This document shows, one piece after another, positions 1 through 64,000 of a stretch of DNA of 64,000 bases. Under the pieces are notes generated by a model. It was not told the origin of the DNA. It made no database searches and was given only the letters and a program-made list of their open reading frames with translations. Numbering within the stretch: position 1 is the stretch's first letter; the number at the start of each line of letters is the position of its first letter. The position numbers and the translations under genes are program-made. This stretch comes from an uncultured Lachnospiraceae bacterium (GTDB lineage Bacteria > Bacillota > Clostridia > Lachnospirales > Lachnospiraceae): positions 1-64,000 of the forward strand of contig CACZFI010000009.1 in the NCBI GenBank assembly GCA_902780405.1. The letters run 5' to 3'.

Positions 1-137
1 TGCTGGCCTTAAGTTTCCTAACTTACTGTTAAAGGTTTTTGTTCTCTGAAATTCTTTTCAAAAGACTTCAGGGTTGACATGGTATTAAGTTGTTAAGGTT
101 CTTATTTGTGTCTGCCGTTTTTCGCGACAGCTTGTAC

Positions 138-166
138 AATATAACACAGTGGTTTGGAGATGTCAA
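138..166 (-). promoter_or_regulatory. Leftward sigma-A promoter at window edge
   Basis: On the minus strand a perfect TTGACA (161-166) is followed after 17 nt by TATATT (138-143). It points out of the window, and the 137 bases downstream contain no reading frame I can support. A strong promoter with a long untranslated leader would fit a stable-RNA operon beginning just outside the window; that part is inference. Confidence 0.45.
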
Positions 167-197
167 CACTTAATTTCAGAAATTTTAAAAAAGTTTT

Positions 198-974
198 TTA
201 AAGCTCTGTCATATGGCCGATCAAACTCATGAAAAGATTGTGTTTATTGAGCGCAGAAAGGAAGGGACTATCCTTCACGGATGCGTTGATCGTATCCGCA
301 AATCCATCCCCGGCCATCACGCCTGCAATGGCAAGAAGCAGCCACACGACCAAAAGTGCGCTGACAAATCCCAGTACCATTCCTCCGAAATGATCCACGC
401 CGGAAATCACCGGAAGTTTGGTGAGCAGCGTAATGATATAGAGGATCAGGATCAAAAGTATGCCCGACAGGATCCAGGTGATTGCAAAAGCAATGGCATT
501 GACAACCATACGTGTTACGTAAGTTGCAATATAATCATAAAAGTTCGTCACACCCATGGACGCCTTCGATGCATCATAGTTATGTTCAATCAGTGCGTTC
601 TTCGCAAATTCGGGAACACGAAGAGAACGCAGCATCTCGATCTGCTCATTTCTTGTGAGTTCCTGTCCCAGGGCTTCGTTCACCATTGCGTCGTCTACAG
701 GAATAGACATACCTGAAAGAGACTCCGCGAGCTTTGCACGGATCTGCTGCTCCGCTTCGAAACGAATCCTGCTTTCGATTTTGCTTTTGATGTAGTCGTC
801 CATCGTCGTATTGTTCACGATAAAATCGCTTACGACAGGCGCAAGAAAATGTGAAATGGCGATGGCCAAAAGAAAGGCCACCACCTTATAGAGCATTTTA
901 AACATCCCGCGGAAATATCCCCAGAGGATACCGAGCCCGAACAGGATGATGATCAATACGGTCAGAAAATTCAT
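198..974 (-). CDS. CvpA family membrane protein
   Basis: A 258-residue integral membrane protein of the CvpA (colicin V production) family. The first hydrophobic segment (about residues 4-24) is followed by the short GYFRGMFK turn and a second segment (27-48). A charged, probably extracytoplasmic stretch (50-150) contains the family-like NNTTMDDYIKSKI region, and two more helices lie near 155-182 and 196-220. The start ATG overlaps the stop of the upstream DUF5711 gene (ATGA), so translation is coupled. It is the last gene of a three-gene operon. CvpA proteins are linked to envelope integrity and biofilm; the precise role here is unknown. Confidence 0.8.
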   Translation of the reverse strand: MNFLTVLIIILFGLGILWGYFRGMFKMLYKVVAFLLAIAISHFLAPVVSDFIVNNTTMDDYIKSKIESRIRFEAEQQIRAKLAESLSGMSIPVDDAMVNEALGQELTRNEQIEMLRSLRVPEFAKNALIEHNYDASKASMGVTNFYDYIATYVTRMVVNAIAFAITWILSGILLILILYIITLLTKLPVISGVDHFGGMVLGFVSALLVVWLLLAIAGVMAGDGFADTINASVKDSPFLSALNKHNLFMSLIGHMTEL

Positions 975-2233
975 GACTCCTCCGTCATCTTTTTGTTCGG
1001 TGTCAGTTTTAATTTGATCAACTCGGTGCGATCTTCATACACAACGACATAGCTAAGCATACCTCCCGCCGGAGCCATGCTTACGATCTTACCGTCTAAT
1101 TTGCCGCGATATTTGATGCTGCCGTTCTTGCGGATGATGGCGCAGTCATTGCCGCCCGTGATAATAAGCTCGTCATCCGTAGCATAAATGGCATCATATT
1201 CGAAATCAATGTTTACATCAAACTGTCTGTTGCCTCTCAGATTATAAGCGCGGATCCTGTACTTGTCCTCACCGGGACGCGCCGCATCCGTATCCGTTGC
1301 GGTTCTTAAGGGCTGAATCACGCCCACATAGGACTCACAGGAAAATACGCTCTTGATCTCCTTATCAAAGGGGATGCTCTTTCTGGCACTCGGTTTTTCC
1401 TTCATACCGTAGATATTCAGAGAATGGGTACCAAAAGCAACCACGGTATCATTGTCCGCAAATTCTACACGCGGAACAACCTGACCGCTCATCTTATAGC
1501 CGCCCACCATACGATCGGCATTGCTGTTTTGTCCGACATCACCGAAATTGTACGCCGCAAGATTGTTCTCCATACCCTGCGCGCCCACACTCATATAGCT
1601 TGTGAAAAGCTTCTCTCCGTCGTTGGAGATCGCGATATCGAGAGGGTAACCGCTCTTGTCGATCGTAGTCTGCATCTCATAGACCATCTCTCCGTGCTTA
1701 TTGTAGAGATTGATATAGTTGGTCTTATCGCTTTCAAGCACCACAGCAAATGCACCCTGATTCGCCACGTCGACATCACAGATCTTGTACGGCATGGTCA
1801 GGTTGCTGACTTCTCCCTCTGTATCAAATACACAAACCGAGTTTCCGTTCATATCTGCCACCACGGCATAGCGACCACTCACCACCGCGATCGGCTTTTT
1901 CATATTGATGCCGGTGGTCCACACGATGTCGCCATCCTTATTGATATAAGAAACACCGTCTGCGGTATATTTGAGCAGGTTCTCACCGAAGATCAGATAC
2001 TCTGCGGTATTCTCGTAGCCGATAGAGCCGGTATTCACAACCTTGTAACCCTTGTACTCTCTTGTTCTGAAATAAACGAGCACACCAAAACAAACCGCGC
2101 CCACAAGCAGGATGAAAAGGATGCCTTTCCTGGTTCCTCCGCTCCTCTGCGGCGCAGTTTTTATGATCTGCTCTTCTTCGTTTTGTATGCGGTCCCCGCC
2201 TTCCGCGGGTCCCGCCTTTTTTCGTCCTAACAT
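971..2233 (-). CDS. DUF5711 family single-pass membrane protein
   Basis: A 420-residue protein with a charged cytoplasmic head, one membrane helix (about 38-56) and a large outside domain. That domain has repeated beta-strand blades with alternating GDI/NGN/DGK turns, for example AEYLIFGENLLKYTADG and NKDGDIVWTTGINMKK, which suggests a beta-propeller. It matches the pattern of DUF5711, a family seen in Lachnospiraceae and relatives. The start lies 3 nt after the stop of the coiled-coil gene, and its own stop overlaps cvpA. No enzymatic motif is visible. The constant operon partner CvpA suggests an envelope role (inference). Confidence 0.7.
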   Translation of the reverse strand: MLGRKKAGPAEGGDRIQNEEEQIIKTAPQRSGGTRKGILFILLVGAVCFGVLVYFRTREYKGYKVVNTGSIGYENTAEYLIFGENLLKYTADGVSYINKDGDIVWTTGINMKKPIAVVSGRYAVVADMNGNSVCVFDTEGEVSNLTMPYKICDVDVANQGAFAVVLESDKTNYINLYNKHGEMVYEMQTTIDKSGYPLDIAISNDGEKLFTSYMSVGAQGMENNLAAYNFGDVGQNSNADRMVGGYKMSGQVVPRVEFADNDTVVAFGTHSLNIYGMKEKPSARKSIPFDKEIKSVFSCESYVGVIQPLRTATDTDAARPGEDKYRIRAYNLRGNRQFDVNIDFEYDAIYATDDELIITGGNDCAIIRKNGSIKYRGKLDGKIVSMAPAGGMLSYVVVYEDRTELIKLKLTPNKKMTEES

Positions 2234-2236
2234 GAA

Positions 2237-3352
2237 TTAGCGTCCTTTGTAGATCGCAATTGCTTCCGATACTGTCTCCGCCTGATCTTCCTCCATCAGA
2301 TTGATCAGGTCCTTCAGTCTGTCTTCGCGGCACATATCTTCTCCGAGGAAGGATGCATACTGGTTGCTGATGCTGATCACCTTCTCTGAATAGGCGTCTT
2401 CGCCTGCGCCGATTTCCTCTTCGAGCGCATGAAGCTGTTCCTTCATATCCTCTAATTTGGGAAGACGGCGTCCCTCGATCTCCTGTGTGATGATATGCTT
2501 TGTCTCATCCTCAAAGGTACGAAGCACTTCCTGCTTCTCCCTGCTGATACCGTCCGCTTCCGCATCGAGTTTGTCCAGTTTCTCATCAAAAGCATCCAGG
2601 TGATAGCTGCTTTCGTCCTTGTCTTTCTCGATGGCGTTCTTGATGGCCTTGGCCTGCTTTTCATTTGCCTTGATCTTGTCCGTGATGCTTCTGGTCTGCG
2701 CAATGATGTCTGCATGCGCAAATCTTGTCTTGTTGAGGATCAGGAAATAGATCACAAGCATCAGGATCAATGTGATCGCAAAGATGCCCACGCACCACGC
2801 AGCCATATTGATACCTGTCTTCTTCTCAAAGACAAGCTTCTTAAATAACAGCATCGTAAGCGCCGGGATTCCCGCGAATCCAGCCACAAGGGAAATGAGC
2901 ATCACAAGAAGCTCATCTGCGCCATGCGGATGGAAGAGTGCATGATAGAATCTGCTCTTACAGAAAGACGGCATCTTGTTGCGACGAAGCAGTGTCTTCA
3001 TCTCAATCTGAAGATCCTCGGAGTCCTCGCGCAGATGTCTCGTCTCGGCCTTCACGCGCTCATTGACGCGCTGTGCCTTCTTTTTATCTCTCTTGATGGT
3101 AACCTTACGCTTCCTGTCACGGTTGTCATCCAGGCGACCGTCATAGGTATTGTTGATCTCTTGTTTTCTTTTTTTAATGGTAGAGGAAATCTCATCCGCA
3201 ATCGACTTTTCTTCGGATGCGATGCTCTTGGTAAGCTTCTTTCGCTCGGCTTTCTTCTTGTCGAGTTCCTCAGCCATCATATTTTTCTCGTGCACATCGT
3301 TCAGTGCCTCAAGAAGATAATCCTTTTTTTCGTTAAAGACATTGTTGTCCAT
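2237..3352 (-). CDS. Coiled-coil membrane protein of unknown function
   Basis: A 371-residue protein and first gene of the operon with DUF5711 and CvpA. Long, very charged coiled coils (about 15-125 and 215-350, rich in K/E/R) flank a pair of membrane helices (about 146-168 and 184-208, with LLVMLISLVAGFAGIPALTM and GIFAITLILMLVIYFLIL). The N- and C-terminal coils therefore lie on the same side, most likely the cytoplasm. I do not recognise a named family. The architecture suits a scaffold or membrane organiser, but nothing in the sequence proves this. Confidence 0.6.
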   Translation of the reverse strand: MDNNVFNEKKDYLLEALNDVHEKNMMAEELDKKKAERKKLTKSIASEEKSIADEISSTIKKRKQEINNTYDGRLDDNRDRKRKVTIKRDKKKAQRVNERVKAETRHLREDSEDLQIEMKTLLRRNKMPSFCKSRFYHALFHPHGADELLVMLISLVAGFAGIPALTMLLFKKLVFEKKTGINMAAWCVGIFAITLILMLVIYFLILNKTRFAHADIIAQTRSITDKIKANEKQAKAIKNAIEKDKDESSYHLDAFDEKLDKLDAEADGISREKQEVLRTFEDETKHIITQEIEGRRLPKLEDMKEQLHALEEEIGAGEDAYSEKVISISNQYASFLGEDMCREDRLKDLINLMEEDQAETVSEAIAIYKGR

Positions 3353-3398
3353 GAAACTATAACCCCGTCTAAGTGAAAAAGCGATAATCGCAGAGCAA

Positions 3399-4493
3399 TT
3401 ACCGCTTGTTCATGTATTCTTCCAAACGCTCCTTGTCAACCTTGATTCGGTTATCCATGGTCTTCATGATATCAACGATCTGATACTTGCGATAAACGCC
3501 GTTGTTGCTCAAGTCATATATCTTGTTGGATGAGAATCCGAGTACGATCGGACGAAGGATGTTATCCTTGTTCTCGCTGATCACGAGTCCCTTCTCGCGA
3601 TTCGTAAGTTCGATGCAGACACCGGGTGTCAGGATCTTGATGCTCTTGATAAGCGCTGCAACGATCTCCTCGTCAAACTCGTCCTTGTTCACCAGCAGAT
3701 GCTTCACTGCGGCAATCTCGGATGTCGGCTCAACCGACAGCTTCATACAGGTCATCGTGTCGAAGAAATTCGCTACTTTAAGGATCTTGCTACCCTTCAT
3801 CTTCTGCTCGGGTGCCTCACGGCCGTCACCGTACTCCATCTTGTGAAGCTGAGCCACAAGACGTCTGACACCGGTTTCGATGCCGATTTCCGGGCGAAGA
3901 AGTCCGAGTCCGTCGTTCTGGAATTTCTTCACGATCACCAGATCGTTTGTATCGTAATCATCAAACTTTTCCTTCACTTTGTTCGGAAGCATCATCTTAC
4001 CGATATCGTGAAGCAAAGCCGCAAGCACAAGCTCGGACTGTTCCGTCTGAGTCAGCTTGCACTGCGCAGAGATCAACGCGGAAAGAATCGCCGTATTGAT
4101 CACATGCTTATAAACATAATCTGTTGTGCTGCGGAGACTCTGTGTAAATGCGATCTTATGATCAAGTCTGCCGTAGTTGGTGATGATGGCGTTCGCGAGA
4201 CGCTTTAAATTCGTCGGCTCTCTGCCGGCGATGATGCTGTCCATCTCCTCGCGAATGGAAAAGACTGCCATCGTCTGGAATCTTTCGAAGTCAAGATCCT
4301 CTTCCGACATAGGGGGTACGGGTTCTGCCGGCTCCAGGATATAGAGTCCCAGCAATCCGAAGTTCTTTACGCTCTCAATACCTTGAAGCGTCAGTCTGGT
4401 GTTGCGCTCGTAAAGGAGCACGCCGGACTTGTTATAGATCGGTTTTGCAAGACGCATACCGTATTTCAGGTCCTCTGCCCTTACAAATATCAT
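3399..4493 (-). CDS. HD domain protein with degenerate GYP motif
   Basis: A 364-residue soluble protein. An N-terminal region resembling those fused to HD-GYP domains (VRAEDLKYGMRLAKPIYN) is followed by an HD core at about 125-260 with LLHDIGKMMLP, the metal-binding HDxGK motif. The motif that should read HHExxDGxGYP is LHKMEYGDGREAP, so one of the two histidines and the GYP are lost, although the downstream ILKVANFFDTMT helix is kept. It may be a catalytically weakened c-di-GMP phosphodiesterase or a c-di-GMP-sensing relic. The ATG at 4493 is chosen because GGAGG lies 7 nt before it. Confidence 0.7.
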   Translation of the reverse strand: MIFVRAEDLKYGMRLAKPIYNKSGVLLYERNTRLTLQGIESVKNFGLLGLYILEPAEPVPPMSEEDLDFERFQTMAVFSIREEMDSIIAGREPTNLKRLANAIITNYGRLDHKIAFTQSLRSTTDYVYKHVINTAILSALISAQCKLTQTEQSELVLAALLHDIGKMMLPNKVKEKFDDYDTNDLVIVKKFQNDGLGLLRPEIGIETGVRRLVAQLHKMEYGDGREAPEQKMKGSKILKVANFFDTMTCMKLSVEPTSEIAAVKHLLVNKDEFDEEIVAALIKSIKILTPGVCIELTNREKGLVISENKDNILRPIVLGFSSNKIYDLSNNGVYRKYQIVDIMKTMDNRIKVDKERLEEYMNKR

Positions 4494-4534
4494 ATCGTAT
4501 CCTCCCAATCTGTAAAGAATCTTAAACCACTCTC

Positions 4535-4563
4535 AGTTTATCACATACACCGTTTCTTGACAA
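4535..4563 (-). promoter_or_regulatory. Sigma-A promoter for the HD-domain gene
   Basis: Minus-strand TTGTCA (4558-4563), 17-nt spacer, TAAACT (4535-4540), about 40 nt before the HD gene start. The -35 box begins just past the leuA stop codon, so the HD gene can be transcribed independently of leuA. Confidence 0.5.
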
Positions 4564-4569
4564 TGCTTT

Positions 4570-6249
4570 TTAATTCTTGTGGATCTGCTTGGTGCGGTTG
4601 ATCGCACTGATCAGAGCCTGCGCCGAAGCATCAATGATATCTGTCTTGATGCCTGCGCCCCAGGTGATGCCCGTAAGTCCCTCTACCTCGATTCCGACAT
4701 AGGCACAGGCCTGTGAATTGGAACCAACCTGCAGTGCATGCTCGCTGTAGGTCACAAGCGAGAAGCGGATATCAAAATGTTTCATGATCGCATTGCTGAT
4801 CGCATCAAGACGACCGTTGCCGTGACCATGATAAATCTTCTTCTTGTCGCCGACTTCGATGGTGATCTCCGCATCGATTCCGTCTACCTGCTGGAAATGG
4901 CAGGCCGTAAGCTTGATCGGTGACTCACAGTTGACATAGGTGTTCTGGAAGATGTCAAGCACTTCCTTCGGCGAGAGCTCCTTGTGCTCATGATCGGATA
5001 CACCCTTCACCGTATAACCGAGATCCTCACGCATCTTCGGAGGAAGATTGAATCCGTACTTGGTCTCAAGCAGGAAACCGATACCGCCCTTTCCGGACTG
5101 GCTGTTGATACGGATTACGTCACCGTCGTACTTTCTTCCGACGTCCGCAGGATCAAGCGGCAGATAGGGAACCGTCCACATCTGATTCGGATCGGCCTCT
5201 CTGAACTTCATGCCCTTCGCGATCGCATCCTGGTGAGAGCCCGAGAATGCAGCGAATACAAGCTGTCCGCAATAAGGCTGTCTCGGATGCACCTGCATAC
5301 CGGTCAGTCTCTCGTAGATTTCCTGTAATCTAGGCATGTCGGAGAAGTCTAACTCCGGATCCACGCCGTGTGTGTACATATTCATGGCAATGGTGATCAC
5401 GTCAACATTTCCGGTACGCTCACCGTTTCCGAACAATGTGCCCTCGATACGGTCAGCGCCGGCAAGCAAGCCGAGCTCTGCGTCCGCAACACCGCATCCT
5501 CGGTCGTTGTGCGGATGGAGCGAGAGAACTACATTCTCTCTGTATTTCATGTTCTTGCTCAAATACTCGATCTGACTTGCGTAAACGTGCGGAAGAGACA
5601 TCTCAACCGTCGCGGGAAGGTTGATGATGGCCTTTCTGTCCGGTGTCGGCTGCCATACATCGAGAACCGCATTGCAGACCTCAAGCGCATACTCCGGCTC
5701 CGTTCCGGTAAAGCTCTCCGGTGAGTACTCAAAGCGATACTTTGCGCCCGCCTCATCCGCAAGCTTCTTTAAGAGGGCTGCGCCGTCGATCGCGATCTGC
5801 TTGATCTCTTCTTTGGATTTCTTGAATACCTGCTCTCTCTGAGCAACAGAGGTAGAGTTGTAGACATGTACGATTACATTCTCGGGATTCGCGCCCTCAA
5901 CCGCTTCGAAGGTTTTCTTGATGATATGCTCTCTGGCCTGTGTCAGCACCTGAATGGTAACATCATCCGGAATAAGATTCTGCTCGATCAGCGTACGGCA
6001 GAACTGATACTCCGTCTCGGATGCGGCAGGGAATCCGATCTCAATCTCCTTGAAACCGACACGGATCAGTTCCTTGTAAAACTCAACCTTCTCGTCTAAG
6101 CTCATGGGTACGACGAGTGCCTGGTTTCCGTCGCGAAGATCAACGCTGCACCAGATCGGCGCCTTGTCTACGTACTCCTTGTTCACCCAGTCCGTTGAAG
6201 GAACGGGCGGCATATAATAACCTCGCTTGTAATGCTGATAATTCTTCAT
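4570..6249 (-). CDS. leuA: 2-isopropylmalate synthase
   Basis: Condenses acetyl-CoA and 2-oxoisovalerate in the first committed step of leucine synthesis. The 559-residue length fits the long LeuA type. The catalytic HMGL-like barrel holds DLRDGNQAL near residue 37 and the metal ligands SLHPHNDRG, followed by GNGERTGN. After a linker, the C-terminal regulatory domain (about 430-550) includes GHGNGRLDAISNAIMKHF and the GITWGAGI stretch of leucine-sensing LeuA dimerisation domains. Two in-frame ATGs compete: GGAGG lies only 2 nt before the one at 6255 but 8 nt before the one at 6249, so I prefer 6249. It follows the CorA-like gene by 36 nt. Confidence 0.95.
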   Translation of the reverse strand: MKNYQHYKRGYYMPPVPSTDWVNKEYVDKAPIWCSVDLRDGNQALVVPMSLDEKVEFYKELIRVGFKEIEIGFPAASETEYQFCRTLIEQNLIPDDVTIQVLTQAREHIIKKTFEAVEGANPENVIVHVYNSTSVAQREQVFKKSKEEIKQIAIDGAALLKKLADEAGAKYRFEYSPESFTGTEPEYALEVCNAVLDVWQPTPDRKAIINLPATVEMSLPHVYASQIEYLSKNMKYRENVVLSLHPHNDRGCGVADAELGLLAGADRIEGTLFGNGERTGNVDVITIAMNMYTHGVDPELDFSDMPRLQEIYERLTGMQVHPRQPYCGQLVFAAFSGSHQDAIAKGMKFREADPNQMWTVPYLPLDPADVGRKYDGDVIRINSQSGKGGIGFLLETKYGFNLPPKMREDLGYTVKGVSDHEHKELSPKEVLDIFQNTYVNCESPIKLTACHFQQVDGIDAEITIEVGDKKKIYHGHGNGRLDAISNAIMKHFDIRFSLVTYSEHALQVGSNSQACAYVGIEVEGLTGITWGAGIKTDIIDASAQALISAINRTKQIHKN

Positions 6250-6285
6250 GTTCATATCCTCCAGTCTGATATATGTCAATTCCGT

Positions 6286-7233
6286 TTATAACATCTTACG
6301 TTTCTTTAGGATCCATAGGACAAGCAGGCTGATCGCCAGGGTCAACGCGCAAATGATATAGAATCCGTAAGGTGTATCCGATAGCGGCATCCATTTCCCG
6401 CTGACATTCATACCGTATAGTCCGGATATGATGGTCGGAATGGACATCACGATGGTGATGGCCGCCAGGTATTTCATGATGTTGTTGAGTCGGTTGTCGA
6501 TCATGTTAGACATGAGTTCCCGCGAACCTTTGATGATGTCACGGTAAATCGTTGTCATCTCGATCGCCTGCAGATTCTCGACCACCACATCGTCCAGCAG
6601 TTCCTGATCCTCAGGGAACTTCCGGATACCGCTGTATCTGGTTAGTCGGTCTACGATCATGCGGTTGGCACGTAGCGATGTATCGAAGTATACGAGTGTG
6701 GACTCCAGCTCGTGAAGATAGATGATATCGGAATCTTCCGTAGCGCTGCCCATTCTTTCCTCCATCTCGACTCTTCTTCTGTCGATCAGTCGAAGACAGG
6801 ACTGATACATCGTGCTCGCACGATATAGGATCTGGTAGGTGAAGCGAACCTGCTTCTTGGTGGTAAAGTCGCGGACATTGTTCACGATAAAGTGCTTTAG
6901 GACAGGTGTCTCCACGGAGCAAACCGTGATAATGGCATCTTCCGTCCATAGAACGCCGAGCGGGATCGTGCAGTACATCTCCTGATCATGTCTTACTTCC
7001 GTAGTCGGTATATCGAACAGGATCAGCACATAGTCGTCGTTCACGTCAACACGCGACGACTCCTCCTCATCCAAAGAGGCACGCATATCTGCGATATCTA
7101 CGCCGTATCTTCTGGCGATCTCAACGCTTTCATCCTGTGACGGCGCAACCAGATTGATCCACATACCGGGCATGAATTCATCAATCTGCCTAAGTTTCCC
7201 ATTCTCCGTAATGTACTTGCTGATCACACGCAT
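6286..7233 (-). CDS. CorA family divalent cation transporter
   Basis: About 315 residues. A long cytoplasmic alpha/beta and helical domain is followed by two C-terminal membrane helices (about 255-278 and 289-308), with the family signature YGMN at the end of the first (LYGMNVSGKW). This is the Mg2+/Co2+/Ni2+ channel family; the substrate cannot be read from sequence. Start choice is uncertain: the frame opens with TTG at 7263 without a Shine-Dalgarno site, AGAGG lies just before the ATG at 7233, and the GTG at 7227 has better spacing. The gene may be co-transcribed with leuA. Confidence 0.85.
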   Translation of the reverse strand: MRVISKYITENGKLRQIDEFMPGMWINLVAPSQDESVEIARRYGVDIADMRASLDEEESSRVDVNDDYVLILFDIPTTEVRHDQEMYCTIPLGVLWTEDAIITVCSVETPVLKHFIVNNVRDFTTKKQVRFTYQILYRASTMYQSCLRLIDRRRVEMEERMGSATEDSDIIYLHELESTLVYFDTSLRANRMIVDRLTRYSGIRKFPEDQELLDDVVVENLQAIEMTTIYRDIIKGSRELMSNMIDNRLNNIMKYLAAITIVMSIPTIISGLYGMNVSGKWMPLSDTPYGFYIICALTLAISLLVLWILKKRKML

Positions 7234-7315
7234 CACCTCTTTCCCAAGTTTCCGGCTTTTCAACCATCATAATATGATACCTTTTTTTATAAGTAAACGC
7301 AAGGTTTTTATGACA

Positions 7316-7346
7316 CAAAAAACGTGCGTCCCATAGGAACGCACGT
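7316..7346 (-). terminator. Intrinsic terminator of the ior-paaK-ACT operon
   Basis: Perfect 8-bp stem ACGTGCGT (7322-7329) / ACGCACGT (7339-7346) followed on the minus strand by a T run (7316-7321). It lies 18 nt past the ACT gene stop. Confidence 0.8.
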
Positions 7347-7364
7347 AATCGTAAACGACTGTGA

Positions 7365-7799
7365 CTAGATTTCGGACATCTCTTCCCCCGACAGAACCGT
7401 AAGTCCCGCCTTGGTCAGCGCCGCCTCTGCAGCCTTATGATCATTCACGCGGAAGACCATATACGCTTTGTCGGTCTTTCTTTCACCGGAGATCGCATAC
7501 ATGTACTCGATGTTGATCTTGGCCTCGGTCAGAACATTTAAGATCTGATTCAAACCACCCGGTGCATCCGAGGTTGCTGCAACCACAACCGGTGTCAGCT
7601 TGTTGACATAGCCCGCGTCTTTAAGCACCGTGCTCGCTTCGTATACATCATCCACCAGGAGGCGGATGATACCGAAACCGTCGGCAATCGCAACGGATAC
7701 CGCGCGCATGTTGATCTTGTTCTCCGCAAGCACCTGCGTCATCTCATTGAGTTTGCCCGGCTTATCTTCTACAAATACGGAAACCTGCTTTACACTCAT
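7365..7799 (-). CDS. Tandem ACT domain protein
   Basis: A 144-residue protein made of two ACT domains. The first (about 1-68) starts VKQVSVFVEDKPGKLNEMT, the usual VxxxDxPGxL effector-binding turn. The second (about 70-140) contains ATSDAPGGLNQILNVLTEAK. ACT domains bind amino acids and act as allosteric modules. This stand-alone type is often found next to phenylacetate-CoA ligase and indolepyruvate oxidoreductase genes, as here, which suggests sensing of an aromatic or branched amino acid for that operon (inference). It is the last gene of iorA-iorB-paaK-ACT, and the operon terminator follows. Confidence 0.85.
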   Translation of the reverse strand: MSVKQVSVFVEDKPGKLNEMTQVLAENKINMRAVSVAIADGFGIIRLLVDDVYEASTVLKDAGYVNKLTPVVVAATSDAPGGLNQILNVLTEAKINIEYMYAISGERKTDKAYMVFRVNDHKAAEAALTKAGLTVLSGEEMSEI

Positions 7800-7818
7800 A
7801 ATCGGTACCTCCCGTGAA

Positions 7819-9120
7819 TTATATTTTTCTGTTGTCGATCACACGGACCGCTTTTCCTTCACTTCTTGTGATGCTCTTCGGTGCGACCAGCGTCACCTTC
7901 GCCTTGATACCGAGCATGTTCTTTAAGCCCTCGACAAGGTCCGCCTGACGTTTCCGGATCTCGCTTACATTATCCGTGAACATCTCGGGTGTCATCTCTA
8001 CATGGACATCGAAGGTGTCGGTGTTATTCACACGATCCACGATGATCTGATAGTTTGCCTGATAGCCGTGGTTCAAAAGCACAGTCTCGATCTGTGACGG
8101 GAATACGTTGACGCCGCGGATGATCAGCATATCATCGGAACGTCCCATCGGCTTGCACATCTTCACATGCGTACGTCCGCAGGAGCACTTCTCTCTTGTA
8201 AGTTTGCAGATATCCTTGGTGCGGTATCTGAGCATCGGGAAGCCCTTCTTGTCTATCGCAGTAAACACAAGCTCGCCCTGTGATCCCTCCGGAAGCACCT
8301 CAAGCGTATCCGGATCGATGATCTCGGCGATAAAATGATCCTCATTGATATGCATGCCGTTTTGTGCGGAGCACTCAAATGCAACACCGGGTCCGGAAAG
8401 CTCAGTGAGTCCGTAGATATCGTATGCCTTGATACCGAGTGTTTTCTCGATATCCCGGCGCATCTCCTCACTCCATGCCTCAGCGCCGAAGATTCCGGCC
8501 TTCAGGGGGATTTCCTCCGGCGAAAGCCCCATCTCTTTCATGGTCTCTCCGAGGTACGCTGCATAGGAAGGCGTACAGCACAGAATCGTCGCTCCGAGAT
8601 CCTGCAGGAACATGATCTGACGCTCCGTGTTGCCGGATGACATGGGCAGTGTCAGACAGCCTACCTTGTGGCTTCCGCCGTGGATGCCCATACCGCCGGT
8701 GAAAAGTCCGTATCCGTAGGATACCTGAACCACATCCTCCTTGGTTCCGCCTGCTGCCATGATGGCTCTTGCACAGCAGTCCTCCCAGAGATCCACATCG
8801 CCCTGGGTATAAAATGCAACCACGCGCTTTCCGGTCGTACCGGAAGTCGAGTGAATTCGTACGCACTCATCCTTCGGAACGCCCATCAAGCCGTAGGGAT
8901 AGGCATCGCGAAGATCTGTCTTGGAAAGGAAGGGCAGTTTGTGAAGATCATCGATCGAGCGGATATCCTCAGGTGTCACACCCTTTTCTTCCATCTTTTT
9001 TCTGTAGTAGGGGACATGATCCCAAACATGCTTCACCTGTTCAACAAGCTTTTCATTTTGGATGCGCACGATCTCTTCTCTTGACGCGCACTCAATGTCC
9101 TTTTGGAAATAGTGTTCCAT
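7819..9120 (-). CDS. paaK: Phenylacetate-CoA ligase family enzyme
   Basis: A 433-residue adenylate-forming enzyme that activates arylacetates to CoA thioesters with ATP. The phosphate-binding motif STSGTTGKRV is near residue 95, the adenylate motif DIYGLTELSGPG near 235, and YRTKDICKL near 303. A C-terminal PaaK-type lid domain ends TRSEGKAVRVIDNRK. The ATG at 9120 is preferred over the longer frame because AAAGGAGC precedes it at normal spacing. Next to IorAB it probably interconverts the aryl-acyl-CoA produced from aromatic 2-oxoacids, working in either direction in an anaerobe. Confidence 0.88.
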   Translation of the reverse strand: MEHYFQKDIECASREEIVRIQNEKLVEQVKHVWDHVPYYRKKMEEKGVTPEDIRSIDDLHKLPFLSKTDLRDAYPYGLMGVPKDECVRIHSTSGTTGKRVVAFYTQGDVDLWEDCCARAIMAAGGTKEDVVQVSYGYGLFTGGMGIHGGSHKVGCLTLPMSSGNTERQIMFLQDLGATILCCTPSYAAYLGETMKEMGLSPEEIPLKAGIFGAEAWSEEMRRDIEKTLGIKAYDIYGLTELSGPGVAFECSAQNGMHINEDHFIAEIIDPDTLEVLPEGSQGELVFTAIDKKGFPMLRYRTKDICKLTREKCSCGRTHVKMCKPMGRSDDMLIIRGVNVFPSQIETVLLNHGYQANYQIIVDRVNNTDTFDVHVEMTPEMFTDNVSEIRKRQADLVEGLKNMLGIKAKVTLVAPKSITRSEGKAVRVIDNRKI

Positions 9121-9133
9121 GGTGGTGCTCCTT

Positions 9134-9706
9134 TCACGCATTCTTTCCGAGTTCGAATGCGATCTTGTTCATCTCTAAAAACTTCGCCGGAACTATGGCT
9201 TCCATTGCGGAAATCCACGCCTCCTCCGGCATATCAAAGTAGTGAGAAAGTCTTCCCATCAATACGATGTTCACCGCCTTGGAAGATCCCGCCTGCTCGG
9301 CCAGTGCCAGACAGTCAAGAGCGTCAACTTTCGCGCCGCTTTGCTTCATCTTTTCAACCAAATCCTCCGGATACTCCATCGCGCCGGTGATGACCGGCAT
9401 CGGATCGATCTGCTGGATATTGGTTACGATCTGTCCGTCCTTCTTCAGGTAGGGAAGCCATCTGGCTGCCTCAAGCAACTCGAAGGACACAATATAATCA
9501 GCCTCTCCCTTATCGATCACGGGAGAGTATACCTTATCACCGTAGCGAACATAGGTCACAACGCTGCCGCCTCTCTGGGACATGCCGTGAACCTCGGATA
9601 CCTTTACATCATATCCGGCATCAAGCAGGAGTCTTCCGAGAAGCTTTGAAGCAAGCAGGGATCCCTGTCCGCCGACACCGACGATCATTACATTTTTTGT
9701 CTCCAT
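9134..9706 (-). CDS. iorB: Indolepyruvate:ferredoxin oxidoreductase beta subunit
   Basis: A 190-residue gamma-type subunit of the 2-oxoacid:ferredoxin oxidoreductase family. It begins VMIVGVGGQGSLLASKLLG, the glycine-rich motif of the family, and has EVHGMSQRGGSVVTYVR in the middle. With IorA it oxidatively decarboxylates indolepyruvate and other aryl pyruvates to acyl-CoA, reducing ferredoxin. The ATG at 9706 follows the iorA stop by 1 nt, and the Shine-Dalgarno GGAGGAGG lies inside the end of iorA, so the subunits are coupled. Confidence 0.92.
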   Translation of the reverse strand: METKNVMIVGVGGQGSLLASKLLGRLLLDAGYDVKVSEVHGMSQRGGSVVTYVRYGDKVYSPVIDKGEADYIVSFELLEAARWLPYLKKDGQIVTNIQQIDPMPVITGAMEYPEDLVEKMKQSGAKVDALDCLALAEQAGSSKAVNIVLMGRLSHYFDMPEEAWISAMEAIVPAKFLEMNKIAFELGKNA

Positions 9707-9707
9707 A

Positions 9708-11453
9708 TCAAGCCTCCTCCTTTCCGGTGGATGAAAATGCACCTACGGGGCACAGCTGCTCGCAGACACCACAGCCTACGCAGAGCGTCGTGTCAACATG
9801 TGCCTTGCCGTCCTTCATGGAAATGGCCGGACAGCCGATACGCATGCAGGACTTGCAGCCGATGCATTTGTCCTTGTCCACACAGAGTGCGGGCTTGTGT
9901 TTTACATACTTAAGAAGTGCGCAAGGGCGACGTGAGATGATCACGGAAGGAGCATCTACCGCAAGTTCTTCCTTCACCGCCTCATCACAGGCCTTCAGGT
10001 CGTAAGGATCTACCACGCGCACGCGCTCGAATCCCATTGCGCGGCACAGTGCCTCGAGATCGATCTTGCCTGCGGGATCTCCCTTGATATTGTAACCCGT
10101 TGTCGGATTCTGCTGATGTCCCGTCATGCCCGTAATGGAGTTGTCCAGGATGATCACCGTAGAATTCGACTGGTTGTATGCGATATTCGCAAGTCCGGTC
10201 ATACCGGAGTGCATGAAGGTGGAGTCACCGATCACAGCTACCGTCTTGCCTTCATTCTCACCGTCACCGGCAATGTTAAATCCGTGAATGGCTGATACGG
10301 ATGCACCCATGCAAAGTGTCATATCGATGGAGGAAAGCGGCGCTACTGCTCCGAGCGTGTAGCAGCCGATGTCTCCGAGTACGGTGCATTTGTTCTTGGA
10401 AAGTGTGTAGAAGAGTCCTCTGTGAGGGCAGCCCGCACACATAACAGGCGGACGCATGGGGATAGCATCGGAAATGCTTCTTCCGTCCGGTGTATCTTTT
10501 CCGAGTGCTTCACGGAGAAGGTTCTGGGAGAATTCTCCCTCGATGGGAAGCTTGTCCTTGCCGTGTACGGAAAGTCCGAGCGACTTGCAATAGTCCTCGA
10601 TGATGGGATCAAGCTCCTCTACAACATAGAGTTCCGAAACCTTGCCGGCAAAGTCACGGATCAGCTTCTCGGGAAGCGGGTTCACCATGCCGAGCTTCAG
10701 CACGGACACGCTGTCACCGAACACTTCCTTCACATACTGATAAGAAGTTGAAGATGTGATGATACCGATCTTGGTATCTCCCATCTCAACACGATTCACG
10801 GAAGCAGTCTCTGCCCAGTCGGCAAGCTTTCTCATGCGCTCTTCCACAAAGGGATGGCGCTTGATGGCATTGCCGGGCATCATAACATACTTCGGGATAT
10901 TCTTTTCGTAATTCTTGCGGTCGGGAACGACGCGGTCCGCTGTCTCAACCACAGACTGAGAATGTGCCACGCGGGTGCACATCTTCATGATCACGGGTGT
11001 ATCGTACTCCTCGGAAAGGTCGTACGCGATCTTGACAAATTCGAGTGCCTCAGCGGAATCCGAAGGCTCAAGCATCGGTACCTTGGATGCGATGGCGTGA
11101 TGTCTGGAATCCTGCTCATTCTGGGAGGAATGCATGCCTGCGTCATCGGCCACACCGATGATCACACCGCCGTTCACACCTGTATAAGACATGGTATAAA
11201 GGGGGTCTGCAGCGACGTTAAGTCCCACGTGCTTCATACCGCAGAAGCTGCGGCGTCCGGCTAAGGATGCTCCGAAAGCCGCCTCCATGGCAACCTTCTC
11301 ATTCGGGGCCCACTCACAGTAAATTTCGTCATACTTTGCGGCTTCCTCCGTAATCTCCGTGGAGGGAGTTCCGGGATAACTTGAAACAAAGCAGCACCCG
11401 GCTTCAAAGAGGCCGCGGGCAAAGGCTTTGTTGCCTAACATAAGTTCTTTCAT
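9708..11453 (-). CDS. iorA: Indolepyruvate:ferredoxin oxidoreductase alpha subunit
   Basis: A 581-residue fused subunit. An N-terminal pyrimidine-binding domain (SSYPGTPSTEITEEA) is followed by a transketolase C-like domain. The TPP-binding domain near residues 340-470 carries MCAGCPHRG, GDIGCYTLG and GDSTFMHSG with ITGMTGHQQNP. The C-terminal ferredoxin domain has two 4Fe-4S motifs, CIGCKSCMRIGCP and CVGCGVCEQLCP. It is the first gene of the operon with iorB, paaK and the ACT protein, driven by the promoter at 11493-11521. The length is normal for IorA and no defect is seen. Confidence 0.95.
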   Translation of the reverse strand: MKELMLGNKAFARGLFEAGCCFVSSYPGTPSTEITEEAAKYDEIYCEWAPNEKVAMEAAFGASLAGRRSFCGMKHVGLNVAADPLYTMSYTGVNGGVIIGVADDAGMHSSQNEQDSRHHAIASKVPMLEPSDSAEALEFVKIAYDLSEEYDTPVIMKMCTRVAHSQSVVETADRVVPDRKNYEKNIPKYVMMPGNAIKRHPFVEERMRKLADWAETASVNRVEMGDTKIGIITSSTSYQYVKEVFGDSVSVLKLGMVNPLPEKLIRDFAGKVSELYVVEELDPIIEDYCKSLGLSVHGKDKLPIEGEFSQNLLREALGKDTPDGRSISDAIPMRPPVMCAGCPHRGLFYTLSKNKCTVLGDIGCYTLGAVAPLSSIDMTLCMGASVSAIHGFNIAGDGENEGKTVAVIGDSTFMHSGMTGLANIAYNQSNSTVIILDNSITGMTGHQQNPTTGYNIKGDPAGKIDLEALCRAMGFERVRVVDPYDLKACDEAVKEELAVDAPSVIISRRPCALLKYVKHKPALCVDKDKCIGCKSCMRIGCPAISMKDGKAHVDTTLCVGCGVCEQLCPVGAFSSTGKEEA

Positions 11454-11492
11454 GTGTTTCCGTCTCCTTGTTTGTGATAAAAACTATCAAGT

Positions 11493-11521
11493 ATTCTATC
11501 ACACGGCGCCGAAGATGACAA
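11493..11521 (-). promoter_or_regulatory. Sigma-A promoter for the ior operon
   Basis: Minus-strand TTGTCA (11516-11521), exactly 17 nt, TAGAAT (11493-11498), about 40 nt before iorA with GGAGACGG as its Shine-Dalgarno. Confidence 0.55.
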
Positions 11522-11537
11522 CATTTGTGATTCGGAC

Positions 11538-11684
11538 GGAATCAATCGGGGACATGTGCGCCGGACCCGCTCTCGCTAAGCACGGGCACCCCTAACCTCA
11601 CTAAGCTCTCGGGCACTACATGCCCGAATCGCTAAGTGAAGAGGCCCGTGATTGACCTTGCGCACATATCCCCGATTCGATTCC
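11538..11684. repeat. Inverted-repeat-bounded hairpin element A
   Basis: This element fills most of the 312-bp gap between copA and iorA. Outer arms of 24-25 bp (11538-11561 and 11660-11684) are complementary except for one inserted base and one mismatch. Inside them CACGGGC (11581-11587) pairs with GCCCGTG (11644-11650), and an apical hairpin TCGGGCA/TGCCCGA surrounds ACTAC/CTACA near 11609-11627. No reading frame is supported. It may be a non-autonomous mobile repeat (MITE-like) or a structured RNA. Confidence 0.55.
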
Positions 11685-11765
11685 TATACACAAGTTGCCG
11701 GTGTCTGACTCCCATATTGTCCTTGCAATGTGGCATGTCTGCATACCTCACTTTATCGAATTATA

Positions 11766-11978
11766 TCAATCGATCGAAACGACTGTATAATCTTTCTCCT
11801 CGACGGCCGTTTTCAGGATTTCGTTGGGGATGTCGGCGGAAAGCGTAAGCTTTGCGGTTCCGCTCTCATGACTTACCACTGCGTCTTCGACACCGTCAAG
11901 TGCAAGGAGTGCCTTCTTCACCGAAGCCTCGCAATGTCCGCACATCATGCCTTCAATGTTCATCGTCTTTTCTGTCAT
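11766..11978 (-). other. Possible internally initiated CopZ-like chaperone
   Basis: Within the copA frame, AAAGGAGAG lies 6 nt before an ATG at 11978. The last 70 codons from that ATG encode exactly one HMA domain (MxCxxC in [10 protein letters not shown]) of the size and form of free CopZ. In many Firmicutes copZ is a separate gene after copA. Here no stop codon separates them, so the cell could make both the fusion and free CopZ from one mRNA. The sequence facts are certain; use of the site is inference. Confidence 0.45.
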
Positions 11979-14312
11979 AGTATTCTCTCCTTTACTTAAA
12001 TCCGATAAATCCGGTTCTTTGTATCTGTGTTTCTCAGGCAGTCTTCTGTCCCTGCCTCCGTCATAGAGTTTCGCAAAATTCAATCGAAGCGCATTCGTGA
12101 CAACGCAGAAGCTTGACAGGCTCATGGCCAGTGCACCGAGCATCGGCGTTAACGCGATTCCGAAGGCCGGAATCAGGCAGCCTGCCGCAACAGGGATCCC
12201 GATGCTGTTATAGATAAATGCCCAGAACAGGTTTTGGTGAATGTTGGTCAGCGTCTTCTTTGACAGCCGAAGCGCCGCCACCGCATCCGAAAGCCGGTCT
12301 TTCATCAACACCACATCCGCAGCATCCACAGCGATGTCAGTACCTGCTCCGATGGCGATTCCGATATCTGCAACCGTCAGCGCCGGCGCATCATTGATTC
12401 CGTCACCGATCATGGCAACCCGGTTTCCCGCATCCATATACGCCCGAACCACTTCAGCCTTCCGCGCGGGAAGCACCTCTGCGATCACGCGGTCCACGCC
12501 CGCTTCACGGCCGATGGCCTCCGCCGTGATCCGGTTATCCCCCGTAAGCATCACGGTGTGGATCCCCATAGCCGAAAGCCGTTCAATAGCTTCGCGGCTG
12601 TCGTCACGAATGGTATCCGCAACAGCGATCATACCAAGCAGCGTGCTTTGATCCTTCTCCCGCTGTGCAAAAAACAGAGGTGTCTTGCCTTCTCCGGCCA
12701 GTCGTGAAGCAGCCTGCGCAAGCGATGCGTCCACCGGGATCTGTTCCTCGATATAAGAACGGTTTCCCGCCCACAGCGTGCATCCGTCCCCCGTTCCGAC
12801 GATGCCTTTTCCGAAGACGGATTTTGTTTCCGTGATGTCTATTTCATTCGACACATAGTGTTTTTCTTCCGCATAAGCAACCACCGCAGCCGAAAGCGGA
12901 TGCTCGCTTTTTTGTTCCAGTGCCCACGCATGGGATACCAGTTCATCTTCCCCGATCCCCCCGGCAGGTACCACGTCCGTCACCGCAGGTGTCCCCCTCG
13001 TGACGGTTCCCGTCTTATCCAGGATGACTACGTTCACCTTACCCGTGCGTTCCAAAGCTTCCGCCGTCTTAAAGAGGATTCCGTTTTTTGCGCCCACGCC
13101 GTTGCCGACCATGATCGCCACGGGAGTCGCAAGTCCGAGCGCGCAGGGGCAGCTGATCAAAAGTACCGAGACCGCACGCATCAGCGCAAAAGAAACCGTC
13201 TTTCCCGCAAGCATCCACACGGAAAATGTAACGACTGCGATCAGCAAAACCGCCGGGACAAAGATACCGCTCACCTTGTCTGCAATCCGCGCGATGGGTG
13301 CCTTCGTTGCAGACGCATCGGAAACCATGCGGATGATTCCGGAGAGTGTCGTCTCCTCTCCCACACGGTCCACGCGCACCTTGATGAAGCCCGATATATT
13401 TGTGGTTGCCGCATACACGCGGTCACCCACAGTCCTTTCCGCAGGAACACTCTCTCCCGTCAGAACCGAGGTATCAACGGATGTATTTCCTTCCTCGATG
13501 ATCCCGTCCACAGGGATTCGTTCTCCGGGACGGATCAGGCAGATCTCACCTGCACGGATCTCCTCGACGGGAAGCTCCGTCTCCTCACCGTTTCGAAGGA
13601 CGGTCGCACGATCCGGCCGCAGTTTCATCAATCCTTTGAGCGCATCCGTCGTGCGCCCCTTGGAGATTGCTTCGAGCAGTTTTCCGAGCGAGATCAGCGT
13701 CAGTATCATGGCCGCCGATTCAAAATAAAGGCCGTGTAGTTCCTTCATCGCAAGCTCCGCTGTTGCGGCATGCGCCACGCGAAACAGCAGATAGACGCTG
13801 TATAAAAAGGATGCCCCGGATCCCATGGCTACAAGGGTGTCCATGTTGGGTGCAAGATGCAGCGCTCCCTTCGTTCCGTTCACAAAGAACTTCGCATTAA
13901 TCAGGAGCACAATGAGCGCAAAGCACATTTGCAGAAGACCGATGGCAAGATGACGATGTTGAAGGACCTCGGGCAGCGGCCAGTTCCACATGGCATGTCC
14001 CATCGAAAGATACATGAGCGGAAGCAGAAAGACCACCGAAAGGATCAGCCGTCGAAGGATCTTATTTCGATCTTTACGCATCGCTTCTCCGGGATCGGTC
14101 ATACCCTCCGCGGATTCGTCCTTTGCGCGTGCGCCGTAGCCGGCATGCGTAACCGCCTGCACGATCTGTTCCTGCGTCACATCTCCCTCCACTTCCATCG
14201 ATCCCGTCAGGAGATTCACGGATGCGCAGGCGACACCTTCCACCGCATTCACCGCCTTTTCAACTTTTGCCGCACAAGCCGCACAGCTCATGCCTGTCAC
14301 TTCATACTTCAA
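11766..14312 (-). CDS. copA: Copper-type P1B ATPase with fused C-terminal CopZ domain
   Basis: An 848-residue heavy-metal exporter. An N-terminal HMA domain with [15 protein letters not shown] precedes eight membrane helices. TGES lies in the actuator domain, the membrane metal site is [11 protein letters not shown] (the CPC of Cu+ pumps), the phosphorylation site is DKTGTVTRG, and the hinge is GDGINDAP. After the last helices a linker (about 750-778) leads to a second complete HMA domain, [15 protein letters not shown]. Translation seems to start at TTG 14312 (AAGGG upstream). The last 70 codons have their own Shine-Dalgarno and ATG, listed separately. Role: Cu+ efflux or homeostasis. No CsoR or CopY gene is adjacent. 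Confidence 0.9.
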
Positions 14313-14387
14313 GTCAGTTACCCTTCCCTAACTCAATATTTTTTAACAGGGGCAGTTCCGTTCGAACCACCCCCAAAGTCGTTGCAT

Positions 14388-15290
14388 TTACATATTCTTA
14401 AGTTCCAGTTTCGGCAGCGTGGATGCCACCTTGGTATTCGCCGGAATACTTTCGATCACGAAGGTGTTACCTGCGATCACGGAATTCTTTCCGACAACCG
14501 TCTCACCGCCGAGGATGGTTGTATTTGCATAGATGACCACATTGTCCTCGATGGTCGGATGACGCTTCACGCCTGCAAGACCCTGTCCTTTTCTCGTGGA
14601 CAGTGCGCCGAGCGTCACACCCTGGTAGATCTTTACGTGATTTCCGATCTCGGTGGTCTCACCGATTACAATACCGGTTCCGTGATCGATACAGAAATAC
14701 TCGCCGATCTTCGCGCCGGGGTTGATGTCGATACCGGTCAGTCCGTGTGCATGCTCCGTCATGATTCTCGGGATATACGGGATCTTCAATTCATAGAGAA
14801 TATGCGCATAACGGTACACAAAGATCGCATAAAGACCGGGATAGGAGAAAATGATATCCTCTCTGTCCTTCGCCGCGGGATCTCCGTCGAATTCCGCCTC
14901 CACATCCTTCATGACCAGGGCCTGCGCTTCCGGCACGCGAAGTATGAATTCCTTCGCTAACGCTTCGGATTTCTTGTGAATTTCCTCGCAGTCATCAATC
15001 TTCTCTACATAGGTAAGTCCGTTCTTGATCTGCTTGTAAAGCATCTCATAAATCTCGGCAAGGATTGTAGCCGCAAAGCTCTCCTTGTCCGCATAGGTCA
15101 TATTTCTCGAGCCGAAGAAGCCGGGAAATGTAATCTTTCTCAAATGCTCAACAACCGAGATGACGGTCTCTCTGTTCGGAACCTTGTCCTCGATGGACAT
15201 ATCGAACAGTGCCTGTTGCTTATATTGTTCTCCCAGAGCGCCGGCAGCCTTAAGCAGACTCTCCGTGATGGTTTGTGTATGTTCTTTCAT
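14388..15290 (-). CDS. epsC: Serine O-acetyltransferase, EpsC/CysE type
   Basis: A 300-residue enzyme making O-acetylserine from serine and acetyl-CoA for cysteine synthesis. An N-terminal helical domain is followed by a left-handed beta-helix of hexapeptide repeats from about residue 190, including GIDINPGAKIGEYFCIDHGTG (read in two parts), VIGETTEIGNHVKIYQGV, and KRHPTIEDNVVIYANTTILGG. The catalytic DHGTG and the C-terminal KRHP are present. The ATG at 15290 follows AAAAAGGAG at proper spacing, and a longer upstream frame lacks a site. It has its own promoter at 15326-15355. Confidence 0.92.
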   Translation of the reverse strand: MKEHTQTITESLLKAAGALGEQYKQQALFDMSIEDKVPNRETVISVVEHLRKITFPGFFGSRNMTYADKESFAATILAEIYEMLYKQIKNGLTYVEKIDDCEEIHKKSEALAKEFILRVPEAQALVMKDVEAEFDGDPAAKDREDIIFSYPGLYAIFVYRYAHILYELKIPYIPRIMTEHAHGLTGIDINPGAKIGEYFCIDHGTGIVIGETTEIGNHVKIYQGVTLGALSTRKGQGLAGVKRHPTIEDNVVIYANTTILGGETVVGKNSVIAGNTFVIESIPANTKVASTLPKLELKNM

Positions 15291-15325
15291 AATGCTCGTC
15301 TCCTTTTTATCGTACGGACACGTAT

Positions 15326-15355
15326 AATCTACCACATTCTTGCGTGAAACGTCAA
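15326..15355 (-). promoter_or_regulatory. Sigma-A promoter for serine acetyltransferase
   Basis: Minus-strand TTGACG (15350-15355), 18-nt spacer, TAGATT (15326-15331), about 35 nt before the ATG at 15290. Confidence 0.5.
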
Positions 15356-15367
15356 TAAATACCATCC

Positions 15368-15505
15368 GTGACAGACTCCATAAAGTTTTTTCGGGGGACG
15401 CTCGCGCTTCGATCTCACACGCAGCTGTACTAAACTCGTGCTACGCACTCGTTAAGTGCAGGCGTGTGAGGCGACCCCGCTCAACAACCATATGGATTCT
15501 GTCAC
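15368..15505. repeat. Inverted-repeat-bounded hairpin element B
   Basis: Outer 15-bp arms GTGACAGACTCCATA (15368-15382) and TATGGATTCTGTCAC (15491-15505) pair with one mismatch. An inner perfect 8-bp stem TCACACGC (15415-15422) / GCGTGTGA (15462-15469) closes an apical region with CGTGCTACGCACTCG. Next to the left arm lies CGGGGGACGC, also present in the toxin element at 46152-46416. No coding capacity is seen. Together with element A it fills the gaps between genes in this part of the chromosome. Confidence 0.5.
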
Positions 15506-15546
15506 TCATCTACGAATATATCAGCAGTAAGTTGCACTGCGAAGGA

Positions 15547-16716
15547 TCACAACAGAATATACGTCGCAGTTGCGATAATCACCGCGCCGACGAAGAGGAT
15601 CACAAAGTCGCCGAGCAATATGGTTGCGATGGTTTTGGCGGGTGTGCGGTTCTTCATCCACTTGAAGCCGGCCCAGGCGTTTCTGTAGTTGAATGTGAAG
15701 AGCACCCAACCGATCAGGATGAAGAAAGTTACAACACGGTAGATTGGCAGGATCTGTTCAAGTTGTTCGGGCGTGTAGCGGTGACCGGGGATTTGGTAGG
15801 TCACCGACAAGTATATGATCAGTGCATATCCCAGGATTGCCGTGATGATATGAGACGGTGTTCCCGTTCGAAATCCCGGCGGAAGAAAACTGCCGTTGTT
15901 GTTTTTCTTCTCGCGTGACTCACCGGTTGTCGTCGTCACTTTCGAGGACGTTCTTCGCCCAATGGTAAGCAGTGCACTGCGGAGCTCCTGTACATTTGCA
16001 AAGCGGTCTTCAGGATCTAATTTCACACAGCGTTCGATCACGCTCGCAAGTTCTTCCGAAACGCTGTCCATCCTCGCAGCCACATACCTCGCAGTCGCGC
16101 CGAGCCCGTAGATATCCGTCCGCGCATCGCTTTCACCGAAGCCGAACTGTTCCGGCGAAGCAAAGCCTTCCGTTCCCATGATCACGGTATCTCTCGGGAC
16201 ATTTCCTTTGAACTGTCTGGAGATATTGAAGTCCACGAGACAGATGTAGCCGTCTTCCGCAAGCAGCACATTGTCAGGCTTAATGTCTCTGTGAATGATC
16301 GGCGGATGCATACCGTGCAATTTGTCTAATATATTCGTCATTTCAAGAAGCGCGGCAATCAGACTTTCTTCATCCATCGCCTTCTGTTCGACCAATTCCG
16401 TCAGGCGTACACCGCGGATATACTCTTCCACCACGATCAGCACATCCCCGTCGTGAAGACTTCCGCGGTCCACCTCATAGACCTTCGGAACCCCGTCAAC
16501 AGGATGAGACTTGATGGTTCTATAGATGGACTCATCGAAATGCGTCAGGACCTTGATCACGCATTCCGATCCGTCAATCCTGTTTTCGACAAGGTAAACA
16601 AGGTTGTTGGTACCGAGCGTATCCCGGTAAATGTACGTGCCCGCAATGTAGTCATTTTCTTCCCATAGATCGGGTACTATGGAATTGTCCGGCGTCGGAT
16701 CCTTCTTGTCTCCCAT
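15547..16716 (-). CDS. Membrane-anchored Ser/Thr protein kinase
   Basis: A 389-residue Hanks-type kinase. The kinase domain (about 20-255) shows the ATP lysine in ECVIKVL, the catalytic loop IIHRDIKPDNVLL, and SPEQFGFGESDARTDIYGLG. The magnesium motif is DFN (LVDFNIS) instead of DFG; the metal-binding Asp is kept. The C-terminus has three membrane helices (about 290-310, 330-350, 365-389). It is divergently transcribed from a small HTH protein across an 80-bp gap. The ATG at 16716 is preferred (GAGG 8 nt before) over an upstream GTG. Confidence 0.85.
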   Translation of the reverse strand: MGDKKDPTPDNSIVPDLWEENDYIAGTYIYRDTLGTNNLVYLVENRIDGSECVIKVLTHFDESIYRTIKSHPVDGVPKVYEVDRGSLHDGDVLIVVEEYIRGVRLTELVEQKAMDEESLIAALLEMTNILDKLHGMHPPIIHRDIKPDNVLLAEDGYICLVDFNISRQFKGNVPRDTVIMGTEGFASPEQFGFGESDARTDIYGLGATARYVAARMDSVSEELASVIERCVKLDPEDRFANVQELRSALLTIGRRTSSKVTTTTGESREKKNNNGSFLPPGFRTGTPSHIITAILGYALIIYLSVTYQIPGHRYTPEQLEQILPIYRVVTFFILIGWVLFTFNYRNAWAGFKWMKNRTPAKTIATILLGDFVILFVGAVIIATATYILL

Positions 16717-16796
16717 CCGTTCTTCCTCTTGCACATTAAAATCTTTTGATGTATCATTTGCGCGAAACCCGAAGTTCGCATCATTGGTATTTTATC

Positions 16797-17228
16797 ATGA
16801 GCAAAGAAAAAAAGACAGACGATCTTCTGACCATCCTGCAGGATGCGAGGACGCAGGGAGACCTCAAGCGTTACATCGAAGACACCGCGCAGTACGCAAC
16901 CGATTACGTCACGTACATTAACGAGCTGATTCGCTCCCGCGGAATCGAGAAAACCGACCTGATCGCTGCAACCGGCATTGAAAGAACTTACCTGTACCAA
17001 TGTTTAAACGGTACAAGGAAACCCGGTCGCGACTACGCCGTTGCCATCTGCCTTGCAGCAAGATGCACACTGGAGGAGACCACACGCTGCCTCGAGCTGC
17101 TTTCAGCAGGCATCCTCTACACAAAGAACAAGCGCGATGCCATCCTCATCTACGCGGTCAATCGAAGCATGAGCGTCAACCAGACAAATGAATTACTCTT
17201 TCAGATGAAAGAAGCCACCCTCGTGTAA
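16797..17228 (+). CDS. Small HTH DNA-binding protein
   Basis: A 143-residue protein with a Cro/C1-like helix-turn-helix near residues 45-80 (EKTDLIAATGIERTYLYQCLNGTRKPGRD, shown here only by its ends EKTDLIAATG and NGTRKPGRD). A helical C-terminal part follows (EETTRCLELL, RDAILIYAVNRSMSV). It lies head to head with the Ser/Thr kinase gene. This pairing, together with the lack of any other target nearby, makes it a candidate partner or substrate of the kinase; that is inference. The start at 16797 lacks a strong Shine-Dalgarno. Confidence 0.65.
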   Translation: MSKEKKTDDLLTILQDARTQGDLKRYIEDTAQYATDYVTYINELIRSRGIEKTDLIAATGIERTYLYQCLNGTRKPGRDYAVAICLAARCTLEETTRCLELLSAGILYTKNKRDAILIYAVNRSMSVNQTNELLFQMKEATLV

Positions 17229-17261
17229 AAAAACAGTTTTTACCGGTCGCGGGTGGCTTTT
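17212..17261 (+). terminator. Terminator of the HTH gene
   Basis: AAGCCACCC (17212-17220, inside the last codons) pairs with GGGTGGCTT (17251-17259), followed by a T-rich stretch. The loop holds an A run and a T run that may extend the stem. Confidence 0.6.
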
Positions 17262-17270
17262 GCTTTGCCT

Positions 17271-17287
17271 GTGTGCAGGCTGCACAC
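17271..17287. promoter_or_regulatory. Perfect palindrome before the DUF4352 gene
   Basis: GTGTGCA (17271-17277), 3 nt, TGCACAC (17281-17287). It lies 58 bp before the DUF4352 start and about 10-15 bp before a possible -10 box TAGAAT near 17309. It could be an operator; no T run follows, so it is not a terminator. Confidence 0.3.
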
Positions 17288-17344
17288 CAAAGCCATCGGC
17301 CGAAAGTATAGAATATTCATATCTTAAAACAGGGAGGATTTCTT

Positions 17345-17932
17345 ATGAAAAAACCATTCTATAAAAAGGCCTGGTTTTGGGCCATCGTCCTGATTGTAAT
17401 CGTCGGCGCGGGCGCAGGTGCCGGAGCAGGCGGAAGCGATAACAAGAAGGCGAAGATCGACAATTCCGGTGCATCGAGTTCTGCATCCGCTGACCAAAAA
17501 GCGACAACGGCAGCCACAACCGAGGCCCCGCAGGACACAAAGGTGAAGGTCGGTGGCACCTTTGAAACAAACGGCTTAAAGATCAAAGTGACAGACGCCA
17601 ACACGGACTTTCAGCTTGAGGGCGATGATTACGGCATCCACGATCCGGGCGAAGGAAAGAAACTGATCTCTGTTTCCTTCGATTACGAAAACATCAGTGA
17701 TGACGATGTCTATGTCGGAACCACGGACTTCAAGTGCTACGCTGACAATGCGGAGTGCGACAACGAGTACATCTCCAAGGAGGATGATTTCATCAATACC
17801 AATCTTTCTCCGGGAAGAACCGTCAGTTTCACCCTCTTCTTCAAAGTACCGACGGATGCCAAGTCCATCGAACTCGAATACAGCGGAACCTTCAGCTTCG
17901 ACTCCGAGAAGGTTGTTGTAGAAATCCAATAA
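17345..17932 (+). CDS. DUF4352-type membrane-anchored protein
   Basis: A 195-residue exported protein. One N-terminal membrane helix (about 8-30, FWAIVLIVIVGAGAGAGAGG) is followed by a low-complexity Ser/Ala/Thr linker (38-62) and a beta-sandwich domain (65-195) with KLISVSFDYENISDDDVYV and LSPGRTVSFTLFFKVP. This is the immunoglobulin-like DUF4352 pattern. Such proteins sit outside the membrane and have no known catalysis. GGGAGG lies 9 nt before the ATG. It stands alone, convergent with dtd. Confidence 0.75.
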   Translation: MKKPFYKKAWFWAIVLIVIVGAGAGAGAGGSDNKKAKIDNSGASSSASADQKATTAATTEAPQDTKVKVGGTFETNGLKIKVTDANTDFQLEGDDYGIHDPGEGKKLISVSFDYENISDDDVYVGTTDFKCYADNAECDNEYISKEDDFINTNLSPGRTVSFTLFFKVPTDAKSIELEYSGTFSFDSEKVVVEIQ

Positions 17933-17934
17933 AC

Positions 17935-17982
17935 AAAAAACGGCGCGTCGCTTTGATACTATAAGTCGTACGAGCCGTTTTT
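17935..17982. terminator. Bidirectional terminator between DUF4352 gene and dtd
   Basis: AAAAAACGGC (17935-17944) and GCCGTTTTT (17974-17982) form the base of a hairpin between convergent genes, with A and T runs on both sides, so it can serve both strands. Confidence 0.6.
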
Positions 17983-17984
17983 AT

Positions 17985-18431
17985 TTAGAGTTCCGCACTG
18001 TCCAGGAGTATTGTGAAGGGGCCGTCATTCACAAGCGAGATCTTCATATCCGCTCCGAAGCTTCCGGTTTGTACCGGACCGAACTTCTCGCGACAGCTGT
18101 CTACGATGTAGTCGTACATCGCTTCCGCCATATCGGGTGCACCCGCATGTACAAAGGACGGGCGATTACCTTTCCTGCAGTCTGCATAGAGTGTGAACTG
18201 CGAAACGAGTAAGAGTTCGCCGCCCACATCGGAAAGAGCGAGGTTGGTCTTTCCCTCGGCGTCCGCAAAGATCCGCAGGCCGAGCATTTTCTTGATCAGC
18301 TTGTCCGCCATCTCACGCGTGTCTCCGTCCGCCACACCTATAAGGACCAGAAATCCCTGTCCGATCTTTCCGATGGAAGCTCCATCCACGGAGACCTCTG
18401 CCTCCGTCACTCTCTGTATCAAAAATCTCAT
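17985..18431 (-). CDS. dtd: D-aminoacyl-tRNA deacylase
   Basis: A 148-residue enzyme that removes D-amino acids wrongly charged on tRNA. It has the typical start [17 protein letters not shown], the catalytic-loop motif [19 protein letters not shown], and the C-terminal [11 protein letters not shown] (family form NxGPxT). The length is normal. The ATG at 18431 lies 10 nt past the stop of the TPR-DUF4037-DUF4125 gene, so it is probably co-transcribed with it. Confidence 0.95.
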
Positions 18432-18441
18432 GATCTCTCTC

Positions 18442-21159
18442 CTACTTATACGAAAGTTTTTCTTCGGCATCCTTTACGTCTCGATAGCCGTAGAGTTTCG
18501 CCGTATTGTCCATCGTCATATATGCAAGATTCTTGCCCTGACGTTTCAAGCCTACCACAAACCTTCCGTAAAGATACAATGTATCATCGGAATAGGTTCC
18601 GAGTTCTCCGCGCAAGTAAGTCTCGTAGGAAGTCTCGTACGGCAGATCCTCCGAGGTGTGGATTCTTCTGGCATTGCCTGCCATCAGCGGATACTTTGCT
18701 GCAAATTCCTCCATCCACTCTACCTGAATCTCAATGATCGCCTCAGCGATCTTTTCGTGCTCCTCGGTCCGCTCCGGGAAAGAGGCCTTCATCCGCTCAT
18801 ACTCCTCCGGTGCTGTGGACTTCATCATTCTTCCGTACTTTTCGGTGATCATATTCCAGCCGCGTGCTTCCGCCGCGAGCAGATCCGTCAGATAACTCAC
18901 AAGGAGTTCCTGCTCCCAGGTCATGTACTGACTCTTCCGCATCACGGAGAAGGTGTTCCAGTTATCCTGGCAGTCCGCGCGTCCGCCCTCATTCTTCACT
19001 GCGTCGAATTGCTTCCACTCATGCGCCACGATGGATTCGATCAGCTGCTCGCGTGTCATGCGCTCCGGATGTTCTTCCTCGGGGATGGCCGGTTCAAATC
19101 GATCTTCCTTCTCAGGCTCCGTCTCCGGGACATCTTCGATAAAATCACCCGCAACAGCCTGTTCTTCCCTGCTCATAATCTGGATGCCCGCGCGAGGCGA
19201 CATATCCGCGATCTGTCCCACATAGAGATCCAGATACGGGTCCTTGCCTCCATCAACCAGTTCCTGCATGGAAAGTTCGCTTAAGATCGCCATGGCAAGT
19301 TTTTCAAACTGTGCCACAACCGGTTCTTCCGTATATACCGAACCCGCATTGTAAGTTATGCCCTGCCAGAACTCTGTCGGCAGCGGAAGCAACGCAAGAC
19401 GGTCGATGGGTCTTCCCATATTCTTCAGCACCGCCAACTGTTCGATACCCCGACGAAGCCATTTGTAGTAAGGTGCATAGCTTCTATTCAAAAGGTATAC
19501 AAGATGCAGGCAGGCCTCCATGCCGCGGCTCTTGCAGATTGACGCTGCCGCATAATCACCGCGCGCCATCATGCGCGGATAATTTGCCTGCGCGCACTGG
19601 GAAAAGGCGTGAAGTTCCTCTGCCAGTTTCAGCCGCCAGATTCTTTCCGGATAATAGCCGGAAAGCGTGCTTCTGATCCCGGAAAATGTACCGGACGCAT
19701 CCTTCCAAACCGCTCCGTTCACGGATGCTGCAAGCCTTGCTTCCTCAAGTCGCATCCAAAGGTCATCCGTCATCACTGCAGAAGCCGCACGATGTTCATC
19801 CAGGCGAAGTCCGAGTGTCTGCTCGTAGAAGTCACCGATACGTATCGGTCCGCGCCGCTCTGAGGGCGCTTTCTTTACACTGCTGCCTAATCCATACTCC
19901 TCCGCATGTGCCTCAACCAGTGCATTGTACGACTGTCGCAGCGATATCCCATATCTGTCATAATCCGCATCTGTCATCCAAATGCAGAAACCGATTTCAA
20001 AATCGTGATCCCTTGACATCTCATCATCAAATCCGAAACAATCCGAACCTTCGCCGGCCATACCGAAGGCCGCCGTATCAAGCAAGTCCGGATACTCCTG
20101 CTCTATCATGGGCAGGCCGTACTTCTCAAAGAAGTCTTTGCATTGCTTCAGATGTCCGCCTTCGACCGACGGCGCAATCTGAACAGGTGCGGTTTGCACG
20201 GCCGTAGGTTGCGCAGGTGCGGGTTGTGCGGAAAAGCTTTCTTCCGGTGCCGGTTCATTTGCCGATTCAAAAGCAGAGTCTTCTTCCGGCGCTTCGTAGT
20301 TTCCGCCCGCCAGTGTCTTCGCGCGTTCGTAGCGTTCTTCCACACGATCGTAAGCCTCTGTTCTTCCAACGTGTTTTTCCACTTCCTCCATCGCACGCTT
20401 GAAGTAATTGGCCGCCTCTGCGTACTCATGGATCAGCATCATGGCATCTCCCTTGGTGGATAGCGCCGCAGAGTAGTGCATATCCCTGCCGCCGTCAGCC
20501 TCGTAGATCGCGATTGCCGAAAAGAGGAGTGAGGTTGCGTCATCGTACGCCTCATAGAAGTCCTCACCGGGTCCGTCAAATGCGCTGTCGGCTCTTCTGC
20601 TTTGTTCGGCGCGAAGTGCGGAAAGAATGGTCATCGCAAGATTGGTCTTCGTTGTTGCAAGCTCAATCTGCGCATTCGGATAGTGTTCCACAACCGCAAG
20701 CGCCTTGCGAAGCAGTGTCTCCGCCGAATCATAATCTCCCATCTCCTGGTAGAGAAGGCTCCAGTTGTTGTAGAGGCTCGAGAACGCAAAATCCTCCGGC
20801 TTCAAATTTGCAAGATAGATGGACTCCGTCTCACGGTAGTAGTCTCCGCTGCGGTCATATACACCGAAGGCACGCATGGCATTCGCCACATTTAAAAGCG
20901 ATGTCGCATACTCAACCGTACCGGTAAGTCCGAGATTCGTCAGCATGCGCAGCGTCAGCTCGCAGTAATGCAGTCCCTTATCCTTCTGATCCGTATCCCT
21001 GCAAAACCCGACCATCTCGTTCATCAGCGTAAGCGCCGAGCTGTAATCCTGTGTGGAAAGCGCCTCCTCGATCTTATCCGACAGAAACTCATCGATCGTC
21101 TCAAGTGAGCACGTCCCAAACATGTGATCATATTCCATTAAAACCTTGTTGATATCCAT
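18442..21159 (-). CDS. TPR-DUF4037-DUF4125 fusion protein
   Basis: A 905-residue three-part protein. Residues 1-290 are tetratricopeptide-like helices ([38 protein letters not shown]). After an Ala/Pro/Gln linker (about 295-330), residues 335-640 match DUF4037, a nucleotidyltransferase-like domain with [20 protein letters not shown], which has the GS and DxD-like acidic residues. Residues 690-900 match DUF4125 ([20 protein letters not shown]). The ATG at 21159 follows GGGAGG. Possible nucleotide transfer to an unknown target; DUF4037 and DUF4125 are often neighbours or fused in Firmicutes. Confidence 0.75.
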
Positions 21160-21172
21160 AGTATCCTCCCGA

Positions 21173-21463
21173 CTATTCTCGGCTCGACTCATCTTCTTTA
21201 GATACGGTCTGTTCCGTCTCACGCATCTTTCCATTCTGTCCTTGATGTATCTTCATCAAATTATATCCAAGAATCTCATTCATATCCTGAAGGTTCTTAT
21301 TCGTCTTCTTTAGCTCCTGAATCACAAAATAATTAAACAAGAATCCCGCCAAAAGAGCCAGCAGGAGTATTATGCAAATCAACAAGCATAGATTTGAATA
21401 ATTTGTTCCATCTCCAATTAAATCGGCTATATCCAAAATCACGTCACTTCCCCTTTCATTCAT
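21173..21463 (-). CDS. Small single-pass membrane protein
   Basis: A 96-residue protein with one strong membrane helix (about 23-48, LCLLICIILLLALLAGFLFN) followed by a polar helical tail with coiled-coil character (LKKTNKNLQDMNEILGYN). Its stop lies 13 nt before the start of the DUF4037/DUF4125 fusion gene, and that gene's Shine-Dalgarno lies in the gap. No family recognised. Its position suggests a membrane partner of the downstream fusion protein, or the tail of the HTH/DUF3990 operon. Confidence 0.55.
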   Translation of the reverse strand: MNERGSDVILDIADLIGDGTNYSNLCLLICIILLLALLAGFLFNYFVIQELKKTNKNLQDMNEILGYNLMKIHQGQNGKMRETEQTVSKEDESSRE

Positions 21464-21507
21464 TGCATATTCTTGTCCTGCCTTATATTATAGGATTTCG
21501 GCGCTTC

Positions 21508-22137
21508 TTATTCAAGCAAATCCTCCATCCTGCAGTTCAAGGTCCGACTCAGTTTATAGAGTGTGTCGGCAGATGCCTTGTTGATGTCTCTCTGCTTTTG
21601 TTCGAAGAGCTGGATCTGTCGCAAGGCGACACCGGAACCGCGGGATAATTCCGACTGGGAGCAGGAAAGACGATCCCGGTAAAGGCGAAGCCTCGTAACG
21701 GTTGCGGAAGAGAGTTCCGTCATCCGCTCCACGAACTGCATGACATCCATCTCATGGAACGGCTCGTACATATCCCGAATCTCCCCAAACGAACGAAACG
21801 AAATGATATCGTAAAACGAGCATCCACAATACCACTGATAAAATGCTGTCGCCCAACCGGCCCAGAATTCAGGCGATCTGTCCGGATACATCACATCCTC
21901 CGCGTCTTCATACACATACCCGGTCTCTTCGAGCACGAGTCTTGCAATCTCACAGCCGTTCCGGCCTGCGACGTAGGCGGGATTGCCGGCCGCAAACTGC
22001 TTCGACACGTCAGAGACCGCAAACAACTTCCCGAATCGGTCGATATCAATCCCCAGAGTCACAACCGCGAAATCAAACGCATGGCCAAGAATACTCTGTG
22101 CGCTGTCTATATATAACTCATCGTAAGCGTGGATCAT
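21508..22137 (-). CDS. DUF3990-associated HTH protein, probable antitoxin
   Basis: A 209-residue protein with an uncharacterised N-terminal part (AYDELYIDSAQSILGHAFDF; SPEFWAGWATAFYQWYCG) and a Cro/C1-type helix-turn-helix at about 145-209 (CSQSELSRGSGVALRQIQLF). Its start overlaps the end of the DUF3990 gene by 20 nt, so translation is coupled. A DNA-binding protein with this N-terminal half is a regular neighbour of DUF3990 genes in Firmicutes. I infer the antitoxin/autorepressor role from that arrangement. Confidence 0.65.
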   Translation of the reverse strand: MIHAYDELYIDSAQSILGHAFDFAVVTLGIDIDRFGKLFAVSDVSKQFAAGNPAYVAGRNGCEIARLVLEETGYVYEDAEDVMYPDRSPEFWAGWATAFYQWYCGCSFYDIISFRSFGEIRDMYEPFHEMDVMQFVERMTELSSATVTRLRLYRDRLSCSQSELSRGSGVALRQIQLFEQKQRDINKASADTLYKLSRTLNCRMEDLLE

Positions 22138-22789
22138 CAGCCTTCATCCCCTCTCTCATGATATCCAGCATGTAGATATCTTCCAGCGACTCCAAGGACA
22201 GTTTTGTCTCTCTGTAACTTCTGCGTGCTTCCAGATCACGGTTGATCTTCCTTGAGTAATACTCTCCCGCACCGGCTTCCTCGAAGTCCACAAACCGAAT
22301 TCTCTCATGCGCCCTTTCGCTTTTCAGAACCACCTGCTCTCCAAGCTTTCCGAGCCGCATACTCCGAGACAGTTTCCGCAGCGAGATTGCATTCGAAACA
22401 AAGTCCTGCGCGAAAGAAAAATACGAATCATCTGCTCTGTAACCGATCACAACATCGTACTGTTCCGGATCTACAAAAAAGTACTTCTCCAGGTACTCCT
22501 TCGCCTCCTCGGCGATGCTCGCCTTCTGCCAGTAACTTCTGTAATGTGCAAGAATCGCAAGCCATGTAAGAATACCGTACTCCGGCGAATTCAAGTACAA
22601 AACCTCAAGTCCGGACGGATCAAACTCGTATGCGTTCACGATGCCATCTCTGTTCCTTCCGCAAGCCCACTCCTTCGCTATTTCACAATCCTCTGTTGTG
22701 TAAAACCCGTAACCGTAATCGTTGCAACGCTTCCCGCCCCGATATACGGGCACTTCTATGATATGATCTGTTCCATGAAAAAATCGCAT
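22118..22789 (-). CDS. DUF3990 protein, probable ADP-ribosyltransferase-like toxin
   Basis: A 223-residue protein. The N-terminus FFHGTDHIIEVPVYRGGK and the motif DYGYGFYTTEDCEIAKEWA match DUF3990, a family with the outline of the ADP-ribosyltransferase fold (first-strand HGT, then GxGFYTT). It is first in a two-gene operon with the overlapping HTH gene; GAGGTG precedes the ATG. The most likely role is the toxin of a toxin-antitoxin pair that modifies a cellular target with NAD+; target and activity are not known from sequence. Confidence 0.65.
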   Translation of the reverse strand: MRFFHGTDHIIEVPVYRGGKRCNDYGYGFYTTEDCEIAKEWACGRNRDGIVNAYEFDPSGLEVLYLNSPEYGILTWLAILAHYRSYWQKASIAEEAKEYLEKYFFVDPEQYDVVIGYRADDSYFSFAQDFVSNAISLRKLSRSMRLGKLGEQVVLKSERAHERIRFVDFEEAGAGEYYSRKINRDLEARRSYRETKLSLESLEDIYMLDIMREGMKADDPRLR

Positions 22790-22835
22790 AGTATCACCTC
22801 TTCTTTATTATATCGCCACAGCGATACAATGTAAA

Positions 22836-22866
22836 GTAAAAGGAAACCCCGCGATTCCTCGCGGGG
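22836..22866 (-). terminator. Terminator of the Zn/Cd efflux operon
   Basis: Perfect 7-bp GC stem CCCCGCG (22847-22853) / CGCGGGG (22860-22866), followed on the minus strand by TTTCCTTTTACTTT. It lies just past the arsR-family stop. Confidence 0.75.
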
Positions 22867-22880
22867 CTATTCTTCATTCT

Positions 22881-23234
22881 TTATGCTTCCTCGGTAATAT
22901 GCTCCATTCCCTGGCCGATGATGGTTCCGACGTGATCGTCCGCCAATGAGTAAAAGATCGATTTTCCTTCGCGGCGACTTTTGACCAGTTTGTTCTGTTT
23001 CAGGATCCGGAGCTGATGTGAGATTGCCGACTGCGTCATGGACAGCGCTTCCGCCAGATCGCACACACACATTTCCTCACCGAAGAGGACGAACAGGATG
23101 CGAATCCTGGTCGAGTCTCCGAACACCTTAAACAGTTCCGCAAGATCATATAATTCATCCTCCGGCGGCATGCATTTTAACGCATGCTCAATCCTGTCCG
23201 TATGAATTTCATTTACTTCACAAGTGTCTCCCAT
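22881..23234 (-). CDS. ArsR/SmtB-family metal-sensing repressor
   Basis: A 117-residue winged-helix repressor. It contains VFGDSTRIRILFVLF, the metal-site helix EEMCVCDLAEAL (the CxC of CadC/ArsR-type sensors) and the recognition helix MTQSAISHQLRILKQ. A C-terminal helix DDHVGTIIGQGMEHI carries the His/Asp ligands of zinc-sensing SmtB/CzrA members, so both alpha3 and alpha5 metal sites appear present. It is the last gene of the operon HMA-ATPase-arsR and should repress it through the palindrome at 25421-25442. AAGGAGC lies before the ATG. Confidence 0.88.
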   Translation of the reverse strand: MGDTCEVNEIHTDRIEHALKCMPPEDELYDLAELFKVFGDSTRIRILFVLFGEEMCVCDLAEALSMTQSAISHQLRILKQNKLVKSRREGKSIFYSLADDHVGTIIGQGMEHITEEA

Positions 23235-23244
23235 GATACGCTCC

Positions 23245-25125
23245 TTAAATCCTTTTCACAAACAATGTACGAATCGCATTCAGCACTGCGATCACCATCA
23301 CGCCCACATCCGCAAAGATGGCAAGCCACATGGATGCAAGTCCGACGGCACCAAGCAGTAAGCACAACAGCTTCACGCCGATGGCGAAGTAAATGTTCTC
23401 GTACACGATACGGATACAATGCTTCGCAATGCGGATCGCCTTCGCAATCTTCACCGGATTGTCATCCATCAGCACCACATCCGCAGCCTCGATGGCCGCA
23501 TCCGAACCCATAGCTCCCATCGCGATACCGATGTCCGCGCGGGAAAGCACCGGCGCATCGTTGATGCCATCGCCCACAAAAGCCAGACGATCCTTGCTGC
23601 CCTGCGAAGCCAGGAGTTCTTCGACCTTTTCAACCTTATCTCCCGGTAAAAGCTCCGCATGATAGGCATCGATGGACAGTTCTCCTGCCACCTTCTCCGC
23701 TACACGGGTACTGTCGCCCGTTAGCATCACAGTCTTTTTCACACCTGCAGAAACCAGCTGTCTGACCGCTTCCCGCGCCTCATCCTTGATCATATCCGCG
23801 ATCAGGATATGGCCCATATATTTGCCGTCTACGGCCACATGCACCACGGTTCCAACATGAGAGCACTCACGATGCAGTATGCCGAGATTCTTCATCAGTT
23901 TTTCATTACCACAGGCCACACGATGTCCATCCACACAAGCCGTAACACCGTTGCCACCGATCTCTTCGATGTCCGTCACGAGACTCCGGTCGATCTCCTT
24001 ACCGTAAGCATCGCGAAGGCTCTTGCTGATCGGATGCGAAGATGCGCACTCTGCGTGTGCCGCATAGCGAAGCAGCTCCTCATCTTCGATCTCACTGTGA
24101 TGGATACCCTGCACCTCAAAGACACCCTTCGTCATGGTTCCCGTCTTATCAAAGACCACACAGTTGATATCCGCTAAAGCTTCGAGATAATTGGAACCCT
24201 TGATCAGGATACCCTCGTGACCCGCGCCGCCGATTCCGGCAAAGAAGCTAAGGGGAATGCTGACCACAAGCGCGCAGGGGCAACTGATAACCAGGAAGGT
24301 AAGGGCCCTGTAAATCCAGTCGCTCCACATCGGGGAAAGCCCCATCGCCAGTCTGACAAGCGGTCCCGCAATAGCCAGAAGCAGCGCTCCGATGCAGACC
24401 GCAGGCGTGTAGTAACGGGCAAATTTTGATATGAAGTTCTCCGATCTGGACTTTCTGGAACTAGCATTCTCCATCAGCTCCAGGATTTTGGATACGGTTG
24501 ACTCACCGAATTCCTTGGTCGTCCGGATCCTCAGAACGCCGTTTTGATTGATGGAACCGCTGGTCACATCGTCTCCGACGCGAACCACCCTCGGAACGCT
24601 CTCGCCTGTAAGCGCCGCCGTATCAAGGAAGCTCTCTCCTTCGGTAACGACACCGTCGATAGGAATCTTCTCGCCGGGCTGCACCACAATCTCGGTTCCA
24701 ACCGCAACCTCATCCGGATCTACCTGCGTAAGTGCTCCGTCTGTTTCAATATTGGCATAGTCCGGCCGAATATCCATCAGCGCGGAAATGTTTCGTCTGC
24801 TCTTGCCCACCGCATAACTCTGAAAGAGTTCTCCGATCTGATAAAAGAGCATAACCGCTACCGCTTCCGTGTAATCTCCGCGCCCGGTCAAAGCGACAAC
24901 GATCGCGCCCACAGTTGCAAGCGCCATCAGGAAATTCTCGTCAAACACCTGACGCTTCCAGATACCCTTTCCTGCTTTCTTTAAGATATCGTAACCGATC
25001 ACCAGATACGGGACCATGTAACATCCGAACCGGATCCAGCCCTCGATCGGGGCAAAATGCAAAACGACAAGCAGTACAGCCGCTATGATGATTCTGATCA
25101 GATTTTTCTTTTGCTTCTTTGTCAT
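23245..25125 (-). CDS. Zn2+/Cd2+/Pb2+-type P1B ATPase
   Basis: A 626-residue efflux pump of the ZntA/CadA class. It has no N-terminal HMA domain of its own; that is supplied by the separate 72-residue protein upstream. Visible motifs are TGESVPR, the membrane site SCPCALVVSIPLSFFAG, DKTGTMTKG and [20 protein letters not shown]. The VVSIPLSF stretch after CPC separates this class from the Cu+ pump at 11766-14312. The adjacent ArsR-type sensor and palindromic operator support metal-induced expression. Confidence 0.9.
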   Translation of the reverse strand: MTKKQKKNLIRIIIAAVLLVVLHFAPIEGWIRFGCYMVPYLVIGYDILKKAGKGIWKRQVFDENFLMALATVGAIVVALTGRGDYTEAVAVMLFYQIGELFQSYAVGKSRRNISALMDIRPDYANIETDGALTQVDPDEVAVGTEIVVQPGEKIPIDGVVTEGESFLDTAALTGESVPRVVRVGDDVTSGSINQNGVLRIRTTKEFGESTVSKILELMENASSRKSRSENFISKFARYYTPAVCIGALLLAIAGPLVRLAMGLSPMWSDWIYRALTFLVISCPCALVVSIPLSFFAGIGGAGHEGILIKGSNYLEALADINCVVFDKTGTMTKGVFEVQGIHHSEIEDEELLRYAAHAECASSHPISKSLRDAYGKEIDRSLVTDIEEIGGNGVTACVDGHRVACGNEKLMKNLGILHRECSHVGTVVHVAVDGKYMGHILIADMIKDEAREAVRQLVSAGVKKTVMLTGDSTRVAEKVAGELSIDAYHAELLPGDKVEKVEELLASQGSKDRLAFVGDGINDAPVLSRADIGIAMGAMGSDAAIEAADVVLMDDNPVKIAKAIRIAKHCIRIVYENIYFAIGVKLLCLLLGAVGLASMWLAIFADVGVMVIAVLNAIRTLFVKRI

Positions 25126-25160
25126 ACGAACACCTACATTCCGTCAGACCGTGTCAGTCT

Positions 25161-25379
25161 CTACAGATAAATCTCGCAGTCGTCTTCAACCTTCTTGCAG
25201 TTCTTTAAAACGTCCTTCATGACGCTCTTTACGTCTGCGCCTTCTTCGAAGACAACCTCCATCTTCAAAGCCATGAAGTTCACGGTTGCATCCGCAACAC
25301 CTGCGGTCTTCTTCGCTGCTTCCTCCATCTTGTTCGCACAATTCGCACAGTCTACCTCAATCTTGTAACTCTTTTTCAT
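25161..25379 (-). CDS. Stand-alone HMA metal-binding protein
   Basis: A 72-residue protein consisting of one heavy-metal-associated domain with DCANCANKMEEAAKK, where the CxxC has an Asp before it, as in Zn/Cd-type HMA domains. The C-terminus VEDDCEIYL has a further Cys flanked by acids. The ATG at 25379 follows AAAGGAG. First gene of the operon, probably a metallochaperone or detached N-domain for the following ATPase. Confidence 0.85.
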   Translation of the reverse strand: MKKSYKIEVDCANCANKMEEAAKKTAGVADATVNFMALKMEVVFEEGADVKSVMKDVLKNCKKVEDDCEIYL

Positions 25380-25420
25380 ATCGCTTTCTCCTTTGCGTAC
25401 ATTTGATAGTTTCGCTCGTT

Positions 25421-25442
25421 CATATGAATAGTTATTCATATG
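25421..25442. promoter_or_regulatory. ArsR/SmtB-type operator
   Basis: Perfect palindrome with 10-bp arms CATATGAATA (25421-25430) and TATTCATATG (25433-25442) around GT. The sequence and spacing are those of SmtB/CzrA/CadC operators. It lies about 10 bp past the -10 box of the operon promoter and overlaps the transcription start, as expected for a repressor site. Confidence 0.85.
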
Positions 25443-25451
25443 TTCAAACAT

Positions 25452-25479
25452 ATTGTATCACAAGCACACGCAATGTCAA
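25452..25479 (-). promoter_or_regulatory. Sigma-A promoter of the Zn/Cd efflux operon
   Basis: Minus-strand TTGACA (25474-25479), 16-nt spacer, TACAAT (25452-25457), immediately upstream of the palindromic operator. Near-consensus, so the basal rate should be high unless repressed. Confidence 0.8.
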
Positions 25480-25563
25480 GCATTTTTACAAAATATCATA
25501 GATTCGGAGTGGCGAGGTACAATGTACACAAAACGCGTATCTTTTTGTGGAGATTATCTCCAA

Positions 25564-25592
25564 TTGACGGAATCGCCCGATTATCGTAAAAT
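25564..25592 (+). promoter_or_regulatory. Sigma-A promoter of the phospholipase-like gene
   Basis: TTGACG (25564-25569), 17-nt spacer, TAAAAT (25587-25592), about 50 nt before the TTG start at 25645. Confidence 0.6.
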
Positions 25593-25644
25593 AGTATTGT
25601 TGTGGCAAGGACACATTTTCCCATGAAAGGACAAGGTTCTTACT

Positions 25645-26232
25645 TTGAGAAAGAAATCACACATAGCGCTTGGCGTCGGATTGGTTCACGGATTGGACCT
25701 TCGCGATCGTTTCAAGCATAAATTCACATTCTACTTTGCAAGCATCTGGCCGGATCTGACACCCTCATTTCTCACCAAGCGTCACTGCATGGCTGAAACC
25801 TACGAGGACTTCTGCGAAAAGCTTGCAGAATTTGTAGACAGATACCGCATCAAGCGTGACATGGGATTTGCTTCCACCTTTCGGATGGGTGTTCTGATGC
25901 ATCACATCGCAGATTACTTCACCTATCCGCACAACACACATTTCCCCGGAACACTCGGAGACCACGTCTCCTACGAGGAGGTTTTAAAGAAGGAAATGTA
26001 CCACTATATCGGATGCGTTCTCGATGCAACACACGCGCCTGCGCTTCCGACCTTCACGGACATCGAATCCATCAAGGCTTATCTGCTCGCAAGACACAAG
26101 ACGTACTTAAGCCTTCCCGGCAATGTCAAAACAGACTGCAGTTACGCCTATATGACAGCGGCGGTGATCCTCACCTCCCTGCTTGTAACCGCAGAACAAA
26201 AGAGCCTTACACCTGAGGTGCAGGCCGCATAG
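25645..26232 (+). CDS. Zinc-dependent phospholipase C-like protein
   Basis: A 195-residue protein of the zinc-dependent phospholipase C/S1-P1-like fold. HIALGVGLVHGLD at the start and LMHHIADYFTYPHNTHFP near residue 75 supply the histidine and aspartate zinc ligands usual in this family. No signal peptide is seen, so it probably acts inside the cell; the substrate is unknown. The frame starts with TTG at 25645, with AAAGGACAAGG 9-19 nt upstream; an ATG at 25623 is out of frame. Confidence 0.7.
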   Translation: MRKKSHIALGVGLVHGLDLRDRFKHKFTFYFASIWPDLTPSFLTKRHCMAETYEDFCEKLAEFVDRYRIKRDMGFASTFRMGVLMHHIADYFTYPHNTHFPGTLGDHVSYEEVLKKEMYHYIGCVLDATHAPALPTFTDIESIKAYLLARHKTYLSLPGNVKTDCSYAYMTAAVILTSLLVTAEQKSLTPEVQAA

Positions 26233-26247
26233 ATTTTTTAAGCACAC

Positions 26248-26273
26248 AAAAAGCCGCGTTTCCGCGGCTTTTT
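26248..26273. terminator. Bidirectional terminator
   Basis: AAAAAGCCGCG (26248-26258) pairs perfectly with CGCGGCTTTTT (26263-26273) around a TTTC loop, between convergent genes. It works on both strands. Confidence 0.85.
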
Positions 26274-26275
26274 GA

Positions 26276-27631
26276 TTATCTGTCGTTTTCTTTCTGAATG
26301 ATCTTTTCAATCTCCTCATGCATATCGATGAAGATCTCCGTCAACCGGGGATCAAAGTGTGTTCCCGCCTCTTCTTTGATGATCTTTAATGAGGCATCCA
26401 CCGGAAATGCATCCTTATAACAGCGCTTGGAGATCAGCGCGTCAAACACATCCGCAACGGCCATGATCCTGGCCGAAAGAGGGATATCATTCTGCTTTTT
26501 CCCCGCAGGATATCCGTTGCCGTTCCACCACTCATGGTGGTAGGTCGATACATCGAAAGCGATATCGATGTAGGCCTTGTCTTCCACACCCGAGAGCACC
26601 TCACGGACGATGCGTCCGCCCTCGGCCGCATGTCGCTTCATCACCTCAAACTCTTCCTTGGTGAGTTTGCCCGGCTTCTGCAGGATTTGATCCGGCACGA
26701 TGATCTTTCCGATATCATGCATGGGTGCTGCCTTCACCAAAAGCTCGATGTAGGAATCCGTCAGTATCTCTGCATATACGCCGCGCTTTTGAGCCTCTTT
26801 CGCAAGCAGTTCCACGTAAGCGCTGGTACGCTTGATATGTCCGCCCGTCTCAAGGTCACGGCTCTCGATCAAAGTCGCCATACCGATGACGGTGTTGTTC
26901 TGAATCTCCAGAAGGCGCTCGTTGTGCGCCATCAGTTCCTGATTCTTCTGTACGATTTCCTTCTCAAGAGAAACCTTATAGGTCTCAAGTCCGGACGTCT
27001 GCTTCACGCAGAAGAAGAGTCCGACCAAAACAGCCACCAGGATCAACGCCGTACAGAGAATGGCGCTGATTCTTGAGATCAGGATGTCGTTGTTCATGCG
27101 TCGACGTCCCTCTGCAAGATTGTTGTTCATCAGAGTCGAGAACTGGTCGAAGGTTTCATTGACCTCCGCAAGATAGACGCCCATCCGCTCAAAGCTGTTC
27201 GACTCTATGTCTTCTTCGTCGTGTGTTTTTACGTAGTCAAAGATCTCATTCACTTCTTCGAGATAATTATCCACAGCCACACGTACCGTGTTATAGATTC
27301 CTCTTTCCGCATCCGTATTGATATGCGTCTCGAATTCCTTGGAGGACTTCCTTAGGTTTTCCCTTGCGATCACTTCCTCGTAGGCGTAGATATCCTTCTG
27401 ATCCTCATCCGCGGTTCGAAGGTAATTCAACACCAGCGTCTGATGACGGTACAGGTTCTTGGAGATGGTGTCCATGTCCTTGCCCGTCTCATAACTTTCC
27501 TCGATAAATGTCTCGTAATTGCTGGTAAGTCTGTCGATATTGAATTTCAGCAAAAGAACGCCGGTAATACCGGCGACTCCCATAAGTAGAACTATAATAA
27601 AGATTCTGGCCGTATAGGTACTGTGATTCAT
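26276..27631 (-). CDS. Membrane HD-GYP c-di-GMP phosphodiesterase
   Basis: A 451-residue protein. A first membrane helix (about 8-30) is followed by an extracytoplasmic helical-bundle sensor (30-188), similar in form to four-helix-bundle ligand domains, and a second helix (190-212). A short coiled coil leads to the HD-GYP domain (245-445) with the full motif set APMHDIGKIIVPD, HAAEGGRI, STYHHEWWNGNGYPAG and ARIMAVADVFDALISKR. It should hydrolyse c-di-GMP in response to an outside or membrane signal. Immediately downstream of the GGDEF gene (18-nt gap), giving a synthase/hydrolase pair in one operon. Confidence 0.9.
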   Translation of the reverse strand: MNHSTYTARIFIIVLLMGVAGITGVLLLKFNIDRLTSNYETFIEESYETGKDMDTISKNLYRHQTLVLNYLRTADEDQKDIYAYEEVIARENLRKSSKEFETHINTDAERGIYNTVRVAVDNYLEEVNEIFDYVKTHDEEDIESNSFERMGVYLAEVNETFDQFSTLMNNNLAEGRRRMNNDILISRISAILCTALILVAVLVGLFFCVKQTSGLETYKVSLEKEIVQKNQELMAHNERLLEIQNNTVIGMATLIESRDLETGGHIKRTSAYVELLAKEAQKRGVYAEILTDSYIELLVKAAPMHDIGKIIVPDQILQKPGKLTKEEFEVMKRHAAEGGRIVREVLSGVEDKAYIDIAFDVSTYHHEWWNGNGYPAGKKQNDIPLSARIMAVADVFDALISKRCYKDAFPVDASLKIIKEEAGTHFDPRLTEIFIDMHEEIEKIIQKENDR

Positions 27632-27649
27632 CCTGTCTTCCTTCTATGT

Positions 27650-28825
27650 CTAAGCCGCGATGATAATGCGGTTTCTTCCGTCATTCTTCGCTTTGTACAA
27701 TGTCTTGTCCGCGCGCTCAAAGAACGCGGTGGAACTGTCACCCTCCTTGTAATCCGCAAGTCCGGCACTGAAGGTGATCTTTCTGTCGATGCCCTCATAA
27801 GTCTGCTCGGAAAATTCCTTGTGCAAACGCTTTAAAACTTTCATGGACTCGGATACGCTCAGATTGGTGAAGATCATTGCAAATTCCTCGCCGCCGTATC
27901 TGGCCACATGAACATCCTCCCCGGACTGCTTGTTTAGAAGTTCTCCGAGTTTGACAAGGACGCGATTTCCGGCCTCATGCCCGAAGTCATCGTTCACGTT
28001 CTTGAAGTAGTCGATGTCAAGGATCGCCATGCGAAGCTGATCTCCGGCGACATGATCCTTGATCTTCTCCTCAAGATACTGGAACATACCGGTGTGGTTT
28101 AAGACACCCGTGAGTCCGTCGTACAGCATCTCCTTCTGAAGACGTCTGTTCACCAGCGTCTGGTCAACCACCAGTTTTTCCTTCTGTTTCTCGTAGGAAA
28201 CGATACTCCGCACCACCAGATAAGAAAGCGGCAGCGCAATAAAACCGATGATGGCATTGTAGACAAACGCATGCGGAAGCACGGCGTAAGGCGTCGTCAC
28301 GATACAGATCATCGTCACCGCATAAGTTCCCATCAGAACAAAAAACAGCGCCCTGGAAATTCTGACATCTCCGTAAATCGTGGAGATAAAAAGCGGTACG
28401 ATGATCGTCATATAAATCGCAGGAAATGTATAGTGCACGATGATCATATTCGCAAGGATAACGGTCAGGCACACAAGCGGTACCATACTCTTTAATCCGT
28501 TTCTTACCTTATCCGTGCGAAATGCAAGACTCGACAGCGCAAACACAACAAAATTGATCAGCGAAGGCCGAAGGATATATCTCGGAATGTACTGCGGAAT
28601 GGGCACACTGATCTCCCCCGTCGCATCGAGTGCGATCATAAATGCGATCTCAACACCAAGCATCATAATGATCAGGTAGAGATTCACGCGCATGATACCT
28701 TTCTGCCAATTCTTTATAATAGAATAGTAATTGGAATCATCCAACGCCCCCAGCTGATTGACCGGCTGTTTTTTCTTCTTTTTCTTTTTGACAACTTTGA
28801 TTTCTTCTTCGATCATATCTGCCAT
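27650..28825 (-). CDS. Membrane diguanylate cyclase (GGDEF)
   Basis: A 391-residue protein. A lysine-rich cytoplasmic start (VVKKKKKKKQP) precedes about six membrane helices (50-205) and a GGDEF domain (225-390) with DIDYFKNVNDDFGHEAGN and the active site RYGGEEFAMIF. The residues before GGEEF are EDVHVA, so the inhibitory RxxD site is missing and product inhibition may be weak. The ATG at 28825 is preferred because GGGGGAG lies 10 nt upstream, while the other ATG almost touches it. Probably co-transcribed with the following HD-GYP gene. Confidence 0.88.
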   Translation of the reverse strand: MADMIEEEIKVVKKKKKKKQPVNQLGALDDSNYYSIIKNWQKGIMRVNLYLIIMMLGVEIAFMIALDATGEISVPIPQYIPRYILRPSLINFVVFALSSLAFRTDKVRNGLKSMVPLVCLTVILANMIIVHYTFPAIYMTIIVPLFISTIYGDVRISRALFFVLMGTYAVTMICIVTTPYAVLPHAFVYNAIIGFIALPLSYLVVRSIVSYEKQKEKLVVDQTLVNRRLQKEMLYDGLTGVLNHTGMFQYLEEKIKDHVAGDQLRMAILDIDYFKNVNDDFGHEAGNRVLVKLGELLNKQSGEDVHVARYGGEEFAMIFTNLSVSESMKVLKRLHKEFSEQTYEGIDRKITFSAGLADYKEGDSSTAFFERADKTLYKAKNDGRNRIIIAA

Positions 28826-28908
28826 AAGAACCATACTCCCCCGTATGCGAATCCGGAAAATTTCTCTACACTACTATACCACAAACGCAGGGTAAATAAA
28901 AGAATAAA

Positions 28909-28930
28909 AAGGGTGGCTTTTGCCACCCTT
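28909..28930 (-). terminator. Terminator after TIR gene 1
   Basis: Perfect 9-bp stem AAGGGTGGC (28909-28917) / GCCACCCTT (28922-28930), with T-rich sequence following on the minus strand. It ends the RT-FRG-TIR transcription unit. Confidence 0.8.
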
Positions 28931-28935
28931 AAAAC

Positions 28936-31494
28936 TCATTGTTCAGTTTTAATCCACATCGCAGGTCTTACACCAAAACTATAATCTCCGTAATGACCGT
29001 CTCGCGCGTCAACAACCCATTTTCCATCATACCATTTAACATAATCATAGCGATCAGCATGACCATTATCCTGCGATCTGATCCACCACCACGTACCGCC
29101 ATCATCTCCATTATAGTTGGCAGATGTCTCCGCTACAATCGAGGACTGTGCGCGAAGCTCCGGATTATACTCCCTTATCTCATCCACGCTAAGGCAGAAT
29201 ATTTTGTCGTCTGTATCTCCTCCTTTATTACTAATAGTCGATTCCAGAATATACTCCGATTGTTCATCAGAAAATGCATCGTTATAAAAAGAATCATTTA
29301 GCCACTGCCTCAAATCACTGTTTTTCCAATCAGAGGAAGCCTTCACTTCATTATCCATCGACTTTCTTGCCAAGACATATTTTGAAACCACTAATGCTCT
29401 ATCCTCTTGAACACCTATTACGACCCATTCGATTGGTTCTCCTCTATACTCTCCAAGCAAGAATTCATCATGGAGTTTCGGTGACACATACGCACATTTC
29501 TTGTAATACTCATCAGCATCCTTATAGCCCTGCAGCGTCTCAAACAAGCTCTTCGCCTCAACAAGATTTCCGGAATTATAAGCATTTACAGCATCATTGT
29601 ACGTATTATGCTTTTTAATCGACGGAATAGCTACAAGCACAGCATACAGACATGCCAGAATAGTTACAACAACAGCCGTTATTCCTATAAGCGTTCTTCT
29701 TATTATTTTCTTCTTTCTTTCCTGCCTCTCCCTTTCTGCCTGTGCCAACGCCTCAGCCGTTCGTCTCTGCTCCTCCTCAATCACACTTCGTAATCTTCCT
29801 TCTTCCTCCGCAGCTTGAGCCACATAAAGCTTTGCTTCCTTGTAATCACCCAATCCAAGAAACATCTGCTTAGTTGACTGAAAGTCCTCCAACGAGCGTG
29901 CAACTTTAAACCGTTCACACGCCATTTGATAATTGGCTTCCCTTGAATCTATAGCCGTTTTATGTTGTTCAACAATTTGAGCATCGGCTTCGTTCACAAA
30001 AGCATTATATGCTTCTATGAGGTCATTTCTATGCTTTTCATCATCTGCCGCAGCCACAGAAATCCTGCGATCCAGTTCTGCCGTCATTTTCCTTACTGCG
30101 CCCTCTATCAGTTCAGCAGTTTTTCCACGCGCATGTTGACGGGCACGCAAATAGTATTTCTCGGCGTTAAGTGCTTTTAACGTCCTTTCCTTTTGTTCCT
30201 TTCGCGATGCCAATTCCGATGTGTAGAATCGGTTGAACGCATACATCTTCCTAATTTGATTCTCATTCAAATAGTGTTCAACCGCATACTGACTAATCAT
30301 TGACGAAATATGCGCCTCATTCATCGGGCACGCCTCAAGTGTTTCAGCAAGTACTTCATCACTCGGTCCAGAATACACGCTAAGTAAATCATCCAGCTTG
30401 TATCTGTGAATCTTAGCAAGCCACTTTCCGAGTAAAGCATCACCATTTTCAGCTTCCTGATTCAGTGCACTTTCAAAGAACTCATCAGCCTTCTTCCACT
30501 CACCATCCTCAAGCGCCTGATTTCCACGCTTAATCAACTGATCAACATTTGCCGATGCCACCACCGACTGTTGAACTGTTGCCGGTTGTTCCGCTCTGTC
30601 TCTTCCGAGTATTTTACCAATCCCTCGTAACAGATCTTGGATCGCGCCTACTTTTCCCATATCCTGGGCCTGGAGGTGCTTAAACTCCTTGGGCATGTCA
30701 TAAGCATCCAAATCCTTATAGCAAGGGATCAGAGTCTTCTTTTGTCCCGCTGCAATCAGCTGCAAGAATCTACTCCACTCGTTTTTTACCCAAACTGCAT
30801 TATAGTAATCGTAGGATGTTCCGAAAGCGAGCATAATCTTCGCAGAGTTTAAGGCAGCGAAAATATAAGGCTCATATTCTTGTCCCAATTTGTCCTCCAA
30901 GGAAATCCTCGAGAAGAACACACGGTAGCCTTTTTCAGTCAGCGCATCATATACATCCTGAGCGATTACACTATCAATGGTTCTCTGCCCATCCTCTGCA
31001 GTTTCCTTGTAGCAGATAAAGATATCATAAGGTTCTTCTGTCGAAGAAATCGTAATGATACCCTTTCGGATTTCTTCAATCTTCTTTGCTTCCTCGCGGT
31101 ATACGCCACGCGCGAGCGTATCCGAATTCTCCATAACCTGCTCGAAGTTGGAATCGTCCATCACACTCTCAAACGATGAACGGTGGCATGTCGGAACTCT
31201 GTTCCCTGTAGCAGGGTCATCGACATATTCAATACCATACTTACAGAGCACAAGCCCCCAGTATGCCTCTGCCTCCTCCTGGTACTCAGCAACGATGCTT
31301 TCATACACTCCGGCAGCTTTGTCAAATTCGCAATCAAAGCGAAGACGATTCGCACGCTCATATAGTTTCAAGCGCTTCTCGTCATCTGTACTCGGAATTG
31401 TCTGCTTGCTACCACAATATTCACATTCACAAATTGTTGCCCCGGCTTCGAACGCCAAGTCTCCGCCACACATTTTACACTTAAGAATAGCCAT
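28936..31494 (-). CDS. Zinc-ribbon/TPR/TIR protein 1 with DUF6273-like C-domain
   Basis: An 852-residue protein. Residues 1-35 are a zinc ribbon (KCKMCGG...CECEYCGSK), residues 40-95 are TPR-like (FDKAAGVYESIVAEYQEE), and residues 150-285 are a TIR domain with PYDIFICYKE, GYRVFFSR and AVWVKNEWSRF. The Glu of that last motif stands where SARM1 has its catalytic Glu, so NAD+ cleavage is possible. A long helical region follows, then a membrane helix (about 587-610), a TPR-like YKDADEYYKKC stretch, and a C-terminal domain (660-852) with TWWWIRSQ and FGVRPAMW, resembling DUF6273. It is 31 nt after the FRG gene, in one operon. AAAGGGG precedes the ATG. Confidence 0.85.
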   Translation of the reverse strand: MAILKCKMCGGDLAFEAGATICECEYCGSKQTIPSTDDEKRLKLYERANRLRFDCEFDKAAGVYESIVAEYQEEAEAYWGLVLCKYGIEYVDDPATGNRVPTCHRSSFESVMDDSNFEQVMENSDTLARGVYREEAKKIEEIRKGIITISSTEEPYDIFICYKETAEDGQRTIDSVIAQDVYDALTEKGYRVFFSRISLEDKLGQEYEPYIFAALNSAKIMLAFGTSYDYYNAVWVKNEWSRFLQLIAAGQKKTLIPCYKDLDAYDMPKEFKHLQAQDMGKVGAIQDLLRGIGKILGRDRAEQPATVQQSVVASANVDQLIKRGNQALEDGEWKKADEFFESALNQEAENGDALLGKWLAKIHRYKLDDLLSVYSGPSDEVLAETLEACPMNEAHISSMISQYAVEHYLNENQIRKMYAFNRFYTSELASRKEQKERTLKALNAEKYYLRARQHARGKTAELIEGAVRKMTAELDRRISVAAADDEKHRNDLIEAYNAFVNEADAQIVEQHKTAIDSREANYQMACERFKVARSLEDFQSTKQMFLGLGDYKEAKLYVAQAAEEEGRLRSVIEEEQRRTAEALAQAERERQERKKKIIRRTLIGITAVVVTILACLYAVLVAIPSIKKHNTYNDAVNAYNSGNLVEAKSLFETLQGYKDADEYYKKCAYVSPKLHDEFLLGEYRGEPIEWVVIGVQEDRALVVSKYVLARKSMDNEVKASSDWKNSDLRQWLNDSFYNDAFSDEQSEYILESTISNKGGDTDDKIFCLSVDEIREYNPELRAQSSIVAETSANYNGDDGGTWWWIRSQDNGHADRYDYVKWYDGKWVVDARDGHYGDYSFGVRPAMWIKTEQ

Positions 31495-31525
31495 TAAATA
31501 TCCCCTTTCAACCAAGTAGCGCACA

Positions 31526-32467
31526 TTACCTAAGCATTTTTAGCATTTTATTCTGTATCGTTTTCTTATCCTCTTCTGTATAATGCTTTTGGTTTTTATG
31601 CGATATTACGTGATAGAAATCCTTAAAACATGTCTGCGCAAACACGTATCCATCCTTAGTTTGAACCAACTGACTTTCAATCTTTCTCCACGGTTCCTCA
31701 GCTGTAAAATACTCATACCCTTCGAATCCGTTTTCCCGCAATCGTTTGTAATTGACAATCAGCTTAATCATGTCATCCCAATCAGGAAATAAATACTCCT
31801 TTGTTATCCCTTTTTTCAACACCAACTCTAGCAACTTCATTATTTTTTCTTTATACGGAATAGCCCGATGTTTTTTGCATTTCGGATATATAGGTAAGAT
31901 TCCTTGATCATTCACTTCGTAGCCGTGTAGAATGAACCATCCTCTCTGTCGTTGATATCTGATGTTATCAGCATTCGTCGAAAACAAGCTCGTATAATCG
32001 AAGCAGTATGGTTTCTTGGTTAACCGCAGGTTCTCCGATATTATCTTATTATTCCAGATTGCATCCATACGATTCCTTACAATTTTTCCATCACCTGTTT
32101 TCATCATTGATTCTTCAAAAGTATATAAATATCCATCTTTCGAATACATACCATCGCAAGCAAAGAATAATGCAACATTTTCATCTTCTGTCACATCCAA
32201 AATCGGTGTTTGCATCCCATAATGCTGCATAACACCAACTCTCTTAATCTGCTTCTTTGCAACTACACTTTCCGAATCTTTTTCCAAATCAATCAAGCGA
32301 AATTGTTCGAATATATCTTTATAAGCGTCATACATATAATTGACGTGTTCCGTTGCACATTTACAACAATCATTCCCTTTGCATTTTCTATACGCAGACG
32401 GAATAAAACCAAGATCACAACAATTATAATCCATATTTTCACCGCGATAGAGCTCTGCCTTTTTCAT
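31526..32467 (-). CDS. FRG-domain protein
   Basis: A 313-residue protein. It starts KKAELYRGENM, giving the YRG that names the domain, then IPSAYRKC. Near residues 82-105 it has MQHYGMQTPILDVTEDENVALFFA, whose core is the FRG hallmark QHxGxxTxxLDxT...ALFFA. The C-terminal half (190-313) is charged, helical and unrecognised. FRG proteins are frequent in defence islands and prophages; their activity is poorly known. The ATG at 32467 has GAGGTG before it. It lies between the broken TIR copy 2 and TIR gene 1. Confidence 0.75.
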   Translation of the reverse strand: MKKAELYRGENMDYNCCDLGFIPSAYRKCKGNDCCKCATEHVNYMYDAYKDIFEQFRLIDLEKDSESVVAKKQIKRVGVMQHYGMQTPILDVTEDENVALFFACDGMYSKDGYLYTFEESMMKTGDGKIVRNRMDAIWNNKIISENLRLTKKPYCFDYTSLFSTNADNIRYQRQRGWFILHGYEVNDQGILPIYPKCKKHRAIPYKEKIMKLLELVLKKGITKEYLFPDWDDMIKLIVNYKRLRENGFEGYEYFTAEEPWRKIESQLVQTKDGYVFAQTCFKDFYHVISHKNQKHYTEEDKKTIQNKMLKMLR

Positions 32468-32471
32468 CAAA

Positions 32472-32780
32472 TCACCTCTGTAAAACCGTTTTCACTCTAC
32501 TCCTTACTGACGCGATACACCCATACTTGCAAAGCACGAGACCCCAATAAGCCTCCGCCTCCTCCTGATACTCCGCAACGATACTTTCATACACACCGGC
32601 AGCCTTATCGAATTCGCAATCAAAACGGAGACGATTCGCACGCTCGTACAACTTCAAACGTTTCTCATCATCAGTACTTGGAATCGTCTGTTTGCTTCCG
32701 CAATATTCACATTCGCAAATCGTAGTTCCGGCTTCGAACGCCAAGTCTTCGCCACACATTTTACACTTTAAAACAGCCAT
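32472..32780 (-). pseudogene. Zinc-ribbon/TIR gene 2, internal-deletion remnant
   Basis: The first 90 or so codons match TIR genes 1 and 4 (zinc ribbon CKMCGEDL and CECEYCGSKQ, then TPR to LVLCKYG). Right after CKYG the sequence jumps to the very end of a TIR-4-like gene. In the next frame the DNA reads W-V-Y-R-V-S-K-E-stop, the exact last residues of TIR protein 4, while the actual frame continues 15 out-of-frame codons to a stop at 32472. About 2 kb, including the whole TIR domain, has therefore been deleted. The ATG at 32780 begins 1 nt after the RT stop, with GAGAGGG as Shine-Dalgarno, so the intact gene was coupled to the RT. Confidence 0.85.
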
Positions 32781-32781
32781 A

Positions 32782-34029
32782 TTATTCCCTCTCAATCTGC
32801 TTATCTGACAACTCCCATGTTCTATAGTCCCCTTTTTTATACTTCCAGAAGCTGTTCACAAGACTGATATACCCTGCATTCTTTATTTGCTCATATCGAA
32901 GGTTGTAATTCTTCTTCCCATATCTTCCGGTTGTTAAGTATCTGATACAGGAAACTGCGTATTCATCTATAGTTTTAAGTTGTTTATCTGTGGTTATCAC
33001 CGGAAAATACCATCTACACCATGTGATTTCTCCATTCGACGGATTATTATAGAATTTCCTCATAAAAAAACGAATATACGCTCGAATAGTCCTTTCATCA
33101 GAAGCATTTTTACTACACTTCCACCTATACAATGATTTTGCCTTTCTTTTTAGCTTACCCTTGATTTTCTGAACATTACCATCCGCAACATCGATATTTC
33201 CATCATAAAACTTAAAGCCCAAATACTCTATTTGTTCCGATGGCATCGTCTTTTTTACTTTTTTAGGATTAATCAAAAGCTTTCGTTTTGCCAACTCTTC
33301 TTGTATCACCGCTTCGCAATAATCAATCTCATCCTTCTGATATGAAAAACATATGATATCATCTGAATATCTTACATATATTATTCCATTATCTCTAAAC
33401 TTGAAGTCCATATCTGCCAGATATAAATTAGCCAAAAATCCGGAGATTGGGACTCCTGCCATTACTCCCCTTTTCTCAACGCTTTCCTTCCCACTCTCTC
33501 CAATAGCCACCGGATTTAACAATATCTTGGATAAAAAGTCATAAAACTTTGGTTCGCCAGGCAACTTAGTTTTGACCAGTTCGAGCATTTCTACCGGATC
33601 AATCGAGTTAAAATAATCATGTATATCAATCTTATATGAATAACAATTATAAATATTGATTCTTTTCGTCACATCGTAGAGTACATTTTTTACATTCCTA
33701 TTACTCCGAAAAGAATATAAGTTTTCACAAAACAAATGATCATAAGATTTAAGCAAAAATGCTATCATTTTAAATACAAACATCTCAGCATCGTTAAAAA
33801 CAAACACTTTTCTTTTTCTGTTTGTACCCTTTTTGTTTACTTCCACTAGCCTCGGAGTCGCAGGCAATGGCATTTTCATCATTCTGTTGACGACATCTAC
33901 ATATTCTTTATCTCGTATGAACTGAAATAAATCTATTATTTGCGCCGAATTCATCTTGTGGTTCAATACAATATCTGACAGGAAAGCATACCATTTTTTT
34001 TCATCCAGTAATCCATCCATTATTTCCAT
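32782..34029 (-). CDS. Reverse transcriptase, non-retron, ncRNA-associated
   Basis: A 415-residue reverse transcriptase. Palm motifs are the first Asp in SYKIDIHDYFNSID, the primer-grip/RT4 region VMAGVPISGFLANLYL, the catalytic YVRYSDDIICFS (YxDD box as YSDD) and EYLGFKFYDG. The thumb-like C-terminus has IKGKLKRKAKSLYRWK, WCRWYFPVI and YLTTGRYGKKNYNLRY. It lacks the retron NAxxH and VTG motifs, the maturase and endonuclease domains of group II introns, and the DGR-type RYMDDF. AGAGG lies 9 nt before the ATG. A structured non-coding region and a hairpin precede it, and it is coupled to the broken TIR gene 2. The closest named class cannot be decided by eye; a defence RT (UG/DRT-like or group II-like) is most plausible. 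Confidence 0.85.
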   Translation of the reverse strand: MEIMDGLLDEKKWYAFLSDIVLNHKMNSAQIIDLFQFIRDKEYVDVVNRMMKMPLPATPRLVEVNKKGTNRKRKVFVFNDAEMFVFKMIAFLLKSYDHLFCENLYSFRSNRNVKNVLYDVTKRINIYNCYSYKIDIHDYFNSIDPVEMLELVKTKLPGEPKFYDFLSKILLNPVAIGESGKESVEKRGVMAGVPISGFLANLYLADMDFKFRDNGIIYVRYSDDIICFSYQKDEIDYCEAVIQEELAKRKLLINPKKVKKTMPSEQIEYLGFKFYDGNIDVADGNVQKIKGKLKRKAKSLYRWKCSKNASDERTIRAYIRFFMRKFYNNPSNGEITWCRWYFPVITTDKQLKTIDEYAVSCIRYLTTGRYGKKNYNLRYEQIKNAGYISLVNSFWKYKKGDYRTWELSDKQIERE

Positions 34030-34046
34030 ATGTGCAATCCTCTTAT

Positions 34047-34075
34047 AAAAGGGGGCTGGTTACTTCAGCCCCCTT
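34047..34075 (-). terminator. Terminator-like hairpin between ncRNA and RT
   Basis: GGGGGCTG (34051-34058) pairs with CAGCCCCC (34066-34073) around a 7-nt loop, flanked by an A-U extension and followed on the minus strand by TTTTATAA. It lies 18 nt before the RT start. It would end a discrete ncRNA and let only some polymerases read through into the RT gene. Confidence 0.65.
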
Positions 34076-34082
34076 CATAATA

Positions 34083-34220
34083 AAACGCTAACCAAACAGA
34101 ATTTAACAGTTCTGATCTAGAACTAAACCCGATTACACACAGAATGATTGCTCGCAAAATCATCTTATATTCTGTGCTTCATCGTATGCGAGCGCTAATA
34201 ATAGCATTTGATCAGCGTTT
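34083..34220 (-). ncRNA. Candidate structured ncRNA upstream of the RT
   Basis: The 138-nt minus-strand segment is closed by two 14-nt arms, AAACGCTGATCAAA (34220-34207) and TTTGGTTAGCGTTT (34096-34083), which pair completely as RNA with two G-U pairs. Inside lie a GCTA/TAGC hairpin (34202-34205 / 34194-34197) and a bulged 12-bp hairpin (CACAGA 34176-34171 with TCTGTG 34143-34138; ATGATT 34163-34158 with AATCAT 34149-34144). The 8-nt loop of that hairpin contains TGCGAGC, able to pair with GCTCGCA at 34193-34187 (a pseudoknot). A third hairpin is AGTTCT... read AGTTCT/AGAACT (34124-34119 / 34113-34108). A GATAAT box ends about 10 nt before the first arm, but its -35 is weak. No coding frame is present. 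Confidence 0.65.
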
Positions 34221-34273
34221 ATATTATGCATTATCATAATCAGGAACCATTTACACCACTTTTATTGCTGAAG

Positions 34274-34971
34274 CTAGTTCATAACCTCTTTATCATCTTC
34301 CGCCATTATTTTATACTCTTGGTCTTTTCCCATTCTGAATCTGTATCCATTATCCGGTATTTCTCCGAGAACTTCACATATTCGTCTAAGTATATAATGT
34401 GATTTGTTGGGTTTATTCAAATAAAAACTCAATCGTGAAACATTGTTATCTTTACACCAATGTGCTATCCAACCAGACAGAGGATTGGAAGAAAGTGAAG
34501 GTGCCTTAGACCACCTACTCAAGACAAAAAGGATTGCCAACTTAGGGACATCATCTTTATACAAAATCAAGTCAATCGGTTTTGCGAATTTGTTTGGATT
34601 GTATTTGTCATCGTGATTTGCTTCGTACCAATCTCTATATTCATCTCCGTAGTGCTTATTGATTATACTCTCAGCATCTAGCACTGCCGGCGCAACCCTA
34701 ATCCTATAGGCATATTCAGAAAGCGCATCGCAGTTTCGAATCAAACCGATGATTCGCGCCAAGAGATCTTCCTCGTCCTCCCAGCCTTCTTTCATCTTCC
34801 TATCTAATTCTTCTAATCTCTCTAATTCATCACATTCTTTTTGCGTCAGATCTCCGCGTTGTTTTATAATTTGAAGTGCCTCCATCCTAGATCGATCAAC
34901 CCAGCCAAGACGATTCCGCTCACGTTCAGAATTAAGGTCTTCCAATTCATCAAGTTGTTGTCCCGTCAGTT
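34274..34971 (-). pseudogene. Severed 3' part of TIR gene 3
   Basis: An open frame running from the IS left end to a TAG at 34274. The longest start-codon frame begins at TTG 34945 (223 residues), but codons continue upstream to the IS junction as TGQQLDELEDLNSERE. When the IS and one copy of the GTT duplication are removed, this frame joins exactly in phase to the end of the TIR gene at 36239-38575. It is therefore the C-terminus of that protein. It contains two similar helical segments (LTGQQLDELEDLNSE and LTQKECDELERLEELD), then an unrecognised domain with SRWSKAPSLSSNPLSGWI. It probably makes no protein now. Confidence 0.85.
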
Positions 34972-34998
34972 TGCATTATACTTATGAAAGTGGACACA
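34972..34998 (+). repeat. IS3-family left inverted repeat
   Basis: Begins TGCATTATAC and ends TGGACACA. It matches the right repeat at 19 of 27 positions, with the inner TGGACACA identical. Confidence 0.85.
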
Positions 34999-35048
34999 AA
35001 CAATAAACAGATGTATTATTATCTGAGACACCAAAAGGAGGTATCTTT

Positions 35049-35330
35049 ATGTCCACTAGTAATCGTTACGATGAGGATTTCAAGCGAACCCTCGTAGAGC
35101 TTTACCACAATGGTAAGACTCAAGCCGCTCTCATCCGGGAGTACGGCGTATCTCAGACGGCTTTAAGCCGTTGGATCAAACAGTACTCCACTGTCCGGAC
35201 TGAAGACGGTGAAGTTCTCACAGCCAAGCAAGTCAAAGATCTCCAAAAGCGCATGGCTCAGCTTGAGGAAGAAAACCAAATACTAAAAAAAGCGATTGCC
35301 ATATTCACGCCACGCTCAAACAACGACTAG
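35049..35330 (+). CDS. IS3-family transposase OrfA
   Basis: A 93-residue DNA-binding protein. A helix-turn-helix of the transposase_8/IS911 OrfA type (DEDFKRTLVELYHNGKTQ, REYGVSQTALSRWIKQY) is followed by a leucine-zipper-like helix (LQKRMAQLEEENQILKKA) for multimerisation. AAAGGAGG lies 8 nt before the ATG. OrfA ends at TAG 35328-35330, but ribosomes can shift at the A7 run (35285-35291) to make the OrfAB transposase. Confidence 0.93.
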   Translation: MSTSNRYDEDFKRTLVELYHNGKTQAALIREYGVSQTALSRWIKQYSTVRTEDGEVLTAKQVKDLQKRMAQLEEENQILKKAIAIFTPRSNND

Positions 35331-36187
35331 ATGCTATTTATAAGCTGCGCGATCAGTATGATATCAAAACGCTTTGCAGAGTTCTCAGGGTACACCGGAG
35401 CACCTATTACAAGCACTTCTTTTCAAAGCCGGCGCCTCGCACCTGTGAAAATCAGGTAATCCGCAAGCATATTCTACAGATTTACACTGATTACGACAAT
35501 TCTCTCGGCGCTTACAAAATCCGTCGTGTCTTAGAACGTGATTATGGCATTTCCATCAGTCTGGGAAGAGTGTACCGACTGATGAACTCCATGAATCTTC
35601 CCAAACGATCCACTGAAAAGCCCAAGTGGAAAGGTTCCTGGAAGGATAACGGCCCCTGCATCAATCACTTGAACCAGCAATTCAATCCTAACACCCCAAA
35701 CTCCGTATGGGCAAGTGATTTTACTTACATAAAGGTAAATGGAACCTTTCATTACCTTTGTGTTGTCATAGATTTGTTCTCGCGAAAAGTCGTGGGGTGG
35801 AACATCTCCAACCGTCACGATGTTGATTTAACAAAAACTGCTTTTGAGAAGGCTTACTCCGACAGGGGCGAACCTGCTTTTGTTATGTTTCACTCGGATC
35901 AAGGATCTGAGTATACTGCTTTTACATTCCGACAGACACTGGAAAGATGCCAGGCCATCCAATCGTTTTCCAAGAAAGGTTATCCTTATGACAACGCAGT
36001 ATGCGAAAGCTTCTTTCGTCATATGAAACGGGAATGTCTCAACAGAAAGACATTCCGGAATCAGGACGAACTACGTTTATACTGCTTCGAATACATAAAT
36101 CGATACAACTCTAAACGACCTCACTCATCGCTCGGAGGTTATACTCCCGATGAAATAGAGAACTTCTACATGGAAAGGCAGGAGTAA
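35285..36187 (+). CDS. IS3-family transposase OrfB (by -1 frameshift)
   Basis: DDE integrase-core part of the transposase. The frame is open from the A7 slippery run (35285-35291) to TAA at 36187, about 300 codons, and is -1 relative to orfA; the first ATG at 35570 would cut off the N-terminal region. The catalytic residues are Asp in WASDFTYIKV, Asp in MFHSDQGSEY and Glu in NAVCESFFRHMK, with about 35 residues between the last two. The C-terminus YNSKRPHSSLGGYTPDE is typical. No defect is visible. Confidence 0.93.
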   Translation, partial: KKSDCHIHATLKQRLDAIYKLRDQYDIKTLCRVLRVHRSTYYKHFFSKPAPRTCENQVIRKHILQIYTDYDNSLGAYKIRRVLERDYGISISLGRVYRLMNSMNLPKRSTEKPKWKGSWKDNGPCINHLNQQFNPNTPNSVWASDFTYIKVNGTFHYLCVVIDLFSRKVVGWNISNRHDVDLTKTAFEKAYSDRGEPAFVMFHSDQGSEYTAFTFRQTLERCQAIQSFSKKGYPYDNAVCESFFRHMKRECLNRKTFRNQDELRLYCFEYINRYNSKRPHSSLGGYTPDEIENFYMERQE

Positions 36188-36219
36188 TTCTGTCTTTCCA
36201 TGTAGAAATGTTTAAAAAA

Positions 36220-36246
36220 TGTGTCCATTTGCTTGACTCTATTCCA
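36220..36246 (+). repeat. IS3-family right inverted repeat
   Basis: Reads TGTGTCCA inward and ends CTATTCCA; complementary to the left repeat at 19 of 27 positions. It overlaps the final codon and stop of the truncated TIR gene 3. Confidence 0.85.
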
Positions 36247-38575
36247 GTTTTCTGCTTAACAGTTCTCGTGACAGTCGTATAGAAACATCAGAGCTCTTTT
36301 TCGTAATATAAATAATCTCATCAAGTTTTTTGCACTTAATTTCATGCTTTTTAAACGCTGCTGCCAGAATTGATTTACCGTCTACTGAATCATCATATCC
36401 TCTGGATGGTGCTTTTATAACAGGACAGGGCGGGTAAATCGGGTTTTCCGAATCAGTCGGTTCTTCCGGCAGTTGCAACGGTCCGATATTCTCCGGCGCA
36501 TTCATTAGCTGGCCATAATACTGTATCTGTGGTTTAACCAAACTATTTTTTTGCATTTTCAACATCGAGATCCTTTGGTTTAACATCTCTTTCTTTGATC
36601 CGCCAAACAATCCGAGTTGAGACATTTCCATTAGTGCACCGGCAATTTGGTTATCCAATTCTTTCATTCTGTAGTCATACTCTAGCTGTGCTTGATTGTA
36701 TGCCGTCATGATCATTGCATTATTTCTCTCAACATATTCTTTTCTCTCGTCATATTCCTTTTTTCTTACATTGTATTCCTCTGTAAGCCTGTTACACTCT
36801 GCTTTCCATGCGTCCAGTTTTTCTTTTCTTATCTGTGGCCAATTTTCTCTCAGTTCCTGGCACACTTTATTATACTTCTGGTTTTCTTCTTCCTCTCTTC
36901 TCTCACAGTCTTGTAACTCTGTCCGATACTTTTCCTCAATACGGTTAACCTCTTCATCCCCAAGTAACTTTTTTACTTCAAGATTCGCATCCATAAGAAT
37001 TTCAGTAAATTTATCTTTGGAATAATTCTGGGCTATTCTGTTTATCCTCTCTATTTCTTTTTCTGTTGCCTCTTTCACCATTTCTTTCAGTATTCCGTCA
37101 ATATCATACTTTGCGACAACAGAATCTGTGGCATACTTTTTAAACCTTTCATAATAACGATCATCAAATTCCGTTTTGGTTTTTCCGGAACGATTATCCC
37201 TTTTACAATACTCCTTTACATAATCCTTTGTAGCATCAAACTGCTGTAAGGATACAACACACGTATTATACTCCGTTGAAAAATCTTCTCGAATCGCATC
37301 CATCAGATCATCAGAGATTTGTTCTTCTAGAAAATACTCTTTTCTGATTATGCTTTTAACATCAGCTAATTCCAAAACCACCTTTTTGTTCCTAACAATG
37401 CTCTCGTCATATACTTTTGACAAAAACTCTTTTAAGCTTCGCACTTTATAATAAACCAACAGTTTTCCAAGGTATGCCTCAGCACATTTCGGATTTTGGT
37501 TTAAAACATCCTCAAATAAGCCATCCGCCTTTTGATAATCGCCATCCTCCAGTGTTATAAAGGCGCGTTCCAAAACTGCTTCCAGATTGTTTCCCGTCTT
37601 TGCAGCAACAGCATTTTCAACCGCAGCCTGAATGTCTTGCAAATCTGCTTTACTCGCGTCATTCGATTTATTGCTACCTTCTTTTCCGATTATCTTATCA
37701 ATACCACGGAGCAAGTCTTGATCCGCTCCAACTTTTCCCATATCTTGAGCTTGCAAATGTTTGAACTCTTTGGGAATGTCATACGCATCAATATCCTTAT
37801 AGCAAGGGATAAGTCTTTTTGATTTATCCTTCTCCATTAATTTCAAAAAACGGCTCCACTCGTTTTTCACCCAAACGGCATTGTAATAATCATAACTTGT
37901 TCCAAAAGCAAGCATGATCTTAGCAGAGTTTAAAGCCGCAAAAATATAAGGCTCATACTCCTGACCAAGTTTGACTTCCAAAGTGATTCGTGAAAAGAAC
38001 ACGCTATATCCCTTGTTGGTTAGAGTCTCATATACATTCTGAGCCAGAACACTGTCAATGGTTCTATTCCCATTCTCATCAGTTTCCTTGTAACAAATAA
38101 AAATATCATACGGTTCCTCTGTCGAGGACACCTCAATAATCCCTTTGCGTATTTCCTCTATCTGCTTCGCCTCTTCGCGATACACACGTCTCGAAATCGA
38201 GTCAGCGTTCTCCATCACAAGATCAAAATTCGGATCATCCATCACGCTATCAAACGACGAACGATGGCATGTCGGAATCTTTTTCTTCGTTACAGGATCG
38301 TCAACGTATTCAATACCATACTTGCAAAGCACCAATCCCCAATAAGCTTCCGCTTCTTCTTGATAATCTGCCACTATACTTTCATAAACGCCGGCAGCCT
38401 TATCAAATTCGCAATCAAAGCGAAGACGATTCGCACGCTCGTATAACTTCAAGCGTTTCTCGTCATCAGTGTTCGGAATCGTCTGCTTGCTTCCGCAGTA
38501 TTCGCACTCACAAACTGTTGATTCCGCTTCTACAGCCAGTTCTCCACCACACATTTTACATTTTAAAATCGTCAT
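36239..38575 (-). CDS. Zinc-ribbon/TPR/TIR protein 3, truncated by IS
   Basis: 778 residues remain. They comprise the zinc ribbon (KCKMCGGE, CECEYCGSK), TPR, a TIR domain (about 150-285, PYDIFICYKE, GYSVFFSR, AVWVKNEWSRF with the candidate catalytic Glu), a TPR-like repeat (YQKADGLFEDVLNQNP) and a long charged coiled coil (about 480-690). No membrane helix is seen, unlike TIR 1 and 4. The last two codons before the stop lie in the IS right end; the original gene continued into 34971-34274 for about 1007 codons in all. Its ATG overlaps the end of the RES gene by 20 nt, so the pair is translationally coupled. Confidence 0.85.
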   Translation of the reverse strand: MTILKCKMCGGELAVEAESTVCECEYCGSKQTIPNTDDEKRLKLYERANRLRFDCEFDKAAGVYESIVADYQEEAEAYWGLVLCKYGIEYVDDPVTKKKIPTCHRSSFDSVMDDPNFDLVMENADSISRRVYREEAKQIEEIRKGIIEVSSTEEPYDIFICYKETDENGNRTIDSVLAQNVYETLTNKGYSVFFSRITLEVKLGQEYEPYIFAALNSAKIMLAFGTSYDYYNAVWVKNEWSRFLKLMEKDKSKRLIPCYKDIDAYDIPKEFKHLQAQDMGKVGADQDLLRGIDKIIGKEGSNKSNDASKADLQDIQAAVENAVAAKTGNNLEAVLERAFITLEDGDYQKADGLFEDVLNQNPKCAEAYLGKLLVYYKVRSLKEFLSKVYDESIVRNKKVVLELADVKSIIRKEYFLEEQISDDLMDAIREDFSTEYNTCVVSLQQFDATKDYVKEYCKRDNRSGKTKTEFDDRYYERFKKYATDSVVAKYDIDGILKEMVKEATEKEIERINRIAQNYSKDKFTEILMDANLEVKKLLGDEEVNRIEEKYRTELQDCERREEEENQKYNKVCQELRENWPQIRKEKLDAWKAECNRLTEEYNVRKKEYDERKEYVERNNAMIMTAYNQAQLEYDYRMKELDNQIAGALMEMSQLGLFGGSKKEMLNQRISMLKMQKNSLVKPQIQYYGQLMNAPENIGPLQLPEEPTDSENPIYPPCPVIKAPSRGYDDSVDGKSILAAAFKKHEIKCKKLDEIIYITKKSSDVSIRLSRELLSRKLE

Positions 38576-39254
38576 CTGATAACCCTCCCCATTTTAATGC
38601 TTTTAATTCAGAACCCGATGCATAACACTTATCATAGTTGAAAACTACCAAATTATAGTCTGTTTCCTTTTTTGCACCATGTGAACTTGGATATATTATT
38701 CCGTCATATCCCAGTTTCTTGATATATTCGGCAATGAATTGCGTCGGAAGATAATCATCAGTATTATCAGTAGTCTCAACAGGTTTGGAGTATAAAACCG
38801 ACAAATCTATCAAAAGGTTATCTTTTACATTTCTCTTTTCAGATTTATCCTTTACCTGCCTCAAATCAAACAAAAGCATGTCCTCTTGAACCGTTATTGT
38901 TGCAATGCTAACCGTATCTACTATTCTCGGACGTGTTTCAACGACAGCCAGGTCTTTCGTTGAAGCAACATATAGATACGGAATGAATCTGTAATTTGCC
39001 CTCATGTCCTTTGTTTTGTTTTTCGGAGGAACAAAACTCTCTACCGCGTTATAACCAACGAATCCTGGATCAACACCTATCGTATTTCGGTTATCCTTAA
39101 CAACACGGCATCTATAAAACACCTGACCTGGAGGAACATTAACAAACGGATTAGTCTCTGTACTATTCAATTCCTCTAGTACGCTTGTATCCACCGGATT
39201 TCTATTTTTTTCTTTAATTTCCTTCACAAATTCCCCGAGTTTTTTTGAAATCAT
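38556..39254 (-). CDS. RES-domain protein
   Basis: A 232-residue protein with the three residues that name the domain in order: Arg in VFYRCRVVKD, Glu in DLAVVETRPRI, and Ser in IIYPSSHGAK. Supporting stretches are ATITVQEDMLLFDL and QFIAEYIKKLGYDG. Some RES proteins are toxins that destroy NAD+ (phosphorolysis). It lies directly before, and overlaps, the TIR gene 3, so two potential NAD+-consuming proteins are made from one mRNA. No Xre/DUF2384 antitoxin of the usual RES-Xre pair is next to it. The ATG at 39254 follows GGGGGG. Confidence 0.8.
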   Translation of the reverse strand: MISKKLGEFVKEIKEKNRNPVDTSVLEELNSTETNPFVNVPPGQVFYRCRVVKDNRNTIGVDPGFVGYNAVESFVPPKNKTKDMRANYRFIPYLYVASTKDLAVVETRPRIVDTVSIATITVQEDMLLFDLRQVKDKSEKRNVKDNLLIDLSVLYSKPVETTDNTDDYLPTQFIAEYIKKLGYDGIIYPSSHGAKKETDYNLVVFNYDKCYASGSELKALKWGGLSDDDFKM

Positions 39255-39339
39255 TTTATCCCCCCAAAAAAAACATCTATTGCACTTCATATAGACAACT
39301 TTTCTAAATCACATCATGCGTTGGGTCTTCAATATCCCT

Positions 39340-39381
39340 TCAATTCTCTCTTTTCGTCCATATATCTTCAGTTGGACCCAT
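39340..39381 (-). other. Short 13-codon frame after TIR gene 4, probable gene remnant
   Basis: An ATG at 39381 with a good Shine-Dalgarno (AAAGAGGTGATTC) opens a frame of only 13 codons (MGPTEDIWTKREN). The stretch AGAGGTGATT before it is the same as that before the FRG gene at 32467, following the same ...VYRVSKE-stop end. It looks like the preserved 5' end of a lost downstream gene. The rest of 39255-39413 shows nothing else. Confidence 0.4.
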
Positions 39382-39413
39382 TGAATCACCTCTTTATTGA
39401 TCGATTATGTGCT

Positions 39414-41786
39414 CTACTCCTTGCTTACTCGATACACCCATTTAAGATGCTCTCCACTCGCAGAGTCATCATACTCCTGTTCTATCACAATCAAAGAATC
39501 GCCGTCGCCCTCATACTCTACAATCCTCCATTCCATCCTGTTATCCGACACATAGCGAAAACCTCCATCACGGTAATACAATTCATATTCTCCATCGAGT
39601 TTTCCTTGATTTATTTCAAATTCTTTTCCCTTCGAAAGCTTGTTCTCTTGCCCGTTGCAAAAGCCCTTCTGACATTTCCATGTTCCCTCTAGATACATGT
39701 AATCCTTAATAATTGTGTTTTCTTGAAACACAGTAGAATCCTCTATGCTTTGTGCAAAGGGTGTCTCCATGCCACGCTCCCCCAATAACACCTCACATAG
39801 CGTTTTGTACACATTCGATTCCTTGTATCCCGCCATGTCATCGAAAGCCGTTTTCGCATCTTCATAATCCATACTTTGATAATACGAAATCGCCTTCTTG
39901 TATTGCTCCTCCTGCTCTTCGCTCGCCTTTTTCTGCTCAGAAGAAACTCGATATGAATGTATTCCCCTTATCGTTAGCGCCACGACAATCGCAATCAGAA
40001 TCGCCCCTATAATAGCGATCCATTTTCTTACTAATCTTTTTGATTCATCCCTTTTTCTCTGTATTTCAACTGACTGTTCTTTTTGTAACCTATCTATCTC
40101 AGCGTCACATTTTTTTATATATTCGGCTGAGTCTTTATATCTACGAATTCCCTGAAAAGCACTTTTTGCCGAACGATATCCATCAAGACTATTTGCCGAT
40201 TCAAAAGACGCAATCGCAGAAGAGTAATCCTTTTCCAATCTCTCCTTCGCGCCATTATATTGTTGTATGACAGCTGCATCTGTTTCGAATACGAAGCTCG
40301 CATACGACAATTTGATGTCCTCTTTTTTCTTTTTATCCTCCTCTTTAACCTCGGATATTTTGCAATCCAGATTTCGAGTCAATTGACTTACCACATCTTG
40401 GAGCGAACGCAACAATTCATCTGTCGCATATTGCTTAGTGCGCAGATACAGTTTTTCCGAGTCAAGTTCAGATAAGACTTGGTCCTTGTGCTGCATCATC
40501 GAAGAGAGCTGAGACTCGTAAGTTCTGCTAAACTTATACATACAGCGGATTTCATCCTTGCTCAAATACCCGTCAACTTCATACTCAATTGCCATGTCAC
40601 TAATATGTTTTTCATCTTCCGGACACGCTTCAAGACTCTCTGTTTCAACTTTTATATGCAGATTTTCATAATACTCAACAATCCCTGCCAAATCTCTTCT
40701 TTGCAATTTAGCAAGCCATTTCCCTAAATACGCGTGTGCATTCTCAGCATCTTGATTAAGAGCTTCCTCAAAGAACTCATCTGCCCGCGTCCATTCACTA
40801 TCCTCAAGTGCAAGCTGACCGCGTTTTAATAATTGTTCAACGTTTCCATTCTGTGACTGGTTATACTGTACTTGTACTGTTTCCACACGGTCTCTTCCAA
40901 GTATCTTATTAACACCTCTTACTAAGTCCTGAATTGCCCCTACTTTTCCCATATCCTGAGCCTGGAGATGCTTAAACTCTTTGGGCATGTCATGCGCGTC
41001 CAGATTCTTATAACAAGGGATCAGAGTCTTCTTCTGTCCCGCAGCAATCAACTGCAAGAATCTATTCCATTCATTCTTAACCCAAACAGCATTATAGTAA
41101 TCATAGGTAGTTCCAAAGGCGAGCATAACTTTCGCAGAGTTTAAGGCAGCAAAAATATAGGGCTCATATTCTTGCCCCAACTTATCCTCCAGCGTGATTC
41201 TCGAAAAGAATACATGGTAGCCCTTTTCAGTCAGCGCATCATATACATCCTGCGCAATCACACTGTCAATGGTTCTCTGCCCATCCTCCGCGGTTTCCTT
41301 GTAGCAGATAAAGATATCATACGGCTCTTCCGTTGAAGAAATCTTGATAATGTCCTTTCGGATTTCTTCAATCTTCTTTGCTTCCTCGCGGTATACGCCA
41401 CGCGCAAGCGTATCCGAATTCTCCATGACCTGCTCGAAGTTGGAGTCGTCCATCACGCTTTCAAATGATGAACGGTGACATGTCGGAACTCTGTTCCCTG
41501 TAGCAGGATCATCGACATATTCAATACCGTACTTACAGAGTACAAGCCCCCAGTACGCCTCTGCTTCCTCCTGATACTCCGCAACGATGCTTTCATACAC
41601 TCCGGCAGCTTTATCAAATTCGCAATCAAAACGAAGACGATTCGCACGCTCATAAAGCTTCAAGCGTTTCTCGTCATCAGTATTCGGAATTGTCTGCTTA
41701 CTTCCGCAATATTCACATTCACAAATCGTAGTTCCGGCTTCGAACGCCAAGTCTCCGCCGCACATTTTACACTTTAAAACAGCCAT
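39414..41786 (-). CDS. Zinc-ribbon/TPR/TIR protein 4 with lipocalin-like C-end
   Basis: A 790-residue protein. The first 300 residues are almost the same as TIR 1 (zinc ribbon, TPR, TIR with PYDIFICYKE, GYHVFFSR and AVWVKNEWNRF). A coiled-coil region (about 430-590) leads to a membrane helix (about 600-622, WIAIIGAILIAIVVALTI), a TPR-like unit (YYQSMDYEDAKTAFDDMAGY) and a C-terminal beta-rich domain (about 695-790, EGTWKCQKG, YELYYRDGGFRYVSDNRMEW). That domain resembles small lipocalin-like envelope domains and differs completely from the end of TIR 1. It follows the SPFH/membrane-protein cluster by 12 nt, so it is likely in that operon. Confidence 0.85.
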   Translation of the reverse strand: MAVLKCKMCGGDLAFEAGTTICECEYCGSKQTIPNTDDEKRLKLYERANRLRFDCEFDKAAGVYESIVAEYQEEAEAYWGLVLCKYGIEYVDDPATGNRVPTCHRSSFESVMDDSNFEQVMENSDTLARGVYREEAKKIEEIRKDIIKISSTEEPYDIFICYKETAEDGQRTIDSVIAQDVYDALTEKGYHVFFSRITLEDKLGQEYEPYIFAALNSAKVMLAFGTTYDYYNAVWVKNEWNRFLQLIAAGQKKTLIPCYKNLDAHDMPKEFKHLQAQDMGKVGAIQDLVRGVNKILGRDRVETVQVQYNQSQNGNVEQLLKRGQLALEDSEWTRADEFFEEALNQDAENAHAYLGKWLAKLQRRDLAGIVEYYENLHIKVETESLEACPEDEKHISDMAIEYEVDGYLSKDEIRCMYKFSRTYESQLSSMMQHKDQVLSELDSEKLYLRTKQYATDELLRSLQDVVSQLTRNLDCKISEVKEEDKKKKEDIKLSYASFVFETDAAVIQQYNGAKERLEKDYSSAIASFESANSLDGYRSAKSAFQGIRRYKDSAEYIKKCDAEIDRLQKEQSVEIQRKRDESKRLVRKWIAIIGAILIAIVVALTIRGIHSYRVSSEQKKASEEQEEQYKKAISYYQSMDYEDAKTAFDDMAGYKESNVYKTLCEVLLGERGMETPFAQSIEDSTVFQENTIIKDYMYLEGTWKCQKGFCNGQENKLSKGKEFEINQGKLDGEYELYYRDGGFRYVSDNRMEWRIVEYEGDGDSLIVIEQEYDDSASGEHLKWVYRVSKE

Positions 41787-41798
41787 TTCATTACACCG

Positions 41799-42449
41799 TC
41801 AACAATATTCTTTTTTTATTGATTGGTATTCTCCATCTTCAAATCCTCTAAATGTTTCTGAGAGAATATTATTGTCAACATCCAAGTAGATTAAATCTAT
41901 TGTCTTTGGATATCTATTATCATTTAACTCGACAAATGTCTCGTCTACGAAAACGTTTTCTTTTATTTCATAATCTATTGAAAACCTTTTTCTTACAGTT
42001 TCTCCTGGCGAGACATGATGAATAATCGAAGTGTCAAAAATGTATATCCCGATAGCTGAATACTTTCCATGATTTGTGACCTCTAATTCATACGAGCCAC
42101 TTTCAGTCAAATTAACATGTACTTGAAGAACCGGAGAGATTTCTTTTTTCCTATTACTGTCCTCACTTTTTTTCTCCATTTGAAACATGCATTTCCCTTG
42201 ATATATCGCTACAACCGCAACAAGCACCGCCGATATGCTTCCCATGAAAGAGCCCAGATAATCCATCCAGCCATCTGCGGTTATATCTGTTTTAACATCA
42301 CACGGAATCATAGAGTAGAATAACCAAACCAGCACAGGCGATAATATGGCAAAAGCCAAAAACAATACTACAATTAGATTAAATCTCTTCTCAACAAACC
42401 CCGAAATCTTGTCTAAGAGCGATTCTCTCTTCTTTTTTCTTGATTGCAT
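41799..42449 (-). CDS. Two-helix membrane protein, function unknown
   Basis: A 216-residue protein with a basic start, two membrane helices (about 25-45, LIVVLFLAFAILSPVLVWLF, and 63-85, YLGSFMGSISAVLVAVVAIY) and a C-terminal beta-sandwich-like domain (105-216, LQVHVNLTESGSYELEVTNHG). It resembles the many small predicted membrane proteins of defence islands, but no family is recognised. The ATG at 42449 has GGAGGG 6 nt upstream. Directly before TIR gene 4. Confidence 0.6.
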   Translation of the reverse strand: MQSRKKKRESLLDKISGFVEKRFNLIVVLFLAFAILSPVLVWLFYSMIPCDVKTDITADGWMDYLGSFMGSISAVLVAVVAIYQGKCMFQMEKKSEDSNRKKEISPVLQVHVNLTESGSYELEVTNHGKYSAIGIYIFDTSIIHHVSPGETVRKRFSIDYEIKENVFVDETFVELNDNRYPKTIDLIYLDVDNNILSETFRGFEDGEYQSIKKEYC

Positions 42450-42498
42450 ATTCATCCCTCCGCGTTTTCAGATAAATGAGTCCTCAATGTAATTGATT

Positions 42499-42585
42499 CT
42501 ATTTTGACAATCTATCAATCAAGAATGAAATGCCCAGAATAAGCATACCCAAGGTTACAATTACAAATTGGGGAATTCTCTTCAT
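42499..42585 (-). CDS. 28-residue single-helix membrane peptide
   Basis: ATG at 42585 with AGGAGAT at good spacing opens a 28-codon frame ending TAG at 42499. The peptide begins MKRIPQF, has one hydrophobic helix (VIVTLGMLILGISFLI) and ends DRLSK. It has the right charge pattern for an inserted small membrane protein and lies in line between two membrane-protein genes. Too short for similarity to prove it. Confidence 0.5.
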   Translation of the reverse strand: MKRIPQFVIVTLGMLILGISFLIDRLSK

Positions 42586-42623
42586 CGAACAATCTCCTAC
42601 ATTTATGATGGGATACTGGTGAG

Positions 42624-43313
42624 TTATTTACTCAACGCACACACGCGGTTTCGTTCGGACAAACTGTTGGAGATTTTTGCGCAATAAGCCTTTACACCAC
42701 TGAAGTCCCCGTCGATCAGGCTCTTTTGGAGATCTTTCAGCATCACATCCAACTCTCGTTCCATGTCCTTTGTCTGGTCTGATGACACAGGATCGCTGAA
42801 GCGGAAATCTTCGGCAAGTTTCTTTAAATCTGCTTTTAACGTTTCATCCGCACAATGACCAACAAGGGCAGCAGACAGAGACTGCAGCGCTCTCATATTT
42901 GAGACGTCTTTCTTAATCTGTACGTCCTGGCGGACGATTTCGTCCCGCATGGTATCTGCAGCGATGCATCCGATAAGAACGAAGGCAAGCAGAATTATGT
43001 TAATTACAACCGGAATCCAAACCGGAAGGATGAATGCCAGGCTCATCTCTGCAACACTTAATGCAAGCTGCAACACCAGATAGGTGACGCCAATTTTAGC
43101 GATAGGGAAACCGTAGAATTTGCTCTTTGCGTCTTCGCCATTTGCAAAAGAAATACTGAATACATAGATCTGATAAGCGATTGCTATCACGCCGAAAACA
43201 TAAGCAATCCAAAAGGGTGCCTTTTTTGAGAAAGGTACCACAAAAGAAATTACACTAAAAACAACAAATAGAATCGCGAGTACAAAGTACCCTCTCTTAC
43301 CGTTCTTTGTCAT
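42624..43313 (-). CDS. Four-helix membrane protein linked to SPFH gene
   Basis: A 229-residue protein with four membrane helices in the first 125 residues (about 10-28, 33-55, 73-92, 96-116), followed by a cytoplasmic helical tail (IKKDVSNMRALQSLSAALVGH, LDVMLKDLQKSLIDGDFSG). Its ATG lies 1 nt after the stop of the SPFH gene, with GGGGGGAG as Shine-Dalgarno, so the two are made together. No named family. Probably a membrane partner of the SPFH protein. Confidence 0.65.
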   Translation of the reverse strand: MTKNGKRGYFVLAILFVVFSVISFVVPFSKKAPFWIAYVFGVIAIAYQIYVFSISFANGEDAKSKFYGFPIAKIGVTYLVLQLALSVAEMSLAFILPVWIPVVINIILLAFVLIGCIAADTMRDEIVRQDVQIKKDVSNMRALQSLSAALVGHCADETLKADLKKLAEDFRFSDPVSSDQTKDMERELDVMLKDLQKSLIDGDFSGVKAYCAKISNSLSERNRVCALSK

Positions 43314-43314
43314 C

Positions 43315-45054
43315 TTACTCCCCCCTCTTCTTTCCGCAATTGCTGCAGAAATTGCCTACGATACCTTTCATTCCACAACTGCAATCCCAGCTGATCGTCT
43401 GCTCAGGACGCTTTGAACCACAGTTGCTGCAGAAATTACCTACGATACCCTTCTGTCCGCAGGAGCAATCCCACGAACCGAGGTTCATTGTTGTAGTATT
43501 GGCGGCCATCTGCTGTGAGCCGAGTCCTTGCATCATTCCGCCAATCTGTGGTGCGATTGCCGTAGCTGCCGCCATTCCGACGCCAAGCCCCATCATATCG
43601 CCCACAATACTGCTTCCACCGCCCGAGGAAATGGCAGGTCCCATATTGCCGATGCCTTCCGCGTATGCCTTCTGAACATCCGCCTGAAGAACATCCTTCT
43701 GCGAATAGCCCTTCGCTTTCATAATCTCAGCCTCAGTCAAGCCTGCCAGCCTTTGTGCCTGAGCTTCAGCCTGTGCCTCGATGACTTTTCTCTCAGCTTC
43801 TCGTTTTGCGATTTCCGTTTCGGTCAGCTGTCTTTGGAGTTCTGCCTCTCTGTGTGCAGCCTCGATTGCAGCCTTGCTTTGCTCTTGTGCCGTTCTATAT
43901 TGTGTTTCACTCTGGGCCTGCGCAGTCTTTACAGTTGCTTCAGCCTGAATGATCCGCGTCTGCAAAGTGATTGTATGGAGTTCTCTGATTCGTTTGAAGT
44001 TAGGATCATCCTCCGGAAGAACGATACGCGTCACGTAAAACTGTGGAATCGTTAATCCATATTCCTCGAATCCCGGGAGGATAGCGCTGCTTAATCTGCT
44101 TGATATCAGGTCAAGTTTTTCATCAATCTCCAAGAGATCGATTGCCTCCTCTTTGATAACAGCCGAAAGATTCGTCTTCACAGCATTTGAAATCAGTGGT
44201 CTGAACGACTCTTGAAGTGACTTTGTTAATCCGGGACCACCTTCCCATGAAACACCATTCATGGTTCCGACCAATTTGACAAGAAGTTTTCTTGAGTCCG
44301 CCACCTGAATATTCATCTCACCGGACGCACCCAAATCAAGCGGAGTACCGGTCAATGGATCGATGAATCGCACCTTCTCCGGAGTACCCCATTTGATAGC
44401 CATTTGAACTGTTTTGTTTATGAAGTATACTTCCGAATGGAACGTTCCCTCTGTGTCCGTCGGAAGGCTGTACACTTTTTCGAGAAGTGGCAATTGCTGT
44501 GTCTCGAGCGTGTAACGACCCGGGCCAAACAAATCCAATGCCTGACCATCCTTGAAGAATATAGCCTCCTGGCTCTCGTGAACGATCAGCTGCGAACCGT
44601 AATTGAAGTCCTCGATCGGATGCTTCCAGATAAAGGTATCATTGTCTCCCTCATACTTGATGATGCTTGCCAGTCCATCTTTACGGATTTTCTCGCTCAT
44701 CAGTCGTTCAGCGACATCATTTACCTGATCACAAACCGGGCATGTATAAATCTTCGCCGCTTTGTTCACGCGAAGTCTTACCCCACACTGAGCACAGGAG
44801 ATTTCTTCCACCTGCGTCCGCTCAGAGAATGTATTAATCGGCTCATGGCAGACAGGGCACACTGCATCCTCACCCTTCGACTGATCAAAGAGAACACTGT
44901 TGCCGCAGTGAGGGCAATCTCTTGATGTGAGCTTGTCCGTTCTCACATGAATCGTGTATCCGCACGTGCAGTCTATTCTCTTCTTAGCAAAGAAACCTGT
45001 TTTACCTTCAGCAAACCTTCCGCAGTTTGGGCATTCCATCACAAATTTCGCCAT
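43315..45054 (-). CDS. SPFH/Band-7 protein with multiple zinc ribbons
   Basis: A 579-residue protein. The N-terminus holds several zinc-ribbon CxxC pairs (CPNCGR, CTCGY, CPHCGN, CPVCHE, CAQCGV, CPVCDQ), followed by a YdjI-like SPFH domain (about 150-345, GSQLIVHESQEAIFFKDG) and an Ala/Glu/Gln-rich coiled coil (365-440) as in flotillins. A Gly/Met-rich linker then leads to two near-identical C-terminal zinc ribbons (WDCSCGQKGIVGNFCSNCG and WDCSCGMKGIVGNFCSNCG). SPFH proteins form ring-like membrane scaffolds and often respond to membrane stress. Followed by membrane proteins and TIR gene 4. Confidence 0.88.
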   Translation of the reverse strand: MAKFVMECPNCGRFAEGKTGFFAKKRIDCTCGYTIHVRTDKLTSRDCPHCGNSVLFDQSKGEDAVCPVCHEPINTFSERTQVEEISCAQCGVRLRVNKAAKIYTCPVCDQVNDVAERLMSEKIRKDGLASIIKYEGDNDTFIWKHPIEDFNYGSQLIVHESQEAIFFKDGQALDLFGPGRYTLETQQLPLLEKVYSLPTDTEGTFHSEVYFINKTVQMAIKWGTPEKVRFIDPLTGTPLDLGASGEMNIQVADSRKLLVKLVGTMNGVSWEGGPGLTKSLQESFRPLISNAVKTNLSAVIKEEAIDLLEIDEKLDLISSRLSSAILPGFEEYGLTIPQFYVTRIVLPEDDPNFKRIRELHTITLQTRIIQAEATVKTAQAQSETQYRTAQEQSKAAIEAAHREAELQRQLTETEIAKREAERKVIEAQAEAQAQRLAGLTEAEIMKAKGYSQKDVLQADVQKAYAEGIGNMGPAISSGGGSSIVGDMMGLGVGMAAATAIAPQIGGMMQGLGSQQMAANTTTMNLGSWDCSCGQKGIVGNFCSNCGSKRPEQTISWDCSCGMKGIVGNFCSNCGKKRGE

Positions 45055-45057
45055 AGT

Positions 45058-45264
45058 CTAATCCTCTCTTTTCTTAATCTCCATCCGATCCATCGCAAAT
45101 TCTATGCTTAGCATCAGAATCTCATTTCTGGTGCGACCGGTTTCAGCCGCTATCCTATCAAGTTCTGCTAGCATATCCTTTGGCATCCTCATGGAAACAA
45201 CCGCTGTTTCGCCACCATATTTCTGTGGTCCGATGACCAGTTTTTCTTCATCTTTTGTTCCCAT
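45058..45264 (-). CDS. Ribbon-helix-helix regulator
   Basis: A 68-residue CopG/Arc-type protein. The beta strand ETAVVSMRMPKDML is followed by the two helices LAELDRIAAETG and TRNEILMLSIEFAMD. It is the first gene of the SPFH operon; its stop and the SPFH Shine-Dalgarno overlap (GAGGATTAG). It probably binds the direct repeats at 45283-45301 and autoregulates. The ATG at 45264 is preferred over a GTG two codons upstream because AAGG is 5 nt before it. Confidence 0.8.
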   Translation of the reverse strand: MGTKDEEKLVIGPQKYGGETAVVSMRMPKDMLAELDRIAAETGRTRNEILMLSIEFAMDRMEIKKRED

Positions 45265-45282
45265 ACGCACCTTCCTGACAGT

Positions 45283-45301
45283 TCGTATTACAATCGTATT
45301 A
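45283..45301. promoter_or_regulatory. Candidate RHH operator, direct repeats
   Basis: TCGTATTA occurs twice on the plus strand (45283-45290 and 45294-45301), an 11-bp repeat period. The repeats lie between the -10 box of the RHH/SPFH promoter and the RHH start codon. Tandem direct repeats at one helical turn are typical RHH dimer-dimer sites. Confidence 0.4.
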
Positions 45302-45310
45302 TCGATTCAA

Positions 45311-45339
45311 ATTTTATCATACTTGTCTCACTTTTACAA
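45311..45339 (-). promoter_or_regulatory. Promoter of the RHH-SPFH-TIR 4 operon
   Basis: Minus-strand TTGTAA (45334-45339), 17-nt spacer, TAAAAT (45311-45316). Its -35 box overlaps the -35 box of the opposite promoter for the XRE gene. Confidence 0.55.
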
Positions 45340-45361
45340 CCGCATGAGCCACGTCTAACAT
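45333..45361 (+). promoter_or_regulatory. Promoter of the first XRE gene
   Basis: TTTACA (45333-45338), 17-nt spacer, TAACAT (45356-45361), 50 nt before the XRE start. The -35 boxes of the two divergent promoters share bases, so the two directions probably compete for polymerase. Confidence 0.5.
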
Positions 45362-45410
45362 GTATGATTTAGTGTTAAGTATTCATTCTATTCTTTGAGG
45401 AGTAAATAGC

Positions 45411-45656
45411 ATGCCAAAGCCCCGTTCAGATTCCGGTAAAAAGAACCTGATCAGTGATAATCTGATTGACCTTCGCAGGAAGCATTCGCTCTCCCAGCGG
45501 GATTTAGCTCGTCAATTACAGCTCATGGGCTGCGACGTTGATAAGAATGTCATTACAAGAATTGAAACTCAAAAAAGATATGTTACAGATATTGAAATAC
45601 AAAAACTCTGTGAGTTGTTTGAAGTATCATTTGAAGAATTAACCAGGCAGTCATAA
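45411..45656 (+). CDS. XRE-family regulator 1
   Basis: An 81-residue Cro/C1-type DNA-binding protein: NLIDLRRKHSLSQRDLARQL, then the recognition part VDKNVITRIETQKR and FEVSFEELTRQ at the end. GAGGAG lies 8 nt before the ATG. Divergent from the RHH/SPFH operon, with overlapping promoters, so it may control that operon and hence TIR gene 4. Confidence 0.85.
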   Translation: MPKPRSDSGKKNLISDNLIDLRRKHSLSQRDLARQLQLMGCDVDKNVITRIETQKRYVTDIEIQKLCELFEVSFEELTRQS

Positions 45657-45756
45657 TCTAACTCTGTCTGTGTTTCTCGGCCACGCATTTCCGATGCGTT
45701 TCGCACTCTTTCTCATTAACCTCTTTAACCTCCCATCTAAAATCCAGCCTTTATTC

Positions 45757-45785
45757 TTTACAGACATATGCCTATGGTATATACT
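45757..45785 (+). promoter_or_regulatory. Promoter of the second XRE gene
   Basis: TTTACA (45757-45762), 17-nt spacer, TATACT (45780-45785), 23 nt before the ATG at 45809. The rest of the 45657-45756 gap shows nothing further. Confidence 0.55.
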
Positions 45786-45808
45786 TGATTACAGTAAGGA
45801 GGTGTGAC

Positions 45809-46150
45809 ATGGAATTACAACGAGATCGTCTTATCGAATGCAGAACGCTTATGAATCTTTCCAAGCGTGAGGCCGCCAAAAGAATCGGCGTCTCACAACC
45901 AGCTTATCTACGTTACGAGTCCGGCGAGAGGGCACCCTCTCTTCATGTTTTAAAGGATATTGCAACAGTTTTTCACACTTCTGTTGATTACCTTGTCGGA
46001 AAGAGCAATAACAGAACACCAGAAACTATCATCATAAAAAAAAGTGAGAACCCGGAATTATTCTATCTGCTTGAGAATCATGCCAGGTTGGATGATGAAC
46101 AACGAAAGCGAATCTATTCTTACATAGAGAAGATTATGAAGAACAACTAG
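45809..46150 (+). CDS. XRE-family regulator 2
   Basis: A 113-residue Cro/C1-type protein: CRTLMNLSKREAAKRIGVSQ, LRYESGERAPSLHVLKDIA and FHTSVDYLVGKSN form the standard helix-turn-helix domain. A C-terminal helical tail (ELFYLLENHARLDDEQRKRI) is probably for dimerisation. AAGGAGGTGTGAC precedes the ATG. Its 3' end touches the left arm of the toxin element at 46152. Confidence 0.85.
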   Translation: MELQRDRLIECRTLMNLSKREAAKRIGVSQPAYLRYESGERAPSLHVLKDIATVFHTSVDYLVGKSNNRTPETIIIKKSENPELFYLLENHARLDDEQRKRIYSYIEKIMKNN

Positions 46151-46223
46151 ATAATGTGCTTAACAGGGTAGTCGGGGGACGCGTTCCTCTCTCACTTCGG
46201 CTCTGCGAAGGGAGGTGAGGCTT

Positions 46224-46328
46224 GTGAGTATCTACGAGATTGCTATGGTGTCTATTTCCGCCGTAAGGCTTATTATAGAATACGTCAGGTTTCTTTTAGA
46301 CCACAAGAAAAGCCGTCCCAATCCCTAA
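46224..46328 (+). CDS. Small hydrophobic toxin-like peptide (Hol-Tox type)
   Basis: GTG start with GGAGGTGA 5 nt upstream; 34 codons to TAA at 46328. The peptide begins MSIYEIAMVSISAV, continues with RLIIEYVRFLL and ends DHKKSRPNP. A MSxYE start, a hydrophobic middle and a basic tail is the pattern of putative holin-like type I toxins in Firmicutes. The Shine-Dalgarno can pair with CCTCTCTCAC upstream through the CTTCG/CGAAG hairpin, so translation may be blocked in the mRNA. Confidence 0.5.
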   Translation: MSIYEIAMVSISAVRLIIEYVRFLLDHKKSRPNP

Positions 46329-46406
46329 CAAGATGAACGGCTTCTCTTAGCTTAAATTATCTTCGCCGGGGTGGGTGAGGTAGGCTCACCCTCCGACTGC
46401 TCTGCT
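46305..46406 (-). ncRNA. Candidate antisense antitoxin RNA
   Basis: A minus-strand transcript expected from the consensus promoter at 46413-46441. It would start near 46406 and end at the hairpin AAGCCGT (46310-46316) / ACGGCTT (46337-46343) followed by TTTTCTTG. It overlaps the last codons and 3' end of the toxin frame, the usual layout of a type I antitoxin RNA. Ends are predicted, not measured. Confidence 0.5.
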
Positions 46407-46412
46407 AAACAC

Positions 46413-46441
46413 ATTATGCTCCATTTTCTTATAATTGTCAA
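46413..46441 (-). promoter_or_regulatory. Consensus promoter of the antisense RNA
   Basis: Minus-strand TTGACA (46436-46441), exactly 17 nt, CATAAT (46413-46418). The following 130 bases hold no minus-strand gene, so this strong promoter can only serve a small RNA. Confidence 0.65.
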
Positions 46442-46454
46442 CGTATACCACCAT

Positions 46455-46483
46455 AAAAAACGCCGGCGGGGGAGCCGCCGGCG
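46455..46483 (-). terminator. Terminator of the MMPL/secreted-protein operon
   Basis: Perfect 9-bp GC-rich stem CGCCGGCGG (46461-46469) / CCGCCGGCG (46475-46483), followed on the minus strand by six T (46455-46460). Confidence 0.9.
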
Positions 46484-46519
46484 AACCAAAGGAAAATATA
46501 GGTGAACTCTGACCGGAGT

Positions 46520-48646
46520 TTAATCCGCAGAGATACCCTCTGTCTTGATGATGAACTTTGTGGTACCGGAGTCTCCGTCACAAAGTCCGGTGAATGTCTC
46601 ATACTCGGAAGAAGCTTTAAGCACAGCCTGTACACGCTCGGCGAGATCCTTCACATCTCCGTTGTAAGTGGAGATCAGCTTGCCGATCGCTTCCTTGTTG
46701 AACTGCTCGATACCGCCGGAAAGTTTCTCGGAACCGTCCGCAAGCTTACCTGCGCCGTCCGTAAGCTGTGATGAACCGGCAGCCAGAAGGTCTGCACCCT
46801 CAGCGAGCTGGTTGATACCTGCCTCAAGTGTCGGCATCTTGTCCTGCAGTGTCTGAGTTCCCTCCGCAAGTGCAGCCGAACCTGTTACCAGGCTGTAACC
46901 GCTGTCTCCGACTTTCTCGATCTGTCCTGCGATCTCCGCCTTGGTTGCTCCTACGGTTGCAACAGCCGTATTACCTGCTGCCTTGCCGACCGCATCGACC
47001 ACTGCCGCACCGGCTGTAGCACCTGCCTGCTTTGCGGTTGCGACTGCCGTGTCACCGACAGCCGTCTTGATCTCGGCACCGGCATCATCTACGGCACCGG
47101 CTGCGATAGCGGGTGCTGCCTGATTGGTAAGTCCGTCTACGATATTCTTCGCATACAGTGTTGCGACCTGTTCCTTTGTGGCACCCGCACCTTGTGCAGC
47201 GGCAATCTGCGCGAAGGTTGCGGAAAGGTACTGATCTGCGAGCAGTCCCTGTGCAACCAAAGCATAGGTGTTGCTGTTGGCAAGTCCCGCCGAGATCTCC
47301 GTTGTCTTTTCCGCAATCTTATCGCTGCGCTGTTGCTCGAACTGTGCCTGTGCGCCTGCCTCTGCCTTTGCACGGATCGCATCATAATCTGTTGCCGCAT
47401 TCGCAAGCTCCGCCTGAGCGGCAGCCTGTGCCTGAGCACTTGCATTTGCATAAACCTGAGCCTTCTGTTCCTCACTCATCGGTGCCTTAAGGCCCGCATC
47501 AAGCTGTGCCACGCCGCCGCTTACGGAATGTGCGCTTGCATTTAAGGTTGCAACACCCTCCTCAAGAGGCTGTGTGCTGTCGGAAAGTTTATCGATACCG
47601 GACTTCAACTGTCCGACACCTGTGTTGAACTCGCCCATCTTCTCAAAGAGCAGTTCGGACCCTTCCGCAAGATCTCCGGATCCCTTGGCGATCTGTCCTG
47701 CGGCATCGCCCATATCTTCCATTGCGCCGTCGATAGCTTCCATATCGATATCGCCGGTTAAGTTCATGGCCGAAGCGTTCATCAGCACGGTCACTGTCAT
47801 ATCCAGTTCAAAGTCGTCTACATCCGCTTCCACCTCGAAGTACTCGGGGAAGGTGATGTCCTTGGAGAAGTCGCTTTCCTTCACCTTAAGGCTGTCCGCA
47901 AGTCCGGGCAGCGCATAGCCGATGACGATGTTTCTTCCGCCCTCGGTGGTTGCCTTGCCGTTGGTCACGGTCACATTCTTAAAGTCATCCGAAAGAAGCA
48001 TACCGGTAACCGCCACGAAAGGAACCTTGATCTTCTCGTCCTTACCGCCGATCTTCTTTGTCACCTCAGCCTCATTGCTGTAATCGAAACGGATCTTTAC
48101 GTGGCCGCTCTTGCCCGCAAGCTCGGACGGGGATACCTTCTTGCCGTCGAGATAGTAGGTTGCCGCAACGGATACCGGAAGCTTTTCATCGGTGGTACCC
48201 TGATAGTAGATATCTGCGCCGTTCGCCTTCCATGTGATCTTATCCTTATCCTGTGTAAATGTCTCGTCGCCCTTTAAGTTCACGATGCCCGTAAGGTTGG
48301 TGGTGTCGGTCAGTTCCGCCTTCTTCTCGGGATTGTGAAGTACCTCGTTCACCAGGGTGTTCTTGGTATGGCCCTCAGCATCCGCGAAGGCATACACGGT
48401 CTCATCCTTGTAGACATCCTTTTCTGTTACCAGGTCACCCGAAAGCTTGTCCACGAGGTCATCCGTGTCAAGCTGTGCGTCCGTCACCGTCGCCACCTTG
48501 GTATCTTCCTTCTCCGCCTTGAGCGTGCGTTCCTCTGCGGGTTTTACCGCACCGGTGTTTCCCACCGCACATGCAGTCATGGCAAGCGCGATCGCTGTCG
48601 CACCGCCGCCTACGAATTTCTTGTTCTTTATAGTAAGTTTTCTCAT
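46520..48646 (-). CDS. Exported YhgE/Pip-like heptad-repeat protein
   Basis: A 708-residue protein. A signal sequence (about 12-32) ends at a lipobox-like MTAC, so it may be a lipoprotein. A beta-rich domain (50-290) is followed by a region (310-690) of helical repeats with regular Gly spacing (GDLAEGSELLFEKM, LEEGVATLNASAHSVSGG, LAEGADLLAAGSSQLTDG), the pattern seen in YhgE/Pip and in partners of MMPL exporters. A central Ala/Gln-rich segment (400-560) looks like a coiled-coil hairpin. It lies 20 nt after the MMPL gene, so they probably form one export complex. Confidence 0.7.
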   Translation of the reverse strand: MRKLTIKNKKFVGGGATAIALAMTACAVGNTGAVKPAEERTLKAEKEDTKVATVTDAQLDTDDLVDKLSGDLVTEKDVYKDETVYAFADAEGHTKNTLVNEVLHNPEKKAELTDTTNLTGIVNLKGDETFTQDKDKITWKANGADIYYQGTTDEKLPVSVAATYYLDGKKVSPSELAGKSGHVKIRFDYSNEAEVTKKIGGKDEKIKVPFVAVTGMLLSDDFKNVTVTNGKATTEGGRNIVIGYALPGLADSLKVKESDFSKDITFPEYFEVEADVDDFELDMTVTVLMNASAMNLTGDIDMEAIDGAMEDMGDAAGQIAKGSGDLAEGSELLFEKMGEFNTGVGQLKSGIDKLSDSTQPLEEGVATLNASAHSVSGGVAQLDAGLKAPMSEEQKAQVYANASAQAQAAAQAELANAATDYDAIRAKAEAGAQAQFEQQRSDKIAEKTTEISAGLANSNTYALVAQGLLADQYLSATFAQIAAAQGAGATKEQVATLYAKNIVDGLTNQAAPAIAAGAVDDAGAEIKTAVGDTAVATAKQAGATAGAAVVDAVGKAAGNTAVATVGATKAEIAGQIEKVGDSGYSLVTGSAALAEGTQTLQDKMPTLEAGINQLAEGADLLAAGSSQLTDGAGKLADGSEKLSGGIEQFNKEAIGKLISTYNGDVKDLAERVQAVLKASSEYETFTGLCDGDSGTTKFIIKTEGISAD

Positions 48647-48666
48647 AACGATCATCCTTTCCGATA

Positions 48667-50778
48667 TTAAACGCCTGCGTGAAGTTCCTTGTGATTCTTC
48701 TTTTCGGATTCCGGTTTGAATCCCATACTCGTAGCCACAATCAGTTTGTCAAACAGCATAAACATGGAGGGCAGCACCAGGATTACCACCACCATGGAGA
48801 TCAATGCACCTCTTGCCATAAGCACGCAGAGGGAGCTGATCATATCGATATTTGAGTACATGCCGACACCGAAGGTGGATGCGAAGAAGGAAAGTGCACT
48901 GACGATAACTGACTGTACAGAGGACGTCATAGCCTCCGCAACAGCGGTCGTCTTATCAAGTCCGTGGTTTCTTCCGCGCTTGTATTTATTGGTCATAAGT
49001 ATCGCATAATCAACCGTCGATCCGAGCTGGATCGTACCGATAACGATGGATGCGATAAAGGGGATCGTCGTGCCTGTGTAGCACGGAATACCCATATTGA
49101 TAAAGATTGCAAATTCAATCACCGCCACAAGGATCACAGGCAGTGAAACAGATCGGAATACGATTGCAACGATCAGGAAGATCACACCGATGGATACTGC
49201 GCTTACGGTCTTAAAATCCTTATCGGTGATCTCGATCAGATCCTTGGTACAGGGTGCTTCACCGATCAGCATGCCGCGGGTATCATAACTCTTCACGATA
49301 CGCTGCAGTTCCTCGCACTGCGCATTGACTTCATCCGAAGCCACCTGGTACTCGGAGAGGATGAGCATCATCTTGTGATCATCGCTTTCAAATACCGAGA
49401 GCAGATCTTCGGGTACAAGTTCCTTCGGGATCACATTGCCGAGAAGGCTGTCCAAGGAAAGGACCGACTTCACGCCGTCCACCTTTTTCATCTCATCCAC
49501 CATGGCAACCACGGTTTTTTCATCCGTGTTTTTGTCAAGCAACACCATGTGGGTTGCACCCATGTGGTACTCCTCATCCAGTTTCGCATTCGCCGTTACG
49601 CTCTCAAGATCCTTTGGAAGCGTTCCCGCAAGATCGTAGTATACCTTTGTATGCGTGTATCCGTGGATTGCAGGGATCAGGATCACCACAAAAAGGATGA
49701 TAAAGATATAGAAGTGCTTTGCTACCCAGGGACCGATGACGCCAAGATCCGGGAGCAGCGTCTTGTGCTTTGTCTTCTCGATCGCCTTGTCAAAGATCAG
49801 GATCATGGACGGAAGGATGGTAACACATCCGATCACACCGAAGACTACGCCCTTGGACATCACGATACCGAGATCAAGACCCAGTGTGAAGCTCATAAAG
49901 CAAAGTGCGATAAAGCCCGCCACCGTGGTAATGGAGCTTCCCACGACCGAGGAGATCGTCTGTGAGATGGCGTGCGCCATAGCTCTTTCATTGTCACCCT
50001 CATAGGTCTTCTGGTTCTCCTCATAGCTGTGCCAGAGGAAGATGGAGTAGTCCATCGTGACACCGAGCTGCAGCACCGCCGCCAAAGCCTTGGTCACGTA
50101 GGAAATCTCACCGCTTATAAAGTTCGTTCCCATGTTGTAGATGATGGCCATACCGATCGACAGCAGGAAGAACAGCGGGATGATGAAGGAATCCATCGTA
50201 AGCGAGAGCACCACGATCGCAAGCAGCACGGCAAGCATTACGTAGATTGGCGTCTCCTTGTCCGACAGGTTCTTCGTATCAAGCACGATCGCCGACATAC
50301 CGGAGATGAAGCACTGCTTATTGATCACCTTGCGAAGATCGGTGATCGCTTCAAGCGTCTTGTCATCCGAAAGGGATGTGGGATAGAGCACAAAGAGGAT
50401 GGTGGAATCAGCATCCTTGTTCATAAAAGCATCGCGGATCTCGTCGGGGAGAAGTTCCACCGGGACCGACAGGTCAAGGAAGGAATCATACCACAGTACG
50501 TCCTTTACGCCGGGAATCGCCTGCATCTTCTTGCGTAGGGCCGATATATCTTTGTCCTCCATGCCTTCGACGACGCACATTGAGAAGGCGCCTGTCCCAA
50601 ACTCATCCACCATGATATCCTGTCCCTTCATGGTATCGATCTGCTTGGGCAGATAGGTTAAGATATCATAGTTCACTCTGGTCTTCATGTAGCCGATGAC
50701 TGCAGGTACCAGAAGTGCCACGCTGATAATGAGGATCAGCACCTTGTGTTTTACGACCCATTTTCCGAAATTAATCAT
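48667..50778 (-). CDS. MMPL/RND-family exporter
   Basis: A 703-residue protein with the 12-helix, two-fold layout of the MMPL/RND superfamily. Each half has one helix, an outside domain (VNYDILTYLPKQID; VYYDLAGTLPKDLE) and five more helices. Helix 4-like segments hold VLQLGVTMDYSIFLWHSY and TIQLGSTVDYAILMTNKY, with the Asp-Tyr pairs thought to carry protons. The substrate is unknown; lipid or large hydrophobic molecules are usual. Preceded by a TetR regulator and followed by the exported repeat protein. Confidence 0.88.
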   Translation of the reverse strand: MINFGKWVVKHKVLILIISVALLVPAVIGYMKTRVNYDILTYLPKQIDTMKGQDIMVDEFGTGAFSMCVVEGMEDKDISALRKKMQAIPGVKDVLWYDSFLDLSVPVELLPDEIRDAFMNKDADSTILFVLYPTSLSDDKTLEAITDLRKVINKQCFISGMSAIVLDTKNLSDKETPIYVMLAVLLAIVVLSLTMDSFIIPLFFLLSIGMAIIYNMGTNFISGEISYVTKALAAVLQLGVTMDYSIFLWHSYEENQKTYEGDNERAMAHAISQTISSVVGSSITTVAGFIALCFMSFTLGLDLGIVMSKGVVFGVIGCVTILPSMILIFDKAIEKTKHKTLLPDLGVIGPWVAKHFYIFIILFVVILIPAIHGYTHTKVYYDLAGTLPKDLESVTANAKLDEEYHMGATHMVLLDKNTDEKTVVAMVDEMKKVDGVKSVLSLDSLLGNVIPKELVPEDLLSVFESDDHKMMLILSEYQVASDEVNAQCEELQRIVKSYDTRGMLIGEAPCTKDLIEITDKDFKTVSAVSIGVIFLIVAIVFRSVSLPVILVAVIEFAIFINMGIPCYTGTTIPFIASIVIGTIQLGSTVDYAILMTNKYKRGRNHGLDKTTAVAEAMTSSVQSVIVSALSFFASTFGVGMYSNIDMISSLCVLMARGALISMVVVILVLPSMFMLFDKLIVATSMGFKPESEKKNHKELHAGV

Positions 50779-50884
50779 GTTCACCACTTCTTTCCTTTGA
50801 TTTTTCCCTTTGGTTATAAGGCGTGGTCGTTGTTTCGCCTTACTGCGGGCATAATATCGAAAAAAAGTGTTTTATGAAACATAT

Positions 50885-50929
50885 AAAAAGAGGCAAATGT
50901 ATCGGTTTGCAATACATTTGCCTCTTTTT
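50885..50929. terminator. Strong hairpin terminator between tetR and MMPL gene
   Basis: An 18-bp perfect stem, AAAAAGAGGCAAATGTAT (50885-50902) with ATACATTTGCCTCTTTTT (50912-50929), with A and T ends for both strands. It separates the cls-tetR unit from the exporter unit. Confidence 0.85.
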
Positions 50930-50972
50930 GTCTAATTTCGCTATACATAGGCTGTCAAATGTTTGGTGTTTT

Positions 50973-51536
50973 TTAGATCTCCTTCATGACATCCACCATG
51001 CTGCTCTTGGTCAGGAATTCGTAGATTTCCGAGAGTTCATGGGGCGTGATGATGTAATCACGCTTGATCCACTCGAGCACCACGTAGATCATGGACTGCG
51101 CGTAGTATCCGGCCACGGCATCTCGTGAGAGCCAGGCATACTTAAAATGCATGGTTCCCTTGAACTTTTCCTCCATAATCTCCACCAGAAGTTTTGTAAC
51201 CTCCTGGACGGCGATACTCTCAAAGGAATTCTGTCCCTCGATCCTCACGGCATTGTCGTAGAAATCCCGCTCGTTCTTGATATTGGAAAACAGAAGCGTA
51301 AGTCCCTCCCGCATCAGATCGTTGATCAAAAGCGGTTTGATAGGCATCAGCATGTCGTGTCGGATGATATACTCCAAAACCTCGTACTTATCCTTGAAGT
51401 GATTGTAAAAGGTGGGCCGTATCACCCCTGCCTGCTCCGCGATCTCCTGCACGGTGATCTTCTCCATAGGGGTCTTGGAGAGCAGCGCCTTCAAACTGTC
51501 TGCGATTCTCTTTTTGGTATTTCTCTTTTCTTCCAT
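50973..51536 (-). CDS. TetR-family regulator
   Basis: A 187-residue regulator. The N-terminal helix-turn-helix reads TKKRIADSLKALLSKTPMEK, then ITVQEIAEQAGVIRPTFYNH and FKDKYEVLEYIIRHDM. The C-terminal ligand domain is helical and unassigned. The ATG at 51536 has AGGAAG 7-8 nt before it; it starts 10 nt after the cls stop. It probably controls the MMPL exporter next door and perhaps its own operon. Confidence 0.88.
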   Translation of the reverse strand: MEEKRNTKKRIADSLKALLSKTPMEKITVQEIAEQAGVIRPTFYNHFKDKYEVLEYIIRHDMLMPIKPLLINDLMREGLTLLFSNIKNERDFYDNAVRIEGQNSFESIAVQEVTKLLVEIMEEKFKGTMHFKYAWLSRDAVAGYYAQSMIYVVLEWIKRDYIITPHELSEIYEFLTKSSMVDVMKEI

Positions 51537-51546
51537 CCGAATCTTC

Positions 51547-53121
51547 CTATAAAATGGGTGCAATCATGCGAAGCACGGCTCTCGCCAGTCGACGGACCGG
51601 TCCCGTTCGGGCCAGCATCTGCTCCGTGATCTCCTCACATTTGCCGAGTGTATTCATAAAGTCATCCTTGATCTCGTAGAGCGTTCCGGAATTAAACATC
51701 CAGACACCGCACTCAAAATGCAGGTAGAGACTTCTGTAATCGAAATTGATGGTACCCACCGTGCCGATCTTGTCGTCGGTTACCACCGTCTTGGCATGGA
51801 TGAAGCCCGGCGTATACCGATAGATCTTCACTCCGCCCCTGATCAGCTCCGGGAAGTAGGACTGGGTCACATTGTAAACCAGTTTCTTGTCCGCCACGCC
51901 CGGCACGATGATCCTCACATCCACACCGCTCTTGGCCGCAAGCGTAAGCGCCGTCACCATCTCATTGTCCACGATCAGGTACGGTGTCATGATGTAAATG
52001 TAATGTTTCGCGCGATTGATCATGTTGAGATAGATATTCTCTCCCACGATCTCATCGTCCACCGGCGTATCTCCGTAGGGCTGAATGTAACCGTCCGTAT
52101 AACCCTTCGTCTTCTTGTAGCGCATCGGCTCGTACTTCGGATAGTCGTCTTTCTCGTTTGTGAGCATATGCCAGGTCTGAAGAAACATCAGCGTGAGCGA
52201 CCACACCGCGTCTCCCTTCAGCATGACGCCTGTGTCCTTCCAGTGTCCGAAGGGGTGCGTCCGGTTGATGTACTCATCCGCGAGATTGATACCGCCCGTA
52301 AATCCGACGTAGCCGTCGATCACCGTGATCTTTCTGTGATCGCGGTTGTTCTGACGCATGTTAATGACCGGTGCCACAGGGTTAAACGGCACGACACGTA
52401 TGCCGTAGCCGGACATTTCCTTGATGAAACGCTTCGGAACATACATGGCGCAGCCGAGACCGTCGTAGATCAATCGCACATCCAGTCCGGCCTTCGCCTT
52501 GGCGATCAGGATCTCCTTCACCTCATCCCAGAGTTCTCCCTGCTTGATGATGAAGTACTCCATAAAGATAAAATGCTTCGCCTTGGAAAGTTCGGCAATG
52601 AGGTCCCTGTAATTGTCCTCGCCGAGAGCAAAATATTTGACGCTCGTGTTCTTGTAGACGGGGTATCCCGCATAACCGGAAATGTACCTGGTCTGCACAC
52701 TTGCGCTCTGGGACAGTTCCAGGATCTCCTTCTGGTATGCCTCATCGGACTTCATATAGCGGAAAGTGTCCAAGTGATTCTTCTGCGCCTTCTTGATGAA
52801 TTTGACTCTGGTTCTGTTTCCGGCAAGCATCACATAAAGCGCGCCGCCAACCAGAGGCACGAGAAGCACCAGCACGCACCACGCCAGCTTGTATGCAGGA
52901 TTATCCTGCTTGTTGACGATGTAGATCACCACGAATACCGAGAGCGCCACGGAAAGCGCACGCCAGTAAGTAACATACTGACCCAGATAGCCGTAGATGA
53001 AAAAGAGCAGCACAAACTGAACGATGACCATCGCAGCCACAACCGCCAGATTGAAAACGTTCTTCTGCCTGCCCGCATCTCTCGATCCGATCTTCGATTC
53101 TCTGATGTCCGAATTCTGCAT
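51547..53121 (-). CDS. cls: Cardiolipin synthase
   Basis: A 524-residue membrane phospholipase D-type enzyme making cardiolipin from phosphatidylglycerol. Three N-terminal membrane helices (about 23-45, 48-65, 77-98) precede two HKD active-site motifs: RDHRKITVIDGYVGFTGGIN near residue 240 and FIHAKTVVTDDKIGTVGTIN near 430, both with the full HxKxxxxD set. The C-terminus is basic. Start ATG 53121 with AAAGGG. Co-transcribed with the methyltransferase upstream (13-nt gap) and tetR downstream. Confidence 0.92.
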   Translation of the reverse strand: MQNSDIRESKIGSRDAGRQKNVFNLAVVAAMVIVQFVLLFFIYGYLGQYVTYWRALSVALSVFVVIYIVNKQDNPAYKLAWCVLVLLVPLVGGALYVMLAGNRTRVKFIKKAQKNHLDTFRYMKSDEAYQKEILELSQSASVQTRYISGYAGYPVYKNTSVKYFALGEDNYRDLIAELSKAKHFIFMEYFIIKQGELWDEVKEILIAKAKAGLDVRLIYDGLGCAMYVPKRFIKEMSGYGIRVVPFNPVAPVINMRQNNRDHRKITVIDGYVGFTGGINLADEYINRTHPFGHWKDTGVMLKGDAVWSLTLMFLQTWHMLTNEKDDYPKYEPMRYKKTKGYTDGYIQPYGDTPVDDEIVGENIYLNMINRAKHYIYIMTPYLIVDNEMVTALTLAAKSGVDVRIIVPGVADKKLVYNVTQSYFPELIRGGVKIYRYTPGFIHAKTVVTDDKIGTVGTINFDYRSLYLHFECGVWMFNSGTLYEIKDDFMNTLGKCEEITEQMLARTGPVRRLARAVLRMIAPIL

Positions 53122-53134
53122 GAATTCCCTTTCT

Positions 53135-54010
53135 CTATCTGCTCCATCTTCCGGATGCTCCGCAGGGGAGCACCAGTCCGCTTGCCGTAACGGGAAGGCC
53201 GATATCTTCTGCCACCACCGTACCGCCGAAGCGTGATCCGATTTCCGTAGAGATCATATACTGAAGCACCGCGGGTGAAAGTCCCGTGGTATAGGAATTG
53301 ACCAGGAAAAAAAGCGGCTTATCGCTTAAGAGATTGGCCGTCAGTTTGATAAAGGGATGGATCTTCTCTTCCAGTTTCCAGATCTCACCCTTCGGTCCTC
53401 TGCCGTAGGACGGCGGATCCATAATGATACCGTCGTAGTGATTCCCCCTTCTGATCTCCCGCTCGACGAATTTGACGCAGTCGTCTACAAGCCAGCGGAT
53501 GGGCGCATCGCCAAGTCCGGATGAGACGGCATTCTCCTTCGCCCAGGTAACCATACCTTTCGATGCATCCACATGACACACTTCTGCGCCCGCCGCCGCT
53601 GCGGCAACCGTAGCGCCGCCGGTGTAGGCAAAGAGATTTAAGACCTTGATCGGTCTCTCCGGTAAGGCCTGCTTTTCCTTTCGGATCAGGTCGCCAAACC
53701 AGTCCCAGTTAGCCGCCTGCTCCGGGAAGAGTCCCGTATGCTTAAACGCAAATGGTTTTAAGTTGAATTTCAGATTACCGTAGGAGATGGTCCACTGCTC
53801 GGGGAGGTCTAAGAATTCCCAGTTTCCTCCGCCCTTGCTGCTCCTGTGGTAATGTGCATTGATATGTTTCCAGTCCGGATGCTTTTTCGGTGTCTGCCAG
53901 ATGACCTGCGGATCCGGGCGAAGCAGGATGTATCTGCCCCACCGCTCCAGCTTCTCACCTTCGCTGCAGTCAATCACCTCATAATCCTTCCAGTTGTCTG
54001 CGATCCACAT
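53135..54010 (-). CDS. RlmI-type class I SAM-dependent methyltransferase
   Basis: A 291-residue Rossmann-fold methyltransferase. After an N-terminal beta domain (GRYILLRPDPQVIW), the SAM motif is VLNLFAYTGGATVAAAAAGA, followed by the acidic strand VCHVDASKGMVTWAKENA and the catalytic-site motif GIIMDPPSYGRGPKGE. These fit the RlmI/RlmK-like rRNA cytosine methyltransferase group, although the PUA domain of RlmI is absent. The substrate, probably rRNA, is not certain. Confidence 0.85.
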   Translation of the reverse strand: MWIADNWKDYEVIDCSEGEKLERWGRYILLRPDPQVIWQTPKKHPDWKHINAHYHRSSKGGGNWEFLDLPEQWTISYGNLKFNLKPFAFKHTGLFPEQAANWDWFGDLIRKEKQALPERPIKVLNLFAYTGGATVAAAAAGAEVCHVDASKGMVTWAKENAVSSGLGDAPIRWLVDDCVKFVEREIRRGNHYDGIIMDPPSYGRGPKGEIWKLEEKIHPFIKLTANLLSDKPLFFLVNSYTTGLSPAVLQYMISTEIGSRFGGTVVAEDIGLPVTASGLVLPCGASGRWSR

Positions 54011-54034
54011 CGTCTCTCACCTCATCTTTCGTCA

Positions 54035-54652
54035 TCATTCCGCATCCTGTGCGGACCTCGGTTCCACTTCGATGATATATTTCTCGTACGCATTCACCAC
54101 GCGTACATCACCGTAGGTAGACTCACGCTTGAAGTCCCTTCCGTAATTGATATGTACGTGTCCGTGTGCAAAGACCTGCGGCCTTACCTCGTCCAGGATG
54201 CTGTAAAACGCCTTGAATCCCGTATGGGGAAGGTCCTCACTGTCATGCAGACGGTACGCCGGAGAATGGGTGATAAACAGATCGATCCCGCCAGCCTTTT
54301 TGATCTTGCGGCGCAGCTTATGGATACGCTTTTCCATCTCTTTCTCCGTGTACTGATATGCGCCGAAATTGTAGCACATGCTTCCGCCGAGTCCGAGGAT
54401 CTTCAATCCCTTGTACTCGTATACCATATCATCGATACACTCGCATCCGTCCGGAGGCGTTTCATCGTAACAGTAGTCATGATTGCCGTGAACATAGAGC
54501 ACAGGCACCTTCGCAAAGGTTGCCATAAAGGACAGAAACTGCGGCGCAAGGTCCCCACAGGAGATGATCAGATCGATCCCGTCTAATTTACTTTTCTCAA
54601 AGAAGTCCCAGTAGTACTTGGACTCCTCATCAGCCAGCAAAAGAATTCTCAT
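54035..54652 (-). CDS. Metallophosphoesterase family protein
   Basis: A 205-residue calcineurin-like phosphoesterase. Visible metal and catalytic motifs are ISCGDLAPQF (GDxx), YVHGNHDYCY (GNHD), FITHSPAYR and FAHGHVHINYG (GHxH). The first motif, normally DxH, reads LLADEESKYYW, so the His ligand is replaced; metal binding may be altered. Its start lies inside the end of the BMP-domain gene (23-nt overlap), so it is coupled to it. Substrate unknown. Confidence 0.82.
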   Translation of the reverse strand: MRILLLADEESKYYWDFFEKSKLDGIDLIISCGDLAPQFLSFMATFAKVPVLYVHGNHDYCYDETPPDGCECIDDMVYEYKGLKILGLGGSMCYNFGAYQYTEKEMEKRIHKLRRKIKKAGGIDLFITHSPAYRLHDSEDLPHTGFKAFYSILDEVRPQVFAHGHVHINYGRDFKRESTYGDVRVVNAYEKYIIEVEPRSAQDAE

Positions 54653-56561
54653 TGTCCACACCTTTTAGCGAAACGATGGCTTTCGCGTCATCATATAGTT
54701 CATCAATTTCGGGAATCTCACCCTCGACATTATCCACAAGATAATTCATATTGAGGATCTCCTCCGGAGACATTTCGAACCCTTCATCATTTCGGATCAG
54801 TCCGTCCTGGGAACAGAAAGCCGTCGTGAAGGGATGGAACTTGCCCTCAACCATCAGATTCCGAATGGTATCCACGATCAGTTTGGTTCCTCCCGGAAGC
54901 TTCTGGGACATAATGAGATCCACCACGCCCGCGGAAAGTCCCCACCAGTAATTCACCGGTGCGCCTTCCTTCGTCTCGTCTTCCTTGTAGGTTCCCGTAC
55001 GGATTGCCTCGATCAGTTTCTCGTAGAAGATACCCCACTGATACAGAGGCATCGCGATATTGGTCAGATTCTCATCCTCGAGATTATAAAGACCGAAGCG
55101 TCTTCCCTCATCGGAAGGCTTGATCATATCCTGATCGGAAATGTAATGGACGTCATTCTTGCGGAAGTTCTCAAGCGCCTTGCTTCTTGACGTGCCCTTG
55201 ATCTTCGTCCACTCAAGATATACTTTCACGGAGGGATTCATCATCCGAGCGCCTAAGGCAAATGCGTTGATATTTGCGGGCATACCGATGATCGGGTAGT
55301 CTGCAAGGTAGCCGATGCGTCCGCTTCTTGAAAGCGAACCCGCGATCATACCGGAGAGGAATTTCACCTCATGAAGTCTCGCATAGTACGTACGGATCAG
55401 CTTGTGCGGTGTCTTGATGGAACAATTGAGTACCGTAATCTCAGGGTATTTTGCTGCCGCCTTCAGGCTGACGGATTCCATGCGTGAGGATGTGGTGAAA
55501 ATGATCGTCGCGCCCGCGATCACCTGACCGTCGATGGCCGCCATGATCTCATCTTCGCTGTTTAAGTCGTGACTTTCCAAAGTCTTGATCGTATCGCCGT
55601 GATGTTCTTCAAGGTAGAGGCGTCCGAGTTCATGCGCATACAGCCAGTCGGAATCCTTGGGATTCTTGTCATAGATGAATCCCACGGTGATCACCTTCGA
55701 AGCGGACGGCAGGAAGTACTCCATCATCTTCTTACGTCCCGTCTTGGCAGGCTCCATCCGAAGCGTCAGCTCCTTGCCCTCGGAATCGATCAGAAATTCA
55801 TCCCAGAGATTGCCGATCTTCTCCTTTAATTCGGCCTCGGTCAGATTCTTTACTTCATCATATCCGCAGATATCCAGGAAGATCAGGAGCGCATCTCCGA
55901 AGGACATCGGGAGTTTCTCTCCGCCCTTTTGCTTTAAAGCCACGCAGAACCTGTGATTGAAGGAACCGAAATCCTGCTTTTGCTCGTCTGTCCAGGGTGC
56001 CGTCGGATCGTCGCTTGTCAACTCCAGGAAATGCTTAAAGCAGCCCTCCTGCGAAAACCAGAGATAGTTGATCTCCGTCACCTTATAGAAATCCATAAAC
56101 TCGTAGTAGAGTTTTACCTGCGGATCATCGGAAAGCTTGGGGATCTTTCTTGTCACCATGGCCGGGATGGTCACCGCCTCAAAGTACTTCATGACGGAGA
56201 CACGCTTGTTGCCCTCTACGACATAGAAATAGTTCATGTACTCATAGACCTTGATCGGGTCTCTGATCCCCTCCTCGATCTGACTGTCGCACAGATCGGA
56301 CCACTTGGCGCCAAACTCCGTCTTGTAATCTAAGATCGGCATGAAGTTGTTGGCGAAAGCGTAGGTTCTGCCCTGGGTGCTTGTTCCGACCACACGGTCG
56401 AGAGGAACCTGAACAAGACCGAGACTGATCTCGCCCGCAATATCCACGTCCGCAAGAATCTCATCCAACACGGGAAGGTATTCGCTTTCTCCCTTGGAAA
56501 CCGCATTTTTGAAGGCTTTAAGCCCCAGTTTCTGCGCTTTCTCATACTCTACATAAGACAT
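54630..56561 (-). CDS. ParB-like domain fused to BMP-type binding domain
   Basis: A 643-residue protein without signal peptide or membrane helix. Residues about 45-145 resemble a ParB/sulfiredoxin-like fold (VQVPLDRVVG, DPIKVYEYMNYFYVVEGNKR). Residues 285-630 are a BMP family ligand-binding domain, as in nucleoside-binding lipoproteins (VGFIYDKNPKDSDWLYAHE, VKFLSGMIAGSLSRSGRIG, PANINAFALGARMMNP). BMP domains normally sit outside the cell as ABC transporter receptors, so a cytoplasmic form joined to a ParB-like domain suggests a nucleoside sensor or enzyme. AAGGAG before the ATG. Confidence 0.8.
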   Translation of the reverse strand: MSYVEYEKAQKLGLKAFKNAVSKGESEYLPVLDEILADVDIAGEISLGLVQVPLDRVVGTSTQGRTYAFANNFMPILDYKTEFGAKWSDLCDSQIEEGIRDPIKVYEYMNYFYVVEGNKRVSVMKYFEAVTIPAMVTRKIPKLSDDPQVKLYYEFMDFYKVTEINYLWFSQEGCFKHFLELTSDDPTAPWTDEQKQDFGSFNHRFCVALKQKGGEKLPMSFGDALLIFLDICGYDEVKNLTEAELKEKIGNLWDEFLIDSEGKELTLRMEPAKTGRKKMMEYFLPSASKVITVGFIYDKNPKDSDWLYAHELGRLYLEEHHGDTIKTLESHDLNSEDEIMAAIDGQVIAGATIIFTTSSRMESVSLKAAAKYPEITVLNCSIKTPHKLIRTYYARLHEVKFLSGMIAGSLSRSGRIGYLADYPIIGMPANINAFALGARMMNPSVKVYLEWTKIKGTSRSKALENFRKNDVHYISDQDMIKPSDEGRRFGLYNLEDENLTNIAMPLYQWGIFYEKLIEAIRTGTYKEDETKEGAPVNYWWGLSAGVVDLIMSQKLPGGTKLIVDTIRNLMVEGKFHPFTTAFCSQDGLIRNDEGFEMSPEEILNMNYLVDNVEGEIPEIDELYDDAKAIVSLKGVDNENSFAG

Positions 56562-56573
56562 AAATATAACTCC

Positions 56574-56607
56574 TTAAAAAAGGCGGATATGCGTGGGCAT
56601 ATCCGCC
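56574..56607 (-). terminator. Terminator after the DHH gene
   Basis: Perfect 11-bp stem GGCGGATATGC (56582-56592) / GCATATCCGCC (56597-56607), followed on the minus strand by a seven-base T run. Confidence 0.9.
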
Positions 56608-56620
56608 GAAATGAACCTGA

Positions 56621-57550
56621 CTATGCGTTGCCGTTCAGCTTCGCAATGATGTTCGGAAGCTCTGCATCTACCTTGTCGTTGTCGAGCTGGCAGGTACCTG
56701 CATTCGCATGACCGCCGCCGCCATAAGACAGACACAACTCACCGATGTTGAAGTTCGAGCTCTTGTTGATGATCGACTTACCGATCATGACTGCCGTGTT
56801 CTGCTTGCGGAATCCCCAAGCCACATGTACGGAAATCTCTGTCTCCGGCCACATTGCATATACCATGAAGCGGTTACCGGTGTAAATCGTCTCTTCGTTA
56901 CGAAGGTCGATCACTGCAACCTTGCCTTCGATCTTCGTAACCTTCTTCAGCTGCTCCTTGAAGAGCTCCTGCTGCTCGAAGTACATATCCACACGCTCTT
57001 TGACATCGGGAAGTTCCAATACTTCATCGATCTTGTGATCTACACAGTAATCAATCAGCTCCATCATCAGATCGTAGTTGGAAATGCGGAACTCACGGAA
57101 TCTGCCGAGTCCGGTACGTGCGTCCATCAGGAAGTTCATCAAAACCCATCCTGTGGGATTCAAAATCTCTTCTTCGGTGAAATCAGCGCTGTCGCCCTTG
57201 TCGACCGCCCACATGATCTCCTCGGATACTCTTTTAAATTTCTCAGCGCCGCCGTAGTAATTGTATACCACTCTGGCAGCGGATTTTGCTTCACCCTCGA
57301 TGATGAATTTGCCTTTGTAAGCCGACTCCTGATTTCTTAAGAGTTCGCTCTCGTGATGGTCAAATGCAAGTCCCACTCTGGGGTCAAACGGAAGGTTCGT
57401 GGTGATATCGTTCTCGGATAATTCTATCTTGCCATCCTGTACATCTTTCGGATGAACAAATTTGATGTCATCGATGATATCAAGCTCCTTGAGGAGCATC
57501 GCGCATACAAGTCCGTCAAAATCACTACGTGTAACCAGTCTCTTCTTCAT
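56621..57550 (-). CDS. DHH-family phosphoesterase
   Basis: A 309-residue protein. RSDFDGLVCAMLL and GLAFDHHESELL are the metal motifs of the DHH superfamily, and LSYGGGGHANAGTCQL is the glycine-rich DHHA1-type substrate motif. Middle metal Asp in WAVDKGDSADF. Related enzymes cut nanoRNA, cyclic dinucleotide products or polyphosphate; which one applies cannot be told here. GGAGGG lies 6 nt before the ATG at 57550; a longer frame upstream lacks support. Own promoter and terminator: a single-gene unit. Confidence 0.85.
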   Translation of the reverse strand: MKKRLVTRSDFDGLVCAMLLKELDIIDDIKFVHPKDVQDGKIELSENDITTNLPFDPRVGLAFDHHESELLRNQESAYKGKFIIEGEAKSAARVVYNYYGGAEKFKRVSEEIMWAVDKGDSADFTEEEILNPTGWVLMNFLMDARTGLGRFREFRISNYDLMMELIDYCVDHKIDEVLELPDVKERVDMYFEQQELFKEQLKKVTKIEGKVAVIDLRNEETIYTGNRFMVYAMWPETEISVHVAWGFRKQNTAVMIGKSIINKSSNFNIGELCLSYGGGGHANAGTCQLDNDKVDAELPNIIAKLNGNA

Positions 57551-57587
57551 AGCCTGCCCTCCAACAAAAGATAAAATACCTTTTGAC

Positions 57588-57616
57588 ATTATACCCAATT
57601 TCCTATAACTATTCAA
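57588..57616 (-). promoter_or_regulatory. Sigma-A promoter of the DHH gene
   Basis: Minus-strand TTGAAT (57611-57616), 17-nt spacer, perfect TATAAT (57588-57593), 38 nt before the start codon. Confidence 0.75.
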
Positions 57617-57626
57617 TAGTCTGAAG

Positions 57627-58358
57627 CTATTTTTTACTTGATGATACAAGGTCTTTTATGACCTCGGACGCGATAAGAAGCCCTGCTGCCGCCGGTGTAA
57701 ATGCGACGCTTCCCGGAACATCCTTCCTGCCTGCCCCCGGTTCGGCAGGATTCTCTCCGCGGTTGAATGGAACGATCGGCGGTTCGTCCGAATACACCAC
57801 CTTCACGTGATCGATCCCGCGCTTTTTTAATTCCCTGCGCATCACTCTGGCCAAAGGACACACGGAAGTCTTGGAGATATCCGCCACGCGGAAACGCGAT
57901 GGATCCAGCTTGTTTCCCGCTCCCATGGCGGAAATGATCGGTGTCTTCTCTTCCTTCGCCTTCATGATCAGACAGATCTTGGCCGTCACGGTGTCCACCG
58001 CATCGACCACGTAATCGTAGTCCGTAAAATCAAAATCCGATGCATTCTCCGGCAGAAAGAAGGTCTGATGCACCGTGACATCCGAATCCGGATTGATGGA
58101 CAGAATGCGTTCCTTCATCACATCCGGTTTGGAACGTCCGATGGTATCTCTTGTGGCTATGATCTGTCGGTTCAGATTCGACTCGGATACGGTATCCCGA
58201 TCGACCAGCGTAAGATGTCCGACACCGCTTCTTGCAAGTGCCTCACATACATAGCCACCGACGCCTCCGACACCGAAGACTGCCACACTGCACCCTGAAA
58301 GGTGCTCGACAGCGGCATCGCCGAGAAGCAGCGCCGTGCGTGAAAATGCTTCTTTCAT
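57627..58358 (-). CDS. tcdA: tRNA threonylcarbamoyladenosine dehydratase
   Basis: A 243-residue E1-like enzyme of the ThiF/MoeB group that cyclises t6A37 in tRNA to ct6A. The ATP-binding motif is VAVFGVGGVGGYVCEALARSG, read as GxGxxG, then LVDRDTVSESNLNRQ, and VVDAVDTVTAK with the Asp for magnesium. PLARVMRRELKKRGI and PGSVAFTPAAAGLL match the TcdA/CsdL form and lack the CxxC zinc site of ThiF. Its ATG overlaps the stop of the HD-GYP gene (ATGA). Confidence 0.9.
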   Translation of the reverse strand: MKEAFSRTALLLGDAAVEHLSGCSVAVFGVGGVGGYVCEALARSGVGHLTLVDRDTVSESNLNRQIIATRDTIGRSKPDVMKERILSINPDSDVTVHQTFFLPENASDFDFTDYDYVVDAVDTVTAKICLIMKAKEEKTPIISAMGAGNKLDPSRFRVADISKTSVCPLARVMRRELKKRGIDHVKVVYSDEPPIVPFNRGENPAEPGAGRKDVPGSVAFTPAAAGLLIASEVIKDLVSSSKK

Positions 58359-60067
58359 GACCCCTCCTGTGCGCTGTAGTAAGCCTCAAGTTTGGGTCGT
58401 GCAGCCACATAATACTTCTCAAGGCGCGCGTCGAAATGCTTACCCATACTTTCCATGATGATCTTGTCGGCCTGCTCAAAGCTCATGCGTTCCTTGTAGA
58501 CACGCTTGCTCACCAGTGCATCATAGACATCGGCGATGGCCATGATCCTGGCCTCGAGTGGGATCTCTTCCCCCTTTAAGCCCTCAGGATAGCCCGAGCC
58601 GTCCCAGCGCTCATGGTGATATCTCGCCACGTTCTCAGCCAGTATATGAAACGCCTGATCGTCCGTATTCTTAAGGATCTCATGTACAATCCGGCCACCC
58701 TCGGCCGCATGGGATTTCATCTTTTCAAACTCCTCGTCGGTGAATCTGCCGGGTTTTCGGAGGATGGCATCATCGACAGCGATCTTTCCGAGATCGTGCA
58801 TGGGCGCAGCCTTGATCATATTCTCACAGAACTCTTCCGTAAGGTGCATATCTCCCATCTCCCTGATCTCATCGATCAGGATCCGAACCACATCACTGGT
58901 CCTTCTGATATGTCCGCCGGTGGAATTGTCACGACTTTCTACCATGGTCGCCATGGAAAGGATCAGGTTGTCGTGCATCTCGACGATGTGTTTTGTCTTT
59001 TGATCCACTTCCTGCTGAAGTTTGTCATTGAATTTGTTCAGAAGGGATATATACTTCTGCTCTTCGGTATTGTCGGTGATGATCAGCTGGAAGCCCCGCT
59101 GTCTCTTCGAATCGACCAGATCCACGATCTGCACCTGATACACGCGGTCGCCCACCTCGCGGTAGAAGACATTCTTCGTGCGATCCTCCTCAAAGGATAC
59201 GATGCGATAACCGAGTTCTCCGCCAAGCGACTTCTGCTCAAGTGCCCAGCCGTCCAGATTAAGGTTGCGGAGCTCCGGAAATACTTCCTTCGCCCGCTCG
59301 TTGCTTCCAAGGTAGTTAAACTTCATATCGAAAGACACAAGTCCCATCTCTCCGCGGTTTTCGATGGAGGATACGCCCGTCTCCACAATATCGTACAACA
59401 TCACGCGGTGAATGATCAGGAGGTAGAGCACCTCCGACACCACATAGGAAAGCGGAACCGGATCAAAGGCGTCGATCAGTTTCCTTCCGACAAAGAACGC
59501 AAATACGGTAACACCGACCGTCACCGCAAGCAGCCTAACGATCGATCCTGATACTTCGGCCTTCTTCCTCGAGCCGTATATCGTGGCCAGGATCGCAAGC
59601 AGGAACAGAAAGAACACGACAGCATAAAACACGGTGTGCATCGGTCCGTACACCTTGTCCAGACTTCCGTAACTGCCAAAGGCGCCGAGATCCACGCGTT
59701 TGAAGGACACGGACTTATAGTACCAGTCTTTCTTTCCGATGGTCATCACCGAGAAGAAGGTCAAAAGCGTCATCACAAGCAGACCGGTTTTCATCCACTG
59801 CTTCAGACTGACCTTGCACAGATTTAAAATAACAAACAGGATAAACAGCGGTGTAAATGTACCGCCGAAATAGATGATCTTCTGTCCCATCAGGGCTGTC
59901 GGCAGATCCTCGGCCGTCGCCATCAGGTAGTATCCGTAAAGCGCCACCGGGATAAACGTGAAGATCAGCGTGAAAAATATGTTGAAGCTCTTTCTGTATA
60001 CGATGTTGTAGATTACAAGCATCAAAACGGAAAGAACCATCAGACTTTCGTAATAAAATACAACCAT
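58355..60067 (-). CDS. 7TM-PAS-HD-GYP c-di-GMP phosphodiesterase
   Basis: A 570-residue sensor enzyme. Seven membrane helices in the first 215 residues match the 7TM sensor domain of some histidine kinases. A PAS-like domain (about 230-340, GLVSFDMKFNYLGSNERAKE) and a coiled coil come next, and the HD-GYP domain (365-560) has all motifs: APMHDLGKIAVDD, HAAEGGRIVHEIL, ARYHHERWDGSGYPEG and ARIMAIADVYDALVSKR. It should break down c-di-GMP under control of a membrane or small-ligand signal. AAGGA precedes the ATG; tcdA follows with a 4-nt overlap. Confidence 0.9.
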   Translation of the reverse strand: MVVFYYESLMVLSVLMLVIYNIVYRKSFNIFFTLIFTFIPVALYGYYLMATAEDLPTALMGQKIIYFGGTFTPLFILFVILNLCKVSLKQWMKTGLLVMTLLTFFSVMTIGKKDWYYKSVSFKRVDLGAFGSYGSLDKVYGPMHTVFYAVVFFLFLLAILATIYGSRKKAEVSGSIVRLLAVTVGVTVFAFFVGRKLIDAFDPVPLSYVVSEVLYLLIIHRVMLYDIVETGVSSIENRGEMGLVSFDMKFNYLGSNERAKEVFPELRNLNLDGWALEQKSLGGELGYRIVSFEEDRTKNVFYREVGDRVYQVQIVDLVDSKRQRGFQLIITDNTEEQKYISLLNKFNDKLQQEVDQKTKHIVEMHDNLILSMATMVESRDNSTGGHIRRTSDVVRILIDEIREMGDMHLTEEFCENMIKAAPMHDLGKIAVDDAILRKPGRFTDEEFEKMKSHAAEGGRIVHEILKNTDDQAFHILAENVARYHHERWDGSGYPEGLKGEEIPLEARIMAIADVYDALVSKRVYKERMSFEQADKIIMESMGKHFDARLEKYYVAARPKLEAYYSAQEGS

Positions 60068-60105
60068 GTACTACCATCCTTTTCATGATGACTGCAGACA
60101 ATTTG

Positions 60106-60114
60106 ATTATAGCA
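60106..60114 (-). promoter_or_regulatory. Extended -10 promoter of the 7TM-HD-GYP gene
   Basis: Minus-strand TGC-TATAAT (60114-60106), an extended -10 element about 40 nt before the start. No good -35 is seen at the usual distance, which is common for this promoter type. Confidence 0.45.
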
Positions 60115-60153
60115 CATACTTCCCGGGTTTACCACGAGCTTCTTCCCTCCAAA

Positions 60154-60190
60154 GAAAAAAACATCACGGGCCGGCACTGCCCGTGATGTT
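60154..60190 (-). terminator. Terminator of the ABC1-like gene
   Basis: Perfect 12-bp stem AACATCACGGGC (60160-60171) / GCCCGTGATGTT (60179-60190), followed by a long T run on the minus strand, 6 nt past the stop codon. Confidence 0.9.
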
Positions 60191-60196
60191 CTTTTT

Positions 60197-63100
60197 TTAT
60201 GCGGAAAAATATCCCTTGATCGCTTCGACGAAGCCGAGACGTCCGGATGTAACAAGACGTCCGACGTTAAAGATGCCGAGTCTTCTGAACGATGCCAGCT
60301 TATGGCTGCCAAGCACTTCTCCCATCATATCGAAGAAGGTTTTCGGTTTCGGTACCGTGTTGGCACGATTCGGTTCTTCGGAAATCATGTTCTGAATTCT
60401 GTCAGCCAGCGAATTTTCCACGAGTGAGATCAGATTCTCACGCAGTTTTGCAACCTCGGGATCTGAATCCACACCGTCCGGATCCTTGGCAAATTTCTCC
60501 TGCTGGAGTTTGCGGAAATCATCATACGCCTTTTTGATTACCTCTCCCCATTTCTTATCTGCGAAGTAATATTCAAGACCTTTTTCAGCGGATTCTCTGG
60601 CGCTGTCATCCATCAGACGATCACGTCTTCTGTATAATTTTCTTTCGAGAGAGTCGATTCCCACGATATTGCGTGTCTTCTTCCTGAGCTTTCTTGTATA
60701 CTCGCTGACAAGTTTCTTCTCTCTTTCCTTCTTTTCCTCTTCCGTGAAGTTCTCCGGATGCTCTTTAATTTCCTTCAGACTGTCATATGCTTCCTGTATG
60801 CCCTTTCGCTCAACACCGTCAAGTTCTTTGACCCTTGCGATCCACTTTTTGAGATTCTCGTTATAGGTCTTCAGCTGTGCAAGGTTCGTAAGAGGCGCGG
60901 AAATGTCTTTTTTAAAGTCTTCCTCTTCCTCTCTGGCCGGAAGAAGTTTTACAGCATCATCCGCAAAAGGCATAACATGTGTCGTCTTCATATGAAACAG
61001 TACACCGGTCATGCTGAGGTGCGTGAATTCCCCTTCGTTCTTTGCTTCGATCATTTTGTCAAAATCAGCGCACACCGCATTCACAAGGTTCACATTGACC
61101 TTTTGCAGAATCTGCGACTGAAGGTATTTGTCTTCGAACTTCTCGGCAGACATGGAATTGTAATCTTTCAAAATCACGGAACTGTCCGGATTTAAGATTC
61201 CCTTCATCTCATGCAGTCTTGTAACCTTCACATCCTGGGTGCTCGTCTTCATCTTCTGATCTTTCATGATCGTAAGGATGGGATCCGCTCCGTGTTCAAC
61301 CTCCATCCTGTCGAACTTGTCGATCAACCGGTGGACTTCCTGCAGCTTTGCGTTCATGTCCTCAATGGTATTGTGCAGTCTCTGCTGCGCCTGGGAGAAA
61401 TTGAACACTGCCGCCGGCATCTCAAAGCCAAGTTCCTGCGCCTTGATCAGTGCCGCAAGGATACGCTGTCCGACATCCTGTTCCGTACCGAGTCTCATGA
61501 TCCGGCCGAATGTCTCGCGCAGTTTGGTCTCGTTTTCTTTGTAAAACTGTTCCGGCGTGTTCTCAAGGAGTGCATGGAAGCCGCGAAGGAAACCGTCCGG
61601 ATCCATAAACGTCGCACTCGTCATCATGAGCATGATCTGTTCCTGCTGCTTCTTGGTAAGCTGGGTACAGTTACCGAAATCGATCACGGTAGCACATTTG
61701 TCATCAATCATGATGTTGCCGGCATGCAGATCGCCGTGATAGAAACCTGCGCCGTATATGCCTTCGGTTACCCATTTCTCGGCAAGCTTTACGATATAGG
61801 TCTGCTTTCTCTCGAGGGAATTCTTAAGTGCAATCAGCTGTGCCCTCGCCTTGCCGTGTTCGGATACATTTTGCGCAGTGATCTTCAAGTTTTCTTTATC
61901 AAATGTACCGTCGTCCTTCTTTACATAGAATTTGGACAGTGCCTCATCCTTCTTTTGATCCACTTCCTCTATGAACTTGTCGACCGTCGTTCCCGGAGCC
62001 ATATCCACGATCATAGCGCTTTCCGTCGGCTCTGCAAGATCGGACAGTTTCATGGCCTGGACAATTTCCGCACCGTTGTCGTAGATCTGTCCGCTTACCA
62101 CATTTCTTGCCTCGATGGTCAGATCGACTTCTTCCTCAAAACGCTTCAGCTGGCCTTTGTAGGTTGCAAGCATACCGCCCGTCTCATCGGTCATGGCCGC
62201 GCAGGACTGCATCAGTGTCTTTTCACGCTCCATGCGGTTTCTCGCATCCGGCCGGAGCAGTTTTACAACGACCTGTTTTCCGTCCTCGGGAAGATTCGGT
62301 CCGTAAGCCTTGCACAGGAAGGCCTGTCCCACCGAAGCCGCACCCAGGGATTTGACCACATCAAGTTTGGTCAGACGCTTGTGGGAACGATCCACCAGGC
62401 TGGAAAGTTCTGCCGTAACAACCGCATCCGGAATCGGCATCAGGTTGGACTTCATATCCTTCACGGCAAGTTTCAGTTTCAGCGGAAGGGAATTCTCCGG
62501 AATTCCCTGCAGCATCTTCTGAAGCAGCGGTCCCGCGCCCTTAAAGACACCGCCCAGGAAGTTGCCCTGCACTTCCTCTTCGTATGCATCATACGCTTCC
62601 TGCGACTTGAAGTCCTCGACCTTTTTGCTGACACCGCTGTTTCTGATGGCGGAAGCGAACATCCTGCGCTTGTCCTCGTTGGACATATGCATAAAGTAGT
62701 TCTTCATGACCAGTTTCGTAAAAAGGCCCTGTCCGCGACGACCCTTTGTAGCATCATCGATGATGTTGTTTAAAGCCCTGGTCCCTTCCAGAGGGCTCAT
62801 CTGATCGTAATCTTTTTTCTTTTGCGCCTTATAACTTGCGAAACGATGGGACAGCGCTGACCTGAGATTGTTGAATCTGATCTTTCTGTCAAGCGGCTTC
62901 ATCGACCAGATGTTGTTCGGTATAAACACAGACTCATATTCTGCCCTAAAGCCGGGAGAGATGATCTCCGCAACCTCCATCAGCTTTTCATAACATTGCT
63001 TCTGTTCCTCAATGTCGAGATCACCTTCTGAAGGATTCGGTACTTTTGCCCATGTAAGCTCTTCGCCATCGTCAAACATCTTGTCGACGACCTTTTCGAT

Positions 63101-64000
63101 CTCTTTCTGAAATGATTTGGTAGAACCCAGGATGCTGGCGTCGATATCCTCCTCAACCTGTGCAAACTTTGTCTTGAGTTCTTCGGCTTTTATGGAAAGT
63201 CCTGTGGCAAGTTTTCCTTTTTGTATGGTCTCCCTGGACATCAGGAAAGCCCCCTCGGTATTTCGGATCTCGTCCATATCCTTGGATAAGACAACCGACT
63301 CAAGGTTATTGATAATGATCGCTTTTAATCCGCCCTGTTTTTCCGCTCCGGCCTCTTCGACGATATCTTCTCCCGGAAGCGCCATCTTTTCGACTGTCGC
63401 GCGTATAAGCTCCGGTTTGTTGATCATCAGAATGAAGGTGTCGAGATTCTTGTTCTCACCGATCACCTTCGGCATGAGCATATCAAAAATACGGCTTTTC
63501 TTTTTGGCTTCCCTGTTGCCCTTTCGTCCGGTCTTTGTATCATCCTTGATGTACTTGTCGTTGGTGTTCCAGCTCTCCTCGCCGTAGAGCATGTCCGCGA
63601 TGAAATTCTTGACTCTTAGCTCTTCCTGCGTCCATGCGGATGCCGCTGCCTCAGCCGTAGACTTCTCGATTTTGATCTGGTTCGTGGCTGCAACTCGCAT
63701 AAGCGGGTTGGTCTCCGTGCGATGTAAAAATGCAAGGGTCTCCGCAGCGTTGACTTTCTCAACCGAGGTATTCTCAATTCGGTTGACTTCTTTTATGATC
63801 TCGATGTTCTTCATCCGTCCGTCGAGAATCGCCGTCGCATAGTCATACAGCTTTTCATGACTGATATTGGAAAAGAATCCGGCATTTTTTCCGGTTGCGT
63901 GTTTGAGCACGGAAAGGCAGCGCTGTCTCAGCCGTCCCACGTCTCCCGGAGTCATTTGCTTTTCGTCCTTGTGCAGTGGCTGTAAGACCGCAAGTGCTTC
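60197..64000 (-). CDS. Very large ABC1/UbiB-like atypical kinase protein (5' partial)
   Basis: At least 1252 residues, with the frame open to the window edge. An ATG at 63955 exists, but 15 more codons continue upstream without a stop, so the true start may lie outside. The centre (about residues 530-790) is an ABC1/AarF/UbiB domain: the Ala-rich ATP loop GAASVGQAFLCKAYG, the Lys in VVVKLLRPDARNRME, the catalytic FYHGDLHAGNIMID and the metal motif VIDFGNCTQ. The regions before (1-500) and after (800-1250) are charged, helical and unrecognised; no signal peptide or membrane helix is seen. Normal UbiB proteins have about 500 residues. Role unknown. Confidence 0.8.
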   Translation of the reverse strand, partial: EALAVLQPLHKDEKQMTPGDVGRLRQRCLSVLKHATGKNAGFFSNISHEKLYDYATAILDGRMKNIEIIKEVNRIENTSVEKVNAAETLAFLHRTETNPLMRVAATNQIKIEKSTAEAAASAWTQEELRVKNFIADMLYGEESWNTNDKYIKDDTKTGRKGNREAKKKSRIFDMLMPKVIGENKNLDTFILMINKPELIRATVEKMALPGEDIVEEAGAEKQGGLKAIIINNLESVVLSKDMDEIRNTEGAFLMSRETIQKGKLATGLSIKAEELKTKFAQVEEDIDASILGSTKSFQKEIEKVVDKMFDDGEELTWAKVPNPSEGDLDIEEQKQCYEKLMEVAEIISPGFRAEYESVFIPNNIWSMKPLDRKIRFNNLRSALSHRFASYKAQKKKDYDQMSPLEGTRALNNIIDDATKGRRGQGLFTKLVMKNYFMHMSNEDKRRMFASAIRNSGVSKKVEDFKSQEAYDAYEEEVQGNFLGGVFKGAGPLLQKMLQGIPENSLPLKLKLAVKDMKSNLMPIPDAVVTAELSSLVDRSHKRLTKLDVVKSLGAASVGQAFLCKAYGPNLPEDGKQVVVKLLRPDARNRMEREKTLMQSCAAMTDETGGMLATYKGQLKRFEEEVDLTIEARNVVSGQIYDNGAEIVQAMKLSDLAEPTESAMIVDMAPGTTVDKFIEEVDQKKDEALSKFYVKKDDGTFDKENLKITAQNVSEHGKARAQLIALKNSLERKQTYIVKLAEKWVTEGIYGAGFYHGDLHAGNIMIDDKCATVIDFGNCTQLTKKQQEQIMLMMTSATFMDPDGFLRGFHALLENTPEQFYKENETKLRETFGRIMRLGTEQDVGQRILAALIKAQELGFEMPAAVFNFSQAQQRLHNTIEDMNAKLQEVHRLIDKFDRMEVEHGADPILTIMKDQKMKTSTQDVKVTRLHEMKGILNPDSSVILKDYNSMSAEKFEDKYLQSQILQKVNVNLVNAVCADFDKMIEAKNEGEFTHLSMTGVLFHMKTTHVMPFADDAVKLLPAREEEEDFKKDISAPLTNLAQLKTYNENLKKWIARVKELDGVERKGIQEAYDSLKEIKEHPENFTEEEKKEREKKLVSEYTRKLRKKTRNIVGIDSLERKLYRRRDRLMDDSARESAEKGLEYYFADKKWGEVIKKAYDDFRKLQQEKFAKDPDGVDSDPEVAKLRENLISLVENSLADRIQNMISEEPNRANTVPKPKTFFDMMGEVLGSHKLASFRRLGIFNVGRLVTSGRLGFVEAIKGYFSA

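What the first reader, a model, noticed from the sequence alone, without database searches (positions are those of the whole stretch)
32782..34220. Reverse transcriptase preceded by a compact pseudoknotted ncRNA: a possible new RT-ncRNA system
Minus strand, in order: 138-nt structured segment (34220-34083), terminator-like hairpin (34075-34047), RT start at 34029. The segment is closed by 14-nt arms that pair fully as RNA, and contains three hairpins. The loop of the middle one can pair over 7 bp with an upstream segment. This layout recalls retrons (a1/a2-flanked msr-msd before RT) and the ncRNA-using defence RTs. Yet the RT has YSDD, YLGF and no NAxxH or VTG motif, so it does not look like a retron RT. 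An RT with a dedicated template or guide RNA next to TIR, RES and FRG genes would be a new combination.
Basis: partly seen in the sequence, partly recalled or inferred. Interest (0 to 1): 0.88.

Follow-up and report, generated by a model that had tools for sequence, protein, structure and literature searches.

The report
Uncharacterised defence-type reverse transcriptase–RNA cassette
This gut-bacterium locus holds a reverse transcriptase of a catalogued but untested antiviral-type class (UG26), made together with a small folded RNA (already listed in Rfam as RT-5) and a small partner protein; the RNA probably serves as the enzyme's built-in template for making short repeated DNA, as in the recently described telomerase-like DRT10 system.

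Summary
The minus-strand segment 34220-34083 is a structured RNA with a closing helix, three hairpins and a 7-bp pseudoknot, followed by a terminator hairpin and an intact 415-aa RT. Across 99 homologues the arms and pseudoknot covary far beyond a swap null (0 of 3000 and 0 of 5000 shuffles). It is not a new RNA family or a new RT class: the RNA core is Rfam RF03026 (RT-5) and the RT is UG26 by PADLOC profile (E 1e-139, next named UG class 7e-32). The two go together: 77 of 85 UG26 loci scanned have the RNA just upstream on the same strand. TIR, RES and FRG neighbours are not conserved. The conserved partner is the ORF directly upstream of the RNA (window 34945-34274), a divergent member of the RTasCOG2852 family, present in about three quarters of loci. 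I found no experimental work on UG26 in the held library. Layout and the 11-13-nt open loop between the last hairpin and the closing helix match the template loop of class-2 UG systems (DRT3a, DRT9, DRT10). The loop carries an A-B-A' direct repeat (10-nt unit here), but evidence for its repeat-templating role is only moderate. Verdict: a real, untested class-2 DRT variant.

The parts
34274..34945 (-). Companion protein, 223 aa; divergent member of the family PADLOC calls RTasCOG2852; stops about 45 nt before the ncRNA
   Evidence: HMM built from upstream ORFs of other UG26 loci, not including this one, hits it with E 1.2e-6; profile A4 finds it as the only copy in the genome. No direct PADLOC hit and no significant Pfam hit of its own.
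34083..34220 (-). Structured ncRNA, RT-5 RNA extended by its closing helix
   Evidence: Rfam RF03026 58.5 bits at 34197-34094; own model R1 82.3 bits; fold z -3.5
34206..34220 (-). 5' arm of closing helix P1 (a1-like)
   Evidence: Fold; covarying in 89 unique homologues
34083..34097 (-). 3' arm of closing helix P1 (a2-like)
   Evidence: As above
34194..34205 (-). Hairpin P2 (GCUA...UAGC), largely outside the Rfam core
34187..34193 (-). Pseudoknot strand 1 (GCUCGCA)
   Evidence: Covariation
34150..34156 (-). Pseudoknot strand 2 in the loop of P3 (UGCGAGC)
   Evidence: Covariation
34130..34184 (-). Hairpin P3 (middle, composite)
   Evidence: 16 of 20 consensus pairs (P3 and P2) have compensatory changes
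34107..34125 (-). Hairpin P4, immediately 5' of the loop; candidate template boundary element
34095..34109 (-). Candidate template loop, A-B-A' = CTGTT-AAATT-CTGTT, 10-nt unit (A overlaps the end of P4, A' the start of P1)
   Evidence: assignment as template is inference from DRT10/DRT9/DRT3a
34047..34075 (-). Terminator-like hairpin between ncRNA and RT
   Evidence: Sequence
32782..34029 (-). Reverse transcriptase, UG26 class, 415 aa, YSDD active site
   Evidence: PADLOC RT_UG26 E 1.2e-139; Pfam RVT_1; AlphaFold pLDDT 89.6

Best explanation
The locus encodes a three-part class-2 UG (DRT-type) system: an upstream COG2852-like companion protein, the RT-5 ncRNA and a UG26 RT. Shown by sequence: the conserved order companion - ncRNA - RT on one strand, and the covarying RNA structure. 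Inferred: the RT binds the ncRNA as an RNP; the open 11-14-nt loop between hairpin P4 and the closing helix lies at the active site and is copied; P4 stops the copy; short identity between the 5' end (A) and 3' end (A') of the loop lets the new DNA slip back and be extended again. The product would be tandem-repeat single-stranded DNA, here about (AGAATTTAAC)n, probably started on a hydroxyl of the RT's C-terminal region, and used in anti-phage defence with the companion protein as regulator or effector. RNP formation is likely (about 0.85), template use likely (about 0.7), repeat synthesis moderately likely (about 0.55), and the role of the companion is open.
For: RT is UG26 by a margin of about 350 bits, and a tree puts UG26 apart from group II RTs (SH-aLRT 99) with UG17 (= DRT10) and UG27 on its side. 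Linkage: all but one of 33 RT-5 hits in one bacterial family lie beside a UG26 RT, and the exception is on a contig end; 77 of 85 UG26 loci have the RNA, always RT-oriented and upstream. Covarying P1 and pseudoknot and P2/P3. The layout (closing helix, inner hairpins, last hairpin directly 5' of the loop) is that reported for DRT10, DRT9 and DRT3a, whose templates sit in this loop (PMC12632851; PMC12483538; PMC13174585). Loop length is 11-13 nt in 90 of 95 and one A is invariant. A-A' identity of at least 3 nt in 74% against 49% when the 3' part of the loop is shuffled, and of at least 5 nt in 15% against 7% when 3' parts are swapped between RNAs (5 of 3000). Foldseek hits include DRT9. The companion's stop codon lies a median of 3 nt from the RNA model start.
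Against: A-A' identity of at least 3 nt is not above the swap null (74% against 77%), so most of the repeat is a shared consensus (UUYAAA...UUU) rather than proven co-change. In the window's two nearest relatives A' is shorter and less convincing. No transcript, cDNA or defence data exist. The C-terminal Tyr pair common in the family is Phe-Trp here. About a quarter of loci lack the companion, and a few UG26 RTs have no detectable RT-5 RNA.
Confidence: 0.62

Rival explanations
1. The RNA is a protein-binding scaffold or activator but not a template; the RT makes untemplated or otherwise templated DNA.
For: The loop sequence is fairly conserved (UUYAAA core), as expected of a recognition element; co-change of A and A' is weak.
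Against: Class-2 UG RTs studied so far copy the ncRNA (PMC13174585); conserved loops in DRT9 and DRT3a are templates too.
Confidence: 0.2
2. The RNA is a cis-regulatory leader or attenuator of the RT gene (riboswitch-like), with the hairpin 34075-34047 as its terminator.
For: A terminator-like hairpin follows the RNA and precedes the RT start.
Against: In many homologues the RNA runs almost into the RT start, leaving little or no room for a terminator; the strict bond to one RT class fits an RNP.
Confidence: 0.1
3. A divergent retron: the arms are a1/a2 and the RT makes branched msDNA.
For: Inverted arms flank the RNA, and the RNA lies just upstream of the RT.
Against: Retron RT motifs VTG and NAxxH are absent from the window RT and rare in 110 homologues; best profile is UG26; no long msd hairpin.
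Confidence: 0.04
4. Ordinary group II intron or maturase remnant.
For: Foldseek top hits are group II RTs.
Against: Profile, tree and a dedicated covarying RNA that is not an intron; no group II intron match in Rfam.
Confidence: 0.01

Closest known systems
Rfam RF03026, RT-5 RNA
   Same: The RNA core 34197-34094 matches the full model, 58.5 bits against a cut-off of 45.7.
   Different: The Rfam model covers 104 nt; homologues show that a closing helix (median 14 bp) and hairpin P2 belong to the RNA too.
UG26 class of UG/Abi reverse transcriptases (PADLOC RT_UG26)
   Same: Full-length profile match, E 1e-139.
   Different: The class is a name from phylogeny; no tested member found in the held library.
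DRT10 (UG17 RT + 137-nt ncRNA + SLATT protein), PMC12632851
   Same: About the same RNA length, closing helix with inner hairpins, last hairpin directly before a short loop with A-B-A' pattern, RT on the same side of the tree.
   Different: RT is not UG17 (109 bits against 463); no SLATT gene family recurs near UG26; a COG2852-like partner lies upstream instead; a pseudoknot is present; the RT-5 model does not hit a UG17 locus.
DRT9 (UG28) and DRT3a (UG3)
   Same: ncRNA-templated class-2 RTs with a conserved template in the same loop position; DRT9 among the best structural matches.
   Different: Templates there are poly-U and ACACAC; here the loop is UUYAAA-N3-UU.
RTasCOG2852 (PADLOC PDLC03793)
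   Same: 23 of 32 companion proteins match it, best E 1e-62.
   Different: The window's protein is below its detection. The most conserved residues of the wider family (N...YV..R) are not those of a PD-(D/E)xK active site, and Foldseek gives only weak TnsA/Bse634I hits.

Membership tests
Rfam RT-5 RNA | Score above the curated gathering threshold over the whole model | tested here: met
   58.5 against 45.7 bits, model positions 1-104
UG26 RT class | Best and full-length match to the UG26 profile | tested here: met
   463 bits; next named UG class 109 bits; clade support 95 in the tree
DRT (functional anti-phage RT system) | RT-dependent protection against phage | not testable with these tools
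   Needs an experiment; only the class label and a locus with TIR, RES and FRG genes argue for it
DRT10 | UG17 RT | tested here: not met
DRT10 | Adjacent SLATT-domain gene | tested here: not met
   No recurring family other than the COG2852-like companion in 80 loci; companion does not match SLATT models
DRT10 | A-B-A' template loop just 3' of the last hairpin | tested here: inconclusive
   Present in the window; consensus-level direct repeat in homologues, but only repeats of 5 nt or more exceed the swap null
Class-2 UG systems | cis-encoded ncRNA with closing helix and inner hairpins | tested here: met
Class-2 UG systems | ncRNA is copied into repetitive DNA | not testable with these tools
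   Needs cDNA sequencing
Retron | RT motifs NAxxH and VTG | tested here: not met
   Absent in the window RT; found in 3 and 6 of 110 homologues
Retron | Inverted a1/a2 arms flanking the RNA | tested here: met
   not specific to retrons
Group II intron RT | Groups with group II RTs | tested here: not met
   Tree, SH-aLRT 99 separation

The most novel reading that the evidence does not exclude
UG26/RT-5 is a further telomerase-like antiviral machine whose pseudoknotted RNA template writes a short tandem repeat (about 10 nt, AGAATTTAAC here), with a COG2852-like companion (nuclease-like fold, probably without catalysis in most members) that senses or acts on the DNA.
Probability: 0.4. Interest if true: 0.8.

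Novelty: new variant of a known kind. Interest (0 to 1): 0.58.

Why it matters
DRT10 was proposed to share ancestry with telomerase. UG26 lies on the same side of the RT tree and carries an RNA with a pseudoknot, a feature also named for telomerase template boundaries. It would give an independent and widespread test (hundreds of relatives, mostly gut and rumen Clostridia and Bacteroidales) of whether copying a short ncRNA loop into repeats is general to class-2 UG RTs. It also gives a likely function to an orphan Rfam family (RT-5) and to an orphan partner protein. The predicted repeat is specific enough to be tested in one sequencing experiment.

Tried and rejected
Viral contigs: no UG26 relatives in two scans. 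Rfam: only the RT-5 hit in the window. Alternative pairing inside the template loop (palindromic tendency, e.g. GGTTTGAAACC) was examined by column-pair tests and is weak. Conserved C-terminal hydroxyls were listed as priming candidates (Y357 and Y379 at 99%, S389 at 81%), but model coordinates could not be measured. Foldseek of the companion gave nothing significant. The Weinberg 2017 and Mestre 2022 papers are not held, so what they say about RT-5 and UG26 rests on the Rfam and PADLOC entries and my own knowledge. TIR, RES and FRG genes as system members: rejected for lack of recurrence.

Full report
Observation. The minus strand reads, in order: ORF of 223 aa (34945-34274), structured segment (34220-34083), terminator-like hairpin (34075-34047), RT ORF of 415 aa (34029-32782). 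The P3 loop can pair with GCUCGCA upstream.

What the parts are. Rfam search gives one hit in 64 kb: RF03026, RT-5 RNA, 58.5 bits at 34197-34094. PADLOC places the RT in UG26 (E 1.2e-139), with UG17 next among the named UG classes at E 7e-32. An AlphaFold model is confident (pLDDT 89.6), and its nearest solved structures are group II RTs and DRT9. A tree separates UG26 from group II RTs found in the same bacterial family. Retron motifs are absent.

Linkage. In 397 genomes of the same family, RT-5 was found in 31 (33 hits). All but one hit lie just upstream of a UG26 RT, and the exception is at a contig end. An RT alignment (A1) found 404 relatives among bacterial genomes, of which 80 loci were kept, mostly gut and rumen Clostridia and Bacteroidales. 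A covariance model built from 30 extended RNAs hits 77 of 85 loci, in RT orientation and upstream of the RT; some of the misses are contig ends.

RNA structure. In 99 homologues a closing helix with a median of 14 bp was found (91 of 99 with 8 bp or more), outside the Rfam model. Arms from different RNAs pair much worse than true partners (5.13 against 7.55 of 8 pairs, 0 of 3000 shuffles). Six of seven pseudoknot positions pair in 96-99 of 99 RNAs and the seventh in 91, with several compensatory types (0 of 5000 shuffles). P3 and P2 pairs covary as well.

Companion. Clustering ORFs around 80 loci gave one family besides the RT that widely recurs, on the RT strand, directly upstream of the RNA. 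An iterated HMM finds it in 103 of the 140 loci held (some of these are paired fetches of one place), and by my count in 58 of the 80 genome-contig loci. Its stop codon lies a median of 3 nt from the RNA model start. PADLOC knows it as RTasCOG2852 (23 of 32 members), so its association with RTs was catalogued before. The window's ORF 34945-34274 was found by a model that did not contain it (E 1.2e-6); it is divergent and is the only copy in the genome. COG2852 is, from my own knowledge, the Vsr/DUF559 nuclease-like group. The conserved residues here (N...YV..R) are not the usual catalytic ones, so a catalytic role is doubtful for most members.

Mechanism. Published class-2 UG systems copy a loop of their ncRNA that sits beside the last hairpin: DRT10 (UG17) by an A-B-A' slippage mechanism with the last hairpin as template boundary (PMC12632851), DRT9 from a poly-U tract (PMC12483538), and DRT3a from ACACAC (PMC13174585). 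RT-5 RNAs have a loop of 11-13 nt at this place in 90 of 95, with consensus NNUUYAA(A)NNN followed by UU. The window's loop reads CTGTT-AAATT-CTGTT, a perfect A-B-A' with a 10-nt unit; A overlaps the last pairs of P4 and A' the first pairs of P1. Tested on 85 unique loops, matches of 3 nt or more are commoner than after shuffling the 3' half (74% against 49%), but not commoner than after swapping 3' halves between RNAs (77%). Only matches of 5 nt or more exceed that stricter null (15% against 7%, 5 of 3000). The direct repeat is therefore mainly a fixed feature of the family with some co-change, which fits DRT10-like slippage but does not prove it.

Known or new. RNA family, RT class and partner family were each catalogued. 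I found no experimental paper on UG26 in the held library; the two founding surveys are not held. What is added here: the joint cassette and its order, the closing helix and P2 outside the Rfam core, support by covariation, the divergent companion in this genome, and a testable template prediction.

Limits. No transcript or product data; E-values of the short-calibrated model are rough; cells in the pair counts are not independent events; three divergent UG26 relatives (L142-L144) and a few others have no RT-5 hit.

Noticed in passing
window 28936-31524, 36239-38575, 39414-41786, 32472-32795 (-): Tandem family of three large TIR/TPR proteins (60-67% identical over their shared parts) plus a 107-aa N-terminal fragment that begins right at the RT stop codon and is 87-97% identical to the others; suggests that the RT cassette sits inside a recombining TIR array.
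   Followed up: partly
window 31526-32470 and 38556-39290 (-): FRG-domain protein (also hits candidate defence family PDC-S15) and RES-domain protein, each placed directly beside a TIR copy, as if TIR copies carry exchangeable partner genes.
   Followed up: partly
window 35049-36187 (+): Transposase-type ORF and rve integrase ORF (IS3-like) between the RT cassette and the next TIR gene.
   Followed up: no
L142 626-4468 (+) (G193:C60): A divergent UG26 RT forms the C-terminal 400 aa of an open 1281-aa frame whose N-terminal part resembles a radical-SAM protein by eye; no RT-5 RNA detected there. Could be a true fusion or a lost stop.
   Followed up: partly
L085 2348-2992 and L087 2360-3001 (+): In two UG26 loci a different, mutually similar ORF of about 215 aa lies at the RNA-RT interval instead of the usual upstream companion.
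   Followed up: no
RT-5 RNAs of the Bacteroidales loci (e.g. L101, L116, L118, L136): Loop consensus GAUUCAAA followed by variable bases and a UCCCC arm, unlike UUUAA in many Clostridia; a second template type if the loop is copied.
   Followed up: partly
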